Assembly (NCBI GenBank): GCA_013816855.1
Contig: JACDDT010000009.1
Coordinates: 1-53,993 of the forward strand
Reading direction: 5' to 3'
Length of the DNA: 53,993 nt
From: Gemmatimonadaceae bacterium
GTDB taxonomy: Bacteria; Gemmatimonadota; Gemmatimonadetes; Gemmatimonadales; Gemmatimonadaceae
The position numbers and the translations under genes are program-made. This document shows positions 1 through 53,993 of the stretch, piece by piece. Numbering within the stretch: the first letter of the stretch is position 1; each line of letters begins with the position of its first letter. The notes beneath the pieces are model-generated. The model did no database searches. It was not told the origin of the DNA and was given only the letters and a program-made list of their open reading frames with translations.

Positions 1-2
1 CG

Positions 3-1001
3 GGCCGCGATCCCGGCGTGGCGCCATACTCGAGCTACGTCCACTTCATCGCGGCGGCTGCGATCCTGCTCACCGCCACGTTCAACTACGTGGGCATGCG
101 TTGGGGTTCGCTCGTACAAAACATCACTACGCTTGCGAAGACTGGCGCATTGGTGCTCATCATCATTCTCGCGTTGGCGATCGGACTTCCGCGGACCGGA
201 GGCTTCTACTCTCCGCTCGTCCCGCCGGGGAGCTTCTCGACGGTACCTTTCGGGCTAGCGCTCGTCTCAGTGCTTTGGGTTTATGATGGCTGGGCCGACG
301 TCAGCTTCGTCGGCGGAGAAGTGAAGGAGCCGCAGAAAAACCTTCCCAAGGTTCTCATTTTTGGCACGCTCATCATCATCGCGTTGTACCTCTTCGCCAA
401 TCTGGCCTATTTGGCGGTGCTGCCCGTATCGGAGATCAGGCATTCGAAGCTGGTCGCGGCTGACGTCGCTAGCGCGGTCATGGGGCCGACCGGAGTCGTC
501 TTCGTTGCCGGAGCGGTAATGGTTTCTACTTTCGGTACGCTCAACGGCTCGACGATGACGGGCGGGCGCATTCTCTTCGCCATGGCGAACGACGGACTTC
601 TCTTCAGGCCGATCGGCCGGGTGCACCCGAAATTTCAAACACCGAGCGTCGCCATCGCTCTCTCGGCTGGGTTGGGAGTCCTGTTTGTCCTCGCCGGCAC
701 GTTCGAGCGACTCGCCGACACTTTCGTTACGGCGATCGTACCGTTCTATGCCCTCGCCGTTGCCGCGATCTATCCGCTCCGCCGCCGAGAAGGGTATCAG
801 CCGGCCTTTCGCGCGCCGGGGTACCCTGTCATACCGATGATTTTTATTCTCGCTACGATATTTCTCCTGGGCGCGGCGTTAATCGACTCTCAAAGCCGGG
901 GTCCGACAGCGGCGGTATTGGGTGTAATTCTCGTCGGTATTCCCGTCTACTATTTTATCGTCCTGCCGAGCGCAAAAAGGGACTCCGCAACGGGGGAGTA
1001 G
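3..1001 (+). CDS. APC-superfamily amino-acid permease, 5'-truncated by window edge
   Basis: About 333 C-terminal residues of a polytopic inner-membrane permease that would move amino acids or related amines. The frame is open from the first bases, so the gene starts outside the window; the GTG at 18 is probably internal. Roughly nine hydrophobic segments are visible, and whole APC proteins usually have 12 and about 450 residues. A Gly-Trp followed by a Val-Gly-Gly-Glu-Val-Lys stretch near residues 90-105, ahead of a basic-Pro segment, resembles the LAT-type subgroup. The later conserved Gly-rich segment around residues 175-185 (GTLNGSTMTGGR) also fits. The substrate cannot be assigned. No terminator is obvious before the next gene. 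Confidence 0.85.
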   Translation, partial: GRDPGVAPYSSYVHFIAAAAILLTATFNYVGMRWGSLVQNITTLAKTGALVLIIILALAIGLPRTGGFYSPLVPPGSFSTVPFGLALVSVLWVYDGWADVSFVGGEVKEPQKNLPKVLIFGTLIIIALYLFANLAYLAVLPVSEIRHSKLVAADVASAVMGPTGVVFVAGAVMVSTFGTLNGSTMTGGRILFAMANDGLLFRPIGRVHPKFQTPSVAIALSAGLGVLFVLAGTFERLADTFVTAIVPFYALAVAAIYPLRRREGYQPAFRAPGYPVIPMIFILATIFLLGAALIDSQSRGPTAAVLGVILVGIPVYYFIVLPSAKRDSATGE

Positions 1002-1100
1002 CGGAGCCGGTTTCCCTCTCGGGCACGGGTGATTCAATCCCCTCGAAAAGCTGAACAAACCTTTGGCGAAAATGCGGTCCAAACGCTAATTTTTGGGTCT

Positions 1101-1145
1101 ACTCCCTTCCCGAGATACTGCATGTTCCAGAAACGTCTGCTTTCC
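1101..1145 (+). promoter_or_regulatory. Conserved leader box across the start codon of the first receptor gene
   Basis: CTACTCCCTTCCCGAGA, then a short spacer, the ATG at 1122 and the first codons are almost identical to the bases around the second receptor start (4874-4919). No strong Shine-Dalgarno is present; the purine run GAGA lies about 8 bases before the ATG. Conservation extends from noncoding into coding sequence, so it may act on translation initiation, or simply reflect common descent. Confidence 0.5.
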
Positions 1146-4100
1146 ACAATTGCGACGCTCTCATTACTGATGAGTGCGTCGGCGATCAGTGTCCGCGCCC
1201 AAAGCGTCACGACCGGTGCCATTGCCGGAACGGTGACCGACAATAACGGCAATCCGGTCGAGTCCGCGCAGATCCAAGTGCGCAACGGCAGAACAGGCAC
1301 GACCGCCGGAGCACTTTCCCGGTCGACCGGCCAGTACTCAGTGCAGGGTATGGAGCCCGACGACCAGTACAGCATCACGGTTCGCCGCATCGGATTCCAG
1401 CCGATCACGCGCAACAACCTCCGCGTCGCGCTTGGTCAGACCGATCGCGAGGATTTCCAGCTCTCGCCGCAGACCAACCTCCTCTCCGCAGTCAAAGTGA
1501 CCGGTGAGGCAGACGCGGTCATCAACCCGACCAAGACCGGCACAGGCACCCAGTTCAATGACTCAGCGCTTCACCGGCTGCCGACGCTGAACAGAAACTT
1601 CTCCGACTTCGTAACCCTGGTTCCCCAGGTATCCAGCAACACCGCCGGTCTCTCGGGCGGCGGCGTCAACATCAGACAGAACGCCGTTCAGATCGACGGT
1701 GCAGCCGCTGGCGACCTCTTCGGACTTGGCACCACCGGCCAGCCCGGCTCTCAGGCGAACGCGAAGTCCATCCCGCTCGACGCCGTGAAAGAGTACCAGG
1801 TGCTGCTCTCGCCGTTCGACGTTCGCCAGGGAAATTTCGGCGGACTTCTCATCAACGCGGTGACGAAGAGCGGAACGAACGAGTTCCATGGCAGCGCCTA
1901 CGGTTACGAGCGCGGCCAGAACCTGACGCGGAAGCAGACCTACCTGCGGGAGTTCTATCAGCGGAACTACGGCTTCGCCTTCGGCGGTCCGATCATCAAA
2001 AACCGGTTGTTCTTCTTCGTGAACCCCGAGTGGCAGAAGTACCACACCCCGACCAGCGGCCCCTTCACCGGGCAGCCGGCGTGCGCCGCGGGCGGCACCT
2101 CGACGGATTGCCTTTACATCGCGCAGAGCTCGATCGATGCTGTTAGCAACATCCTGAGTACGAAGTTCGGATTCAACGGAGCGGGCACAGGGGCGAAGAT
2201 CCTTCAAAGCAATCCCCTCACGAACGTTTTCGCGCGTATCGACGCGTACCTGCCGTTCAGCACCCGCGCGATTCTGCGTCACAACTATGCGACGGCCGAT
2301 CTCACGAACTTCGGCCGCAGCTTTAATACGTCGGCATCGCCGGTTTTCAACCTTACGTCGAACCAGTATCAGTTCAGCTCGAAGACCAACTCGAGCGTCG
2401 CGGAATTCTTCACCAATCTTCCGCGCGGCGTATACAACGAGTTGTCGGTCAACTTCACGAACACGCACGACTTCCGTACGGTGGGCGTGAACTTCCCTCA
2501 GCTCGACATCAAGGGCATCCCGCGCACCGACGTGACGACTCCGGCCACGATCCGCCTCGGCACCGAGAACTCGTCGCAGGGGAACACGCTCGACCAGCGC
2601 ACGCTCGAAGTCACCGAAAATCTGACCCTTCCGATCGGTTCGCATAACATCACCGTCGGCGCGAAGAATCTGACTTACAAGTTCATCAACTTGTTCGGGC
2701 AGAACCGGCTCGGTTACTGGTTCTTCAACAGCATCGATTCGTTGAACGGAACCTGCGCCACATGCGGCGGCCAGTCACTGGCATCCGAGTACCGCACTTC
2801 GGCTCCTTCGGCATTGGATCCGGCCAAGGGGCTCGCCACCGCGCGCTCTCACCTGTACAGCTTTTATGCGCAGGATCTCTGGACTGTCACGCCGCGGTTC
2901 ACCTTTGCCTACGGCGTTCGCGTCGACAAGCCAAAGTTTCTCGACAAGCCGCCGTTCAACCAGTCGGTGTACGATGTCTACGGCCGGTCGACCGGCAACG
3001 TTCCGAGCCACGCCTTGGTTTCCCCGCGCTTCGGCTTCAACTGGGACGCGACGGGCGATCAGCGTAACCAGTTCCGCGGTGGATTGGGCTATTTCACCGG
3101 AGTTCCGCCGTTCGTGTACCTCTCAAACGCTTTCGGCAACTCGGGTCTGAGCGGCTATGCTGCGCTCACCTGCGCCAACACGACTAACGCCACACATACG
3201 CCCGCGTTCAATGCAGATAACATTGCTACCCCGCCTACCGCGTGCGCCGACTTCACCTCGGGCGGTGTGACGACGAAGGGAGCGACAACCGCGCTCAGCT
3301 CGAGCATCAACACGATCGATCCGAAGTTCCGCTTCCCGCAGTACCAGAAGTGGAACGCAGCGTATGACCATCGCTTTCCGAGCGGTCTCGTCAGCACGAT
3401 TGAGGGACTTTACACCCGCGCCATTGCCAATCCGTTTTACTCCAACCTTGCACTCGCCGGGATTCAGGCAGCTGGCGCACACGGCCGCGTGCTTTATGGA
3501 ACTCAGACGGCATCCGGCGCGTCGCCGGTATTCAAGGGCAACCGGACGACGGTGCTCGATGTGTCGGACACGCACGGCGACTACACCTACAGCATTACCG
3601 GTCAGCTCCAGAAGACGTTCTTCGACCGGTTCCAGAGCTCTTTGTCGTACACCTTTAGCCATTCCAAAGACATCGCGACGATCACCAGTAGCACGGCGGG
3701 ATCGAACTTCCGCTTCCAGCGCGATGTATCCGGCTCGCTCGACGATCGTACGCTCACAAAGTCGAAGAACGACTTCCCGCACAAGATCGTCGCGACTGGC
3801 AGCTGGCACTTCCACACGCTCACCGATGTTTCCTTCATCTACACCGGCAACTCGGGCTCGCCGTATGACTATGTCGTCGGCACCGGCACCGGCACCGGTT
3901 CGGGCGATCTCAACGGCGATGGTCAGACCGCGAACGATCTGATCTACGTTCCAATCGACGCGCACGATCCCAATGAAATCCTGTTCACCGGTTTCAACGG
4001 AAACGCTGCGGCTCAGGCCAGCGCAGCTGCACAGGCGGACGCGTTTGAGAAGTTCATCAAGCAGACGCCCTGCCTCCGCAACCATCGTGGCGTCATCATG

Positions 4101-4445
4101 AGCCGCAACGCCTGCCGCAACCCGTGGCAGAATGATGTCGACGTCAGCGTTGCGCAGTCGCTGCGTGGGTTTGGGAAACAAAATCTCCAGCTCCGTCTCG
4201 ACGTCCTGAATTTCGGAAATCTGGTCAACCGCAAGTGGGGCGAGCAGCTCTTCTCGAACCAGGGATCGACCTGCGGTGCGAATTGCAGTGCCACGATTCT
4301 CGTGACCCAGACAGGAAACAAGCTCGGCTCTTCGCCGCAGCAGGCAGTTCCTATCGTAACCTTCGATACGAACCTGCGCCGGTTCAGCGGGCTCAACGCG
4401 AGCTCGAATTACCGTATGCAGCTGTCGCTGCGGTACAGCTTCTAA
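1122..4445 (+). CDS. TonB-dependent outer-membrane receptor, Oar-like, with carboxypeptidase-regulatory-like N-domain
   Basis: Predicted 1107-residue outer-membrane beta-barrel transporter. The ATG at 1122 gives a clean 26-residue signal peptide cleaved before Gln27 (SVRA/QSV); an upstream in-frame start at 1029 would bury it. Residues about 30-115 look like a carboxypeptidase-D regulatory (Ig-like) fold, followed by a plug region (near 130-260, with a Gly-Gly-Gly-Val-Asn-Ile-Arg segment) and a long barrel. A Gly-Asp-Leu-Asn-Gly-Asp-Gly loop occurs near residue 930, and the chain ends in an aromatic residue (LRYSF), the usual barrel-assembly signal. The ligand is unknown; such receptors take up glycans, peptides or siderophores. 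The next gene is a diverged paralogue with matching leader and tail sequences. A rho-independent terminator follows. Confidence 0.9.
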   Translation: MFQKRLLSTIATLSLLMSASAISVRAQSVTTGAIAGTVTDNNGNPVESAQIQVRNGRTGTTAGALSRSTGQYSVQGMEPDDQYSITVRRIGFQPITRNNLRVALGQTDREDFQLSPQTNLLSAVKVTGEADAVINPTKTGTGTQFNDSALHRLPTLNRNFSDFVTLVPQVSSNTAGLSGGGVNIRQNAVQIDGAAAGDLFGLGTTGQPGSQANAKSIPLDAVKEYQVLLSPFDVRQGNFGGLLINAVTKSGTNEFHGSAYGYERGQNLTRKQTYLREFYQRNYGFAFGGPIIKNRLFFFVNPEWQKYHTPTSGPFTGQPACAAGGTSTDCLYIAQSSIDAVSNILSTKFGFNGAGTGAKILQSNPLTNVFARIDAYLPFSTRAILRHNYATADLTNFGRSFNTSASPVFNLTSNQYQFSSKTNSSVAEFFTNLPRGVYNELSVNFTNTHDFRTVGVNFPQLDIKGIPRTDVTTPATIRLGTENSSQGNTLDQRTLEVTENLTLPIGSHNITVGAKNLTYKFINLFGQNRLGYWFFNSIDSLNGTCATCGGQSLASEYRTSAPSALDPAKGLATARSHLYSFYAQDLWTVTPRFTFAYGVRVDKPKFLDKPPFNQSVYDVYGRSTGNVPSHALVSPRFGFNWDATGDQRNQFRGGLGYFTGVPPFVYLSNAFGNSGLSGYAALTCANTTNATHTPAFNADNIATPPTACADFTSGGVTTKGATTALSSSINTIDPKFRFPQYQKWNAAYDHRFPSGLVSTIEGLYTRAIANPFYSNLALAGIQAAGAHGRVLYGTQTASGASPVFKGNRTTVLDVSDTHGDYTYSITGQLQKTFFDRFQSSLSYTFSHSKDIATITSSTAGSNFRFQRDVSGSLDDRTLTKSKNDFPHKIVATGSWHFHTLTDVSFIYTGNSGSPYDYVVGTGTGTGSGDLNGDGQTANDLIYVPIDAHDPNEILFTGFNGNAAAQASAAAQADAFEKFIKQTPCLRNHRGVIMSRNACRNPWQNDVDVSVAQSLRGFGKQNLQLRLDVLNFGNLVNRKWGEQLFSNQGSTCGANCSATILVTQTGNKLGSSPQQAVPIVTFDTNLRRFSGLNASSNYRMQLSLRYSF

Positions 4446-4492
4446 ATCTCAAAGCCGCCGCCCCAGTCGGGGCGGATGGCCGAAGCACGAAG

Positions 4493-4527
4493 CGGGTCCG
4501 GACGAAGAGTCCGGGCCCGTTTCTTTT
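4493..4527 (+). terminator. Rho-independent terminator of the first receptor gene
   Basis: An 11-bp stem (4493-4503 pairing with 4509-4519, one G-T pair) with a 5-base loop is followed by TTTCTTTT. It lies 48 bases after the receptor stop. A homologous hairpin occurs after the second receptor. Confidence 0.9.
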
Positions 4528-4534
4528 GGCATCG

Positions 4535-4742
4535 CTTGCGGACGGCAACTGCCACGAACGACGCGAGATTCGAGAGGCAGAGAGGCCGAGGAACTTCAGA
4601 AGCGGAATGCGCATAGAGAATGAAGTCGAGCGGGAGTTGTTAGCTCCCGGCTAGGCTTCTCTGCTTCTCGTGTCTCGCGGCTTTAGTGAAAAAAACCGCA
4701 GGCCGCCGTAATGAGGGCGGTTCGCTCCAGTCGACAAGGTCG
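4535..4742 (+). repeat. Noncoding repeat block, copy A (core 4535-4625)
   Basis: The 91-base core matches 8321-8411 at 87 of 91 positions by direct comparison. Weaker similarity continues to about 4742, including a GGAG-TTGTTAG-CTCC hairpin and a GCTTCTCTGCTTCTC stretch. The match is far stronger than that between most of the two adjoining receptor genes. Confidence 0.85.
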
Positions 4743-4752
4743 CCCCGAAAAT

Positions 4753-4823
4753 CCTCAACATTGATGAGTCATTCGGGCTCACCTTGAGGTTCGCAACGAA
4801 CGAATCGCTACACCTCAACATTG
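4753..4823 (+). repeat. Pair of CCTCAACATTG direct repeats upstream of the second receptor
   Basis: Eleven identical bases at 4753-4763 and 4813-4823, 60 bases apart, end about 70 bases before the start codon at 4896. An inverted TTGAGG lies between them. They could be operator half-sites or chance; only the sequence identity is seen. Confidence 0.4.
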
Positions 4824-4873
4824 CTCAAAAACAGCGTTGACGAAAATGGGATTCTGGGGCTACTGTTAGTGCC

Positions 4874-4919
4874 TACTCCCTTTCCGAGAGACTGCATGTT
4901 CCAGAAACGTGTGCTTTCC
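4874..4919 (+). promoter_or_regulatory. Conserved leader box across the start codon of the second receptor gene
   Basis: CTACTCCCTTTCCGAGA, an ACTGC spacer and the ATG at 4896 are nearly identical to the box at 1101-1145, with the downstream bases encoding MFQKR in both genes. Confidence 0.5.
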
Positions 4920-7900
4920 GCGATCGCGATGCTCGCCGTGTTTATGAGCTCTACGGCAATCCGCGTCGGCGCCCAGATAACGACATCGAGAATCAACGCC
5001 ATCGTAACCGATCCGACGGGCGCGCCGCGACCCGATGTGAGAGTGACGGCTCTTCACGTGCCTTCCGGCACCCGGACCGAAGCTAGAACCCGCTCTGACG
5101 GAAGAGTTTCCCTCCCCGGCCTTCGCGTCGGTGGGCCGTACACGGTCACCGTATCCTCGATCGGTTTCCAGAGTAACGCGCAGTCGAACGTCTTTCTCAA
5201 CCTCGGTGAATCCAGCGATCTTAAATTCGTCCTGGCTCCAGCCGTCACGCAGCTCTCTGGCGTCACGGTGACTGGCTCCGTCGATCCCGTTTTCAGCGAG
5301 AGCCGCACAGGCGCCGCGACCGCGGTGAGCCGTCAGGCGTTGGCCACGCTCCCCACCATCAGCGGACGGCTGGAATCGATAGTTCGTCTTACGCCGCAGT
5401 CGGGCGGCGGAATGTCGTTCGCCGGCCAGGACAGCCGGTCAAACAACATTACGGTTGACGGCTCCTCGTTCAACAACTCCTTTGGTCTGAACAACACTCC
5501 CGGCGATCGTACCGGCGTTGCGCCCATCTCTCTAGCTGCCATCGAGCAGCTGCAGGTGAGCATCGCGCCGTACGACGTCAGATCCGGAAACTTCGTCGGG
5601 GCAGGCGTGAACACGGTGACGAGAAGCGGGACAAACACCTTCCGAGGCTCGCTCTATCATACTTATAAAAACCAGAACCTCACCGGAAAGAAAGCAGGCT
5701 CGCTCGCGTTCGATCCTGGGTTGTTCAAATACGGGAACACCGGTGGTTGGATAGGCGGGCCGATTGTGCCGAACAAGCTCTTTTATTTCTTCAGCTATGA
5801 AGACGAGAAGACCAGCCAACCGGGAACAACATTCCGTGCGAATACCGGAAGCGAGACCGTCGTCGGCAACGTGACCCGCGTGCTGGCGTCCGACCTCGAT
5901 GCGCTAAGCGCTTATCTGAAGACCAATTTCGGGTACACCACCGGCCCATACACTGGTTACAACAACGAAACTCCCGCCAAGAGACTCCTCGGCAAGCTCG
6001 ATTTCAATCTGAACGACCGGAACAAGCTTAACCTCCGGTACACGCGCCTCGACTCGAAGGCCGATATCCTCGAGTCCAACTCAACCTCCCTTGGATTCGG
6101 CAATCGTAGAAGCAACTTGAACTCTTTGAATTTCCAGGGTTCGAACTACGGTCAGCTTGAGAACATCAGGTCGATCGTGGGTGAGTGGAACTCGCTGATC
6201 GGGAGCCACTACGCCAACAGTCTCATTATCGGCTACACCAATCAGAACGAAAGCCGTGAGCCAAAGGGACAGTTCTTCCCGCTCATCGATATTCTCGATC
6301 CGGCAACGACTAGCACCTACACGTCCGTCGGGTTCGAGCCGTTCACGCCCAACAACGAGCTCCGTTACCAAACCCGCCAGATACAGGACAACTTCACCAT
6401 CTCTCTCCCCAATAACGATTTGACATTCGGAGCGAGTGTCGAAAACTACCAGTCCCAGAACGTATTCTTCCCCGGTTCGCAGAGTGTGTACACCTACAAC
6501 TCGCTCGCCGACTTCTATGCCGACGCGAATGGCTATCTCGCAAATCCGAGCCGGACTGTATCGCCAGTAAATCTTCGCCGATTCGAAGTGCGCTACAACA
6601 ACATCCCCGGCCAGATCAAGCCTACCCAGCCGCTCAAGGTGATCTTCACCGGACTGTACGGGCAGGACGAATGGAGAGTGAACCCCAATTTTCGTGTCAC
6701 CGCCGGCTTGAGAGTCGACGTTCCATTCTTCGCCAAGACCGGTTTCGACAACCCGCTCGCCGATAACCTCCTCTTCCGGGACGAGAACGGGAACAGCGGG
6801 AAATATTCCTCCGACAAGCTGCCGCGCGCCAACCCGCTCTTTTCCCCGCGGCTCGGCTTCAATTGGGACGTGAGCGGCGATCGCAGTCTGCAAATCCGCG
6901 GTGGATCCGGCGTATTCACCGGGCGCCCTCCGTATGTCTGGATATCGAATCAGATCGGGCAAACCGGAGTCCTGACTGGCTTCGAGCTGCTGAACGGGAC
7001 CACAGCCAAGCCGCTGACAAGCCGTCCATTCAACCCTGACCCCAACCGCTACAAGCCAGCCACCGTTACCGGTGCCCCGGCCGCCAGCTATGAGCTGGAT
7101 GTGACCGATCCGAATTTTCGCTTCCCACAAGTCTGGAGAAGCGACATCGGCGTGGACAAGAAGATTTTCTGGGGGCTGACGGCGACTGGAGAGTTCCTTT
7201 ACAACCATGATGTAAACGGGATGTACTACATCAACGCGAACTTGCCTGAAGCGCAGTCCCGCTTTGTAGGCCCTGGGGACAGACGCCCACGCTTCACGAC
7301 CAACCGTCTCAACTCGAATGTCACCGGTGCGTTCATCCTGAAGAACCAGAACATCGGACAGTCGTTCAACGTCGCCGCATCGGTCGAGAAGCCGTTCACC
7401 AACGGCTTTTTCCTGAAGTCCGCCTATTCCTACGGGGTAGCGAGGAACACGATCGATCCGGGCTCCATCGCCTCTGGTTCGTTCACGAGCAATCAGGTTT
7501 CGGGCGATCCGAACAATCCCGGGTTGTCCTACTCGCAGAATTCACCGGGGCACCGGTTCTTTACTGCCGGCTCACTCCGAAGAGAGTATTTCCACTTCGG
7601 AGCAACTACCATTTCGGCGTTCTTCGAGGCGCGTACCATCGGAAATGTCAGCTACACTTTTTCCGGGGATATGAACGGTGACGGCGGATTCAACAACGAT
7701 TTGCTCTATGTTCCGCGCGATCAATCCGAGATGAACTTTGAGACTTATACCATTAAGGCAACGACAACAACGCCGGCTGTTACCTTCACCGCTCAGCAGC
7801 AGGCGGATGCCTGGGAAGCTTATATCAAACAAGACGCTTACCTCTCGAAGCATCGGGGTGAGTACACGCAGCGCAATGCCGTTTTCCTGCCGCTAGTCAA

Positions 7901-8198
7901 GCGGCTCGACTTCGGCTTCGCGCAGGAGCTCTTCGCCAAGACAGCTGGGAGGCGAAACACCTTTGAGTTCCGGGCTGACATCGTCAATTTCGGAAACCTC
8001 CTGAACAAGAACTGGGGACTTGGACAGCGCATTGTGAATACCCAGCCGTTGACCAACCCAACGGTAGATGCGTTTGGCAGGTCGACCTACCGGCTGCGCG
8101 CGATCAACAATGTGCTGATGGATCATTCGCTCGAGCAGACTGCGGGCAGTGCTGACACGTACCGCGTTCAGATTGGATTCCGGTATACGTTTAACTAG
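4896..8198 (+). CDS. TonB-dependent outer-membrane receptor, Oar-like, paralogue of preceding gene
   Basis: Predicted 1100-residue outer-membrane receptor with the same architecture as its neighbour: a 26-residue signal peptide cleaved before Gln27 (RVGA/QIT), an Ig-like carboxypeptidase-regulatory domain to about residue 110, a plug segment (near 120-245, VNTVTRSG) and a barrel ending RYTFN. The Gly-Asp-Met-Asn-Gly-Asp-Gly loop near residue 930 matches the paralogue. The first six residues (MFQKRx) and the leader are conserved, whereas most of the body is strongly diverged, so this is an old duplication or a recruited family member. The start was chosen by the signal peptide; an in-frame ATG upstream at 4821 is less likely. 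Ligand unknown. Confidence 0.9.
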   Translation: MFQKRVLSAIAMLAVFMSSTAIRVGAQITTSRINAIVTDPTGAPRPDVRVTALHVPSGTRTEARTRSDGRVSLPGLRVGGPYTVTVSSIGFQSNAQSNVFLNLGESSDLKFVLAPAVTQLSGVTVTGSVDPVFSESRTGAATAVSRQALATLPTISGRLESIVRLTPQSGGGMSFAGQDSRSNNITVDGSSFNNSFGLNNTPGDRTGVAPISLAAIEQLQVSIAPYDVRSGNFVGAGVNTVTRSGTNTFRGSLYHTYKNQNLTGKKAGSLAFDPGLFKYGNTGGWIGGPIVPNKLFYFFSYEDEKTSQPGTTFRANTGSETVVGNVTRVLASDLDALSAYLKTNFGYTTGPYTGYNNETPAKRLLGKLDFNLNDRNKLNLRYTRLDSKADILESNSTSLGFGNRRSNLNSLNFQGSNYGQLENIRSIVGEWNSLIGSHYANSLIIGYTNQNESREPKGQFFPLIDILDPATTSTYTSVGFEPFTPNNELRYQTRQIQDNFTISLPNNDLTFGASVENYQSQNVFFPGSQSVYTYNSLADFYADANGYLANPSRTVSPVNLRRFEVRYNNIPGQIKPTQPLKVIFTGLYGQDEWRVNPNFRVTAGLRVDVPFFAKTGFDNPLADNLLFRDENGNSGKYSSDKLPRANPLFSPRLGFNWDVSGDRSLQIRGGSGVFTGRPPYVWISNQIGQTGVLTGFELLNGTTAKPLTSRPFNPDPNRYKPATVTGAPAASYELDVTDPNFRFPQVWRSDIGVDKKIFWGLTATGEFLYNHDVNGMYYINANLPEAQSRFVGPGDRRPRFTTNRLNSNVTGAFILKNQNIGQSFNVAASVEKPFTNGFFLKSAYSYGVARNTIDPGSIASGSFTSNQVSGDPNNPGLSYSQNSPGHRFFTAGSLRREYFHFGATTISAFFEARTIGNVSYTFSGDMNGDGGFNNDLLYVPRDQSEMNFETYTIKATTTTPAVTFTAQQQADAWEAYIKQDAYLSKHRGEYTQRNAVFLPLVKRLDFGFAQELFAKTAGRRNTFEFRADIVNFGNLLNKNWGLGQRIVNTQPLTNPTVDAFGRSTYRLRAINNVLMDHSLEQTAGSADTYRVQIGFRYTFN

Positions 8199-8247
8199 AA
8201 GTCAGAAGTGCTGGCGCCCTGCAGGCAGGGGGCCAGACGTGAAAAAG

Positions 8248-8284
8248 GCGGGTCCGGATGAGAGTCCGGGCCCGCTTTCTTTTT
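8248..8284 (+). terminator. Rho-independent terminator of the second receptor gene
   Basis: An 11-bp stem (8248-8258 with 8265-8275, one G-T pair) and a 6-base loop are followed by TTTCTTTTT. It matches the terminator at 4493-4527 in sequence and position. Confidence 0.9.
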
Positions 8285-8320
8285 AGGCGTCGCTGGTGCG
8301 ACGACTGCCATGCTCGGCCG

Positions 8321-8520
8321 CTTGCGGAAGGCAACTGCCACCAACGACGCGAGATTCGAGAGGCCGAGAGGCCGAGGAACTTCAGAAGCGGAATGCGCAT
8401 AGAAAATGAAGCCAGGCTGGAGTTGTTAGCTCCGAGCTCGGCTTCTCTGCTTCTCACGTCTCGCGTCTTTCGTTAAAGGAAACACGCCGCTGCTCCAATG
8501 GGGGCGCTTGGCTCCAGTCG
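8321..8520 (+). repeat. Noncoding repeat block, copy B (core 8321-8411)
   Basis: Ninety-one bases match copy A at 4535-4625 with four differences. The following GGAG-TTGTTAG-CTCC hairpin and GCTTCTCTGCTTCTC stretch are kept with more changes. Copies lie about 120 bases downstream of each receptor stop, always after the terminator. Confidence 0.85.
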
Positions 8521-8531
8521 ATCAGCTCGAC

Positions 8532-9416
8532 CTAAAAGACCTTCACGTTGATGTAGCGCTTGGGGTTCTTCTTCACGTCCGCGATCAGCGAATCCATCCG
8601 CTGCAGCAGTGCGCGCACATCGTTGTAGACCCCCGGATCGTTGATCAGCTTCGCAGCCGTTCCTGGCCCGCTATCCACCTTTGAGATGATCGCGTCGAGC
8701 TTTTGCGACGTCGCCTTGAGGTCGCTGCTCATCGCCATCATGTTGGCGCTTGCCGTCTGCAGATTGCCGACGACCGAGTCGACCTTCGCCGGATCCACCG
8801 CCCCCGTGATCCTTCGCACCGACGTCATCGTCGCAGTGAGCTGATTGGACTGCTGCGCAGCGATCGCGCCGAATTCCGTGACGAGGCGGTTGGTGCCCGC
8901 CAGCGCATTCCGCAGATCGCGGATCCCGCCGGCGGCGACGAGCTCGCGCTGCAGCGAGGTGGTGATCGCGTTCACAGACGTCGCGATCGAATCGGCCTTG
9001 CCAGTCAGCGCGGCAATTCCCGGATTGCTCGGCCCGACTGGAACAGTGTCGCCCGGATTGAACGAGCGCGGGTTCGGACCCTTCGGGGTGAGAGCGACAG
9101 CGGCATCTCCGAAGATTCCATTCGGCACCACCGTCGCACTCGAGCCGAGCGGGACTTTGTAGTCTCCTTGAATTCGGAATGTCGTGATGAGCGTGCCGTC
9201 CTGCTTCAGCTTCACGTCGTCGACGTAGCCGACGCTCACGCCGACTAGCCATACCGGCTGTCCCTGCTTGAGTCCCGCACCCCACGGAAACTTCGCGTAC
9301 AGCGGGTAGCCTTTCGACAAGCCGCCGCGCGCGAGCCAAAGCGAACCGAGCACGAGCACGGTGACCGTCACTACGACCATCAAGCCAACGAGAACATCGT
9401 CTCTCTTTTTCTTCAT
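8532..9416 (-). CDS. mlaD: MCE-domain lipid-binding protein, MlaD-like
   Basis: A 294-residue protein with one N-terminal membrane anchor (residues about 9-29), an MCE/MlaD domain (about 37-115, with WLVGVSVGYVDDV and the GSSATVV region) and a long helical C-terminal half. MCE proteins sit in the periplasm on an MlaE permease and pass phospholipids between the membranes. The start ATG overlaps the mlaE stop by ATGA, so the two are translationally coupled. Compared with E. coli MlaD (about 180 residues) it has an added helical tail, as in longer PqiB/Mce-type proteins. No MlaF ATPase gene is present in this operon. Confidence 0.85.
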   Translation of the reverse strand: MKKKRDDVLVGLMVVVTVTVLVLGSLWLARGGLSKGYPLYAKFPWGAGLKQGQPVWLVGVSVGYVDDVKLKQDGTLITTFRIQGDYKVPLGSSATVVPNGIFGDAAVALTPKGPNPRSFNPGDTVPVGPSNPGIAALTGKADSIATSVNAITTSLQRELVAAGGIRDLRNALAGTNRLVTEFGAIAAQQSNQLTATMTSVRRITGAVDPAKVDSVVGNLQTASANMMAMSSDLKATSQKLDAIISKVDSGPGTAAKLINDPGVYNDVRALLQRMDSLIADVKKNPKRYINVKVF

Positions 9417-10177
9417 GCCTGTAGGTAGGGAGCGAGAAGGAGTGCGGTGAGTGCGTCGAGCACGAGTATGGCGACCGACGTGACCACCACTGCCTGCGCC
9501 GTGCTGCGCCCTACTCCTTCAGCGCCGACGTTTGCCGTGTACCCTTCGTAGGAGCAAAAGAACGCGATCGCGCCCCCGAATATAGTTGCCTTGATGATGC
9601 TGTAAACGATCTGAAAGGGCGCGAATGCCAGGCGAAGCCCTTCCGAAAAAGCCTGCGGTGTAACGTCCGTGGCGACGGTTGCGGTGAGGAAAGCCGTCCC
9701 CACTCCGATTGCGTCGGCGAGAATCGTGAGCGCGGGCACCATCAGCAGCGCAGCGAGGAGACGCGGTACAACCAGGTACGCTACAGGATCGTACGCGAGC
9801 GTCTCAAGGGCGTCGATCTGCTCTGTCACGCGCATCGTGCCGATCTCCGCGGTGATTCTCGCGCCGACCCGACCGGTGAGAACGAGTCCCGTCAGCAGCG
9901 GCCCGAGCTCCAGAATTATTGACTGCCGCGAGATGAGCCCGACGACCGAAAGCTGCACGCCGTTGAACAATTGATATCGTGTTTGAAACGCGGTCACCGC
10001 TCCGATGAACGCGGCGACTATCGCCGCGAGCGGAAGAGAGTCCACGCCGATGTTGCGCATCTGGCGGATCGTCTCGGGGCCGTATGTCTTGGCGTCGGCG
10101 AGCGCGCGCCCGATATCGCGCGCGAAATACGCGCGCTGGCCGATTCGATAAAAGAGCGATCGCGGTCCGGCGATCAC
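9413..10177 (-). CDS. mlaE: MlaE-family lipid ABC transporter permease
   Basis: A 254-residue inner-membrane permease of the MlaE family, which with an ATPase (MlaF) and an MCE protein moves phospholipids across the envelope. About five hydrophobic segments are visible, with the family-typical ELGPLLTGLVLTGRVGA region and the following EIGTMRVTEQIDALE. The GTG at 10177 overlaps the lptG stop (GTGA) and gives the normal family length; a longer reading frame into lptG encodes only out-of-frame sequence. It is coupled to mlaD downstream. Confidence 0.88.
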   Translation of the reverse strand: MIAGPRSLFYRIGQRAYFARDIGRALADAKTYGPETIRQMRNIGVDSLPLAAIVAAFIGAVTAFQTRYQLFNGVQLSVVGLISRQSIILELGPLLTGLVLTGRVGARITAEIGTMRVTEQIDALETLAYDPVAYLVVPRLLAALLMVPALTILADAIGVGTAFLTATVATDVTPQAFSEGLRLAFAPFQIVYSIIKATIFGGAIAFFCSYEGYTANVGAEGVGRSTAQAVVVTSVAILVLDALTALLLAPYLQA

Positions 10178-11262
10178 GTGCGCACGCGGGTTAGCAGAAT
10201 CACGCCTGTCACCCCGAAAAGCAAACTCGGCAGCCACGCAGCAAGATTCGCCGGAATTTGTCCGTGCCCGCCAATCCCGCGCGTGAGCTGAATCATGACG
10301 AGGAAGATGAGCGTCGTCGCCAGACTCAAGCCGATACCATATGCGGTGCCGCCACGCTGGCTGCTCGTCGCCAGCGGCGCGCCGAACATGAAGATGATCA
10401 CGCAGGTGATTGGTATCACGATCTTGAGCATGCGCTCGACCTTGAGCGAATTGACGTCCGCCCCCGATCGGTCCATCGAGTTGATGAACCGTCCGAGCTC
10501 GGCGAATCCCATGTCGGTGGGAGCTTTCTGTGCGAGTGTGAGCTGGCGGGGCTCTTCTTTGAAGCTGCGGTCGAACGCGGAATCGAAGGTGAACGTGACA
10601 TTGTGAAGCGAGTCGGGAATCACGTGCATCGCCCCGCGGCGAAGTATCCATCTCTTGGTTTTCGGTCCATACCCCGCGTCCGCCGCCGTGAGGGCATATG
10701 ACGGATACTTCGGCCCGCTCCCTTTCCGCTCGATGGTGACTCCCGTCACAATCCGATCCGTTACCCGGAGCGCGCCGATTTTGTACACTCGGCCCATTTC
10801 TCCCGCATACGCGAAATTGTACCGCTCGGACAACGTCGACGCGCGATCAGGCTCGATAATGTCGAGACGTTTTTTGTTCGCGATCGGAGCAATCTCACCT
10901 ATCACCAGGCCGAGCATGCTCGCGAGTGCGGCGCCGATGGCAATTGGCGCGATGAGCCGGTGAAAGCTGATGCCCGATGCCTTGGCTGCCGTGATCTCCG
11001 AGTGGCGCGTGAGCGCACCAATGGCGAAAACAGTGGCGAAGAGCACTGCCGCTGGCAGTGCCATGAACATCGAGTCGGGCAGCCAATACAGGTAGCTCAG
11101 AGCGATCGATCCGAGGCCAAGGTGCCTGCTCAGGTATTTATCGAGATTGTCAGTCGAGTCGATGACGTACAGCAGGATCGGAAAGCCGAGCGCAGCCGTG
11201 AGAAAGATTTTCCAGAACTCGGTGAAAACGTATCTGTCGAGCGCGCGGACACTCATTCTCAT
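10174..11262 (-). CDS. lptG: LPS export permease LptG/LptF family, second gene
   Basis: A 362-residue YjgP/YjgQ-family permease that, with LptF and the LptB ATPase, extracts LPS from the inner membrane for transport to the outer membrane. Three N-terminal membrane segments (about residues 15-115), a periplasmic beta-jellyroll region, and three C-terminal segments (about 265-360) follow the family plan. The ATG at 11262 overlaps the lptF stop (ATGA); a longer upstream frame overlaps lptF out of frame and is rejected. Its stop overlaps the mlaE start. Confidence 0.88.
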   Translation of the reverse strand: MRMSVRALDRYVFTEFWKIFLTAALGFPILLYVIDSTDNLDKYLSRHLGLGSIALSYLYWLPDSMFMALPAAVLFATVFAIGALTRHSEITAAKASGISFHRLIAPIAIGAALASMLGLVIGEIAPIANKKRLDIIEPDRASTLSERYNFAYAGEMGRVYKIGALRVTDRIVTGVTIERKGSGPKYPSYALTAADAGYGPKTKRWILRRGAMHVIPDSLHNVTFTFDSAFDRSFKEEPRQLTLAQKAPTDMGFAELGRFINSMDRSGADVNSLKVERMLKIVIPITCVIIFMFGAPLATSSQRGGTAYGIGLSLATTLIFLVMIQLTRGIGGHGQIPANLAAWLPSLLFGVTGVILLTRVRT

Positions 11263-12773
11263 GCGCGCTCCGGCGTGATCTTCTTTTTCACCCATCCCTT
11301 CACGGAGTCGAGCAGCTCCCGCATGTCGCCGCCGCGGGCCGTCGAGCCTTCCGCCCCCATTCTGCCGAGCAGCCACAGCGCAACCGCGGCGAACAAGACA
11401 TCGGCCATCCACATCGAGATCGCGGGTGGGATGATGCCGCGATTGCCCAATGCCTGCCCCCCGATGAGGCACACATAGTAGAGCGCGAACACCCCGAGGC
11501 TGACGCCGATGGTAAGTCCGACTCCTCCCCGCGGAAATCTGAGCGCGATTGGTGCGCCCAGAAGCACAAAGACGAAGCAGGCGACGGCAAGAGCGAACTT
11601 CTTATTGATCTCGACGGAGAGCTCGTTCATCGCTGCGGAAGATTCGCTGAGGCGGTTCACCGCCTGCTCGACTTGCGCGGATGGCGGGCCCTCGGACTGG
11701 GAACCCGGAGTCGTGCTCCCGTTGGTAGATGTGAGAACAGGCCGCTTGAAGTTCGCGGCGGTGGACGACTCTCTTCGAGTCTGCGCGTGTGCTGTTTTCA
11801 CCTTGAACAGATTCGTAAGACTGCAGTAGAGCGAAGAAATGTCGGTCGAGTTCGGCGGCTTTGGCTTGAGCATTTTTGCCGTCGGACTGATGCCCAGGTG
11901 CGCCTTCACCGCTAGCTCTTTCTCACGCTTGAAATCCTGCTCGGCGAGCAGGTATTCGCTGCGCGCGCGCTTCACCGCGTACGACATCTCGCAAACCGTC
12001 ATCTCGCGATTGCCTTTGTACGTGTCCGATTTGCTCTTCTGGAAATTGTTGCCGACGCCGCGCATGCGCACATGATCGACTTTGAAGTACAACCTCTGAA
12101 GCTGGGTCGGAGTCGCCGTCGGCACGTCCTGCATGTTGCCGTTGTAGAGCGTGAGCTCGAGGTCACTCATCCCTTTGCTCATCTGCATGTTGCCGCTATC
12201 GGCGAAGATTGTTCGCCGCCGCGACGGATCACCCATGTCGTAGATGGTCACTTCGCGCATGCGATTCGAGTTTTCGTCGAGGTGGCCGGCGCGCAGATAG
12301 AACTTTCCCGGGCTTACTTCGTTGATGACCTGCTCGCGCAGTCCGAACGTAGGCTTCTTTTGCGCAATGTCACGCTGCAGGATGGCGAGCCGGTGGTTTG
12401 CGCGGGGCAGAACCTGATCGTTGAACACGATCATCATAAGCGTGACCCCAAGCGCGGCCCAAAGCACCGGCTTGAGGACGCTCACAAGGCTTACCCCGCT
12501 CGCCTTCAGAGCGGTGATCTCATTTTCCGCCGCGAGCCGACTGAAGGCGTAGAGTGTACCAACCAGGACCGCCATCGGGAGCGTCAATGCGACGGTTAGC
12601 GGGATGGATAGCGCAAAGAATTCTACAATGACCCACGGGGACAACCCCTTGCCCACGAGCTGCCCGATGTTCTTGCCCACGTATTGGAGCAGAAGAATGG
12701 ACGTCAGGGCCGTAAGGGCGAAAAGGAGTGGACCAAGGTGCTCTCGAAGCACATAGCGGTGCAGTATCTTCAC
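11259..12773 (-). CDS. lptF: LPS export permease LptF family, first gene of operon
   Basis: A 504-residue YjgP/YjgQ permease: three N-terminal membrane helices, a periplasmic domain with a long low-complexity insert (about residues 270-375), and three C-terminal helices, making it larger than the usual 360-390. The GTG start at 12773 opens the operon lptF-lptG-mlaE-mlaD. On this strand a TATATT hexamer (12781-12786) ends only seven bases before the GTG, so the message may be leaderless. The divergent sprA start is 70 bases away. Confidence 0.85.
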   Translation of the reverse strand: MKILHRYVLREHLGPLLFALTALTSILLLQYVGKNIGQLVGKGLSPWVIVEFFALSIPLTVALTLPMAVLVGTLYAFSRLAAENEITALKASGVSLVSVLKPVLWAALGVTLMMIVFNDQVLPRANHRLAILQRDIAQKKPTFGLREQVINEVSPGKFYLRAGHLDENSNRMREVTIYDMGDPSRRRTIFADSGNMQMSKGMSDLELTLYNGNMQDVPTATPTQLQRLYFKVDHVRMRGVGNNFQKSKSDTYKGNREMTVCEMSYAVKRARSEYLLAEQDFKREKELAVKAHLGISPTAKMLKPKPPNSTDISSLYCSLTNLFKVKTAHAQTRRESSTAANFKRPVLTSTNGSTTPGSQSEGPPSAQVEQAVNRLSESSAAMNELSVEINKKFALAVACFVFVLLGAPIALRFPRGGVGLTIGVSLGVFALYYVCLIGGQALGNRGIIPPAISMWMADVLFAAVALWLLGRMGAEGSTARGGDMRELLDSVKGWVKKKITPERA

Positions 12774-12842
12774 AAAGTGAAATATACGGCTCGCCGGAGG
12801 CTAAGCGGCACGCGCGCAACGCGTTCCGCCTCTTCATCGACG
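12774..12842. promoter_or_regulatory. Divergent promoter region lptF / sprA
   Basis: The 69 bases between the lptF GTG and the sprA ATG must hold the start signals for both directions. TATATT on the minus strand (12781-12786) is a good -10 candidate for lptF. No clear -35 or plus-strand -10 was recognised. Confidence 0.5.
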
Positions 12843-15800
12843 ATGCTGCGCGCGGTGTCTGCCGTCCTGTTGTTGGCGATATCCGCAACGCTCGCAGCGA
12901 AGCCTGCCGCCGCGCAGGTCGGCACAGACACGACCGTGAAGACCCAGCCGACACAACCCGCGACTCCTCCCACTGGCACTCCCGGCGTGCCGGGTCTCCG
13001 AATTCGCCTTGGCAGGGACACGCTTCCGTTCCGGCTGCCCGCCATCGAATCACGCACCGAGCGTGAATCGTACAGGCAGGCAGCGGCGCAGATCGAAGCC
13101 GCGCGCGCCACCGCGTTTCAGCAGAACATGCGCACGATCCTCGAGTCTGTTTGGGGGCAGGTAGCGACGACGACGTTTGCGACATCGCAGGCGGCACCGT
13201 CATTTCCCGGTGAGCTCCCGCCGAAGGCAAAGCCCTCGGTTCCGGTAAAAGCAGTTCCGATCATCGGTGATTACTCCGACATCGGATTGCAGCTCGACAG
13301 CCGCCTGGAATTCCGCGGCGAAAAAAATCAGAGCAAGCGCTGCTCGAGCGGCCTTTTCTTCGATCCTGTCGCGAGCTGCCACAGCGCATTCGAGCCGCTT
13401 GTGGACTTCCAGTTTTCCGCGAAGTCCGGCGGTATCGTCGCCGACAGAATCCACGTCGATCTCGATTACGACACGCAGCGGGAGTTCGACGCATCCAACA
13501 ACATCTCGATTTATTACGAGGGCAAGGGCGAAGAAGTCCTCCAGCGTCTCGAGATCGGCAACGTCACTTTTCAGCCGCCCGCATCGCGCTTCATCACCAC
13601 TGGAATCCCGAGCGGTAACTACGGACTTCAGGCAATCACGAAGATAGGGGCGATGCGCCTCAAGACGATCGTGGCGCAGCAAAAGGGCAACGTCGTTCGA
13701 GATCGCGTTTTCACCGTAGGCGACAGAACGCTCCAGGCGCTCGACAGAAAAATCGAAGACTATCAGTTCGAGGCGAGGCGCTTCTTCTTCACGGTGCATC
13801 CGAAGCTTTTCGGAAAAGCGTATCCCAACGTCGACATCCTCGACACGCGCCGAATGGCCCGGCTCTCGGCCTCCTTACCGGACTCGCTCCGCCCGACCAG
13901 AATTTTTCTCTATCGCCTTCTCATCGGTGGACAACCGCCAAACCCTAACGGCCCGCAGTTCCGTCTCATTGGCGATCCACGCTCCAGACGCGGACAGGTT
14001 TACGAGTACCTTCGCGAGGGGGTCGACTACTACGCCGATCCGTCGCTATTGTGGATTGCGCTCGTACGACCGCTCGCGCTCAACAATGAGCGCCTCGTCG
14101 TCGCGTACCGTGTCCGCATCAATGGACGCGACACGATCCTGGCGTCTACCGGCGGCACACCCGATCTCTCGTTCACGCCGGGCCGGGATCAAGTTGCGAA
14201 TCTCATTTGGGATCCCACCGTCAAACCCGGCGACCCCGCCTTCGACCGTGAGATAAGAAGTGTGTACCGCCTCGGCGGCTCAGATGTCCGGCGGCAAAGC
14301 GTAACGCTCAAGGTCGTGACTGGAAGCAGCTCCGATCAGGAAAAACCGCTTTCCGGAAGCGCCGACACCTACCTTCAGCTCTTCGGCCTCTCTCAACCGA
14401 CCAACACGTCGAGCTTTGACGTTGAAAACAGAATCTGGCCGAGGCCGGGCGACCCGAATTTTGAGCTGAGCCTGGGGGCGTCCGGCGCGAAGACGATTCG
14501 GGATCAGTTTCTTGTTTTTCCGTCCGCGAAGCCGTTCGCTTCAATCGGACTCGTGGGCGCCGGTAATCCCACCAACGATACCATATATACGACACCGCCC
14601 GAATACGTCCGGTCTTCACAGCGCCCTGAGGCGGTATACCACATTCGCGTTCGTTATCAGGCAGAAGGCAGTGGGGAAGGCGGCACGCTCATGCTCGGCA
14701 CCGTGCAGGTGCGTCCGAGTTCAGAACGTTTGCTGGTTGACGGAACTCCTCTCGTGCGTGGCGCAGACTACACCGTCGATTACGATCTTGGCCGAGTCGC
14801 CTTCTCTAGACCCGACACATTGTTCCCGCGGCCCCGCCAGGTGACCGTGCAGTACGAGGAGAATCCGCTCTTCGAGGAAACGCCGACGTCCATCTTCGGA
14901 GCGACGGGCGAATTTCAGATGACGAATGGTCAGCTCGCGTTCACCGCGATATCGCAGAATCAAAAATCGAATTTCACCCGGCCCGCACTCGGTTTCGAGC
15001 CGCAATCGATGCTCGTCGCGGGGGTCACCGGCTTGTTCAGTTTTGACGCGCCGCAGCTGACCGCTCTCGTATCGCGGCTCCCTGCGGGTGAGACCACCGC
15101 GCCTTCACGGGTCGGGCTGTCAGCCGAATTCGCTGCAAGCAGACCGCGTACCGGTGCTGCGCAGCAGGCGTACATCGAATCTTTTGAAGGCGAAGCCGGT
15201 CTCTTCATCCCGCTTTCGGATCAACAGTGGTACTACAGCAGCCAGCCCGCGCTCGGGCGCCAGCTCGCGAGCCGCTTCGGCGGTGGCGTTTTCGATCTCT
15301 CTCGCGCGGCGACGCTCGCCTGGCAGAGCAACGGCGCGGACGCATCGGGAAAAGTCGTCAAGTATTCCATCGAGCAGATCGATACACTGACCAGCCTCAC
15401 CGGAACTGGCATCTCCGGCCCCGAGCCGCTGCTATGGATGACGCTGTATCCCGCCAGCGTCGGCGGACTTTTCGATAACGCCACTGGAACCTTCCGGTGG
15501 CGTTTAGGGAATGCAACAATCGGGCGGAGATGGCGGTCGATCCGTACAGTTCTCAGCTCGAGCGGAACCGACATCTCGCGCGCTGAGAATCTCGAATTTT
15601 GGGCGCAGGTCGTCGTCAGTCCTTCCAAGCGCGCGAAAAATCCAGTGATGGTTTTCGATTTCGGTGATGTGTCGGAGAATTCTGTCAGCTTTGCACCGGA
15701 CACACTCGCTATCGGTAAGGGCGGAGCACCGAGCCTTCCCGACTCATTGTACTTCGGCCGGCATCTCGCCGGTTACGACCGCCTCGACAGCGAGCGCGAT

Positions 15801-18800
15801 CCGTTCTCCCGCGCGTTCAACGTCGGTGCGAACGACAACGGCCTCCCCGGAGACGTGGTGGATTCGCTCCTGGTCGTCGGCGAAACCACGGGTGCGCGCG
15901 CACCGTTCGTAGCGAAAAACGTTGCAACGTGCGCCGGCGGTTTCCGCGTGCTTCAGATTTTGGGCGATTCGAAGGTTGACTGTACGATCACTAACAACCA
16001 CCTCGACGAAGAGGACATCGACGCGGACAACGTGCTGAACTTCACCAGCGCTGACCGCGATCAGGAAACGTGGAAGCGGTATATCGTCGATCTTGCTGAT
16101 CCGGCCAAGTACACGCGTATGGGGAAGTGCTCTGTCGCGCCGACGCTCCTCGCGGGACGCACCGCGCCCGACAGCGTCTGCTGGGTACTGTTTCGCGTGC
16201 CATTCAAGGCTGCTGATGATTCGCTCGGCCAAGTGCTGCTGCGCCGCGCGCATGCGCTGCGCATTACGATGATTTCCGGGACGGGATTAGGCGCGGACGA
16301 TTTCAGCACCGTCCCCCTCGCGCGACTGCGCCTCACCGGCGCGCCCTGGCTCAAGCTCAATGATCATGCTCTCCGCGGCATTGCCGGCGATCAGCCCGGA
16401 GTCGGCATCGTGCAGGCAGGTGTCATCGGCACGCAGGATCGCAATCTCACCAGCGGCGTAAGCTATGAATCGCCGCCGGGAGTTAGCGACGCTCCGACGA
16501 GCAAGACCGTCTCGCTTCAAACGGGACGCGTCCAGATCAACGAAAGGTCGCTGCGTCTGACTGCTACGGCGCTTCAACCGCTCGAGCGTGCGGAAGCTTA
16601 TTACCGCTTCCCTGAAGGCGAAAAGAATTTCATGGGCTATACCGAAGTGCGCGTGTGGGCGCGTGGAATTCGTGATGGATGGGGCGATCAGGGTGAGCTG
16701 CAGTTCTACATCCGATTGGGCCGCGACGTAAACAATTTCTACATGTATCGCACACCGCTGAACGGCGGAGAGGGGAAGAGCGCGTGGCTTCCCGAGGTTC
16801 GCGTGGATTTCAACAAGCTTTTCGCACTTCGCGCCCAGATTCAGAACGCGTACCTGCGCGGAAAAGCGCCGAATACATGCAAAGGCATTGATTCGGTTCT
16901 CATTGCGAGCAGCCCGATCCCGCCCGGCCATGATCCCTCGGGACGCTACGCGGCGTGCGCCGACGGCTACATCGTCTACTCGCTGGATCCCGGCACGAGC
17001 CCGCCGAATCTTGCAGCCGTTCAGGAAATGGCTGTAGGCATGGTACGCACGCGCGCCGGCGGATCAATCCGTCCCGTACTGCCGTCGGACACCCTCGAGC
17101 TCTGGGTGGATGACATCCGCCTCGGTGGCTCCGTCAACCAAACCGGATTTGCGGGGCAGCTCGGTCTTGCGGTGGTAGTCAGCGACTTCGCAGACATTCG
17201 CATCAACGCCACCAAGCGCGATCCGCATTTTCATCAGCTTGCCGAGCAGGCAACGTTCCTTACCGACAACAGCCTCAACATCAGCTCCGCGTTCCACCTA
17301 GAGAAATTGTTGCCCTTATCGCTGGGAATCGCCGTGCCTCTCACTGTGAATTACACAGGTGCCTCCAGCGATCCACTATTCATCTCGCAGTCGGATCTCC
17401 AGGGCGACGTAATTGAAGGACTTCGCCGCCCGCGCTCGGCAGCTACTTCGATCACGCTCGGCATCAGGCGGACGCGCCAGTCGAGCGGCTCGGCCCTCGG
17501 CGTCATCCTCGACAACCTCTCGCTGAGCAGCGCGTACACTCGCGGAGTTTCACGCAGCGAGTACGAAGAGGGACGGGCGCACAATCTTATCGTAGGCTTG
17601 GACTTCAATCTCTCACGCGCGCTTGTCCCGGAGGCGTCTCGATGGATTCCTGCCGAGATGCATCTCACCACAGCCTACACGAACGGATTGGACAACCGGA
17701 CCTCCTACCTGAAGCCGTCGTTCGCATCCTTCGATCCCGCGCGAAAAGTGAGAGGTCGCTCGCAGACCTGGCGCAACGGGAGCAGCGTCGTCTTCCATCC
17801 GTTCAAATCGGCCGCGCTCCGGTGGGACATCAGCTCGGTGCGCGATCTCCGCAATTATGGCGATCAATCCGTCCTCGGCGTGGTGACGACGAGTGAGCGC
17901 GACCGCCTGCTCGGTGCGACTACAGGGCTGGAGCGCGAGCGTGCGATGCAGGCAGGAATCAATATCTCTCCGCCGATCACGGCGTGGTTTCGCCCGCGGT
18001 TGGATTTCGGAACGACCTACAACATGCTGCGCGATCCGAACACTCTCAGCTTCTTGCGGGCCCCCGACAGCGTGGGCTCCTACCGTCTGCCGCGCCGCCT
18101 CGGAAACACGCAGACGATGACCGCGGGTCTGACCCTCGACCTTCCGCGTGCGGCGAGGCAGTATTTGGACAGTGGAAGCTTGCTGCAGAACGCGTTGCTC
18201 GGCCTTCAGCCGGTGGACGTCAATCTCAACCGTAGCCTTCTCTCCGTTTTCGACGGCACTCCAATGCAGCCGTCTCTCGGATATCAATTCGCGCTCGGCG
18301 GAGTTGGGAAGTTCAGGTCGCTCGGCAGCGACCTGGCGACAAGCGCCGGCATCGTCACGCAGCTCTCGTTGAACCACTCCATTCGTTTTCCGTTCGGCAT
18401 CAGCGTGGCCAACCGGTACCAGCGCATCAACACACGTAACTGGACTCGCCGCTTCGATGAGCGACAGGAAATAGTGGACGGCACTCAGGTTGTTTTCCCA
18501 GACGTCGCGCTTCGTTGGAGCGGGCGGCCGATGAGATTGCAGTCTGTAATATCCAGCCTTGGCCTTACCGCGAGGTTCCTCGAAACGCGACAGTTGAACG
18601 CGACGGAGCCGCTCGGTGGCGATCAGGTCACCGACCTCGGCAAGATCAGAGTGCGCAGCTACCCCCTCAATGCGAGTCTCGTTTTTACCGGCGGGCGACC
18701 GGTTTCCACGTCTGTCGGTTTGAATGTCGCGCAGCATCGCGATTCCCGCCCCGGCCTCGCCAGTAGCGGGCGAACTGCGGACTTCAGTGCGGATTTGGGG

Positions 18801-19106
18801 AAGCCATGGGGGTTGCCGGCGCACTGGAATCTGAAGAGTGATTTGCGGACGCGGCTCGGCTATCAGAGAAGCCAGGGAGCGAACTTCGTCGCGAATCCGC
18901 TCGACATCACCGGCCGCAGCCGTCTCACTGACAACGGACGACGCGCTTTTAGCTTCAATGCGGACACGGACGTTTCGGAAAACCTTTCTTCGAGTTTCGT
19001 CGTCTCGCGGGTGGAGAGTTTCGATCGTAACCTTAATCGCGGATTTACGCAGACGGTGATCAGCGCCGTTCTGCACATGCAGTTTTACGCTGGTGAGTTC
19101 AAATAG
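12843..19106 (+). CDS. sprA: SprA-family giant outer-membrane protein (type IX translocon-like)
   Basis: A 2087-residue exported protein. The ATG at 12843 gives a 24-residue signal peptide cleaved before Gln25 (AAA/QVG). Residues about 135-260 carry the SprA signature: an IGDYSDIGLQLDSRLEFRG-like opening, then a DLDYDTQREFDASNNISIYY strand pair, GEEVLQRLEIGNVTF and repeated Gly-rich barrel strands. In Bacteroidetes SprA/Sov (about 2400 residues) is the very large barrel through which type IX substrates cross the outer membrane; this homologue is somewhat shorter. No PorV, GldKLMN or C-terminal sorting-domain protein is seen in the window, so a complete type IX system is not shown. Its TAG stop overlaps the GTG of the next gene. 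Confidence 0.85.
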   Translation: MLRAVSAVLLLAISATLAAKPAAAQVGTDTTVKTQPTQPATPPTGTPGVPGLRIRLGRDTLPFRLPAIESRTERESYRQAAAQIEAARATAFQQNMRTILESVWGQVATTTFATSQAAPSFPGELPPKAKPSVPVKAVPIIGDYSDIGLQLDSRLEFRGEKNQSKRCSSGLFFDPVASCHSAFEPLVDFQFSAKSGGIVADRIHVDLDYDTQREFDASNNISIYYEGKGEEVLQRLEIGNVTFQPPASRFITTGIPSGNYGLQAITKIGAMRLKTIVAQQKGNVVRDRVFTVGDRTLQALDRKIEDYQFEARRFFFTVHPKLFGKAYPNVDILDTRRMARLSASLPDSLRPTRIFLYRLLIGGQPPNPNGPQFRLIGDPRSRRGQVYEYLREGVDYYADPSLLWIALVRPLALNNERLVVAYRVRINGRDTILASTGGTPDLSFTPGRDQVANLIWDPTVKPGDPAFDREIRSVYRLGGSDVRRQSVTLKVVTGSSSDQEKPLSGSADTYLQLFGLSQPTNTSSFDVENRIWPRPGDPNFELSLGASGAKTIRDQFLVFPSAKPFASIGLVGAGNPTNDTIYTTPPEYVRSSQRPEAVYHIRVRYQAEGSGEGGTLMLGTVQVRPSSERLLVDGTPLVRGADYTVDYDLGRVAFSRPDTLFPRPRQVTVQYEENPLFEETPTSIFGATGEFQMTNGQLAFTAISQNQKSNFTRPALGFEPQSMLVAGVTGLFSFDAPQLTALVSRLPAGETTAPSRVGLSAEFAASRPRTGAAQQAYIESFEGEAGLFIPLSDQQWYYSSQPALGRQLASRFGGGVFDLSRAATLAWQSNGADASGKVVKYSIEQIDTLTSLTGTGISGPEPLLWMTLYPASVGGLFDNATGTFRWRLGNATIGRRWRSIRTVLSSSGTDISRAENLEFWAQVVVSPSKRAKNPVMVFDFGDVSENSVSFAPDTLAIGKGGAPSLPDSLYFGRHLAGYDRLDSERDPFSRAFNVGANDNGLPGDVVDSLLVVGETTGARAPFVAKNVATCAGGFRVLQILGDSKVDCTITNNHLDEEDIDADNVLNFTSADRDQETWKRYIVDLADPAKYTRMGKCSVAPTLLAGRTAPDSVCWVLFRVPFKAADDSLGQVLLRRAHALRITMISGTGLGADDFSTVPLARLRLTGAPWLKLNDHALRGIAGDQPGVGIVQAGVIGTQDRNLTSGVSYESPPGVSDAPTSKTVSLQTGRVQINERSLRLTATALQPLERAEAYYRFPEGEKNFMGYTEVRVWARGIRDGWGDQGELQFYIRLGRDVNNFYMYRTPLNGGEGKSAWLPEVRVDFNKLFALRAQIQNAYLRGKAPNTCKGIDSVLIASSPIPPGHDPSGRYAACADGYIVYSLDPGTSPPNLAAVQEMAVGMVRTRAGGSIRPVLPSDTLELWVDDIRLGGSVNQTGFAGQLGLAVVVSDFADIRINATKRDPHFHQLAEQATFLTDNSLNISSAFHLEKLLPLSLGIAVPLTVNYTGASSDPLFISQSDLQGDVIEGLRRPRSAATSITLGIRRTRQSSGSALGVILDNLSLSSAYTRGVSRSEYEEGRAHNLIVGLDFNLSRALVPEASRWIPAEMHLTTAYTNGLDNRTSYLKPSFASFDPARKVRGRSQTWRNGSSVVFHPFKSAALRWDISSVRDLRNYGDQSVLGVVTTSERDRLLGATTGLERERAMQAGINISPPITAWFRPRLDFGTTYNMLRDPNTLSFLRAPDSVGSYRLPRRLGNTQTMTAGLTLDLPRAARQYLDSGSLLQNALLGLQPVDVNLNRSLLSVFDGTPMQPSLGYQFALGGVGKFRSLGSDLATSAGIVTQLSLNHSIRFPFGISVANRYQRINTRNWTRRFDERQEIVDGTQVVFPDVALRWSGRPMRLQSVISSLGLTARFLETRQLNATEPLGGDQVTDLGKIRVRSYPLNASLVFTGGRPVSTSVGLNVAQHRDSRPGLASSGRTADFSADLGKPWGLPAHWNLKSDLRTRLGYQRSQGANFVANPLDITGRSRLTDNGRRAFSFNADTDVSENLSSSFVVSRVESFDRNLNRGFTQTVISAVLHMQFYAGEFK

Positions 19107-20032
19107 TGAAACCATTGACGACGCTCGCTTTCATTCTGCTTTGTGTCGCGTGCCGGGGCGAAGCTCCGGACAAGTCGACGGGCTTTGACGGAGCCGCCGC
19201 ATACGGGTATGCGGGCGTGCAGGTGGGATTCGGTCCGCGTGTGCCCGGTACGCCTGCGGCAAAAGCCGCCGGAGATTGGATCGTCGCCGAGATGCGGAAA
19301 CGCGCCGATCAAGTGGTCGTGCAAGCGTTCGACTACAAGGATGCGAAAGGAAAGATCGTTCCCATGCGCAACATTCTCGCGCGCTTTCGTCCCGAGCTGA
19401 AAGACAGAATTCTCTACGTTACCCACTGGGATTCGCGCCCCACATCAACCGGAAGATGCTGCTCACCCGAGGCGCAAACCGAAGTGGAGAGGAACGTTCC
19501 TGTACCGGGCGCCAACGATGGTGCGTCGGGCGTTGGGATGTTCATAGCGCTCGGCGATCTTCTCAAGAAAAACAAGCCGGCGGTTGGAGTGGATCTTCTC
19601 TTCACCGACGGCGAAGACTATGGCGTGTTCGGCCCCCCGCCCGTTGACGTGCTCATCGGGGCACAATACTTCGCCGATCACCCCCCGCAGGCGGATTATC
19701 ATCCGCTCTTCGGAGTCTTGTGGGACATGATCGGTGACAAGGACCTCCGTATTCCACAGGAGGGGAATTCGATCAACAGCGCACCGGAAGTCGTTCAGCG
19801 AGTGTGGGATTTGGCCGCCGAGCTTGGACATTCGGATGTGTTCGTTCCGGAGAACGGCGGCGGCATCGATGACGATCACACTCCGCTTCTCAGGGCCGGA
19901 TACCGCATCATCGACGTCATCGACCTCAACTATAAGCCGCACCATACGCCGGAGGACACTATGGACAAGATTTCGGCGAAGTCTCTAGGCATCGTCGGAG
20001 ATGTTGCAGCGGCGCTTATCGCGCGCCAATGA
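19106..20032 (+). CDS. M28-family zinc enzyme, glutaminyl-peptide cyclotransferase type, lipoprotein
   Basis: A 308-residue M28 protein resembling zinc glutaminyl cyclases, which convert N-terminal Gln to pyroglutamate. Visible landmarks are THWDSRP (His107), GANDGASGVG (Asp138), DGEDYG (Glu170/Asp171), DMIGD (Asp207), a DDDH motif (to His258) and HHTPEDT (His280), in the order expected for that subgroup. The N-terminus is a lipoprotein-like signal with Cys16. The start GTG shares one base with the sprA stop (TAGTG) and its stop overlaps the MFS start (ATGA), so sprA, this gene and the exporter are coupled. An aminopeptidase role is the alternative; both activities occur in M28. Confidence 0.8.
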   Translation: MKPLTTLAFILLCVACRGEAPDKSTGFDGAAAYGYAGVQVGFGPRVPGTPAAKAAGDWIVAEMRKRADQVVVQAFDYKDAKGKIVPMRNILARFRPELKDRILYVTHWDSRPTSTGRCCSPEAQTEVERNVPVPGANDGASGVGMFIALGDLLKKNKPAVGVDLLFTDGEDYGVFGPPPVDVLIGAQYFADHPPQADYHPLFGVLWDMIGDKDLRIPQEGNSINSAPEVVQRVWDLAAELGHSDVFVPENGGGIDDDHTPLLRAGYRIIDVIDLNYKPHHTPEDTMDKISAKSLGIVGDVAAALIARQ

Positions 20033-21273
20033 CCGGAGGGCGCGGCACCGCGCGCGCTGGCTCACGCTACCTCAAGGGCCGGCTCACGGTCCTCATGATC
20101 ACAGCGTTTGTGGACATGCTCGGATTGGTGATGGTGCTGCCTCTCCTCCCGTTCTACGCGACAAAGCTCGGCGGCAGCGCGACCATCGTCGGTGGGCTCA
20201 TCGCAGCGTTCTCCCTCGCACAGCTGGTGAGCGCGCCCCTCTGGGGAAGTTTTTCTGATCGCTACGGACGAAGACCCGCACTTCTCTCCGGACTAATTCT
20301 CTCCGCTGTTGCCTACGTCATCTTCGCCTACGCCGGAACGATCTGGATGCTTTTTTTCTCCCGCCTCGTGCAGGGAGCCGGTGGAGGAACGATCGGGGTC
20401 GTCCAAGCATATGTCGCCGACGTGAGCGATCCGAAGGACCGCGCGAAAAGCCTCGGCTGGCTCTCTGCGGTAACAAGCCTCGGCGCGGTGATTGGCCCCG
20501 CCATCGGATCGGCACTCGTGCAGCTGTGGGGAAGGCACGCGCCCGGCATCGCCGCTGCCGCGTTCTCACTACTCGTCACCCTGTTTGCGTGGGAGTTTCT
20601 ACGCGAATCGAACGAGCCCGCTACTACGGATGAGCACGCCGCTGTTGAACACGTCGAAGGCTCCGTAATGTGGAGTGTCATTGCCCACCCACGTGACCCC
20701 GCACCCCGATTGATTTGGATTTATACCATAGCGATCGGCGCCTTTTACGGCATGGCACCGACGCTTCCGCTCGTCCTTCAGAAATACCTGCCTATCACCG
20801 AAGCGAACGTCGGATACTTCGTGATGTATCTCGGCGGAATGGGATTCGTAGTGCGTAGCTTCATCCTCGGCCGTATGATCGAATGGCTCGGCGAAGCCAA
20901 CCTCGCGCGCCTTGGGCTCCTCGTACTTGGGCTCGGTCTCGCCCTCGTAGCGTCCATCAGATCCTATACGATGGTGATAGTTTCGTTCACGCTCATGCCG
21001 GTGGGAACCGCATTCCTTTTTCCCAGCGTGACTGCGATGCTTTCGCGCGTTGTTCCCAAGGCGCGTCGTGGTCTATACATGGGAGTGCAACAGACCTTTG
21101 GAGGCGTCTCCAAAGTGGCTTTTCCCATTGCGACCGGAATTGCGATGGACCGGCTTGGGATGGGAGCGCCTTTCATCGTCGCCGGACTTCTTGTCGCGGC
21201 GACTTTGTTGTTCACTTCATCGATCGACGAGCACGCACTTCCGCCGGTGCGGTCTGCGAAACCCGCGCGCTAA
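20029..21273 (+). CDS. MFS transporter, DHA1/TetA-like drug exporter type
   Basis: A 414-residue, 12-segment major-facilitator protein. The cytoplasmic loop 2-3 motif SDRYGRRP (about residues 76-83) and the export-type GAVIGPAIGSAL motif in segment 5 (about 151-162) point to a proton-driven exporter of small molecules. It starts at an ATG overlapping the preceding stop and is the last of the coupled sprA group; 59 bases separate it from the next start. Substrate unknown. Confidence 0.85.
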   Translation: MTGGRGTARAGSRYLKGRLTVLMITAFVDMLGLVMVLPLLPFYATKLGGSATIVGGLIAAFSLAQLVSAPLWGSFSDRYGRRPALLSGLILSAVAYVIFAYAGTIWMLFFSRLVQGAGGGTIGVVQAYVADVSDPKDRAKSLGWLSAVTSLGAVIGPAIGSALVQLWGRHAPGIAAAAFSLLVTLFAWEFLRESNEPATTDEHAAVEHVEGSVMWSVIAHPRDPAPRLIWIYTIAIGAFYGMAPTLPLVLQKYLPITEANVGYFVMYLGGMGFVVRSFILGRMIEWLGEANLARLGLLVLGLGLALVASIRSYTMVIVSFTLMPVGTAFLFPSVTAMLSRVVPKARRGLYMGVQQTFGGVSKVAFPIATGIAMDRLGMGAPFIVAGLLVAATLLFTSSIDEHALPPVRSAKPAR

Positions 21274-21332
21274 CGTAGCGGTCGAGTTGTTTTGGATGTC
21301 GCACCCTCCCGCCGACATGCGACGATTCGGCG

Positions 21333-21830
21333 ATGGCGACACCCGCGGAAAGAAAAGCTCTCCTGTTTTTCGGAATCGTGATTGCGCTCGGAACCGGCGT
21401 GCGCGCTGCTCACATTCACACCGCAGCGCGCGGGTCACCCGACGCTTCAGCCCGCGCCGCGCTAGAGGTTCAGCTCGCGGCCGCTGACTCCGCCCGGCAC
21501 GCGAAGCTCAGTAAAAAAAAGGGCCGCAAACCACCAATCCATCAAAAACTGCCCTCTGCGAGGGTCGATTTGGATGTCGCCGGCGAGCCCGAGATCGAAG
21601 CCCTCAGAGGCATTGGACCGTCGCTCGCACGGCGTATCGTGGCCGACCGTGATTCGTTCGGGGCGTTCGGTTCACTCGAGGGGCTGAAGAGGGTCCGTGG
21701 CATCGGCAGCGGACTGGTCGCAAAGCTAGACAGCACAGTAACTTTCTCCCTCCTACCGCGTCCTATGAACACAGTAGTATCGCCCACCCGGCTCCGACCC
21801 AAAAAGCACGTGAGGGACACGCTCCGTTGA
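21333..21830 (+). CDS. ComEA-like helix-hairpin-helix protein
   Basis: A 165-residue protein with an N-terminal hydrophobic segment (about 9-22), a basic linker (about 58-72) and paired helix-hairpin-helix motifs at about 78-132 (LRGIGPSLARRI and VRGIGSGLVAKL). ComEA-type proteins bind incoming DNA outside the inner membrane during transformation. Lying directly before pilB/pilT/pilC-like genes and overlapping the first by TTGA, it may link the pilus to DNA uptake. A comEC-type channel gene is not in view. Confidence 0.75.
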   Translation: MATPAERKALLFFGIVIALGTGVRAAHIHTAARGSPDASARAALEVQLAAADSARHAKLSKKKGRKPPIHQKLPSARVDLDVAGEPEIEALRGIGPSLARRIVADRDSFGAFGSLEGLKRVRGIGSGLVAKLDSTVTFSLLPRPMNTVVSPTRLRPKKHVRDTLR

Positions 21831-23644
21831 CAGCTCCAGCCGCCACCACCGACCGTATCGGGGAAATGCTCGTCCGCGAGGGGCTGATCACGCACGATCA
21901 GCTAAAGCGGGCAGTCTATGAGCAGGAGCAAAGCGGTACGGGCGTCGGCTACAATCTGGTGAAGCTCGGCTATGTCAAGGAAACCGACATAACGCGCATG
22001 ATGGCCAAACAGTATCGGATGCCGGCCGTAGATCTTTCGCGCTTCGAGGTCGACCCGCGCATCGCGAAGCTGATCCCTGGCGATCTCGCCATAAAGCAGC
22101 AGGTCCTCCCACTCAAGCGCGAAGGCCGCACTCTCACCGTCGCCATCTCCGATCCGACGAGGCTTGGTGTCCTGGACGATCTGAAGTTCATCACGCGTTA
22201 CGACATCTTCCCGGTCATCGCCGGCGAGTACACGCTTCGCAACACCATTGAGAATTTCTACGAGTCCGCCGATTCGCAGATGGCGAATCTCCTCGAGCAC
22301 ATCGCCGAGGATGACGATGTAGAGATTCTCGAGGCGGAAGAAGAGATGAGCGCGACGGCCGCTGCCGTCGCTGTCGATGACGCTCCGGTCGTAAAGCTCA
22401 TCAACGCGATTCTCACCGATGCCGTCCGAAAGGGCGCTTCTGATGTCCACTTCGAATGCTTCGAGCACGAGCTGCGCGTTCGTTATCGCATCGACGGCGC
22501 TCTTCAGGAGATCATGCGGCCGCCGTACAAGATGCGCGCGGCTCTTATCTCACGCTTCAAGATCATGGCGAGCCTCAACATCGCCGAGCGCCGTGTTCCG
22601 CAGGACGGGCGCATTCGTCTGAAGATCGGAAACAAGGTCATCGACTACCGCGTTTCGACTTTGCCGACGCTCTTCGGCGAGAAGATCGTGCTCCGTATTC
22701 TGGACAAGGGAAATCTCACCCTCGACCTCGAGAAATTCGGCATCGAGCCGCGCCCCGAGCGTGAGCTGATGGAAGCGATCTCTAATCCATACGGCATGGT
22801 TCTCGTCACCGGGCCGACAGGATCGGGAAAGACGACGACCCTGTATTCCGCGCTGTCGAAGGTGAACAACATCGACGTGAACATCATGACCGCCGAGGAT
22901 CCCGTCGAGTACAACCTCTTCGGGATAAATCAGGTCGCGGTTCGGGCCGAAATCGGGATGACGTTCGCAGCGGCTCTCCGCGCGTTTCTGCGCCAGGATC
23001 CGAACATCATCATGGTCGGCGAAATGCGCGACCTCGAGACGGCCGGCATCGCGCTCAAGGCCGCGCTCACCGGCCACCTCGTGCTTTCGACGCTACACAC
23101 GAACTCCGCTCCGGAGACGGTGACGCGTCTTCTCGACATGGGCATCGAGGCCTTCAACGTTGCGTCCGCTCTCAATCTCATTCTTGCCCAGCGGCTGGTG
23201 AGAAAGATTTGTCAGAACTGTATCGAGCGGTACACACCTGACGAGGAGGAGCTCGCCGGAGCGAAGGTGACGCGCGACACGACTTTGCGCGATTTGCGCT
23301 TGAGCGACGAGACACTCGCGGACGCAAAGGCGCGCGCGGTCCCCGCGGCGCAGCCGTTCGTCTCGAAGGTGAATCTCGATACGCGCGTTGGGGATCTCGC
23401 CACATTCCGCGGAAAGGGATGCGAGCAATGTCTGGGGAGCGGACTAAAGGGAAGACAGGGGCTCTACGAAGTCATGTACATGACGCCGAAGCTTCGCCGG
23501 CTTATCATGCAGAGCTCACCGGTGAGCGAGCTTCAGGAAGCGGCAATCGGAGAAGGCATGCTCACTCTCCGTATGGACGGATGGCTGAAGGTTGTCAAAG
23601 GATTGACCACCATCGATCAGATGGTTCGCGAGACAAGCGTGTGA
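21827..23644 (+). CDS. Type IV pilus / type II secretion extension ATPase (PilB/GspE/MshE family)
   Basis: A 605-residue cytoplasmic hexameric ATPase that powers pilus assembly. It has an N-terminal GspE-N domain (about 10-150), Walker A GPTGSGKT (329-336), Asp box and Walker B (MVGEMRDLETAG, about 397-407), and a two-CxxC zinc site (Cys462/465 and Cys532/535). The start is TTG at 21827, overlapping the previous stop (TTGA); an ATG at 21866 is an alternative. The pilT- and pilC-like genes follow at short spacing. Confidence 0.9.
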   Translation: MTAPAATTDRIGEMLVREGLITHDQLKRAVYEQEQSGTGVGYNLVKLGYVKETDITRMMAKQYRMPAVDLSRFEVDPRIAKLIPGDLAIKQQVLPLKREGRTLTVAISDPTRLGVLDDLKFITRYDIFPVIAGEYTLRNTIENFYESADSQMANLLEHIAEDDDVEILEAEEEMSATAAAVAVDDAPVVKLINAILTDAVRKGASDVHFECFEHELRVRYRIDGALQEIMRPPYKMRAALISRFKIMASLNIAERRVPQDGRIRLKIGNKVIDYRVSTLPTLFGEKIVLRILDKGNLTLDLEKFGIEPRPERELMEAISNPYGMVLVTGPTGSGKTTTLYSALSKVNNIDVNIMTAEDPVEYNLFGINQVAVRAEIGMTFAAALRAFLRQDPNIIMVGEMRDLETAGIALKAALTGHLVLSTLHTNSAPETVTRLLDMGIEAFNVASALNLILAQRLVRKICQNCIERYTPDEEELAGAKVTRDTTLRDLRLSDETLADAKARAVPAAQPFVSKVNLDTRVGDLATFRGKGCEQCLGSGLKGRQGLYEVMYMTPKLRRLIMQSSPVSELQEAAIGEGMLTLRMDGWLKVVKGLTTIDQMVRETSV

Positions 23645-23669
23645 ACGAACAACCAGCGGCGGAATACGA

Positions 23670-24875
23670 ATGACTGGACCGATGATCGACATTTCGATGG
23701 GCAGCTCCTCGCAGCCGGCGCAGCAGCAGCCGGGCGGCACCATCAACCTGCGCAGTCTCCTCGAGGAGATGGTGACGAAGGACGCCTCCGATTTGCACAT
23801 CGTCGCGGGGGAGCGGCCCAAGCTTCGAATCGACGGAGACATCACCAGCGCCGCCCTCGATCACGTGATGACCCCGAAGGACACGCTTCAACTCGCGTAT
23901 TCCGTGCTCACCGAGAACCAGAAGAAGCGTTTCGAGATCGAGGACGAGCTCGATTTCTCGTTCGGTATCCAGAATCTCGCGCGCTTCCGTGGCAATTGCT
24001 TCAAGCAGCGCGGATGCGTGTCCATGGTCATCCGGCAGATTCCGTTCGACATCAAGACCTTCGAACAGCTCGGTCTCCCGCAAGCGATTGCGAAGATGGC
24101 GGAGAAGCCGCGGGGCCTAGTGCTTGTCACCGGTCCGACCGGCTCCGGAAAATCAACGACGCTTGCCGCGATGATCGACAAGATCAATCGCGAGCGCAAA
24201 GGCCACATCATCACCGTTGAAGATCCGATCGAGTTCATCCACCGCCATCAGGGCTGTATCATCAACCAGCGCGAGGTCGGCACTGACACGCACTCTTTCG
24301 CTGCCGCTCTCAAGTACGCGCTGCGCGAAGACCCCGACGTAATTCTCGTCGGCGAGATGCGTGACCTTGAAACGATCGCTGCCGCTCTCACGATCGCCGA
24401 GACCGGTCACCTCTGTTTCGCAACGCTGCACACCAACTCCGCCGCGGAGGCGATTAACCGCATCATCGACGTCTTCCCGTCGCACCAGCAGTCACAGGTG
24501 CGTGCGCAGCTTGCGTTCGTGCTCGAGGGTATTGTCACCCAAACGCTCGTCCCGAAAGCACGCGGGCGGGGACGCGCCATGGCTGCCGAGCTTCTTATCG
24601 TGACGCCCGCCATTCGCGCGCTCATCCGCGACGACAAGGTGCACCAGATCTATTCGTCCATGCAGGCGGGAAAGAAGTTCGGAATGCAGACGCTCAACGA
24701 CGCGCTGTACAACTTGTATATGAGCCGCGAGGTCACTTCTGACGAATGCCTTCGCGTGAGCAGCGATCCATCGGAGTTTTTACGGATGATCGGGCAGGCC
24801 GACGGCACCGATCAGGGCGGCGCGGCGCCACCGACGCGCGGGCCACTCACGGGCGGCCTCGGCATCAAGAGGTAA
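23670..24875 (+). CDS. pilT: Pilus retraction ATPase PilT
   Basis: A 401-residue PilT-type ATPase that depolymerises type IV pili. It has the N-terminal PAS-like domain (about 25-110), Walker A GPTGSGKST (155-163), the HTNSAAEAINR region, and the PilT-specific AIRALIRDDK motif near residue 310. An N-terminal Gln/Ser-rich extension (1-22) and a Gly/Ala/Pro-rich tail are additions. It lies 25 bases after the pilB-like gene and 6 before the platform gene. Confidence 0.92.
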   Translation: MTGPMIDISMGSSSQPAQQQPGGTINLRSLLEEMVTKDASDLHIVAGERPKLRIDGDITSAALDHVMTPKDTLQLAYSVLTENQKKRFEIEDELDFSFGIQNLARFRGNCFKQRGCVSMVIRQIPFDIKTFEQLGLPQAIAKMAEKPRGLVLVTGPTGSGKSTTLAAMIDKINRERKGHIITVEDPIEFIHRHQGCIINQREVGTDTHSFAAALKYALREDPDVILVGEMRDLETIAAALTIAETGHLCFATLHTNSAAEAINRIIDVFPSHQQSQVRAQLAFVLEGIVTQTLVPKARGRGRAMAAELLIVTPAIRALIRDDKVHQIYSSMQAGKKFGMQTLNDALYNLYMSREVTSDECLRVSSDPSEFLRMIGQADGTDQGGAAPPTRGPLTGGLGIKR

Positions 24876-24881
24876 TCGACG

Positions 24882-26075
24882 ATGGCAACGTTCACTTATA
24901 CCGCGCGCGCTCTCAATGGAGATCTGCGCACAGCCACTATCGACGCGCAGTCACGCGATGAAGTGATCGGCCAGCTGCGGAAGCAGCGGCTCAGCGTCGT
25001 TAAGATCGATGAGGACGCCAAGAAGAAGGCCGGCCGCGGCTCCGTGCCGATGCGCGACGTCGTCATCTTCACCCGGCAATTCTCTACTATGATCAATGCC
25101 GGCCTGCCCCTCGTGCAGGCGTTGACCATTCTCGCAGACCAGACGGACAACAAGGCGCTTTCCGAGATCACGAGGAAAGTCGTGTTCGACGTCGAGTCGG
25201 GTCATACCGTCGCCGACGCTTTGGCGAAGCACCCGAAGGCGTTCACCTCTCTCTACGTGAACATGGTTTCCGCTGGTGAGGCTGGCGGTATTCTCGACAC
25301 GATTCTGATGCGGCTCGCCACCTTCCTCGAGAAGAACGACAAGCTCGTCCGGAAAGTGAAAGGCGCGATGATCTATCCGTCTGTCATTATGGCGGTCGCC
25401 GGCATCGCAGTGATAACGCTGCTTCTCTTCGTGATTCCCGTATTCTCCTCGATGTTCGCGTCCGCCGGCCAGGCACTCCCGCTGCCGACGCGCGTCGTCA
25501 TTGGCGCCTCGAACTTTCTCAAGCACTACTGGTACATCCTCCTCGCCGCCGGCATAGGCATCTGGTATGCCTTCAAGAAGTACTACGCGTCTAATGACGG
25601 AAAGCTCGTCATCGACCGGATCATGCTCCATTTCCCGATTCTCGGCGACGTGCTGCGGAAATCCGCCGTCTCTCGATTCACGCGCACACTCGGCACTCTC
25701 ATCAGCTCCGGTGTAAGCATCCTCGAGGGCCTCGAGATAACTGCCAAAACCGCGGGAAACCGCGTTATTCAGGACGCCATCATGCTTTCGCGCGCGTCCA
25801 TCGCAGGGGGCGACACGATCGCCGCACCGCTTCAGAAATCGAAAGTATTTCCGCCTATGGTCATTTCGATGATCTCGGTGGGCGAGCAGACCGGTGGGCT
25901 GGACGAGATGCTAACCAAAATCGCCGAGTTTTACGACGACGAGGTGGACGCGGCAGTGAGCAATCTCTTGTCGCTTCTCGAGCCGGTGATGATCGTATTC
26001 CTCGGAGTCATCGTCGGCGGAATGGTCGTCGCTATGTATCTGCCGATCTTCAACATGATCGACGCCGTTCAGTAA
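24882..26075 (+). CDS. pilC: Pilus inner-membrane platform protein (PilC/GspF family)
   Basis: A 397-residue inner-membrane protein with two GspF domains (about 65-190 and 270-390) and three main membrane segments (about 165-190, 212-230, 365-390). The FTRQFSTMINAGLPLVQAL motif and its second-repeat equivalent (FTRTLGTLISSGVSILEGLEI) are clear. It couples the ATPases to pilin insertion. It is the last gene of the motor cluster and faces a convergent gene 29 bases on. Confidence 0.92.
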   Translation: MATFTYTARALNGDLRTATIDAQSRDEVIGQLRKQRLSVVKIDEDAKKKAGRGSVPMRDVVIFTRQFSTMINAGLPLVQALTILADQTDNKALSEITRKVVFDVESGHTVADALAKHPKAFTSLYVNMVSAGEAGGILDTILMRLATFLEKNDKLVRKVKGAMIYPSVIMAVAGIAVITLLLFVIPVFSSMFASAGQALPLPTRVVIGASNFLKHYWYILLAAGIGIWYAFKKYYASNDGKLVIDRIMLHFPILGDVLRKSAVSRFTRTLGTLISSGVSILEGLEITAKTAGNRVIQDAIMLSRASIAGGDTIAAPLQKSKVFPPMVISMISVGEQTGGLDEMLTKIAEFYDDEVDAAVSNLLSLLEPVMIVFLGVIVGGMVVAMYLPIFNMIDAVQ

Positions 26076-26078
26076 AAA

Positions 26079-26099
26079 CCATTCCGCTGTGAGACGGAA
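26079..26099 (-). terminator. Short hairpin between convergent pilC and NlpC/P60 genes
   Basis: On the minus strand TTCCG pairs with CGGAA (26082-26098) and a T-run follows. The stem is short and bulged, so this is a weak terminator call for the NlpC/P60 gene. Confidence 0.35.
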
Positions 26100-26104
26100 G
26101 CGTC

Positions 26105-27241
26105 CTACTTCTTTCCCACCGGCGGTGCCGAATCGGGCGGGTCGAAGTGGTCGAATGGAATCGTTGACGTTGCGAACGCGCTCATTACCGCACGGCCATC
26201 GCCTGCGACGCGCCGAATCGCGACCAGATGATCCGAGAACCATTGTCCGCGTTGTGTGTTCAGATTGTCGTAGCGCACTCCTCGGCCGCTCGAGGATGAG
26301 TGAATGAAGCGGCCGCTTCCGGCGTAAATCGCAACGTGGCTGATACGACCGGCCTGGGTGAACAACATCAGATCACCAATCGTCATCGCATCGCGATTGA
26401 TTGACGCGCCCGATCCCGCCATTTGTCGTGCGGTGCGCGGCAGATCCACACCTTGGTGCGCATAGACGTATTGCACAAATCCGGAGCAATCGAAACCGCT
26501 TGGGGTGCTTCCTCCATAGACATACGGCACGCCGATGTACTGCTCGGCGTCAGGCACCACACGTCTCGCCGCTGTCGACGCATTCACCGTACTCGCCGGC
26601 CAGCTAGTGCGAGTTCCCCCTCGCGTCGATGATGTTGCCGGGCGCGGCGGAGCGGATCGGGAGCGCGAGCCGTAAATGGCCGAATGTCTGCGCGAGCCTA
26701 GACTGAACGAGAGTCCTATCCGGTACTCTGCACCTGGCGCGAAATCCCCCTGCGCGACGAAGTCGTTGCCGAGCTGACTGCGATAGCGGATCTCACCATT
26801 GACTCCGACTGAGCTCGACACCGGGATGTTGACACCGCCGCCGTAACTCCACGTCTTCATCGCCGAATTCATCGATGACGATGCGCTCGCGCTTTGTGCG
26901 CCGATCCCGGCGAACGCATAGGGCTCTGCAATTCCGCCGAGAACTCCTGCAAGTCCCCCGAAATTATCACCGAGCACGATGTCACCGTCGCCGGTCCATC
27001 TGCGCGTTGCGGAAGAGGTTGCTGCTCCCGGTGAAGGAGTTCCCGAGAGTGCGAATCCGAAAGAGCCGCGCACTCCGATCGCACCGGTACCAAGCGTCAA
27101 ACCAAAGCCGGCGAGTCCGCTGTTGCCGACCATTGAGTTGTCGATCGACGTGAAGGCCTGCGCAGAGCTCGAAGCTTGCGACATCAGGCGGAGAGGCAGC
27201 AGGATCGATACAAGCATTACTGTCGAACGAAGCAATTTCAT
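26105..27241 (-). CDS. Exported NlpC/P60 cell-wall hydrolase with N-terminal beta-rich domain
   Basis: A 378-residue exported protein. The ATG at 27241 gives a signal peptide ending near LMS/QAS or SAQA/F. Residues about 30-190 form a Gly/Ser-rich, beta-strand-rich region of alternating pattern, like a small outer-membrane barrel; residues about 235-350 are an NlpC/P60 papain-like peptidase with Cys252 (DCSGFVQYVY), His302 (ISHVAIYAG) and His314 (FIHSS). NlpC/P60 enzymes cut peptidoglycan stem peptides. The joining of a barrel-like domain to this fold is uncommon. It follows the DUF983 gene by 164 bases. Confidence 0.8.
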   Translation of the reverse strand: MKLLRSTVMLVSILLPLRLMSQASSSAQAFTSIDNSMVGNSGLAGFGLTLGTGAIGVRGSFGFALSGTPSPGAATSSATRRWTGDGDIVLGDNFGGLAGVLGGIAEPYAFAGIGAQSASASSSMNSAMKTWSYGGGVNIPVSSSVGVNGEIRYRSQLGNDFVAQGDFAPGAEYRIGLSFSLGSRRHSAIYGSRSRSAPPRPATSSTRGGTRTSWPASTVNASTAARRVVPDAEQYIGVPYVYGGSTPSGFDCSGFVQYVYAHQGVDLPRTARQMAGSGASINRDAMTIGDLMLFTQAGRISHVAIYAGSGRFIHSSSSGRGVRYDNLNTQRGQWFSDHLVAIRRVAGDGRAVMSAFATSTIPFDHFDPPDSAPPVGKK

Positions 27242-27405
27242 GGGGTCGTCCAGAATTGTTGAAGACCCCTTCAAGCGCAGGTGCGGGACCGCGGTCTACT
27301 TTTTCGCTAAAAGCTTTCCCTGCTGTCACTTAAGAGTGGGATCGGAGTCGAGCGCAAACCGCGATTGTCACCGGGAGTGGACATGCTTTGGGGGCAATCT
27401 GAACG

Positions 27406-27849
27406 CTATTTGGTTCGCGTGATGAAATCTTCCCGCTTCGGCGGGCGAAAGATCAAATCGAGCGCGAGCCAGACCGTCTTCGTGAATGGGTAGCAGATGA
27501 TTGGAACGATGACAGCAAGCATCGCCCCTCCATACTGAAGCGCATTCCATGGCGGGTTCGGCCACGTAACGATCATCACCACGAGAAACGCAGCGGTAAG
27601 AATTACTTCGACGCCGATGAGATTAAGCGTGTACGCTCCGAGGAAATAATCGCCCTCACCGCGTTCGAGCAGCATGCCGCATTTGGGACAGCGCTCCTTC
27701 AGCTTGAAATAACTCTCGAATGCATCGGGCCAGCCGCAGTTCGGACAGCGTCGCCTGATCGCGCGCCATAAAAGAACAGCCGGCTTCTTTCTAGATGTGT
27801 CTGGCTCCGCGCGCGGCTCGTCGCTTCGAGGAGCGACCCCTTCCGTCAC
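27406..27849 (-). CDS. DUF983 membrane protein with zinc-ribbon-like cysteines
   Basis: A 147-residue DUF983-family protein: CPNCGWP and CPKCGMLLERGE give a four-cysteine pattern (about residues 35-60), followed by two membrane segments (about 70-95 and 105-130). Its role is unknown, although members are often found near cytochrome oxidase genes. The GTG start overlaps the stop of the aldo/keto reductase (GTGA), so the pair is translationally coupled. Confidence 0.8.
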   Translation of the reverse strand: MTEGVAPRSDEPRAEPDTSRKKPAVLLWRAIRRRCPNCGWPDAFESYFKLKERCPKCGMLLERGEGDYFLGAYTLNLIGVEVILTAAFLVVMIVTWPNPPWNALQYGGAMLAVIVPIICYPFTKTVWLALDLIFRPPKREDFITRTK

Positions 27850-28823
27850 CCGTGTCCGCGCACGGGGTGTGGCTCATATGGCGCTTCGAGGGCAGCGATG
27901 TTCTCCGCGGATAGCTTGACGTCTAGTGCGCGCACTGCGGTTTCGAGATGCTCGATTTTCGATGCGCCGATGATAGGCGCCGCGACAGCGGGTCGGGAGA
28001 GAAGCCAGGCGAGTGAAACTTCCGCGGGGCTCACTCCAACCTCACTTGCTACTGAGCGCGCTGCGGCTATGACTGCGTCATCACCTTTCTGATCGTAGAG
28101 CTCCACTGCGTAATTGTCCGTATCGGCGCGCACCGTTCCCGCTGCCGGGGACGGCGTTGTCCGCGCGAGCCGTCCTCGCGCGAGGGGCGACCACGGAATG
28201 ACGCCCACGCCCTCATTCACGCACAGCGGAATCATCTCCCGCTCTTCTTCCCGGTAGAGGAGGTTGTAATGATTCTGCATTGACGCGAAGCGAGCCCACC
28301 CGTTCCGCTCCGATACGCTCAGCGCCCGCGCCATCTCCCAGGCATAACCCGAGCTCGCGCCGATGTATCGAACTTTTCCCTGCGATACGAGGTGATCGAG
28401 CGCCGCGAGCGTCTCCTCTATAGGCACACTGCCTTTGAAACGGTGGATCTGGTAAAGGTCGATCGTATCTACGCCGAGCCGTTTCAGGCTCGCTTCGCAC
28501 CCTTGAACGATATGTTTCCGTGACAGACCGCCCATGTTCGGTCCATCGCTCATCGGGAAATGAACTTTTGTCGCGAGGACGATTTCTTCCATCTTCGCCA
28601 TCTCGCGCAGCAGCTTTCCTGTTACGACTTCGCTCACGCCGAGCGAGTACATGTCGGCGGTGTCGAAAAAATTGATTCCGAGCCCGAGGGCGCGCTTGAA
28701 GAAGGGGCGCGCCTCTGCTTCGCCGAGAGTCCACGGCCGCCAGTTCGGATCCCCGTAGGTCATGCAGCCAAGACAAATGCGCGAGACGGTCAGGCCACTT
28801 TGGCCGAGCTGCGTGAATTGCAT
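27846..28823 (-). CDS. Aldo/keto reductase
   Basis: A 325-residue NADPH-dependent oxidoreductase of the AKR (TIM-barrel) superfamily. The catalytic tetrad is visible as Asp54, Tyr59 (FFDTADMYS), Lys86 (LATKVHFP) and His127 (LYQIHRF), and the C-terminal NADP-binding segment (PIIGASKIEHLE) is present. It resembles YajO/YakC-type members acting on aldehydes or ketones. Substrate not predictable. It is first in a two-gene overlap with the DUF983 gene. Confidence 0.9.
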   Translation of the reverse strand: MQFTQLGQSGLTVSRICLGCMTYGDPNWRPWTLGEAEARPFFKRALGLGINFFDTADMYSLGVSEVVTGKLLREMAKMEEIVLATKVHFPMSDGPNMGGLSRKHIVQGCEASLKRLGVDTIDLYQIHRFKGSVPIEETLAALDHLVSQGKVRYIGASSGYAWEMARALSVSERNGWARFASMQNHYNLLYREEEREMIPLCVNEGVGVIPWSPLARGRLARTTPSPAAGTVRADTDNYAVELYDQKGDDAVIAAARSVASEVGVSPAEVSLAWLLSRPAVAAPIIGASKIEHLETAVRALDVKLSAENIAALEAPYEPHPVRGHG

Positions 28824-28863
28824 TCTTGGAACCCGGGGGCGGTTATGGGGGATATTGCCTGGG

Positions 28864-28869
28864 TATAAT
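28864..28869 (+). promoter_or_regulatory. Candidate -10 box (TATAAT) for the GH6 gene
   Basis: An exact TATAAT lies 32-61 bases before the possible ATG starts at 28901 and 28925. No good -35 is seen at the usual spacing. Confidence 0.45.
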
Positions 28870-28924
28870 ATTACTGAAGCAAATGCGATTCACGGTGACC
28901 ATGCAGCTTCGTCTCCGTAGAAGG

Positions 28925-29887
28925 ATGAAACGCCCTCTGCGGTTTTCCCGCGGCCTTGTAAGAGCGCTGCCGCTCGTTGCGCTCGTTATAGTCGCGCGGC
29001 CCGCGCACGCGCAGACCGTCGGCGAGGCGGTCGTCAATCTTTTCAGGTCATCAAAGCTCTATGTGGACCCGTCCTCACGCGCGAAGCAGCAGGCGAACGC
29101 CTGGCGTCGCTCGCGGCCGGCGGATGCGGCATTGATGGACAAGATTGCAAACCAACCCCTCACAAGATGGATTGGAAGCTGGAACGTCAACATCGGCAAA
29201 GACGTTTCAGACGCGGTATCTCGTATCACGGGGGCGTAGGCCCTTCCCGTTTTTGTAGCGTACAACATCCCGCATCGCGATTGTGGCAGTTATTCACGGG
29301 GTGGAGCGGGTAATGCGAACGCGTACAAGCAGTGGATCCGCGGCTTCGCGGGGGGATTGGGAAACAAGAGAGCGGTCGTGATTCTTGAGCCGGACGCGCT
29401 CGCCGGCATGACCTGTCTCAAGGCAGGCGACCAGCAGGAGCGCGTCGATCTCATTCACGACGCGGTGCGCGTGATGAAGGCAAAGGGAGCGGCGGTTTAC
29501 ATCGATGCCGGGAATGCGCGGTGGGTGCCTGCCGCGGAAATGGCGGCGCGCCACACGCGCGCCGGAATCGCCGAAGCCGACGGTTTCTCCTTGAACATCT
29601 CGAACTTTCTCGGCAACACGATCAACATCGCCTACGGTTCCGACGTGTCTCGGCGGGTCGGAGGAAAGCACTTTATCGTCGACACCATCAGAAACGGAAG
29701 AAACGTCAGCACTGCGGGAACCTGGTGCAATCCACCCGGACAACTCGTCGGCACCGCTCCCACGACGAATACAGGTAGCTCACTCGTGGATGCTTTTCTC
29801 TGGATCAAGACTCCGGGCGAATCCGACGGCACCTGCGGCGGATGTCCACCCGCGGGGAACTGGTGGGCTGATTACGCGCTGGTCTAG
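28925..29887 (+). pseudogene. Glycoside hydrolase family 6 endoglucanase/cellobiohydrolase with in-frame TAG
   Basis: An exported GH6 beta-1,4-glucanase whose reading frame is interrupted by a single TAG at 29237-29239. Both sides are in the same frame: 104 codons before, 216 after. Before it come a signal peptide (cleavage AHA/QTV) and the YVDPSSRAKQQANAWR opening; after it PVFVAYNIPHRDCG, the acid/base Asp in VILEPDALAG, YIDAGNARWV and the closing FLWIKTPGESDGTCGG region. All family landmarks are present and no other lesion is seen. It could be a fresh pseudogene, a sequencing error, or a read-through case; translation would otherwise stop after about a third of the protein. ATG 28901 is an alternative start. 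Confidence 0.8.
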
Positions 29888-29912
29888 CAGGAGGAAGCGT
29901 CAACCGTTAGCG

Positions 29913-30851
29913 CTAAAGAAGCGGATCGAGTTTAAAGCGCCCGGTTTTAGAGTTCAGCGGCGCCCATAGGTCGCCTAGCTCGGCGATGCGCGCAGGTACG
30001 TTTGCAATCGTGAAATCGCCAATCTCAACGCCGCCTTCGATCTCTTCCCACGTCACTGGCGTCGACACCGTCGGTCTTTTCTGCGGGCGCACTGAATACA
30101 CTGACGCGAGTGTTTTCCCCCAGGCGTTCTGGTTGTAGTCCACAAGCACCCGGCCCTTCGGTCTTTTTGCGATTCTGTATTCCGCGGTCACGAGCTTCGG
30201 ATGCTTCTCCTCGAGATTTCTCGCAAGCGCCTTCGCAAACGTCCACACCAGCTTCTGTAGCGGTTTTCGAACGATAGGAACGTAAATATGGATCCCGCTC
30301 GCACCGGTCGTTTTCGCGAAGGTTTTCATCCCGAGCTTCCCGAGCGCTTCACCCACAATCAAAGCCACGTCGCGAACCCGGCTGAAAGGAGTGCCTTCGA
30401 CGGGATCCAGATCGAAATGCAGATAGTCCGGGCGATCGATGTCGTCGCAGCGTGAGTACCACTGGTTCATGTCCACGCAACCGAGGTTCACGAGCCAGAG
30501 GAGCGAGGCGGAGTTCTGCGCGATGGGGAAATCGATGACGCTCCCCGAGCCGTGCTCGACGCTGCAGGTGCGAATCCACTTTGGTCGCGGCGACGGAGCG
30601 CGCTTCATGAAGAAGCATTTCCCTTTCACGCCGTTCGGATAACGTTTCATCACCATCGCCCGGTCGCGCAGGTGTGGAATGAGGACTGGCGCGACGTCGG
30701 CGTAATACTGAAGCAAATCGCGCTTCGTCACGCCGAGCTCCGGCCAAAATGCCTTCTGCAAGCTGGTGAGTGTGACGGAGTGCCCGCTTACGCGAAGAGT
30801 ACACTGCGACTCGTCCGCCGGTATTTCAATTCTGGAAGTGGGGGTCGGCAT
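29913..30851 (-). CDS. LigD-type polymerase/primase domain protein (NHEJ)
   Basis: A 312-residue stand-alone LigD polymerase domain (archaeo-eukaryotic primase fold), which in bacterial non-homologous end joining fills gaps with ribonucleotides. LQKAFWPELGVTKRDLLQYY, the HFDLDP metal-binding Asp pair (about residues 145-151) and the TTGASGIHIYVP motif are clear. The ATG at 30851 gives the normal N-terminus; the longer frame to 30962 adds an unlikely leader. The ligase partner lies at 35232-36269; no Ku gene is visible. The divergent ccdA-like gene starts 127 bases away. Confidence 0.88.
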   Translation of the reverse strand: MPTPTSRIEIPADESQCTLRVSGHSVTLTSLQKAFWPELGVTKRDLLQYYADVAPVLIPHLRDRAMVMKRYPNGVKGKCFFMKRAPSPRPKWIRTCSVEHGSGSVIDFPIAQNSASLLWLVNLGCVDMNQWYSRCDDIDRPDYLHFDLDPVEGTPFSRVRDVALIVGEALGKLGMKTFAKTTGASGIHIYVPIVRKPLQKLVWTFAKALARNLEEKHPKLVTAEYRIAKRPKGRVLVDYNQNAWGKTLASVYSVRPQKRPTVSTPVTWEEIEGGVEIGDFTIANVPARIAELGDLWAPLNSKTGRFKLDPLL

Positions 30852-30977
30852 GCGCTGGCGAAAGATGCAATAAAACAGGCTTGAGCCCGCCTCCAGAAAT
30901 AGATCACGCGTTTCGTTGCTAAGAGGGATGCTAGGCAATAGCATCCCTCTTTGTAGCTCCAACGATTACCGGACGCG

Positions 30978-31685
30978 ATGGATTTTTCGAGTCTACCACA
31001 CCAGCTGGCGTTGAATCCGTTACTCGCCGTCGCGGTGCTCTACTTCGGCGGTGTATTGACAAGTCTTACACCCTGCGTCTATCCGATGATTCCGATCACC
31101 GCCGCCATCGTCGCCGGGCAGAGCGTCGGCGGGACGTCGCGGCGGAGGATTGCCGCTCTCGTCGCTGCTTATGTGGTCGGCCTCTCGGTGGTTTACAGCG
31201 CACTCGGTGTATTTGCAGGGCTCAGCGGAACGATGTTTGGCTCGGTAAGCACAAATCCGTGGCTTTACTTTCTGATGGCGAATCTGCTCATCGTCGCAGC
31301 GCTTGCGATGCTCGATGCGATTCCCATTCGTCTTCCCGCGTTTCTCAGTACCTCCGCCACAGCCGGTACCGGTGGAAGCATTCCCGGCACGTTCACGATG
31401 GGCGCCGTCTCTGGGCTTGTTGCGGCACCCTGTTCGGCTCCCGTCATGGCGGTGGTTCTTACTTGGGTGGCGACCACCAAGAGCGGAACGCTCGGTTTTA
31501 TCTATCTTCTCGCGTTTTCTCTCGGCATGTGCACTCTGCTCATGGTCATCGGAATCTTTTCGGGTGTGCTCGCACGCCTTCCGCGCGCTGGTGTATGGAT
31601 GCTTTGGATCAAACGCGGCTTCGCGGTGATCATGATCGGCGTTGCGGAGTATTATCTAATGCAGATGGGCCAGCTTCTCATTTAA
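30978..31685 (+). CDS. CcdA/DsbD-type transmembrane thiol-disulfide reductant conduit
   Basis: A 235-residue membrane protein with six to seven segments and the two membrane-embedded cysteines of the DsbD/CcdA family: Cys33 in LTSLTPCVYPMIP and Cys152 in VAAPCSAPV. Such proteins carry reducing power from cytoplasmic thioredoxin to the periplasm. The TPCVYPMIP form and the absence of soluble domains match the DsbD beta-domain alone. It is followed 15 bases later by a TlpA-like thioredoxin, its probable partner. Confidence 0.88.
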   Translation: MDFSSLPHQLALNPLLAVAVLYFGGVLTSLTPCVYPMIPITAAIVAGQSVGGTSRRRIAALVAAYVVGLSVVYSALGVFAGLSGTMFGSVSTNPWLYFLMANLLIVAALAMLDAIPIRLPAFLSTSATAGTGGSIPGTFTMGAVSGLVAAPCSAPVMAVVLTWVATTKSGTLGFIYLLAFSLGMCTLLMVIGIFSGVLARLPRAGVWMLWIKRGFAVIMIGVAEYYLMQMGQLLI

Positions 31686-31700
31686 TCCCGGTCAAAATCA

Positions 31701-32201
31701 ATGCGCGCTTCAGTTACGGCTCCGATGTTTCTCTTCGTGTTCGCGTTGTCCGCGCCGCGCATCCACGCTCAGGACATGGGGATCGACGTCGGCAAATCGC
31801 CGCCTTCGGCTATCGTGCAAAGGCTCGACGGGAAGAAGGTCGATCTTTCCAACTACATTGGAAAAGCACCTGTGCTTATCGAGTTCTGGGCGACCTGGTG
31901 CCCAAACTGCCGGGAGCTGATGCCAGCTCTTCTCGCTGCGGAAAAGAAATACTCCGGACGAGTGAAGTTTCTGGCGGTTGCCGTGAACATCAACCAATCG
32001 CCGGAGAGGGTGCGAAAGTACCTCGCAGCCCATCCGCTCCCCCACGAAACTTTATGGGACGCAGATGGGAACGCTGCTGGGGCGTTCGATGCGCCGGCTA
32101 CGTCTTACGTCGTGGTGTTGAACAAAAAGGGGATCGTGGCGTATACCGGGCTCGGCGGACGACAGAATCTCGACGCAGCCATTGCGAAAGCGTTGAAATA
32201 A
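31701..32201 (+). CDS. TlpA/ResA-like exported thioredoxin
   Basis: A 166-residue thioredoxin-fold protein with a signal peptide cleaved before Gln24 (IHA/QDM), an active site WCPNC (Cys67/Cys70) and the cis-Pro region in APATSYVVVL. It is probably a periplasmic disulfide reductase fed by the CcdA-like protein just upstream; targets could be cytochrome c apoproteins or the neighbouring peroxiredoxin. Convergent with the latter, sharing a terminator. Confidence 0.88.
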   Translation: MRASVTAPMFLFVFALSAPRIHAQDMGIDVGKSPPSAIVQRLDGKKVDLSNYIGKAPVLIEFWATWCPNCRELMPALLAAEKKYSGRVKFLAVAVNINQSPERVRKYLAAHPLPHETLWDADGNAAGAFDAPATSYVVVLNKKGIVAYTGLGGRQNLDAAIAKALK

Positions 32202-32202
32202 G

Positions 32203-32234
32203 AAGAGGCGGCGCATTAGCGCCGCCTCTTCATC
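32203..32234 (+). terminator. Bidirectional terminator between tlpA-like and peroxiredoxin genes
   Basis: A perfect 12-bp stem (32203-32214 with 32219-32230) and an ATTA loop. The minus strand is followed by TTCTTATTTC, and the plus-strand tail is weaker (CTTCAT). It sits between converging genes and would serve both. Confidence 0.8.
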
Positions 32235-32248
32235 CCAAAGAGCGGATC

Positions 32249-32857
32249 TTACTTCGTAGAGTCTGGAGGAGGCGGAGCCAGGCTATCCACTATCGCAGCC
32301 AAATCCTTGTACGACTGCGCCGACAGAACCTTGAACGGCTTCGTCACGTATCGAATCCGTCCGTCGGGACCAACGACGAAGAGCGAGCGGTTATCCTGTT
32401 TTCTGTCCGCCGCGAATGCGTCGTAGAGCTTCCCGACTTTCCCGCCGGAATCGCTCGCGAATAGGATGGGAAAATCTTCGTCATGCGCCCACGACGCCTG
32501 CGCGGTGTCAGCGTCGACGCTGATGCCGATGACTACGACCTTACGGCCGTTGTTGAAGAGCGTGGCATACTGATCACGGTACGCCTCCATTTGGATGGTT
32601 CAGCCCTTCGTCCGCGCCTGATAAAAAAAGGCGAGCACTACAGTGCTTCCGCGGTAATCGGAGAGCCGCACAGGGTTCTTCAGCCGGCCGTAGCGCGTTG
32701 CGCCGCGAAGTGAAAAATCTGGCGCCGCCATGCCGACTTGCGGGCCACTCGCGATGGGCAGCGGTGTTGGTTTGGTCGGGGTCAGCTGTGCCAGCGCGCT
32801 CGACGCGACCGTCCCCATCACGCCAATCCCAACGGCCACTGCAAGTAATCGTCTCAT
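32249..32857 (-). CDS. Exported peroxiredoxin with in-frame UGA at the peroxidatic position (probable selenoprotein)
   Basis: A 202-residue AhpC/TSA-BCP-type peroxiredoxin if the TGA at 32600-32602 (codon 86) is read as selenocysteine. The reading frame continues uninterrupted past the TGA. The TGA falls where family members carry the peroxidatic Cys: LAFFYQARTKG-(TGA)-TIQMEAYRD, compare T-x-G-C-T in BCP/AhpC proteins. No cysteine is present anywhere in the protein, so without Sec it would have no catalytic thiol. The ATG at 32857 has an upstream GGAGGG and gives a signal peptide cleaved ALA/QLT. A hairpin fitting a bacterial SECIS begins 14 bases after the TGA. A point mutation from TGC/TGT or a sequencing error is the alternative. 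If unread, it gives an 85-residue product. Confidence 0.82.
32564..32585 (-). promoter_or_regulatory. Candidate bacterial SECIS element
   Basis: Read on the minus strand, GGCGTAC pairs with GTATGCC (7 bp, one G-U) around the 8-base loop CGTGATCA. The stem starts 14 bases and the loop 21 bases after the UGA, and a G is among the first two loop bases. These values fall within the known bacterial SECIS pattern. SelB binding is inferred. Confidence 0.6.
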
Positions 32858-33008
32858 CAACCCTCCAGAACGGGCGGGAATCATCGCCTTCTATATGGAG
32901 TGTACACATCCGACGGCCTGAGAGCCAGGCGCCGGCTGAAACGCGAGCGGGTTCAAACCGTAGATACTATGCGGCTGTCCAAGCCATGACACCCAATGGA
33001 GCAAACCA

Positions 33009-33815
33009 ATGAGACGCAAAATGCGGAAGGCGGCCTTCGCCGCACCCTTCCTGTTCGGACCGGTAATGGCGAGAGCACAATCCGGCAATGACTTCTCGGC
33101 GCCGCGTAACGCTGTTGTCGACGCTTCGGGCGCGCGGAGCGTTCGCGTCGAAGCGGGGGCGGGAATACTGCGCGTCGAGGGGAAAGCTGGAATCACGCAG
33201 GTCCAGATAAAAGGAATGGCGTGGGCTTCATCGAGAGAAATCCTCAACGACATCAAGCTCGTCGTGGAGCGTCGGGGGAGTGAGATTTTCATCAAGACAG
33301 ACCTGCCAGAGAGCAATTTCATTTGGGGGAGAGGCGATTGGTCTGCGGCCCTCGATCTTACAGTCGAAGTTCCCCAAGGTCTCGATGCTTCGGTTTATGA
33401 CGGCAGTGGCGCGACCGAAATCAGGAATGTCGGAACGCTAGAGGCCACTGACGGATCGGGAGATCTCCAGGTCGATGGTGCGAAGTCCGTTCGAATAACG
33501 GATGGATCCGGCAGCCTCGTCATCAAAAACATTTCCGGCGACGTCAAGGTGCGAGACGGCTCGGGAGACATCGAGGCGCGCAATGTCGCTGGTTCGTTTA
33601 CCGTTGAGAGTGACGGTTCCGGCGGCATCTTCGCGAGCGACATCAAGGGCTCTGTCGTCGTCGAGCACGACGGCTCGGGTGAGATCAACGCTTCCCGGGT
33701 TGGGCGCGATCTCGTCGTCGAATCTAAAGGCAGCGGCGAAGTCACCTACAACGGCGTAACCGGCCGGGTGGATGTTCCAGAACGCCGGCGCAGCCGGTCC
33801 CGCAATAATTATTGA
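33009..33815 (+). CDS. Exported DUF4097-like beta-helix protein with DGSG repeats
   Basis: A 268-residue exported protein with a signal peptide cleaved before Gln24 (ARA/QSG). From about residue 130, DGSG (or KGSG) recurs every 16-20 residues seven times, with alternating hydrophobic strands between, which suggests a right-handed beta-helix like the DUF4097/DUF2807 putative adhesins. The start has GGAG eight bases upstream. It ends in a basic Arg/Ser tail. No enzymatic motif; a surface or envelope structural role is possible. Confidence 0.75.
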   Translation: MRRKMRKAAFAAPFLFGPVMARAQSGNDFSAPRNAVVDASGARSVRVEAGAGILRVEGKAGITQVQIKGMAWASSREILNDIKLVVERRGSEIFIKTDLPESNFIWGRGDWSAALDLTVEVPQGLDASVYDGSGATEIRNVGTLEATDGSGDLQVDGAKSVRITDGSGSLVIKNISGDVKVRDGSGDIEARNVAGSFTVESDGSGGIFASDIKGSVVVEHDGSGEINASRVGRDLVVESKGSGEVTYNGVTGRVDVPERRRSRSRNNY

Positions 33816-33869
33816 GCAAGACAGACGCAGTAAAGCGTACGAAGCACAAATCTTGAAGTAGGGCTACGC

Positions 33870-34276
33870 GTGAAAATTCTCCCACGTAAAGCCCATGGGG
33901 TCGCCGACTACGCGATAGTTGTCGCTTCCTCTGCCTTCCGCTGGCGCTTGGCTTCACCGGCGTGCCGCGGGCTCTCGCGTATGCCTTCGCCTTCCTACAT
34001 CTGCTCGTCACCGCCTTGAGCTCTTTTCCGCCGGGCGCGCTCCCAATTACTTCGTTCCGGTTCCACAAAGTCGTGGAGCTCATCGGCGGATTCTTTCTGG
34101 TGGGTTTGCCGTGGATGCTCGGATTCGCCGATCGTGTTGCCGCGCGAAACAGCTTCATGATCATGGGAGCGGTCCTCCTGCTACTGGCAGCCTTTACCGA
34201 TTTCGAGCGGCGGCGAATGGCAGTGCCACCTCCGCCCGGCGACAGGCGGCGCAAGCACATGCGAAGAAGCGGCTGA
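33870..34276 (+). pseudogene. Small SPW-repeat-like membrane protein broken by a frameshift
   Basis: Two frames together make one recognisable protein. From GTG 33870 the frame reads KILPRKAHGVADYAIVVA; near 33924-33927 one base appears missing and the +2 frame continues LPLALGFTGVPRALAY, then VVELIGGFFLVGLPWMLGFADR to a stop at 34276. The repeated His-Gly/His-Lys helix plus Pro-Trp pattern resembles SPW-type membrane proteins of about 130 residues with four segments. A downstream GTG at 33962 could give a 104-residue truncated product. Sequencing error is an alternative to true decay. Function unknown. Confidence 0.6.
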
Positions 34277-35203
34277 TCAGTCGGGAATGTGAAGAACGCC
34301 CGTGCTCACCAATACGGTAGATCCTCCCACGCGGATCGCCTTCACCTGTCCGCCGGCCAAATCCACTTCGAGCTCCAACCGGCTCGGCCTTCCCATCTCG
34401 ACACCCTGATCCACGCTCCACTTGAGCGTGCCAGCGCGCTGCTCTGAACGGAAGCCGAGGAACCCGGCGAGCGCGGCGCAGGCGCTGCCCGTCGCCGGGT
34501 CTTCGGCAATACCCACCCCTGGTGCAAACATGCGGGCTCGAATATGCCCGCCTTCGAAGATGCCGGGCCATTTGTCAGCGCTGAAAACGAACATCTCCGA
34601 AGCCCAGTATGACGCCAGCGTCTCCTCCCACTTTTTATTGTCCACCTTGATCCGCCGCAGCACATCCGGGGTGCGCACGGGGATAAAGAGGAAAGGAGTC
34701 CCGCAGGACACCGCCTCCGGCTCCATCAAATCGTCGGCGACCATGTCCGACGGCTCGAGCGATAGAATGTCGGCGAGCGCTTTCTTGGATGGCGGCGGAT
34801 CTCCCACCTCTGGCAGCTTCGCCGCGGTCAGCTGAGCGAAGTAGGGAACGCCGTCTTTCGATCTTATCAAAACGGGAACCGGACCGACGCCTTCTTCGAG
34901 AACGATTCGCGTTTCGTCGCCCGTGATTGGAATCAAACCGGCTGCAGCGAGTACGTGCGACGTTCCGACGGTCGGATGCCCTGCGAATTGAAGCTCTTTT
35001 CCCGGGGTGAAAATCCTGACACGCCTGGTGTTCTTCGGGTCCGCAGGCGGAAAGACGAACGTCGTCTCCGAATAATTGAATTCCCGCGTGATCGCCGCCA
35101 TCTGGTCATCAGAAAGGCCGCGCGCATCGGGCAGCACGGCGAGAGGATTCCCGCCGTGAAGCTTGTCGGTGAAGACATCGCAGGTGAAAAATTTGTAGTC
35201 CAT
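34277..35203 (-). CDS. PhzF-family isomerase/epimerase
   Basis: A 308-residue protein of the PhzF (phenazine biosynthesis-like, diaminopimelate-epimerase fold) family. The opening [22 protein letters not shown], the conserved Glu46 in [11 protein letters not shown], and the C-terminal [19 protein letters not shown] motif are typical. Most PhzF-like proteins have no known substrate and are not linked to phenazines; no phenazine genes are here. It is followed (upstream in transcription) by the DNA ligase gene with a 28-base gap. Confidence 0.9.
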
Positions 35204-35231
35204 TTCTGGTGACCGATGAAAGGATGGCTGC

Positions 35232-36269
35232 TCAGCGTTTCTTAAGCAGCTTCAGCGCGAATGATTTTTCTCCGCGCACCTGGTCGAGTGTGCACTGCTT
35301 CGGTGCCTTGTCCGGACGCCACCGGAGAAAGCGGGTGCCGTGACGGAACCGTCCGCCTGTGTAGTGATCGTACTGCACTTCGACGACGAGCTTGTTAGCG
35401 AGTGGTTTCCATTCTGCGGAGCGCTCCGTGCTCCATCTGCTCGGGCCGCCGGGCGCCTGACCGGTAAAGCCGGGGGGCTTGATCAGAGCCTCGAGTTTTG
35501 GTGTGAGCTCCTTCTTCTGCTGGGCGGTGAATCCTGAGCAAAAGCCCACGTGATGCAATAGTCCCGTGCGATCGTACAGGCCGAGGAGAATGGAGCCGAT
35601 GACGCTTCCCTTACTCGCGTACCGAAATCCGCCGATGACGCAGTCCACAGTGCGCAGCTGTTTGATCTTTACCATCCCTGCGCGCTCACCCGTCATGTAG
35701 GAGGAGTCGACTTCTTTCGCGATCACGCCGTCGAGCGCACCTCCGACATTGCCGAACCAGCGCTTCACTACTTTGAGCTCGCGCGTTGCGGGGGAAAGAA
35801 GAATGCTGTCCGATGTTGCGAGCTGCTTCGCGGCGAATTTTTCGAGAGCAGCTCTCCGCATTTCCAGCGGCTTTGAGGCGAGGAGCTGGCCGCGATCATC
35901 GACAAGCAGGTCGAAGGCGATGAACGACGCAGGTGTCTCGGCAGAGAGCTTTCTGATTCTGCTCGCCGCGGGATGGATTCGCTGAAGCAGCGCATCGAAT
36001 GACAGCGCGGTGCCTTCGGGAATCACGATCTCGCCATCGAGCACGAAACGCGCCGGCTTTAGCTGGAGAAATGCTTCGACGAGCTCCGGAAAATATCTCG
36101 CGAGCGGTTGTCCGGCTTTTGATTGAAGCTGCACCTCCGCTCCGTCGCGAAAAACGATGCAGCGAAAGCCGTCCCACTTCGGCTCATACTGCCATTGGTC
36201 GCCCTGAGGAATATCCTCGACGCTTTTGGCTTCCATCGGCATATACGGCGCACGAATGGGAAGGGTCAT
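35232..36269 (-). CDS. ATP-dependent DNA ligase, LigD ligase-domain type
   Basis: A 345-residue ATP-dependent ligase without the polymerase or nuclease domains. The adenylated lysine is Lys31 in EPKWDGFRC (motif KxDG), with motif III-like FIAFDLL, motif IV-like GALDGVIAKEVDS and motif V MVKIK, then an OB-fold with CTLDQ near the end. With the separate polymerase-domain gene at 29913-30851 it could form a split LigD system for end joining. The IF-1 gene lies just upstream on the same strand. Confidence 0.9.
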   Translation of the reverse strand: MTLPIRAPYMPMEAKSVEDIPQGDQWQYEPKWDGFRCIVFRDGAEVQLQSKAGQPLARYFPELVEAFLQLKPARFVLDGEIVIPEGTALSFDALLQRIHPAASRIRKLSAETPASFIAFDLLVDDRGQLLASKPLEMRRAALEKFAAKQLATSDSILLSPATRELKVVKRWFGNVGGALDGVIAKEVDSSYMTGERAGMVKIKQLRTVDCVIGGFRYASKGSVIGSILLGLYDRTGLLHHVGFCSGFTAQQKKELTPKLEALIKPPGFTGQAPGGPSRWSTERSAEWKPLANKLVVEVQYDHYTGGRFRHGTRFLRWRPDKAPKQCTLDQVRGEKSFALKLLKKR

Positions 36270-36322
36270 CGACTCACCCGAGCTTGCCGGTTACGCGGCG
36301 CCCGTGGAAAGCTCTGCGGAGA

Positions 36323-36544
36323 TCAGCCCTTATGCCGAAAAGTGATTCGGCCGCGAGTTAGATCGTAGGGCGAGACTTCGAGGGTGACTTTGTCGCCAGC
36401 AAGCACGCGAATTCGAAAGCGTCGCATCTTACCCGCGATCGTGGCGTGCACATCGTGTCCGTTGTTCACCTGCACGCGAAAGGTCGCGTCAGGTAGCACT
36501 TCAGTGACAGTTCCTTCGAGCTCGATTGCTTCTTCTTTTGGCAT
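36323..36544 (-). CDS. infA: Translation initiation factor IF-1
   Basis: A 73-residue OB-fold protein typical of IF-1 (72-75 residues): [18 protein letters not shown], then the [20 protein letters not shown] core and [13 protein letters not shown] end. IF-1 binds the 30S A site during initiation. A strong AGGAGG lies four bases before the ATG. It sits away from the usual ribosomal-protein cluster, between the ligase and an M20 peptidase gene. Confidence 0.95.
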
Positions 36545-36594
36545 AATCCTCCTTCAGGTAAGCTAGTCCCGCAGCGGGGGACGGTCAACGCGGC

Positions 36595-37995
36595 TTACTG
36601 CAAATGCCGCAGTATGTCATACACGAAATGAACGCCCCATCCGATGTTCGCTACGGCGAGCCGCTCGTCGTTTCCGTGCATTCCCGATTGCAGCTCCGCG
36701 CTCGGAACTTTGAATGGGTCGATGCCGTAGGCGATTATCCCCGCCCGCTGATAGGTAGGTCTGTCGGTGGCGGCCGTGTACATCGGGGTGGTGACGAACA
36801 CTTTCGGATCGCGATCTTTTACCGCACGCTCGACCGCCGACACGAACGCACTCGTCGGCGGGCTTGCGAGCGAGGGCTTCACAATCGAGAGTCCGGTGAA
36901 GTGCACGGACGTATCCGCGGCGACACTCTTCAGCTCGGCGAGAAATGCTGTAGTGTCTTGATCGGGAAGCAGGCGAATGTCCAGATCGGCGGACGCTTCA
37001 GCCGGAATCACATTCGTCTTATTCGAGCCGTTGACGACAGTGAGCGAAATGGTGTTCCGGAGCACTGCGTTCCAGTAGACGTCGCTAACGATCCATTCGC
37101 GCGCTTTTGGATTCTTGAGAGCAGATGAGATGTTCATCAGCCAGCTGCGCTTTGGCTCGGGATAAAACCGGGCGATGTCATGGAAGTATTTCGTAGTCAC
37201 CGGTGTCAAACGCAGCGGAGTTTCCCAATGCGCAATTCTATCGAGCGCCGCGATCAGCTTAGGCACCGGGTTTCGTTTCGTTGGTCTCGATCCGTGCGAA
37301 GGAACGCCTTTGACGACGAGGTGTTGCCAAATGGCGCGCTTTTCGGCGGCGCCGACGGCGACGTAACGAAGCTGGCCGTTCTCGTAAGAATTGTCACCGC
37401 CCTCGGTGGTCGCAAACTCAACGTCTTTGAGCAGATCCTGATGCTTCTCGACGAAAATGAGCGCTCCGCGCGAGCCAAGCTCCTCGTCGGCGTTCGCGAT
37501 ATAGACGATGTCTCGATTGAGAGCGACGCCCGATCGCTTGATTGCGATCATCGCCATCAGCTGTGCAATGCCACTGCCCTTCATGTCGAGAGTGCCTCGA
37601 CCGTACAGGTAGCCGTCTTTCACAATTCCGCCGAACGGATCGACTGACCAGTACTGCGGCGCGACGGGAACAACGTCCATGTGATGGATGAGGGCGACGG
37701 CGCGCTTCGTCCCATTCCCCTTGAGGCGCGCGTAAAGGTTCGCTCTGCCGGCGCCGAGCTCGGCGGTGTCGAGGATCATCGCTTCGATCCCTTCCCGGTC
37801 AAGGATCCCTTTGAGAAAGCGCGCCGCCGCGAGCTCGTTTCCAGGCGGGTTCGTGGTGTTGATGCGGATGTAGTCAGTGAGCACCTGCTGGGTTTCCGAA
37901 GCCAGCGCGTTCCAATCGACCGGCCGAGTGCTTTGCGCGTGGAGAGGAGCAGAGAAAGCGAGGCAACAGACTGCAAGAATCGATGTGCGCATCAT
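36595..37995 (-). CDS. Exported M20-family metallopeptidase
   Basis: A 466-residue zinc peptidase/deacylase with a signal peptide cleaved before Gln21 (LHA/QST). M20 landmarks are His105 and Asp107 (IHHMDVVP), the bridging Asp137 (GTLDMKG) and the Glu171/Glu172 pair (ADEELGS), with the dimerisation lid domain (about 225-345) containing GVPSHGSRP. It resembles carboxypeptidase/acylase M20 proteins acting on peptides or N-acyl amino acids; substrate unknown. The start may be 37995 or the next Met at 37992. Divergent from a lipoprotein gene. Confidence 0.9.
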   Translation of the reverse strand: MMRTSILAVCCLAFSAPLHAQSTRPVDWNALASETQQVLTDYIRINTTNPPGNELAAARFLKGILDREGIEAMILDTAELGAGRANLYARLKGNGTKRAVALIHHMDVVPVAPQYWSVDPFGGIVKDGYLYGRGTLDMKGSGIAQLMAMIAIKRSGVALNRDIVYIANADEELGSRGALIFVEKHQDLLKDVEFATTEGGDNSYENGQLRYVAVGAAEKRAIWQHLVVKGVPSHGSRPTKRNPVPKLIAALDRIAHWETPLRLTPVTTKYFHDIARFYPEPKRSWLMNISSALKNPKAREWIVSDVYWNAVLRNTISLTVVNGSNKTNVIPAEASADLDIRLLPDQDTTAFLAELKSVAADTSVHFTGLSIVKPSLASPPTSAFVSAVERAVKDRDPKVFVTTPMYTAATDRPTYQRAGIIAYGIDPFKVPSAELQSGMHGNDERLAVANIGWGVHFVYDILRHLQ

Positions 37996-38046
37996 CCGAA
38001 TTCCGGCTGAAGAGTGGCGTGCGTCATGCGACGGGGGACGAGACTA

Positions 38047-38052
38047 TATAAT
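38047..38052 (+). promoter_or_regulatory. -10 box (TATAAT) placed for a leaderless lipoprotein mRNA
   Basis: An exact TATAAT ends five bases before the ATG at 38058, so transcription would begin at or next to the start codon. No Shine-Dalgarno is seen and no consensus -35. Confidence 0.55.
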
Positions 38053-38057
38053 AGGTT

Positions 38058-38711
38058 ATGCGCTATTCATTGGTGATGTTCGGGGCGATCCTCGCCGCCG
38101 GTGTGGTCGGCTGCAAGGGAAAGGATTCCGCTTCCGCCGATGCGGGATTTCTCGCGAACGCTTCCGTCGAGGCGAAAGACGCGCTCGCCTCGCCCGTCGA
38201 TTTTCAGCTCACCGAAGACAACTTCGCGAAGTGGGAGATCGCCGAGCGTAATCTCGATGGAGTGCCTCCGGGCGAGTTTTCGAGCGCGCCCGCGCAGGCC
38301 GGGTCTGCCGTCGATCGCGCTGTCGCGCGTCTCGAATCCAGTCCGCGCGCTCGACGGGCAATCGAAGGAGCAGGGCTGAGCGTACGGGATTTTGTGCTAG
38401 AGACTGTTGCGCTTGCGCAGGCGGTTCAGGCTGCACAGCTCGGCCGCTCTACGGTGGCGTCGGGAGTGGGGGCAGAGAATTTTGCGTTCGTCGAGCGCTA
38501 CCGCGATCGCATCAGACGATCCGGACTTGAAGCGGACATATCCCGTCAGAGCGGCGATGCCGAGGTTACTGATCCGAACACCCGCGCCGAGCTCGAGTCT
38601 GCGAATGCGGACCGCATAGCAGATTCGGTCGCCAATGCCGACACGGCCGGGGGTGAGATACGAATGCGTAAATCTGGCGGCGACTCGGCAGCGGATTCTC
38701 TTAGAGATTGA
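38058..38711 (+). CDS. Hypothetical lipoprotein
   Basis: Predicted 217-residue lipoprotein with lipobox GVVGC (Cys19). The mature part is helical and Ala/Glu/Arg-rich, with a central segment (about residues 85-155) that could form paired amphipathic helices, and a disordered C-terminus rich in Asp, Ala and Ser. I do not recognise the family. It is transcribed divergently from the M20 peptidase gene, probably from a promoter abutting the start codon. Confidence 0.7.
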   Translation: MRYSLVMFGAILAAGVVGCKGKDSASADAGFLANASVEAKDALASPVDFQLTEDNFAKWEIAERNLDGVPPGEFSSAPAQAGSAVDRAVARLESSPRARRAIEGAGLSVRDFVLETVALAQAVQAAQLGRSTVASGVGAENFAFVERYRDRIRRSGLEADISRQSGDAEVTDPNTRAELESANADRIADSVANADTAGGEIRMRKSGGDSAADSLRD

Positions 38712-39038
38712 CTACCAGCGCGCGTTAGGTAAGGCACCCAGCGCGGCAGCTATTATGGCGGTCGTCGTCATTCATCGTTCCGAGGACGGTCCCGCCCTCG
38801 TTGCGCACCGATCCAAACATTGCGACCCAGCCCGGCAACACCAAGGGACAACCGCTTAATGGAATCGCCGCGACAGAATTAAAAGGCCAGCTGGTTAAGG
38901 GAGCAACGCCCAGATCTGGAGGCTAGCTGGATAAAGGGGCGCCGCGTCAGCTCCGATCGACCGGCCGGTTACCGGAGCGGCGCCCAAATCGAAAGGCTAG
39001 CTGGATTAAGCAGCGTCGCGTCAGTTCGATAAACCGGG
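38712..39038. other. 327-bp gap filled largely by decayed hairpin repeats
   Basis: The first about 130 bases show no gene or recognisable site. From about 38850 the sequence is an array of imperfect copies of a hairpin-forming unit running into the 3' end of the M48 gene (see the repeat entry). Confidence 0.6.
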
Positions 39039-39065
39039 TTACCGAAGCGGCGCGGTCGCGCTATC
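38885..39065. repeat. 74-bp tandem hairpin repeat, partly overlapping the end of the M48 gene
   Basis: A partial copy (38885-38920), a full 74-base copy (38921-38994) and a third copy (38995 to about 39065) share GGC(T/C)AGCTGG at the left and CG(G/A)AGCGGCGC at the right. Copy 2 folds as GGGCGCCG (38937-38944) with CGGCGCCC (38978-38985) plus inner CTCCG/CGGAG. In copy 3 the inner pair becomes TTCG/CGAA (39025-39028 with 39043-39046), a compensated change. The right arm of copy 3 encodes the last residues and stop of the M48 protein. Confidence 0.8.
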
Positions 39066-39860
39066 GGCGACAAGGCGCATTTTTGCGGGCACGGGAAGAG
39101 CGGCAATGCGTGCCTTGAGATCGTGAAACGCGGCGTCGTCGCGGACGAGCCGGTCTTTGCCGGCGGGCATTTCATCGATGAGCTGGCGTGCTCGCGCGAT
39201 CCGCTGCTCCTCCATCGGATGCGACGCAAACCAACCTTCGACTTTCGTCGGCTGATATTGCCGCTGTTTCAAGAGCGCTTCGAAGAGCGCGGGTATTCCT
39301 TCCGGATCGTACCCCGCTTGTACGACGTTCACGACGGCCTCTGAATCTGCCTGCAGCTCGTCGGCACGACTGTGTTTGGCGAACATGGCTCCGCCGCCAA
39401 CGTTGACGGCTACCTGCGCGAGACCACTGTTACACAGGCTGGTTAGAGTGCACACGATGGCGATTCCCGCGTTCGCCTTCTCCTTGCTTTGAATCTGTTT
39501 GACGGAATGCCGCTCGATGACATGTCCGATCTCGTGGCCAAGCGTTCCGGTGAGCTCGTCGACGCGGTCTGCGCTTTCGATCAGGCCGCGATTCACGTAT
39601 ACATAGCCGCCGGGAAGTGCGAACGCATTGACCTGCTGCGTATTAACGACGTAAAAATGCCAATCGAGATCCGCGCGACTTGTCTTTTTCGCGATAGACT
39701 CGCCGAGTGCCTGGATATAACCGCTGATCGCGGCGTCTTGAATGATCGGAAGTTGCGCATTGATTTCCTCCGCGTTCTGCTTCCCGATCGCGACTTCCTG
39801 GTCTTGAGAGACCGAGCATGCGGCGACCGCAAAAAGAGAGACGCAGAGGATCGTTTTCAT
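39039..39860 (-). CDS. M48-family zinc metalloprotease, lipoprotein
   Basis: A 273-residue periplasmic protease of the M48B/LoiP-BepA type, which degrades or chaperones misassembled outer-membrane proteins. Lipobox AVAAC (Cys15), active site HExxH (His109, Glu110, His113 in LGHEIGHVIERH), and the third zinc ligand Glu in SRADELQADSEAV are visible. The ATG at 39860 was chosen because it begins the lipoprotein signal; a longer frame to 39944 is unlikely. The C-terminal codons overlap the hairpin repeat. Confidence 0.9.
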   Translation of the reverse strand: MKTILCVSLFAVAACSVSQDQEVAIGKQNAEEINAQLPIIQDAAISGYIQALGESIAKKTSRADLDWHFYVVNTQQVNAFALPGGYVYVNRGLIESADRVDELTGTLGHEIGHVIERHSVKQIQSKEKANAGIAIVCTLTSLCNSGLAQVAVNVGGGAMFAKHSRADELQADSEAVVNVVQAGYDPEGIPALFEALLKQRQYQPTKVEGWFASHPMEEQRIARARQLIDEMPAGKDRLVRDDAAFHDLKARIAALPVPAKMRLVADSATAPLR

Positions 39861-39910
39861 ACGCGAGGGAGGGGCAAGACATGTTCCATGTAATGATGCG
39901 CCGCTGCAAT

Positions 39911-40040
39911 TTGATGACATGACACCGAAAGATGAATCCGCCATTGCTCTGCACCACTACCATTCCGTGTAAGGGTGGCCACTGGAGTTCGATGACATGA
40001 CACCCAAAGATGAATCCGCTGTGGCGCTGCACCACATGAC
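39911..40040 (+). repeat. Duplicated start region of the esterase gene
   Basis: The first about 45 bases of the esterase gene occur twice, starting ATG 39919 and ATG 39997, 78 bases apart (both TGATGACATGACACCxAAAG, then GATGAATCCGC). The upstream copy is a complete 17-codon frame (MTPKDESAIALHHYHSV) ending with TAA at 39970-39972. Confidence 0.8.
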
Positions 40041-40686
40041 CGTCAACCGCACCGCACGCTATGCGGTTCTCGGGCAGCAGGGGCCCGGCGTGCGTGATGT
40101 TTGGATCGTGTGCCACGGCCACGCGCAGCTCGCAAAGAATTTCATCGAGCGCTTTCGCGTCATCGAAGCGCCTGACCGGCTCATCGTCGCGCCCGAGGCC
40201 CTCAATCACTACTACCTGGACGGCGGTTTTCACGGCGCGTCGAGCAGAGTTGGCGCGACCTGGATGACGACGGAAGACCGTGAGGCGGAGATAGCGGACT
40301 ACGTCGCATACCTCGATGAGCTTCACGACGAAATCTTTCGTTTGGTTCCGCGAGCGCTGTGCAGGCTGGCGGTGTTAGGCTTTTCGCAAGGCGTCGCGAC
40401 GGCGGCGCGATGGGTCGCGGCTGGGAAGGCGAGTCCCGACCGGGTAGTACTTTGGGCGGGCTCACTTCCGGCGGAGCTGAGCGAGTCCGGGGCGAGGCGG
40501 TTAACGGGTGGTGGAGGCCCCCTAACGATTGTGGTGGGGGACGCGGACCAGTTTATCACCCCCAAGATCTTCGATACCCAAATCGCGATTTTGGATTCGC
40601 TTGGCGTTATCCCATCGGTAACGAGATATAAAGGAGGACATGAGATCGACGGGCCAACGTTAGAGTCCATCGCAAGGGATGAATAA
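39997..40686 (+). CDS. Alpha/beta-hydrolase, phospholipase/carboxylesterase type
   Basis: A 229-residue cytoplasmic serine hydrolase. The nucleophile is Ser130 in GFSQG, with a likely Asp in VVGDADQFI (about residue 188) and His in YKGGHEID (about 213). It is close to the phospholipase/carboxylesterase (YpfH/EstA) family of about 220 residues. No signal peptide. The start ATG lies in a duplicated segment; an upstream copy gives a short abortive frame. Divergent from the M48 gene. Confidence 0.85.
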   Translation: MTPKDESAVALHHMTVNRTARYAVLGQQGPGVRDVWIVCHGHAQLAKNFIERFRVIEAPDRLIVAPEALNHYYLDGGFHGASSRVGATWMTTEDREAEIADYVAYLDELHDEIFRLVPRALCRLAVLGFSQGVATAARWVAAGKASPDRVVLWAGSLPAELSESGARRLTGGGGPLTIVVGDADQFITPKIFDTQIAILDSLGVIPSVTRYKGGHEIDGPTLESIARDE

Positions 40687-40807
40687 ACGCTTGCTGGGGA
40701 GCGATCGATTTGCCGCGCCACATGTTCACAAACCCATCCTTGACCTAAAGCCAACAGTTGTTCAGACTTGAGGCCGCTTAGATGCGCGTCACGCCCAAAG
40801 CGCAGTC

Positions 40808-40825
40808 CGTAACGGGCTCGTTACG
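40808..40825 (+). promoter_or_regulatory. Palindrome CGTAAC-N6-GTTACG upstream of the first pilin gene
   Basis: GTAACGGGCTCGTTAC (40809-40824) is a perfect inverted repeat with a 6-base spacer, ending 100 bases before the pilin ATG. The same arms and spacing recur at 48313-48328 before the second pilin unit, and both are followed by G(T/A)AGG, which suggests a shared operator. Confidence 0.65.
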
Positions 40826-40924
40826 TAGGCGAGTGATATTGCCCGTGTTCATCGCCGCGGTTTTCGGGGAGCAACGGCCGCTTGAGCCTCAAGGGGCTTT
40901 CACTGAGTTCAGGGGAGCAGTCAA

Positions 40925-41572
40925 ATGAAGAAAGGAATTATTTCGATTCGTAGGAAGGGTTTCACGCTCATCGAAGTCCTGGTGACCGTCGTCGTCATCG
41001 GGGTGTTGGCCGCTGTCGTTATTCCGGCTGTTACGGCGCAGGTGGGGGCGGGCGATTCCTCGCGCGTAACTAGCGACTTGAACAATCTCCGCACAGCGAT
41101 TGAGAATTTCGACATTGCGGTACGTCAGTTTCCAGGGGATGTGGATGACCTCGTCAACCTCCCAGGCATCAGTGCTTCCTCCGGTCCGCAATTGGATGCA
41201 GACTTAAACAGAACGACGTACGTTGGGGCCAACGGTTGGAAGGGACCTTATATGGAGACGTCGCTTCCGTCGACTGTGACTTCAAGCACGAACGCAAATG
41301 CCACTGGGGTGGCTTTCAACACCGGATACTCGGCATATATCGACAACCGGATCGTCCCTTGCGCGATCGGAGCTGCTAGTGTCTGCGATTCAACTGGGTC
41401 GACCGATTACGCGACCGTTCAAGTGCGGAATCTTACGGCCGCCCAGGCTAACACACTCAATGACCTTCTAGACGGTACGGAGCCGACCGCGTCGTCTACG
41501 TCGGGCAAGTTCAGATCGGTACAGTCCGGGACTGTCTACAACGGCTACTACTACGCTTCTCCCTTCAAATAA
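40925..41572 (+). CDS. Type IV prepilin / pseudopilin, GspG-like
   Basis: A 215-residue prepilin. Cleavage is expected after Gly12 (RKG/FTLIEVLV), leaving Phe1 and Glu5, with an N-terminal hydrophobic helix to about mature residue 25. The globular part contains two Cys (VPCAIGAASVCD) and a Thr/Ser-rich tail (PTASSTSG). GGGGAG lies nine bases before the ATG. It stands alone between the operator region and a terminator, and is probably a major or alternative pilin of the MSHA-like system. Confidence 0.88.
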   Translation: MKKGIISIRRKGFTLIEVLVTVVVIGVLAAVVIPAVTAQVGAGDSSRVTSDLNNLRTAIENFDIAVRQFPGDVDDLVNLPGISASSGPQLDADLNRTTYVGANGWKGPYMETSLPSTVTSSTNANATGVAFNTGYSAYIDNRIVPCAIGAASVCDSTGSTDYATVQVRNLTAAQANTLNDLLDGTEPTASSTSGKFRSVQSGTVYNGYYYASPFK

Positions 41573-41604
41573 GAATTCGAAAGCGCAAGAGAGCTTGGCA
41601 GGGG

Positions 41605-41637
41605 TGGCCACCGGTATTTCCGGTGGCCATTTCTTTT
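41605..41637 (+). terminator. Rho-independent terminator after the first pilin gene
   Basis: A perfect 10-bp stem TGGCCACCGG/CCGGTGGCCA (41605-41614 with 41620-41629), a 5-base loop and TTTCTTTT. It ends the pilin message before the downstream ligase-like gene. Confidence 0.92.
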
Positions 41638-41680
41638 GGGATACCGGACAACAAATCGTGACGATTGCATTCGTTGCTAA

Positions 41681-44071
41681 ATGGCGTTCGGGTTTCCCCT
41701 CATGATCTTATCGGAGCTCAGACGATTGCGAGAAGTCATGCTCAAAGACATCGGCAGGGTTGGCCTTTTTCTTACGGCCGCAACGCCGTTGATATTGATA
41801 CCGGGTTTTTTCTTTCCATTCGTCACGACTAGAAATCTTTTCTTTCGGTTTTGTGTTGAGATCGCCGCCTTTTCCATTCTCGCAGGCGGGGTACGGCGTC
41901 TGCGAGACGTTGCATTTAAAGACGACCCCATCCTGAAATGGTTCGTCGCCTACGTCTTAGTGCTACTCGTCGCCGCATTTTTTGGCGCATCGCGCTGGCA
42001 CAGTTTCTTTGGCGACTTCGAGAGAATGGGCGGGGTTCTCGCCTGGCTTCACCTCTTTGTTTTCTATTTCATGCTTCGTGTTGTTATGAGAGAGGGTGAT
42101 TGGCCAATCCTATTTCGCTTGTTCGTCGTTGCAGCCGATGGGGTCGTGGTTTGGGGGGGCTCCGAATTTCTTCCTCAAAGCTTCCGAAATCCATCGTTTC
42201 AAATGGGGCTCTCCCACGGTTCGACGATCGGTAATCAGGGCTTGCTCGCCCCGTATCTGCTGATCGTGCTAGGGCTGGCCGTGTGGCTTGCGCGAACTGA
42301 GAAAAGCCCATTTTGGCGTTCATTTGCAGCGCTCTCGGGATGCATTCTACTCTTCGGTATTGGTGGTGCGCGAAACCGCAGCTCCGAGCTGGGATTGCTC
42401 GTTGGGTCCTTTGTCGGAAGCGTGACCCTCATCGGGATGTCAAAAAATCGCCGAATCAGTGCGAAAAAATATGGCCTTGGGCTTACCGCTGCAGCGGGAT
42501 TGATAGGCCTCCTCGCATACGGCATCTCTACACACGCGCCGCAGCTCGCAGAAACAGTCGGCGGAAGGTGGAAGGGTTTCACATCGTCACCAATCGATTA
42601 TTCCCGCACAATCGAATGGAACATCGCGCTCAAGGGCTTCCGCGATCGTCCGATACTCGGTTATGGGCCCGAAAACCACCAGGTGGTGTCGAGCCGACAT
42701 TACGATCCGCGTATTTACGACGTGCTCGGCGACGGGATATTTGATCGAACGCATAACGCTTGGCTGGAGCTGCTCGCGACTAGTGGGATGGCCGGCTTTT
42801 TCACGATGATCGGAATCTGGGCCGCCGCCGTTGTTACGCTGCGACGGGGCGTTGGCGAGGAGCTATTCTCTGCTGGCGAGGCGGCAATATTAGCGGCCAC
42901 GCTCGCGGGCTACGCTGTATATCTCACGTTTTGGTTCTTCGATATCAATTGCGTAGTCGTTTGGGTCGCATTGCTCGCATTCATTACTTCTCGGAGAGCG
43001 CCGGCGCTCGAGATTGCCGCAGATCGCTCCCTTGGCCAGCGTCATGGACTTAGCTGGGCTCTCGGCGCGCTTGTGATTCTTGTCGCCTACCTGCAGGGAG
43101 TTCTTCCGCTGCAAGCAGCGCGAACCCTCAGCAATGCTCTGTCGCCGGGGGTGTTTGAGTATCGCCTTATGGAATTTCAGAAGGTCATGAACTCCGCGTC
43201 GCCGCAGACGCTTCACACCTTTCCGCTTTACTATCAATTTCTCCGTAACTCGGCACCGCTAATTTCTAGAGAAACGAATCCTCTGGTGCGGAAGGAGTTT
43301 GACCTAGCAATGCAGCGTGGCGCGCTCGAGGCTGAGCGAAGCATCGCACGTAATCGAGAAGATGATCGGTCGTATGTTGATGCGGGACGGTTCTTCGTCC
43401 TTGCTGGAGTGTACTATGGTGACCGTCGATACCTGGAGCGAGCGATGCTCCACCTCACGCATGCGGTGCGAATTAGTCCGAGGCGGCCCGACGGGCGCAT
43501 TTTGCTTTCAGGCCTGTTGATCAGCTTGCATGACACTGCAAAGGCTCTTGCGCAGATCGATTCGGCGATGAGACTCGCTCCCGGATATTCGGCGACGTAT
43601 CAGTACGCAGCGCGGCTCGAGTTACGACATAATAATCCCGATTCAGCGGCTAGCCTCCTCTTGGTCGCGATGTCTCACAGACCGATACCGCTGGATGCAG
43701 CGGCCCTCGGGGTGGTGGATACGCTTCAAGCTCGCGGCAGCTATGCGCGGGCCGCTCAATTAACGCGCCGCTTGCTTGAGCACGCATACGGCGAGATGGC
43801 GGGGTGGAGAAAGTTGCGGCCACCGCCGCAACTTTCTCCGATTGAACTGAACTTCGCGAACCGATTGCCTATTCTCTACTTAAGCGCGGGCGATGGTGTA
43901 AATGCTGTTCGGGCAGCAAATGCCTTTCTCGCGTTCGAGCCGAACGCCGGAAGTTTAGCGGCGACATTCACATCCGATGTCGCTCGCGGTGGCGCCGAGA
44001 AGTGGAGAAATCAATGGGTGCTTTACCCGCTCCCTACAGTTAGCGGATCAGCAATGACGTCTAGCAAGTAG
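41681..44071 (+). CDS. O-antigen ligase/Wzy_C-type membrane protein with C-terminal TPR-like domain
   Basis: A 796-residue protein: about 11-12 membrane segments (residues 25-475) holding the Wzy_C region (LGYGPENHQVV and RTHNAWLELLATSGM, about 328-370), then a soluble helical repeat region (about 500-790) with TPR-like spacing. The family includes O-antigen ligases, polymerases and PglL/PilO-type O-oligosaccharyltransferases that glycosylate pilins. Position directly after one pilin gene and near two more favours pilin glycosylation, but this is inference. The ATG at 41681 or 41708 may be the start. Confidence 0.8.
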   Translation: MAFGFPLMILSELRRLREVMLKDIGRVGLFLTAATPLILIPGFFFPFVTTRNLFFRFCVEIAAFSILAGGVRRLRDVAFKDDPILKWFVAYVLVLLVAAFFGASRWHSFFGDFERMGGVLAWLHLFVFYFMLRVVMREGDWPILFRLFVVAADGVVVWGGSEFLPQSFRNPSFQMGLSHGSTIGNQGLLAPYLLIVLGLAVWLARTEKSPFWRSFAALSGCILLFGIGGARNRSSELGLLVGSFVGSVTLIGMSKNRRISAKKYGLGLTAAAGLIGLLAYGISTHAPQLAETVGGRWKGFTSSPIDYSRTIEWNIALKGFRDRPILGYGPENHQVVSSRHYDPRIYDVLGDGIFDRTHNAWLELLATSGMAGFFTMIGIWAAAVVTLRRGVGEELFSAGEAAILAATLAGYAVYLTFWFFDINCVVVWVALLAFITSRRAPALEIAADRSLGQRHGLSWALGALVILVAYLQGVLPLQAARTLSNALSPGVFEYRLMEFQKVMNSASPQTLHTFPLYYQFLRNSAPLISRETNPLVRKEFDLAMQRGALEAERSIARNREDDRSYVDAGRFFVLAGVYYGDRRYLERAMLHLTHAVRISPRRPDGRILLSGLLISLHDTAKALAQIDSAMRLAPGYSATYQYAARLELRHNNPDSAASLLLVAMSHRPIPLDAAALGVVDTLQARGSYARAAQLTRRLLEHAYGEMAGWRKLRPPPQLSPIELNFANRLPILYLSAGDGVNAVRAANAFLAFEPNAGSLAATFTSDVARGGAEKWRNQWVLYPLPTVSGSAMTSSK

Positions 44072-44146
44072 CGGAAATCATCATTCGAAATCCGAGATCC
44101 GCATTTTTCAGACCGCTGACTTAAAGCAAATTCGGACTGCTTGGCG

Positions 44147-47100
44147 CTATTTTCGCCGAGGCGGCGCACTCGTTTGAAGCCGCACTTCAATGTCGTCAAA
44201 AACCACCGCGCCACCCGTTGCCTGGGACCCCAGCCACAATTGTGCGCGCGAGTTCCCTCCAGCTGTTCTGACCCGAAGGGTCGATTTCGACCGAAGTCTT
44301 CCGTCGACATAAAAAGCAACCGCGTCGTCCCCCGATACCGAGATCGTGAAGCGGTGTGTCTTGCCTCCGCCGATATTACTCACCGGCTCGGTAAAAACCT
44401 CGCGCCCCACTCCGTAACTAATCCGTCCTGCTTCGGCGAGCCATGAGACCGTCGCGAGCCGGAGAAAATGGGGCGCGACTGGGTCGACGACTTCCGCCGG
44501 ATCGGCGGCGACCAAAGCCACTACGAACGACCTTGGCGCGGCTGGCTGAAGAAAAGGTGCGGCCACCCAAATGTCCGCACTCAAGCCGGTACGCATTGGA
44601 AACACTCTTCTGCTCAGAACACCGCTCTCCCATTCGCGATCGCTTTTAGCGACGAGTCCGGCCGATCCGTCCGATCCGACTCGATTCGCGACGAACGGCG
44701 CAGGATCGCCGAGTGCCCTCCAGGTTTCGTTCCGGAACCCGCCGTCAAAGTTGTCTTTAAGTAGTGCGATCGTATCTTCGCCGATCGGTACGAACGCAGT
44801 GTCAACTCTCCAGTTCCCGGCACTCACCATTACCCTCGCCAACCCGCGCCCTAAGGCGCGGACTCGCACACCCTCGAACGATGAACGCGCCGGGTCGCCC
44901 TCGATGCGGAGAAGCTCGGGGTCGAGTACGCTCAATCGTGCGTTCCTGATCGGGATCGGATTGCCGTGCGGGTCGAGTCCACGAACGAGGAGGACAGCAG
45001 AGGCGCCCGCTTTCTCAATCGGGAGAACGTCCACCAGGACCTGATCGACGTACGGAATTGTGCGACCTCGCCAACGGACCAGTTCGACACGCTCAAGCGC
45101 TGAAGCGACGTTGCGGCCAGTTCCGCCACGTGCCGGCATCACGTAAACTGCGGGGTTTCCATCGCGTGTCGATTCGTACGCGAGCCAGCGCGCATCAGGC
45201 GAAAAGGCAGCGTGGTCCGCGTGCGCGCCTTCCCATGTAAGCTGGCGTAATTCCCGAGTCGCGATGTTTTCCGAATACAGCTCAGCGCGGCCTCCGCGTT
45301 CGCTCGTAAACGCAATCGTACTTCCATCCGGTGACCACGCAACGCTATAGTCTTCGGACGGGTCGTTTGTGAGATTGACGGCGTTCGCGCCGTCGGCGTC
45401 GCTGACAAAAATATCTTGCTGATGTTGCGGGCCGACGCGCGACGACCAAGCGACGTGGCTCCCGTCTGGCGACCAGACGGCTTCTACTACCGAGTGTAGG
45501 CGCGCAGTGTCCAGCGCGATCCGTGGCTGGCCGCGAAATACCGAATAAGCAAAGAGCTCGGCCGCGTAGGCTCCGCCGGGCCGCGTCTCCCCATGCGTCG
45601 CGAGCAGCCAATGGCCGTCTGGAGACCAGCCATTCGAAAAATCATCGCCTGCGCCGGTGCGGAGCTGGATAGTGTCGCGCTTGTCCATCGATATCACGAA
45701 CAGTTCGGAGCCGTTCTTCGTGATCCGCTCGACGGCAACGTGGTGTCCATCGGGCGACGGCAGCGGATTCGCCCACGGCAGCCGAAGTGAATCAATCCAG
45801 CTCCGAGTAAGACCGTGTCGGGTCGCGCCTTCGAGATTCTCAAGCGGGGAGCCTAGCTGTCCCGTTGTAAAACCGATGACCGTATCGCGCGGATTTAGCT
45901 CGCGGGCGACAACCAACGTGTCAGCTAGGGAGGTTCCTGGAATTTTCGAGTTCTTAAGGCGCGTCATACCCTGAAACGCGAAGAAACATACGCCGGCAAG
46001 GGCGAAGGCGAGCGCGAGTCGGATCTTCCAATGACTTCGGTTCTTGTTTCCGGCAGATGCGCTTCGCGTTGGAGACGGCGCACTTTCAGGAGTCGATTCG
46101 TTAATATCAGTTTTCGGCGCCTGCGCAGGCTCAGATGTCACTGAATTGCCGGGGGAAAGCCGTAAATGTGCCGTCCCGATAGACCCCAGCAGGCGTTCTA
46201 CTTCGGCGCGGGCCTCTCGCGACGCGGCTGTGGATAGCGCTGTCTCGAAATGATGCCGGGCTTCGTCGAGGGCGCCGACGCTCATGGCTTCAAGCGCGGC
46301 CGCTCGCGAAAATGGGAAGGCTTCCTTTTGACGGCCCGCAAGAGTGAACAACCGCGCAAGCTCGGCGCTCGTGCCCGAACCGTCACGCTCGAGCGCCTCG
46401 GCCGCCCAACCGGCGAGAAGCGCTCGGCCGGCCGGGCCGGTACCTTCCAGCGCGATTTCCCCGGAGAAATCATGGGCGGGTGTGACACCGTCCGCTCGCT
46501 GGAGAAGCAGACCCTCCCCCTCGAGTGAAAGCGCGGCATCCAGCGCACTTTTTTCCGGAAGATGCGACGCTGCGGCGAGAAGCCGGATTGATATGGGTCG
46601 GTCAAAGAGCGCGACTGTAACGAACAGGCGCTGTTCGGCTTGACCGGTTCGTTGAAGCCGCGCCCAAAGCACATCGCGGATCCTCACCAGATTTCTCTCA
46701 GTTTTCTCGCCAGCCCGCAGCCGCTCACACGCTTCGATTATGCGAAAGGGAATTGCGCCGCTGGTTTCCATTATTTCATGGCGATCGCTTTCGCTGGAAT
46801 CGGCAAGCTGGTAGATAAGATCTTTTGCCGAAGCCTCGTCGAGCGGACCGACCTCGATTCGGGCAGCGTTTCCGCCGGTATCTGCGGAACCCGAGCGCGA
46901 CACCGACTCGAGGAGTGTTTTGCTAAGCGCAGAGAAGCGTTTAGTGCTCCGGCCGGCGATGGCAAAGAGAATTGGCGCACTGCGCAGCCGCTCGACGAGG
47001 TACGCGACCAAGCTGAGGGTGGCCGGCGAGCAGTTGTGGAAATCGTCGAGAGCGAGACAGACGGGCTGCTCGTAGGCGACGGAGTCGAAGAGAGCCGCGA

Positions 47101-48238
47101 TGCCCTCGTAAAAGCGAAGCCGCCCTGCGTCATCAGAGATATCCGTGATCGGAGGCAATGCGAATTGATCGCGAAGTTGTGGAAGAAGCCGCGCAGCTTC
47201 AGCAAGGAGATGCTGGCCGGTGCCCGATAAACCAGGCGCGTCGAGGACGCCACGAAGCGCTTCCGCTATGGATGCATATGGGATTGCCGCATCCGGTGAG
47301 CGTTCTCTTCCTTGAAGAAGAAGGCAAGGTCCGACGTCCAGCGTGCGAACGGAGAACTCTTCGATAAGGCGGGTCTTGCCCGCGCCAGCTTCTCCTGCGA
47401 CGATAACCAACGATCCCGCACCGCGTTCGAGCGCGCGAATTCGGGTCAAGAGAATCGACAATTCGGGCTCGCGGCCCACAAAGCGAATTTGCTGGCGGGT
47501 CGGCCCGGTTCCCCGTGGCTCTTCACGCGCCCTCCGCAGACGAGCCACGAATTCGCGGACGGCTGCGGGTGCTGTAGTGCCGAAGTCCAATTGATAGCGC
47601 TGCTCGAAGCTTTCCATTATCTGGAGGGCCTCGGCACGACGGCCGGCGCCGAGTAGGGTGGAGGCGTAGAGCGTCGCTGCATCGGCATCGCCTGCATCAT
47701 TTGCGGATAGTTCTGCGGTCCGGCGCAACGCACCGGAAACGTCACCGGAATCGATGTGGTTTTGAATTACAGTTCGCAGGGCATCCCGATATTTTGCTTT
47801 GTACTGTTTGGAAGTGGTATCCCGCCACTCGTGGAATGCAGATTCGCCAACGTCCAGTCCAGCCAGAAAGTCCCCAGTGTATTCCTCGGAGGCCTGGTCG
47901 TAGTTCCCAGTAGCGAGGCAGCGTTGGAAGCGCGCCACGTCGGTAGCGGCCGCGATCTCGGGAGCGATGGCGAGAATATCGCGGTCATGCGGAAGGGCAT
48001 TCTCGCCCAAGGCTGACCGAAGGCGATGAAGCGCCTGGCGAAATGCATTGCGCGCTCTTGCTTCAGGTACATCTCCCCACAGCAGACCGAGGACTTCTTC
48101 TCTAGGCGCTTTGGCTTGGACAATGAGATAGCTGAGCAACGCGAGAGGCTTTCCCGAGCTTAATCCGGCGACGCCTCGGCCAGCTTCGTCTAACACCGTC
48201 GGCTTGCCAAACAAATGTATCGAGTACCTAGGTGGCAT
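44147..48238 (-). CDS. Membrane-spanning BTAD/STAND transcriptional regulator with TolB propeller and lectin-like domain
   Basis: A 1363-residue one-component regulator. In order: winged-helix DNA-binding domain (about 1-95), bacterial transcriptional activation domain BTAD (96-240), AAA/STAND ATPase with Walker A GEAGAGKTR (282-290) and Walker-B-like CLALDD (394-399), helical region, one membrane helix (about 738-757), a TolB/WD40-like beta-propeller (about 820-1045, repeated WSPDG/FSPDA strands), an Ig-like segment (1060-1150) and a concanavalin/LamG-like end (1160-1356). Cytoplasmic DNA binding and an outer sensor are inferred. TATATT lies eight bases before the ATG. Divergent from the pilins at 48389. 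Confidence 0.85.
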   Translation of the reverse strand: MPPRYSIHLFGKPTVLDEAGRGVAGLSSGKPLALLSYLIVQAKAPREEVLGLLWGDVPEARARNAFRQALHRLRSALGENALPHDRDILAIAPEIAAATDVARFQRCLATGNYDQASEEYTGDFLAGLDVGESAFHEWRDTTSKQYKAKYRDALRTVIQNHIDSGDVSGALRRTAELSANDAGDADAATLYASTLLGAGRRAEALQIMESFEQRYQLDFGTTAPAAVREFVARLRRAREEPRGTGPTRQQIRFVGREPELSILLTRIRALERGAGSLVIVAGEAGAGKTRLIEEFSVRTLDVGPCLLLQGRERSPDAAIPYASIAEALRGVLDAPGLSGTGQHLLAEAARLLPQLRDQFALPPITDISDDAGRLRFYEGIAALFDSVAYEQPVCLALDDFHNCSPATLSLVAYLVERLRSAPILFAIAGRSTKRFSALSKTLLESVSRSGSADTGGNAARIEVGPLDEASAKDLIYQLADSSESDRHEIMETSGAIPFRIIEACERLRAGEKTERNLVRIRDVLWARLQRTGQAEQRLFVTVALFDRPISIRLLAAASHLPEKSALDAALSLEGEGLLLQRADGVTPAHDFSGEIALEGTGPAGRALLAGWAAEALERDGSGTSAELARLFTLAGRQKEAFPFSRAAALEAMSVGALDEARHHFETALSTAASREARAEVERLLGSIGTAHLRLSPGNSVTSEPAQAPKTDINESTPESAPSPTRSASAGNKNRSHWKIRLALAFALAGVCFFAFQGMTRLKNSKIPGTSLADTLVVARELNPRDTVIGFTTGQLGSPLENLEGATRHGLTRSWIDSLRLPWANPLPSPDGHHVAVERITKNGSELFVISMDKRDTIQLRTGAGDDFSNGWSPDGHWLLATHGETRPGGAYAAELFAYSVFRGQPRIALDTARLHSVVEAVWSPDGSHVAWSSRVGPQHQQDIFVSDADGANAVNLTNDPSEDYSVAWSPDGSTIAFTSERGGRAELYSENIATRELRQLTWEGAHADHAAFSPDARWLAYESTRDGNPAVYVMPARGGTGRNVASALERVELVRWRGRTIPYVDQVLVDVLPIEKAGASAVLLVRGLDPHGNPIPIRNARLSVLDPELLRIEGDPARSSFEGVRVRALGRGLARVMVSAGNWRVDTAFVPIGEDTIALLKDNFDGGFRNETWRALGDPAPFVANRVGSDGSAGLVAKSDREWESGVLSRRVFPMRTGLSADIWVAAPFLQPAAPRSFVVALVAADPAEVVDPVAPHFLRLATVSWLAEAGRISYGVGREVFTEPVSNIGGGKTHRFTISVSGDDAVAFYVDGRLRSKSTLRVRTAGGNSRAQLWLGSQATGGAVVFDDIEVRLQTSAPPRRK

Positions 48239-48246
48239 CTGCGGTT

Positions 48247-48252
48247 AATATA
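48247..48252 (-). promoter_or_regulatory. -10 box (TATATT) placed for a leaderless regulator mRNA
   Basis: On the minus strand TATATT ends eight bases before the ATG at 48238, so the transcript would start at or next to the start codon. The same arrangement is seen at 12781-12786 and 38047-38052. Confidence 0.5.
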
Positions 48253-48312
48253 ACGACGTTGTGACGCCCCAGCGGGTACCGTGCGTCCTGAGTAACAGAT
48301 GACGGAACAGGT

Positions 48313-48328
48313 GTAACCGCACCGTTAC
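48313..48328 (+). promoter_or_regulatory. Palindrome GTAAC-N6-GTTAC between the regulator and the pilin pair
   Basis: GTAACCGCACCGTTAC has the same arms and 6-base spacer as the site at 40809-40824, ends 60 bases before the pilin ATG, and is followed by GAAGG. It lies in the intergenic region shared with the divergent regulator gene, and is a candidate binding site for it. Confidence 0.65.
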
Positions 48329-48388
48329 GAAGGGCAGCTACCTTCGTCTCAGATCATAACCGTTCAAAGGCACCAACCCAGAGGACAA

Positions 48389-48970
48389 ATGTTCAGGTTT
48401 TCTTCGAATCGCCGTTCATTGAACAAGATCAAGAGTTCTCATCGGGGCTTTACGCTCGCGGAAGTGCTCGTTACGCTGGCAATTATCGCGGTGATGGCCG
48501 CTGTGCTTTTGCCCGCTCTGAACCAGCAACTCTCAAAGGGAGATGCGGGCAGGACCTCTTCCGATTTGACCAATATCCAATCGGCCGCGCAGGCTTTCGT
48601 CTCCGACGTGCACAGGTACCCAGCGACATTAACCCAGCTTAGCACCGCTGTTGGTACCAACGGACTTAACGCCGACGGGACCACGACGGCGATCCCGGCA
48701 GGGCTTCTTCTCAAGTGGAAAGGACCCTACCTGACGCGAGACGTTGCGACAACCGGCGGTGGCGCAACGATCTCCACGAGCTTTTCGGTTGTGAGCTCGA
48801 CGAACGCTTATCTCACGATCAGCGTAACGAATGTCGACAGAAATGATTTTGCAAATCTCGAAGCAACTCTCGACGAGGGAACCGCCAGCTCCACTTCTTC
48901 GACTTTAGGAGTCATTCGTTACAGCAGCGCATCATCCATACTCACGTTCCTTGCATTGCCCATCCAATAA
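48389..48970 (+). CDS. Type IV prepilin, paralogue pair member 1
   Basis: A 193-residue prepilin with a long basic leader cleaved after Gly20 (HRG/FTLAEVLV) and Glu at mature position 5. The N-helix (FTLAEVLVTLAIIAVMAAVL) and the LSKGDxxRTSSDLTNIQ stretch match the next gene closely. The tail has DEGTASSTSSTLG, then YSSASSILTFLALPIQ. GAGGAC precedes the ATG. It forms a two-gene unit with the next prepilin, 15 bases on. Confidence 0.9.
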   Translation: MFRFSSNRRSLNKIKSSHRGFTLAEVLVTLAIIAVMAAVLLPALNQQLSKGDAGRTSSDLTNIQSAAQAFVSDVHRYPATLTQLSTAVGTNGLNADGTTTAIPAGLLLKWKGPYLTRDVATTGGGATISTSFSVVSSTNAYLTISVTNVDRNDFANLEATLDEGTASSTSSTLGVIRYSSASSILTFLALPIQ

Positions 48971-48985
48971 CACAACGACACGCAC

Positions 48986-49546
48986 ATGAAAATTCAGACT
49001 CGACCCCTCAAGAAGGGATTCACGCTTGCAGAAGTCCTCGTCACGATTGCGATCATCGCAATCATGGCGGCCGTTTTACTGCCGGCGTTGAACAACCAGC
49101 TTTCAAAGGGTGATACGTCGCGAACTTCCTCCGACTTGACGAACATTCAATCGGGAATACAGGCATTCGTCTCGGATATGCGCCGCTACCCGGCGACGAC
49201 TACGCAGTTGATCAACCCACTCCCAACAGGCGCAAGCTCAACTGACATTAGTCTCGTCGCTTACAGCGCGTCTGACTCCGCCGCATGGAAGGGTCCGTAC
49301 ATGTCACGCGACGTACTCTCGAATACCGGCGGAAGAGCGGCGATCGCGACGTCATTCGGGACTGTAACGCAGTCCAGCACAAAGTTTCTTTCAGTGAACC
49401 TCAGCCCGGTTACGCAGACGCAGTACGAAAACCTCGAGTTTGCGCTTGACGAAGGAACCACGTCGACCACATCGACAACGCTGGGGCAGATACGCTACAG
49501 CTCCAGCAACAAGGTTCTGACATTCCTCGCAATGCCGATTCAGTAA
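48986..49546 (+). CDS. Type IV prepilin, paralogue pair member 2
   Basis: A 186-residue prepilin with cleavage after Gly11 (KKG/FTLAEVLV). It is a close paralogue of the preceding protein, sharing LSKGDTSRTSSDLTNIQ, RYPATTTQL and a Thr/Ser-rich tail DEGTTSTTSTTLGQIRYSS ending LTFLAMPIQ. No cysteines are seen. It ends the unit with a strong terminator. Confidence 0.9.
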   Translation: MKIQTRPLKKGFTLAEVLVTIAIIAIMAAVLLPALNNQLSKGDTSRTSSDLTNIQSGIQAFVSDMRRYPATTTQLINPLPTGASSTDISLVAYSASDSAAWKGPYMSRDVLSNTGGRAAIATSFGTVTQSSTKFLSVNLSPVTQTQYENLEFALDEGTTSTTSTTLGQIRYSSSNKVLTFLAMPIQ

Positions 49547-49556
49547 CACTCGCGAC

Positions 49557-49591
49557 AAAAAAAGCTGGGCCGAAAAGGCCCAGCTTTTTTA
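49557..49591 (+). terminator. Bidirectional rho-independent terminator after the pilin pair
   Basis: GCTGGGCC (49564-49571) pairs with GGCCCAGC (49577-49584) around GAAAA, with an A-run before and T-run after, so it can serve both the pilins and the convergent gene at 49611. Confidence 0.93.
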
Positions 49592-49610
49592 CGCCCGTGA
49601 ATGACTACAG

Positions 49611-50156
49611 TTAAAATGATCGTCCAACCACGAGCCAGTCGGCGAGCCTCTGCGTGACATTAAATCGGGAGCGAATCGTGGCCGCGCTCGCGAGATTCAC
49701 ATTCACCGGCAGATCGTAAAACACCGGGCGCGCCCACGGCAAATCTGCGTCCGGGCTTCCTACTACCAATCCCGCCTGCTCGATCACGGCGTTTAGCGCA
49801 TCGATGGCTCGGACGTTTTGGAAGTGCACACTTACCCTCCCCGTGACTGCGGGGCCCATAACGAGGTTCACTCCAGCAGCGCTCGCTAGCAGAGGCAGCA
49901 GATCGCGGAGGTTCGCGTTCGTCGACGTCAGTGTAATACGCGCGGCGTTGTCGCGAGGCCGGCTCGATGTCGAGTCCGTCACCAAAATCTGCACCGGTAC
50001 AGGCGGAAGATCGGCGATAACGAGTGGGGCGGGCACTGGCGCCGGAGCGGGGGCAGGTTCGCTTCGGGGCGCGGCACATGCCGCGGCAAAAATTGCAGCG
50101 AGCGCGTATTTGGTGCCGATCCCGGATTTCGTACTGCTCATTCTTTCACCTTTCAT
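49611..50156 (-). CDS. Small lipoprotein with a secretin N-domain (STN)-like fold
   Basis: A 181-residue lipoprotein (signal ending AAAC, Cys27), an Ala/Pro-rich linker, then an STN-like domain (about residues 70-135: NLRDLLPLLASAAGVNLVMGP followed by a VSVHFQNVRAIDALN strand-helix unit). The same unit occurs in the MshL-like secretin of this cluster, so it may be a periplasmic partner or a short relative of it. ATGA overlap with the upstream stop suggests coupling; an ATG at 50141 with GGTGA before it is an alternative start. Confidence 0.7.
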   Translation of the reverse strand: MKGERMSSTKSGIGTKYALAAIFAAACAAPRSEPAPAPAPVPAPLVIADLPPVPVQILVTDSTSSRPRDNAARITLTSTNANLRDLLPLLASAAGVNLVMGPAVTGRVSVHFQNVRAIDALNAVIEQAGLVVGSPDADLPWARPVFYDLPVNVNLASAATIRSRFNVTQRLADWLVVGRSF

Positions 50157-51304
50157 GACCCCGCCTTAAGTGCGGCTAAATGTTGCGTGACTTGCCTTTC
50201 CAGTGCAGGGAACCTGCCATTAGATGTATTTAAGAATAGGCCATAGTGCTGGATAGCACTACCGCGATCTCCCTGCGCCTCTAGAGTACGTGCGAGCGCA
50301 TACTGCGCCTCCGGCATCGTTGGATTGCTTCTCACGGCTTCCTCGAGGAGTCTGCGGGCATCGGAGTAAAGGCCGGAGGCGTGATACTGCAAGGCGAGAT
50401 TGACTTTTACTCCGACGTTAGACGGATCGATGGCGATAGCCTGCTGGAGCGCCGCGATCGCTTCCTTCCTCCGTCCCCGGGCGTCAAGCAGGACGCCAAG
50501 GTTGCTCCAGGCTGTCGCAAGCCGCGGATTCAGGTTAACTGCGTGGCGATACGCGTCCTCAGCCCGATCGAGCTCGCCGGTGCTCTTATAGAGCATGCCA
50601 ATATTGTTGTAGAGATCGGCGTTTTGCGGATCTCCATCGAGTGCGCGCGAATACAGCTCCTTCGCGCGATTCGTGTCGCCGCGCTTCTGTGCGGCCAACG
50701 CCTGTTGGAATAGCGGACGAGTATCTACACCATCGCGCTGTTCCATCGTAATCTGCAGGGGATTCGACGGCCGTGTCACAGGAGCCAAAGGAGGTGCGGA
50801 AACCGTTGCGGTATTACCAGTGGTATCGAAGCCCGTTTTCAGCGCGGTCGACGGCGCCGAGCCTATGGCGGTCGGCGGCGCCGAGCCTACGGCGTTCGGA
50901 AGCTGTGTCGGCGCGGAGGTGGTCGTGGCCACCGAGGTTGTCGCGGGCGGTGGGCTGGCCGCAGGTTCCTGAATCGCTGAAGCGGACTCTGTAAGAGGCA
51001 CAGGTGTGGCCGAGCTCACCGTCGGTGCAACTGGCGTTTCGACAGGTGGAGGAGTCGACTGCGGAATGGCCGTGGTAGTAACGGGCGGTTTCGCCGACGA
51101 CAACAGCAGGGTGACGAGTGCTGCGACTACACCGACAGCTCCCAATGCAACCAGCACCAACAGGACTGGCCGCGGTACGCCGTCACGACTGCGCGACCCC
51201 GCGCGCACGGCGAAGAAACCGCCGACCCCTGTCGCCGCTTGGGATGGAACGCGCTTGCTCTTCTCTTGTTGCGCAGCTTTCAGCGCATCGGCGATCAGAC
51301 TCAA
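50153..51304 (-). CDS. MshN/GspB-like TPR membrane protein
   Basis: A 383-residue inner-membrane protein. The start MSLIADALKAAQQEKSKR recalls the GspB/MshN-type cytoplasmic leader. One membrane segment lies at about 45-68, then a long Pro/Thr/Ala/Ser-rich linker (75-190), and about four to five TPRs (195-365). MshN is a partner of the MSHA pilus machine. The TTG start overlaps the mshM-like stop (TTGA). The next gene overlaps by ATGA. Confidence 0.8.
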   Translation of the reverse strand: MSLIADALKAAQQEKSKRVPSQAATGVGGFFAVRAGSRSRDGVPRPVLLVLVALGAVGVVAALVTLLLSSAKPPVTTTAIPQSTPPPVETPVAPTVSSATPVPLTESASAIQEPAASPPPATTSVATTTSAPTQLPNAVGSAPPTAIGSAPSTALKTGFDTTGNTATVSAPPLAPVTRPSNPLQITMEQRDGVDTRPLFQQALAAQKRGDTNRAKELYSRALDGDPQNADLYNNIGMLYKSTGELDRAEDAYRHAVNLNPRLATAWSNLGVLLDARGRRKEAIAALQQAIAIDPSNVGVKVNLALQYHASGLYSDARRLLEEAVRSNPTMPEAQYALARTLEAQGDRGSAIQHYGLFLNTSNGRFPALERQVTQHLAALKAGS

Positions 51305-52254
51305 GGGCTGAGCCTCGGCAGCATGAATTGCCCTGTGCGATAAACGAGCAAAGCGCCCGCTCCTGCCAATAGCGCAGCCGCCGCTGAGAGAGCAACGGCC
51401 ACGCGACGTCCCAACCCTCCCGATACGATCCGCGCATCCGCTTCGTCACCTCTAAGCGACGCAATCGCTTGCTTCACTTGATGCACGCCAAGGCTGCGAG
51501 TGCGATCGACGTATCCAGCTAGGAGCGTCTGATCGCAGATGGCATTCACTCGGCGCGGGATTCCCTGCGAACCTCGGTAAATGCGGGCGATGGCGCGATC
51601 GGTGATCTCAACCCGTCCGCGCGCGCCGGCCACATCGAGCCGGTGATAGATATACCGTTTTGTCTCGTCAAGATTCAGGTGCGTCAGGCTGGAGCGCACC
51701 GACACACGCTGATCCAGCTGCGCCATTCCGGGCATCTTAATGCGGAACAGGAGCTCCGGCTGTCCAACGAGAACAATTTGGATGAGCTTTTCATCGGATG
51801 TCTCGAGATTAGATAGAACCCGGATCTGCTCGAGAAACTCCGTGGACATATGCTGCGCTTCGTCGAACACCGCGACGCACGTGCGCCCTCCGGAAAGCTG
51901 TTCAAGAAGAAAATTGTTCAGTGAGTTCAACAAGTCGTTCCGTGAGGCGCCGAGTGGGAAGCCGACTCCAAATTCGGTGAGCAGTGCCTGCAGCATCTCG
52001 ACGCCGTTCAGAAACGGGTTGAAGACCAAAGCCGAGCGATGTTTTTCCGGCTCGAGCTTGTCGAGGAGGTCGCGGCAAAGCGTCGTCTTGCCGGTGCCCG
52101 GCCAGCCGGTGAGCAGCATGAATCCTTCTTTTCTCTCGATACCGTAAAAGAGCTCGTCTGCGGCTTCACGATACCGCGCAGAGTAGAAAACATAGCGCGG
52201 GTTCGGGGTGAGAGAGAACGGGCGCTCGGTCAGCCCGTAGAAGTCTTCATACAT
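51301..52254 (-). CDS. mshM: MshM/ExeA-type AAA ATPase
   Basis: A 317-residue ATPase of the ExeA/GspA/MshM family: MYEDFYGLTERPFSLTPNPR, Walker A GWPGTGKT (50-57), Walker B CVAVFDEAQ (about 126-134), and a C-terminal membrane segment (about 285-307). Family members act in secretin/pilus assembly, binding peptidoglycan in ExeA; here the C-terminal domain is short. It lies between the mshL- and mshN-like genes as in known MSHA loci. Confidence 0.88.
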   Translation of the reverse strand: MYEDFYGLTERPFSLTPNPRYVFYSARYREAADELFYGIERKEGFMLLTGWPGTGKTTLCRDLLDKLEPEKHRSALVFNPFLNGVEMLQALLTEFGVGFPLGASRNDLLNSLNNFLLEQLSGGRTCVAVFDEAQHMSTEFLEQIRVLSNLETSDEKLIQIVLVGQPELLFRIKMPGMAQLDQRVSVRSSLTHLNLDETKRYIYHRLDVAGARGRVEITDRAIARIYRGSQGIPRRVNAICDQTLLAGYVDRTRSLGVHQVKQAIASLRGDEADARIVSGGLGRRVAVALSAAAALLAGAGALLVYRTGQFMLPRLSP

Positions 52255-52260
52255 ACGGCG

Positions 52261-53910
52261 TTAGTAGCCTATCGCGGGCTGGCCCGCCACGATCGTCGCA
52301 GTGATGAAGATGACGAGCTCTGATTTGCTGGTGCTCGTAGTCTTTCCCCGAAACAATCCCCCGACAACTGGCAGACTCTGCAGTCCCGGTACCCCGCTGG
52401 AGGTGTGCGTGATCGCGTTCTGCATCAGACCCCCGATCACCACTGTTTCGCCGGCGCGCGCCCTGATCATTGTATCCGTTTCGCGATTCTCCACCACCGG
52501 GGCTGTTATGATGCCGCCGTTTTCAGTTTTGAACTCCGCCACGCGCACTACAGACGTGACGTGGGGCCGGATGTTCATGGTGATGATATTGTCTGCGGCG
52601 ATCTGCGGCAGCACGTCTAAGACGATTCCCACTGATATGGTCTGGGGCGTTACGTTCTGCGTGCTTCCGACAACGCCATTCGCATTAGTGATCGGCGTGG
52701 AGTTAACGATGAAAAACACTTCATCGGTCGTGACGTTGAATGTCGCGCGCATGTTGTTCATCGCCGCGACGCGTGGGCTCGATAGGACGCTAACATCGCC
52801 CTGCGACTGAAGGGCGTGGAGAACGACGTTGATTTTACTCAAGCCGCCGCCAAGGCTGAGCGTTACCGTCGGCGTGCCGGTTTGGTTGCTTGTTTGAAAG
52901 CCGAGGCCGTTGGTCCCCGACGCAATCCGGCTCCAATCGATTCCGAACTGGAAATCGTTGTTGAGTCTTACTTCGACGATTTTCGCTTCGATGAGAACCT
53001 GTCTTTGCACGGAGCTCTCGAATGCCTGCATGAATGTCGCGACTTCCGCCAGCTTGCCAGGATTCGCCGTCACAAGTACGGTGCCTGCGACGGGGTTGAT
53101 GATGAGGCGTTGGCCGTAACCGTCGACTCTGCTAAACGCGGTAGCTCCGCTCCCCCCACCACCGCCCTGCCCGGTCGATTGCGGCGCAGCGGAACTCGCA
53201 TTGGTGACGCCTCCTGTCGAGGTAACTGCCGTCGTATCTCCAGGCACCCGATTCGGCGTGTCGAAAATGAGCGCAACCAGCGACGTTCTGAGGTCAGACC
53301 AGAGGTCGGTCACGGAGACGCTGCTGATTTGGTCGGAGCCTCCGCCTCCCCCACTGCCTCCAACCCGGCGCGAAACCGACGTACTGGTCGAAGCGAAGCG
53401 CGACATGGCGACGTAATCCAGCGAGAAGATCTTCGTCTGAACCTTCGCCGCACCAACGCGAAGCACGCCGTTATCGATGCTGTAGGTGTAGCCTTGCGGG
53501 AGCACGATCGCATCCAAGGCCTGTTCGAGCGTGACATCCTGCAGGCGCGTCTGAACAGACCCGTGCACGTTCGCATCGATTTGAAAATTCAAACCAAAGC
53601 TTTCCGCGAGCCCGCGAAGCACGATCGGAAGGTCGTTGTTTCCTGCGTCGAGAAGTTGGATCCTCTTCACTGGAATTCCGCCATCGCTCAGCTGCGAGAT
53701 GCTAAGCACAGGCATGGTCGCAACACTGTCTCCGCGCGGACGAACACGCGTGGAATCGAGGCTCACGGTCGTGTGAAAGCGCCCATCGGCGACAGGTATT
53801 GTCTGCGGCTCGTGCTTGGCCGCAGACGCGCATGCGACAAGTGAGAATGCGGCTGCGGTTGCAATAATCGTTCGAATCGTCATCTCAATCCCGCGGTTAT
53901 GGCTCGACAT
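52261..53910 (-). CDS. mshL: MSHA-type secretin MshL, lipoprotein
   Basis: A 549-residue outer-membrane secretin through which the pilus would leave the cell. A lipobox LVAC lies near residue 27, an STN/N-domain at about 85-155, two Gly-rich linkers (about 185-200 and 250-260), a second N-domain, and the C-terminal secretin core with VVIGGLMQNA and GLFRG near the end. The first ATG after the preceding stop (TGATG) is 53910; ATG 53883 would give a tighter lipoprotein signal. mshM- and mshN-like genes follow in the MSHA order. Confidence 0.87.
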   Translation of the reverse strand: MSSHNRGIEMTIRTIIATAAAFSLVACASAAKHEPQTIPVADGRFHTTVSLDSTRVRPRGDSVATMPVLSISQLSDGGIPVKRIQLLDAGNNDLPIVLRGLAESFGLNFQIDANVHGSVQTRLQDVTLEQALDAIVLPQGYTYSIDNGVLRVGAAKVQTKIFSLDYVAMSRFASTSTSVSRRVGGSGGGGGSDQISSVSVTDLWSDLRTSLVALIFDTPNRVPGDTTAVTSTGGVTNASSAAPQSTGQGGGGGSGATAFSRVDGYGQRLIINPVAGTVLVTANPGKLAEVATFMQAFESSVQRQVLIEAKIVEVRLNNDFQFGIDWSRIASGTNGLGFQTSNQTGTPTVTLSLGGGLSKINVVLHALQSQGDVSVLSSPRVAAMNNMRATFNVTTDEVFFIVNSTPITNANGVVGSTQNVTPQTISVGIVLDVLPQIAADNIITMNIRPHVTSVVRVAEFKTENGGIITAPVVENRETDTMIRARAGETVVIGGLMQNAITHTSSGVPGLQSLPVVGGLFRGKTTSTSKSELVIFITATIVAGQPAIGY

Positions 53911-53993
53911 CAATTTGCTCCGCCTTGTACTGAAATCTCATGGCGAGCTCCATTCGACTCCATGAGAACCACGTGATCCGGCTCAATTGCTAT
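53910..53993 (-). CDS. C-terminal end of a probable MshK/PilP-like protein
   Basis: Only 27 residues and a stop are in the window: ..IEPDHVVLMESNGARHEI... The strand pattern (Val-Val-Leu followed by a Gly-Arg-His turn) is that of the last beta-hairpin of PilP/GspC/MshK-type inner-membrane pilus proteins. Its TGA overlaps the mshL ATG (TGATG). The upstream position of mshK in MSHA loci supports this, but the evidence is short. Confidence 0.45.
   Translation of the reverse strand: MAIEPDHVVLMESNGARHEISVQGGAN

Follow-up and report, generated by a model that had tools for sequence, protein, structure and literature searches.

Within a 53,993-nucleotide stretch of the genome of a Gemmatimonadaceae bacterium (GCA_013816855.1, contig JACDDT010000009.1), here called the window, a peroxiredoxin gene was identified on the minus strand. 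Its frame carries a single in-frame TGA, located exactly where the peroxidatic Cys would be expected, and is otherwise open as far as 32249 (Table 1). An alternative start at 32884 would give a 211-residue reading in which the catalytic site is numbered 95, while the ATG at 32857 is preceded by a GGAGG at 32866..32862. The Pfam AhpC-TSA profile (PF00578) matches with 90.5 bits (cut-off 26), and the match runs through the TGA, spanning residues 50-180 of the 211-residue reading. A sequence-only reading of the same DNA had described this frame as a likely exported, Cys-free selenoprotein that ordinary annotation would split. The frame and its TGA were confirmed; the strand, the SECIS hairpin, the occurrence across the phylum, the Cys forms in genomes lacking selA and the neighbouring CcdA-TlpA genes, all described below, were not part of that reading. 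The translated protein contains no Cys, and mechanical ORF calling (table 11) breaks the gene into two pieces of 94 and 113 aa.

Table 1 Features of the peroxiredoxin locus in the window
Feature	Position	Strand	Remarks
Predicted Sec-containing peroxiredoxin gene	32249..32857	minus	ATG at 32857, TAA at 32251..32249; 202 residues, Sec at residue 86
In-frame TGA, read as selenocysteine	32600..32602	minus	position of the peroxidatic Cys
Putative signal peptide MRRLLAVAVGIGVMGTVASSALA	32789..32857	minus	hydrophobic stretch ending in ALA; expected cleavage before the following Gln
SECIS hairpin	32564..32585	minus	7-bp stem, 8-nt loop CGUGAUCA (32578..32571), loop start 21 nt after UGA
Terminator-like hairpin	32202..32231	minus	stem of 13 pairs with a 4-nt loop, followed by TTATTT; lies past the end of the peroxiredoxin gene, between convergent genes
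TlpA/ResA-like thioredoxin (WCPNC) with signal-peptide-like start	31701..32201	plus	convergent with the peroxiredoxin gene; proposed reductant
CcdA/DsbD-type membrane electron carrier	30978..31685	plus	Pfam DsbD_TM, 156 bits; proposed electron source for TlpA

The N-terminus resembles a signal peptide, as the earlier reading had suggested, a call made by inspection together with a simple script scoring hydrophobicity and A-x-A motifs rather than with a dedicated predictor. All 45 proteins aligned have Gln directly behind the presumed cleavage site. By the same type of script, signal-peptide-like N-termini were found in 110 of 114 Sec forms and in all 47 Cys forms of a set of 161 distinct full-length proteins, for which starts were picked near a set distance and the reading was ended at the next stop.

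Downstream, the peroxiredoxin gene faces a TlpA-like gene across a terminator-like hairpin; two such sites in 1.5 kb compare with a mean of 1.4 in shuffled sequence, so that their count alone is no evidence. The neighbour on the other side (33009-33815, plus strand) shows a weak DUF2807 match of 19.9 bits (cut-off 24.2), and a protein similar to its product is encoded near the gene in several close relatives, for example at loci L025 and L041. Further, two separate minus-strand genes (29913-30962 and 35232-36269), situated about 4 kb from each other and flanking the redox cluster on both sides, code for a LigD primase-polymerase domain and an ATP-dependent DNA ligase, as judged by Pfam.

TGA and Cys codons exchange at the catalytic position

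Homologues at an E-value of 1e-20 were detected in 313 of 395 genomes of the phylum. The sequence-only reading had proposed comparing related proteins at the catalytic codon, and the outcome is clear-cut: among 184 aligned hits the codon is TGA in 131, TGC in 50 and TGT in 3, and no other codon occurs. These hits correspond to 170 distinct segments (118 Sec, 52 Cys) from loci of the same phylum, including the window's own locus and some duplicate records. A scan of public genomes with exact 8-residue patterns returned ten relatives. Seven of these are close, come from metagenome-assembled genomes (MAGs) of Gemmatimonadota, named as Gemmatimonadetes or Gemmatimonadaceae, and without exception carry TGA; the three distant ones have Cys in the matching stretch (as GCT in a Bacillota member and as VCPTE in Geobacter and Nitrospina).

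A sequencing or assembly error of a TGC or TGT codon might be considered, given that the window stems from a draft assembly of 170 contigs. The same TGA recurs in the seven public MAG records and in 118 distinct segments, and its presence in independent genomes excludes a base error for practical purposes. The second alternative is that TGA acts as an ordinary stop, leaving either a decaying pseudogene or a truncated export leader followed by a separately started C-terminal piece. The two mechanically called ORFs and an ATG at codon +4 past the TGA are compatible with such an arrangement. It is opposed by the intact downstream frame behind the same TGA in all 118 distinct segments, by the restriction of the catalytic site to TGA or Cys codons and, as detailed below, by frozen synonymous sites 3' of the TGA and by the tracking of TGA copies with selA. 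Overall, termination at this codon appears very improbable, and translation through the TGA is the reading that we follow here.

At the level of genomes, codon status was assigned for 220 of the 313 matched genomes, 171 of them with a TGA copy and 49 with Cys copies only; the other 93 were left out. The codon was read directly from the DNA in 157 of the 220 (122 TGA, 35 Cys-only), none of which contradicts the list, and was taken for the remaining 63 from the search tool's column of internal stops, which proved wrong in two fetched rows (one each in G202 and G168) where the site is TGC. Sec and Cys copies coexist in eleven genomes, nine of which belong to a single genus (g8). At loci L140, L141, L142, L153, L154, L156, L160, L164, L182 and L185, a Sec and a Cys peroxiredoxin gene are neighbours in one genome, which allows the two forms to be compared directly. 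On a quick protein tree, built without a mixture model, 10 changes between Sec and Cys are needed, 4 of which are forced by well-supported branches; no direction of change was read from this tree.

A SECIS hairpin accompanies TGA genes

According to the portions of PMC13188914 that set out the bacterial SECIS (bSECIS) rules, the element has a loop of 3-9 nt, a stem of 4-16 bp, a spacing of 16-37 nt and a minimum free energy of at most -7.5, and its loop starts with G followed by G or U. The hairpin found 3' of the TGA in the window agrees with this consensus, with its 8-nt loop, 7-bp stem, CGU and 21-nt spacing. When loop motif, core stem and energy are taken together, 117 of 118 distinct Sec genes pass and none of the 52 Cys genes does.

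Synonymous sites in codons +6 to +11 (GCG TAC CGT GAT CAG TAC) are nearly frozen across the 118 distinct Sec genes. They are not frozen in the 52 Cys genes, which prefer CGC and GAC there. The outermost pair of the stem, between the third positions of codons +5 and +12, covaries (GC in 52, UA in 17, CG in 12 and AU in 1 sequence) and is unpaired in 10 of 92 sequences. The covariation score exceeds that of all 500 shuffles, with two of five measures being no better than shuffles, and covariation is limited to this one of the 7 pairs. Four of the other six pairs never vary and hence speak neither for nor against the fold.

Fold energy alone is weak evidence for a SECIS. The stability of the window hairpin is unremarkable when compared with shuffled sequences (z-scores of -0.66 and -0.76; -2.24 for an 81-nt fold), and synonymous recodings fold equally well in 13.5% of cases for Sec genes versus 38% for Cys genes. 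The 81-nt fold computed for the window alone also has an outer helix around the UGA; this helix was rejected, as other family members do not preserve several of its pairs.

A covariance model was built from 92 Sec gene sequences. Searched against the window's genome with strict filters and E-values up to 1, it returned a single match, namely this gene (E 9.4e-16); a search of the window with Rfam gave no match. Those Cys genes that the model matches score between 12 and 54 bits, compared with about 74 to 86 bits for Sec genes. The idea that some Cys genes retain SECIS relics was abandoned, since shared protein sequence would by itself give such values. Within the adjacent Sec and Cys gene pairs mentioned above, the TGA copies score 77-85 bits and the Cys copies 15-41 bits.

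Selenocysteine machinery

The window's genome is a draft MAG of 2.47 Mb in 170 contigs with an estimated completeness of 94.9%. It contains a tRNA-Sec with a UCA anticodon (71.1 bits, cut-off 47) located about 90 nt after selD, and matches to selA (541 bits) and selD (361 bits). The sequence-only reading had named selA, selB, selC and selD as the genes to look for; selA, selD and the tRNA are present, and selB was not found in the window's assembly, where the best matches are EF-Tu and frames whose sizes correspond to IF-2 and LepA. Of 61 genomes searched for selB, the window's own among them, 44 have a match above the cut-off. In nine of ten selB loci examined the gene order is recO, selB, a gene for a protein with a sorting-type tail, and clpB; the tenth locus ends at a contig end. 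In the window's genome, recO gave no match either, and a search with the ClpB N-terminus found only a Clp protein of 42% identity, as compared with 81-92% in three relatives of the same genus. The joint absence of selB, recO and clpB suggests an assembly gap, and a missing block of sequence is likelier than a loss of selB.

TGA copies track selA, which was matched in 283 of the 395 genomes (over the cut-off in 280). Among genomes whose codon was read from DNA, those with a TGA copy have selA in 118 of 122 cases and Cys-only genomes in 7 of 35 (Fisher p 2.5e-20); including rows typed by the stop column, the counts are 154 of 171 and 13 of 49 (p 9e-18), both p-values being overstated as related genomes are not independent. 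No selA match was obtained for four of the 122 TGA genomes typed from DNA or, with the stop-column rows included, for 17 of 171; incomplete assemblies are one possible reason. Conversely, selA occurs alongside only Cys copies of the peroxiredoxin in G006, G008, G016, G080, G081, G306 and G374, where the codon was read, and in G049, G091, G195, G206, G284 and G330, which were typed by the stop column. These genomes may encode other selenoproteins.

One more explanation concerns the genetic code: the frame would also be open if UGA were read as another amino acid, for example Trp or Cys, under an altered code. In the window TGA otherwise behaves as a normal stop and ends 9 of 26 non-overlapping ORFs of at least 220 aa (the 26 include a spurious frame that overlies ccdA/tlpA). 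Together with the presence of tRNA-Sec, selA and selD and with a SECIS specific to TGA genes, this makes a reassigned codon extremely improbable. From the exchange of TGA and Cys codons, the SECIS and the presence of most of the selenocysteine machinery, all of which support the selenoprotein assignment made by the earlier reading, we infer that selenocysteine is inserted at this UGA.

Active site and fold

In the set of 161 full-length proteins, 102 of the 114 Sec forms lack Cys altogether, and a single Cys is present in 39 of the 47 Cys forms. Judged by these sequences, the enzyme is of a 1-Sec/1-Cys design that lacks a resolving residue. An AlphaFold2 model of the window protein (mean pLDDT 88, about 97 in the domain) adopts a peroxiredoxin fold and places the Sec site where the helix of residues 95-104 begins. 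Foldseek placed Prx1-type chains first and gave a target TM-score of 0.83 for 3hjp, and the best sequence-profile matches in the PDB include proteins of the PrxQ/BCP and AhpE types (2ywn, 3hjp and 2cx3; Rv2238c).

R166 is invariant in 45 aligned sequences, and T92, located at -3 relative to the catalytic site, is conserved in at least 90% of them. A Thr at -3 and a distant Arg are conserved residues of the peroxiredoxin active site. The Pro at -7 (PxxxTxxC/U) is replaced by Tyr in the window gene. This Pro is present in all 52 Cys segments versus 31 of 118 Sec segments, the other 87 having mostly Phe or Tyr. The PF00578 family match is independent of this residue.

A convergent CcdA-TlpA pair as the proposed electron source

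Of 115 Sec loci, 53 have a convergent TlpA gene no more than 2 kb away, 52 of them together with CcdA, and this arrangement extends over 18 of 46 genera and 6 families; among 51 Cys loci it was not found once. Loci covered 1.2 to 2.5 kb downstream, so that more distant TlpA copies would escape these counts. Most of the Cys loci (44 of 51) belong to one family, f1, and within f1 alone the counts are 17 of 64 Sec loci versus 0 of 44 Cys loci. TlpA and CcdA genes are nearby, in another arrangement, at Cys loci L202 and L203. With the selenoprotein model TsoB (NF045694), the CcdA-like carrier of the window scores 165 bits (cut-off 805), the match falling in the DsbD part of that model.

The following mechanism can be proposed. 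The UGA would be decoded as selenocysteine with the help of the SECIS hairpin, tRNA-Sec, SelA, SelD and SelB, the last being absent from the MAG. Once the protein has been exported, its peroxidatic selenolate would reduce peroxide and thereby be converted to a selenenic acid. As the protein has no other Cys, an outside thiol must reduce the selenenic acid, and the most likely reductant would be the TlpA-like thioredoxin encoded next door, which the neighbouring CcdA could recharge across the membrane. By analogy with the ScsB-TlpA-PprX system of Caulobacter, CcdA and TlpA probably supply electrons to the peroxiredoxin.

The enzyme might instead depend on a different periplasmic or small-molecule thiol, with the CcdA-TlpA neighbourhood merely inherited. 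This would fit the 62 of 115 Sec loci without a convergent TlpA within 2 kb as well as the convergent orientation of the peroxiredoxin and TlpA genes, which do not form one operon. The spread of the arrangement over genera and families, set against its absence from Cys loci, speaks against this reading, and the contrast persists inside f1, although related loci are not independent. A reductant other than TlpA is a serious contender, albeit the less probable one. Taken as a whole, the locus very probably encodes an exported 1-Sec peroxiredoxin whose UGA is read as Sec via the SECIS, with the adjacent TlpA and CcdA as the most likely source of reducing power, and its role is likely that of a periplasmic 1-Sec peroxidase.

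Relation to known peroxiredoxin systems

In PrxQ/BCP proteins, a resolving Cys is located five residues after the peroxidatic residue. The window protein has Glu at this +5 position and reaches 47.1 bits with PRK09437 (cut-off 140); it differs from both PrxQ/BCP and AhpE types by the lack of a resolving Cys and by Sec at the peroxidatic position. The NCBIfam equivalog cut-offs are not reached by the window protein, including that of the PrxU equivalog NF040737 (60 bits, cut-off 270). PrxU is a selenocysteine peroxiredoxin from Eubacterium acidaminophilum, reportedly described by Sohling in 2001. As far as the accessible descriptions go, PrxU and the window protein share membership of the AhpC/TSA family, Sec at the peroxidatic position and a TxxU motif. 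Unlike PrxU, the window protein combines a signal-peptide-like start with a complete lack of Cys, and the active-site Pro is frequently missing from its family (in 87 of 118 Sec segments).

Sec peroxiredoxins with a TxxU motif have been known since 2001 and are tabulated in surveys, in the parts available to us (PMC13188914, PMC9312934). Such survey passages list them in 78 organisms (PMC5029168) and as 253 sequences (PMC2398784), and the window protein appears to belong to this broad class of bacterial and marine selenoproteins. No mention of export or of a CcdA-TlpA link was found in the Sec peroxiredoxin passages of these two surveys (PMC5029168, PMC2398784). The term "gemmatimon" is absent from the main texts of PMC5029168, PMC13188914 and PMC9312934. 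Literature searches combining selenoprotein or selenocysteine with Gemmatimonad returned no description of the enzyme, judged by titles and the first lines of abstracts.

The closest parallel for the proposed electron path is ScsB-TlpA-PprX, a periplasmic peroxide pathway of Caulobacter (Cho 2012, as summarized in a passage of PMC5403849). As outlined there, it resembles the window locus in joining a membrane carrier, TlpA and an envelope peroxiredoxin in one proposed chain. It differs in that the carrier of the window is of the short CcdA type and the catalytic residue is Sec, and the flow of electrons proposed here is deduced from genes. The likeness concerns the components; the adjacency of their genes is stated here for the Gemmatimonadota loci. 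Compared with known Sec peroxiredoxins, the features that appear to be new are the predicted export, the lack of a resolving Cys, the frequent loss of the active-site Pro and the linked CcdA-TlpA genes.

Implications for selenocysteine use in Gemmatimonadota

We tentatively propose, with slightly less than even confidence, that CcdA, TlpA and the exported 1-Sec peroxiredoxin form a periplasmic selenium-based peroxide shield in Gemmatimonadota, and that this enzyme is the main client sustaining the Sec code in the phylum. Reversion to Cys would then usually be followed by loss of the machinery, and Sec would have relaxed the active-site Pro to Phe or Tyr. Since the window gene is split by mechanical ORF calling, genes of this kind are easily missed. 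The findings suggest that selenocysteine is in wide use in a phylum not named in the prokaryotic selenoproteome papers searched by term. With Sec and Cys versions of a single enzyme, in some genomes even as two coexisting copies, they further provide a natural series that bears on why Sec is kept or lost.
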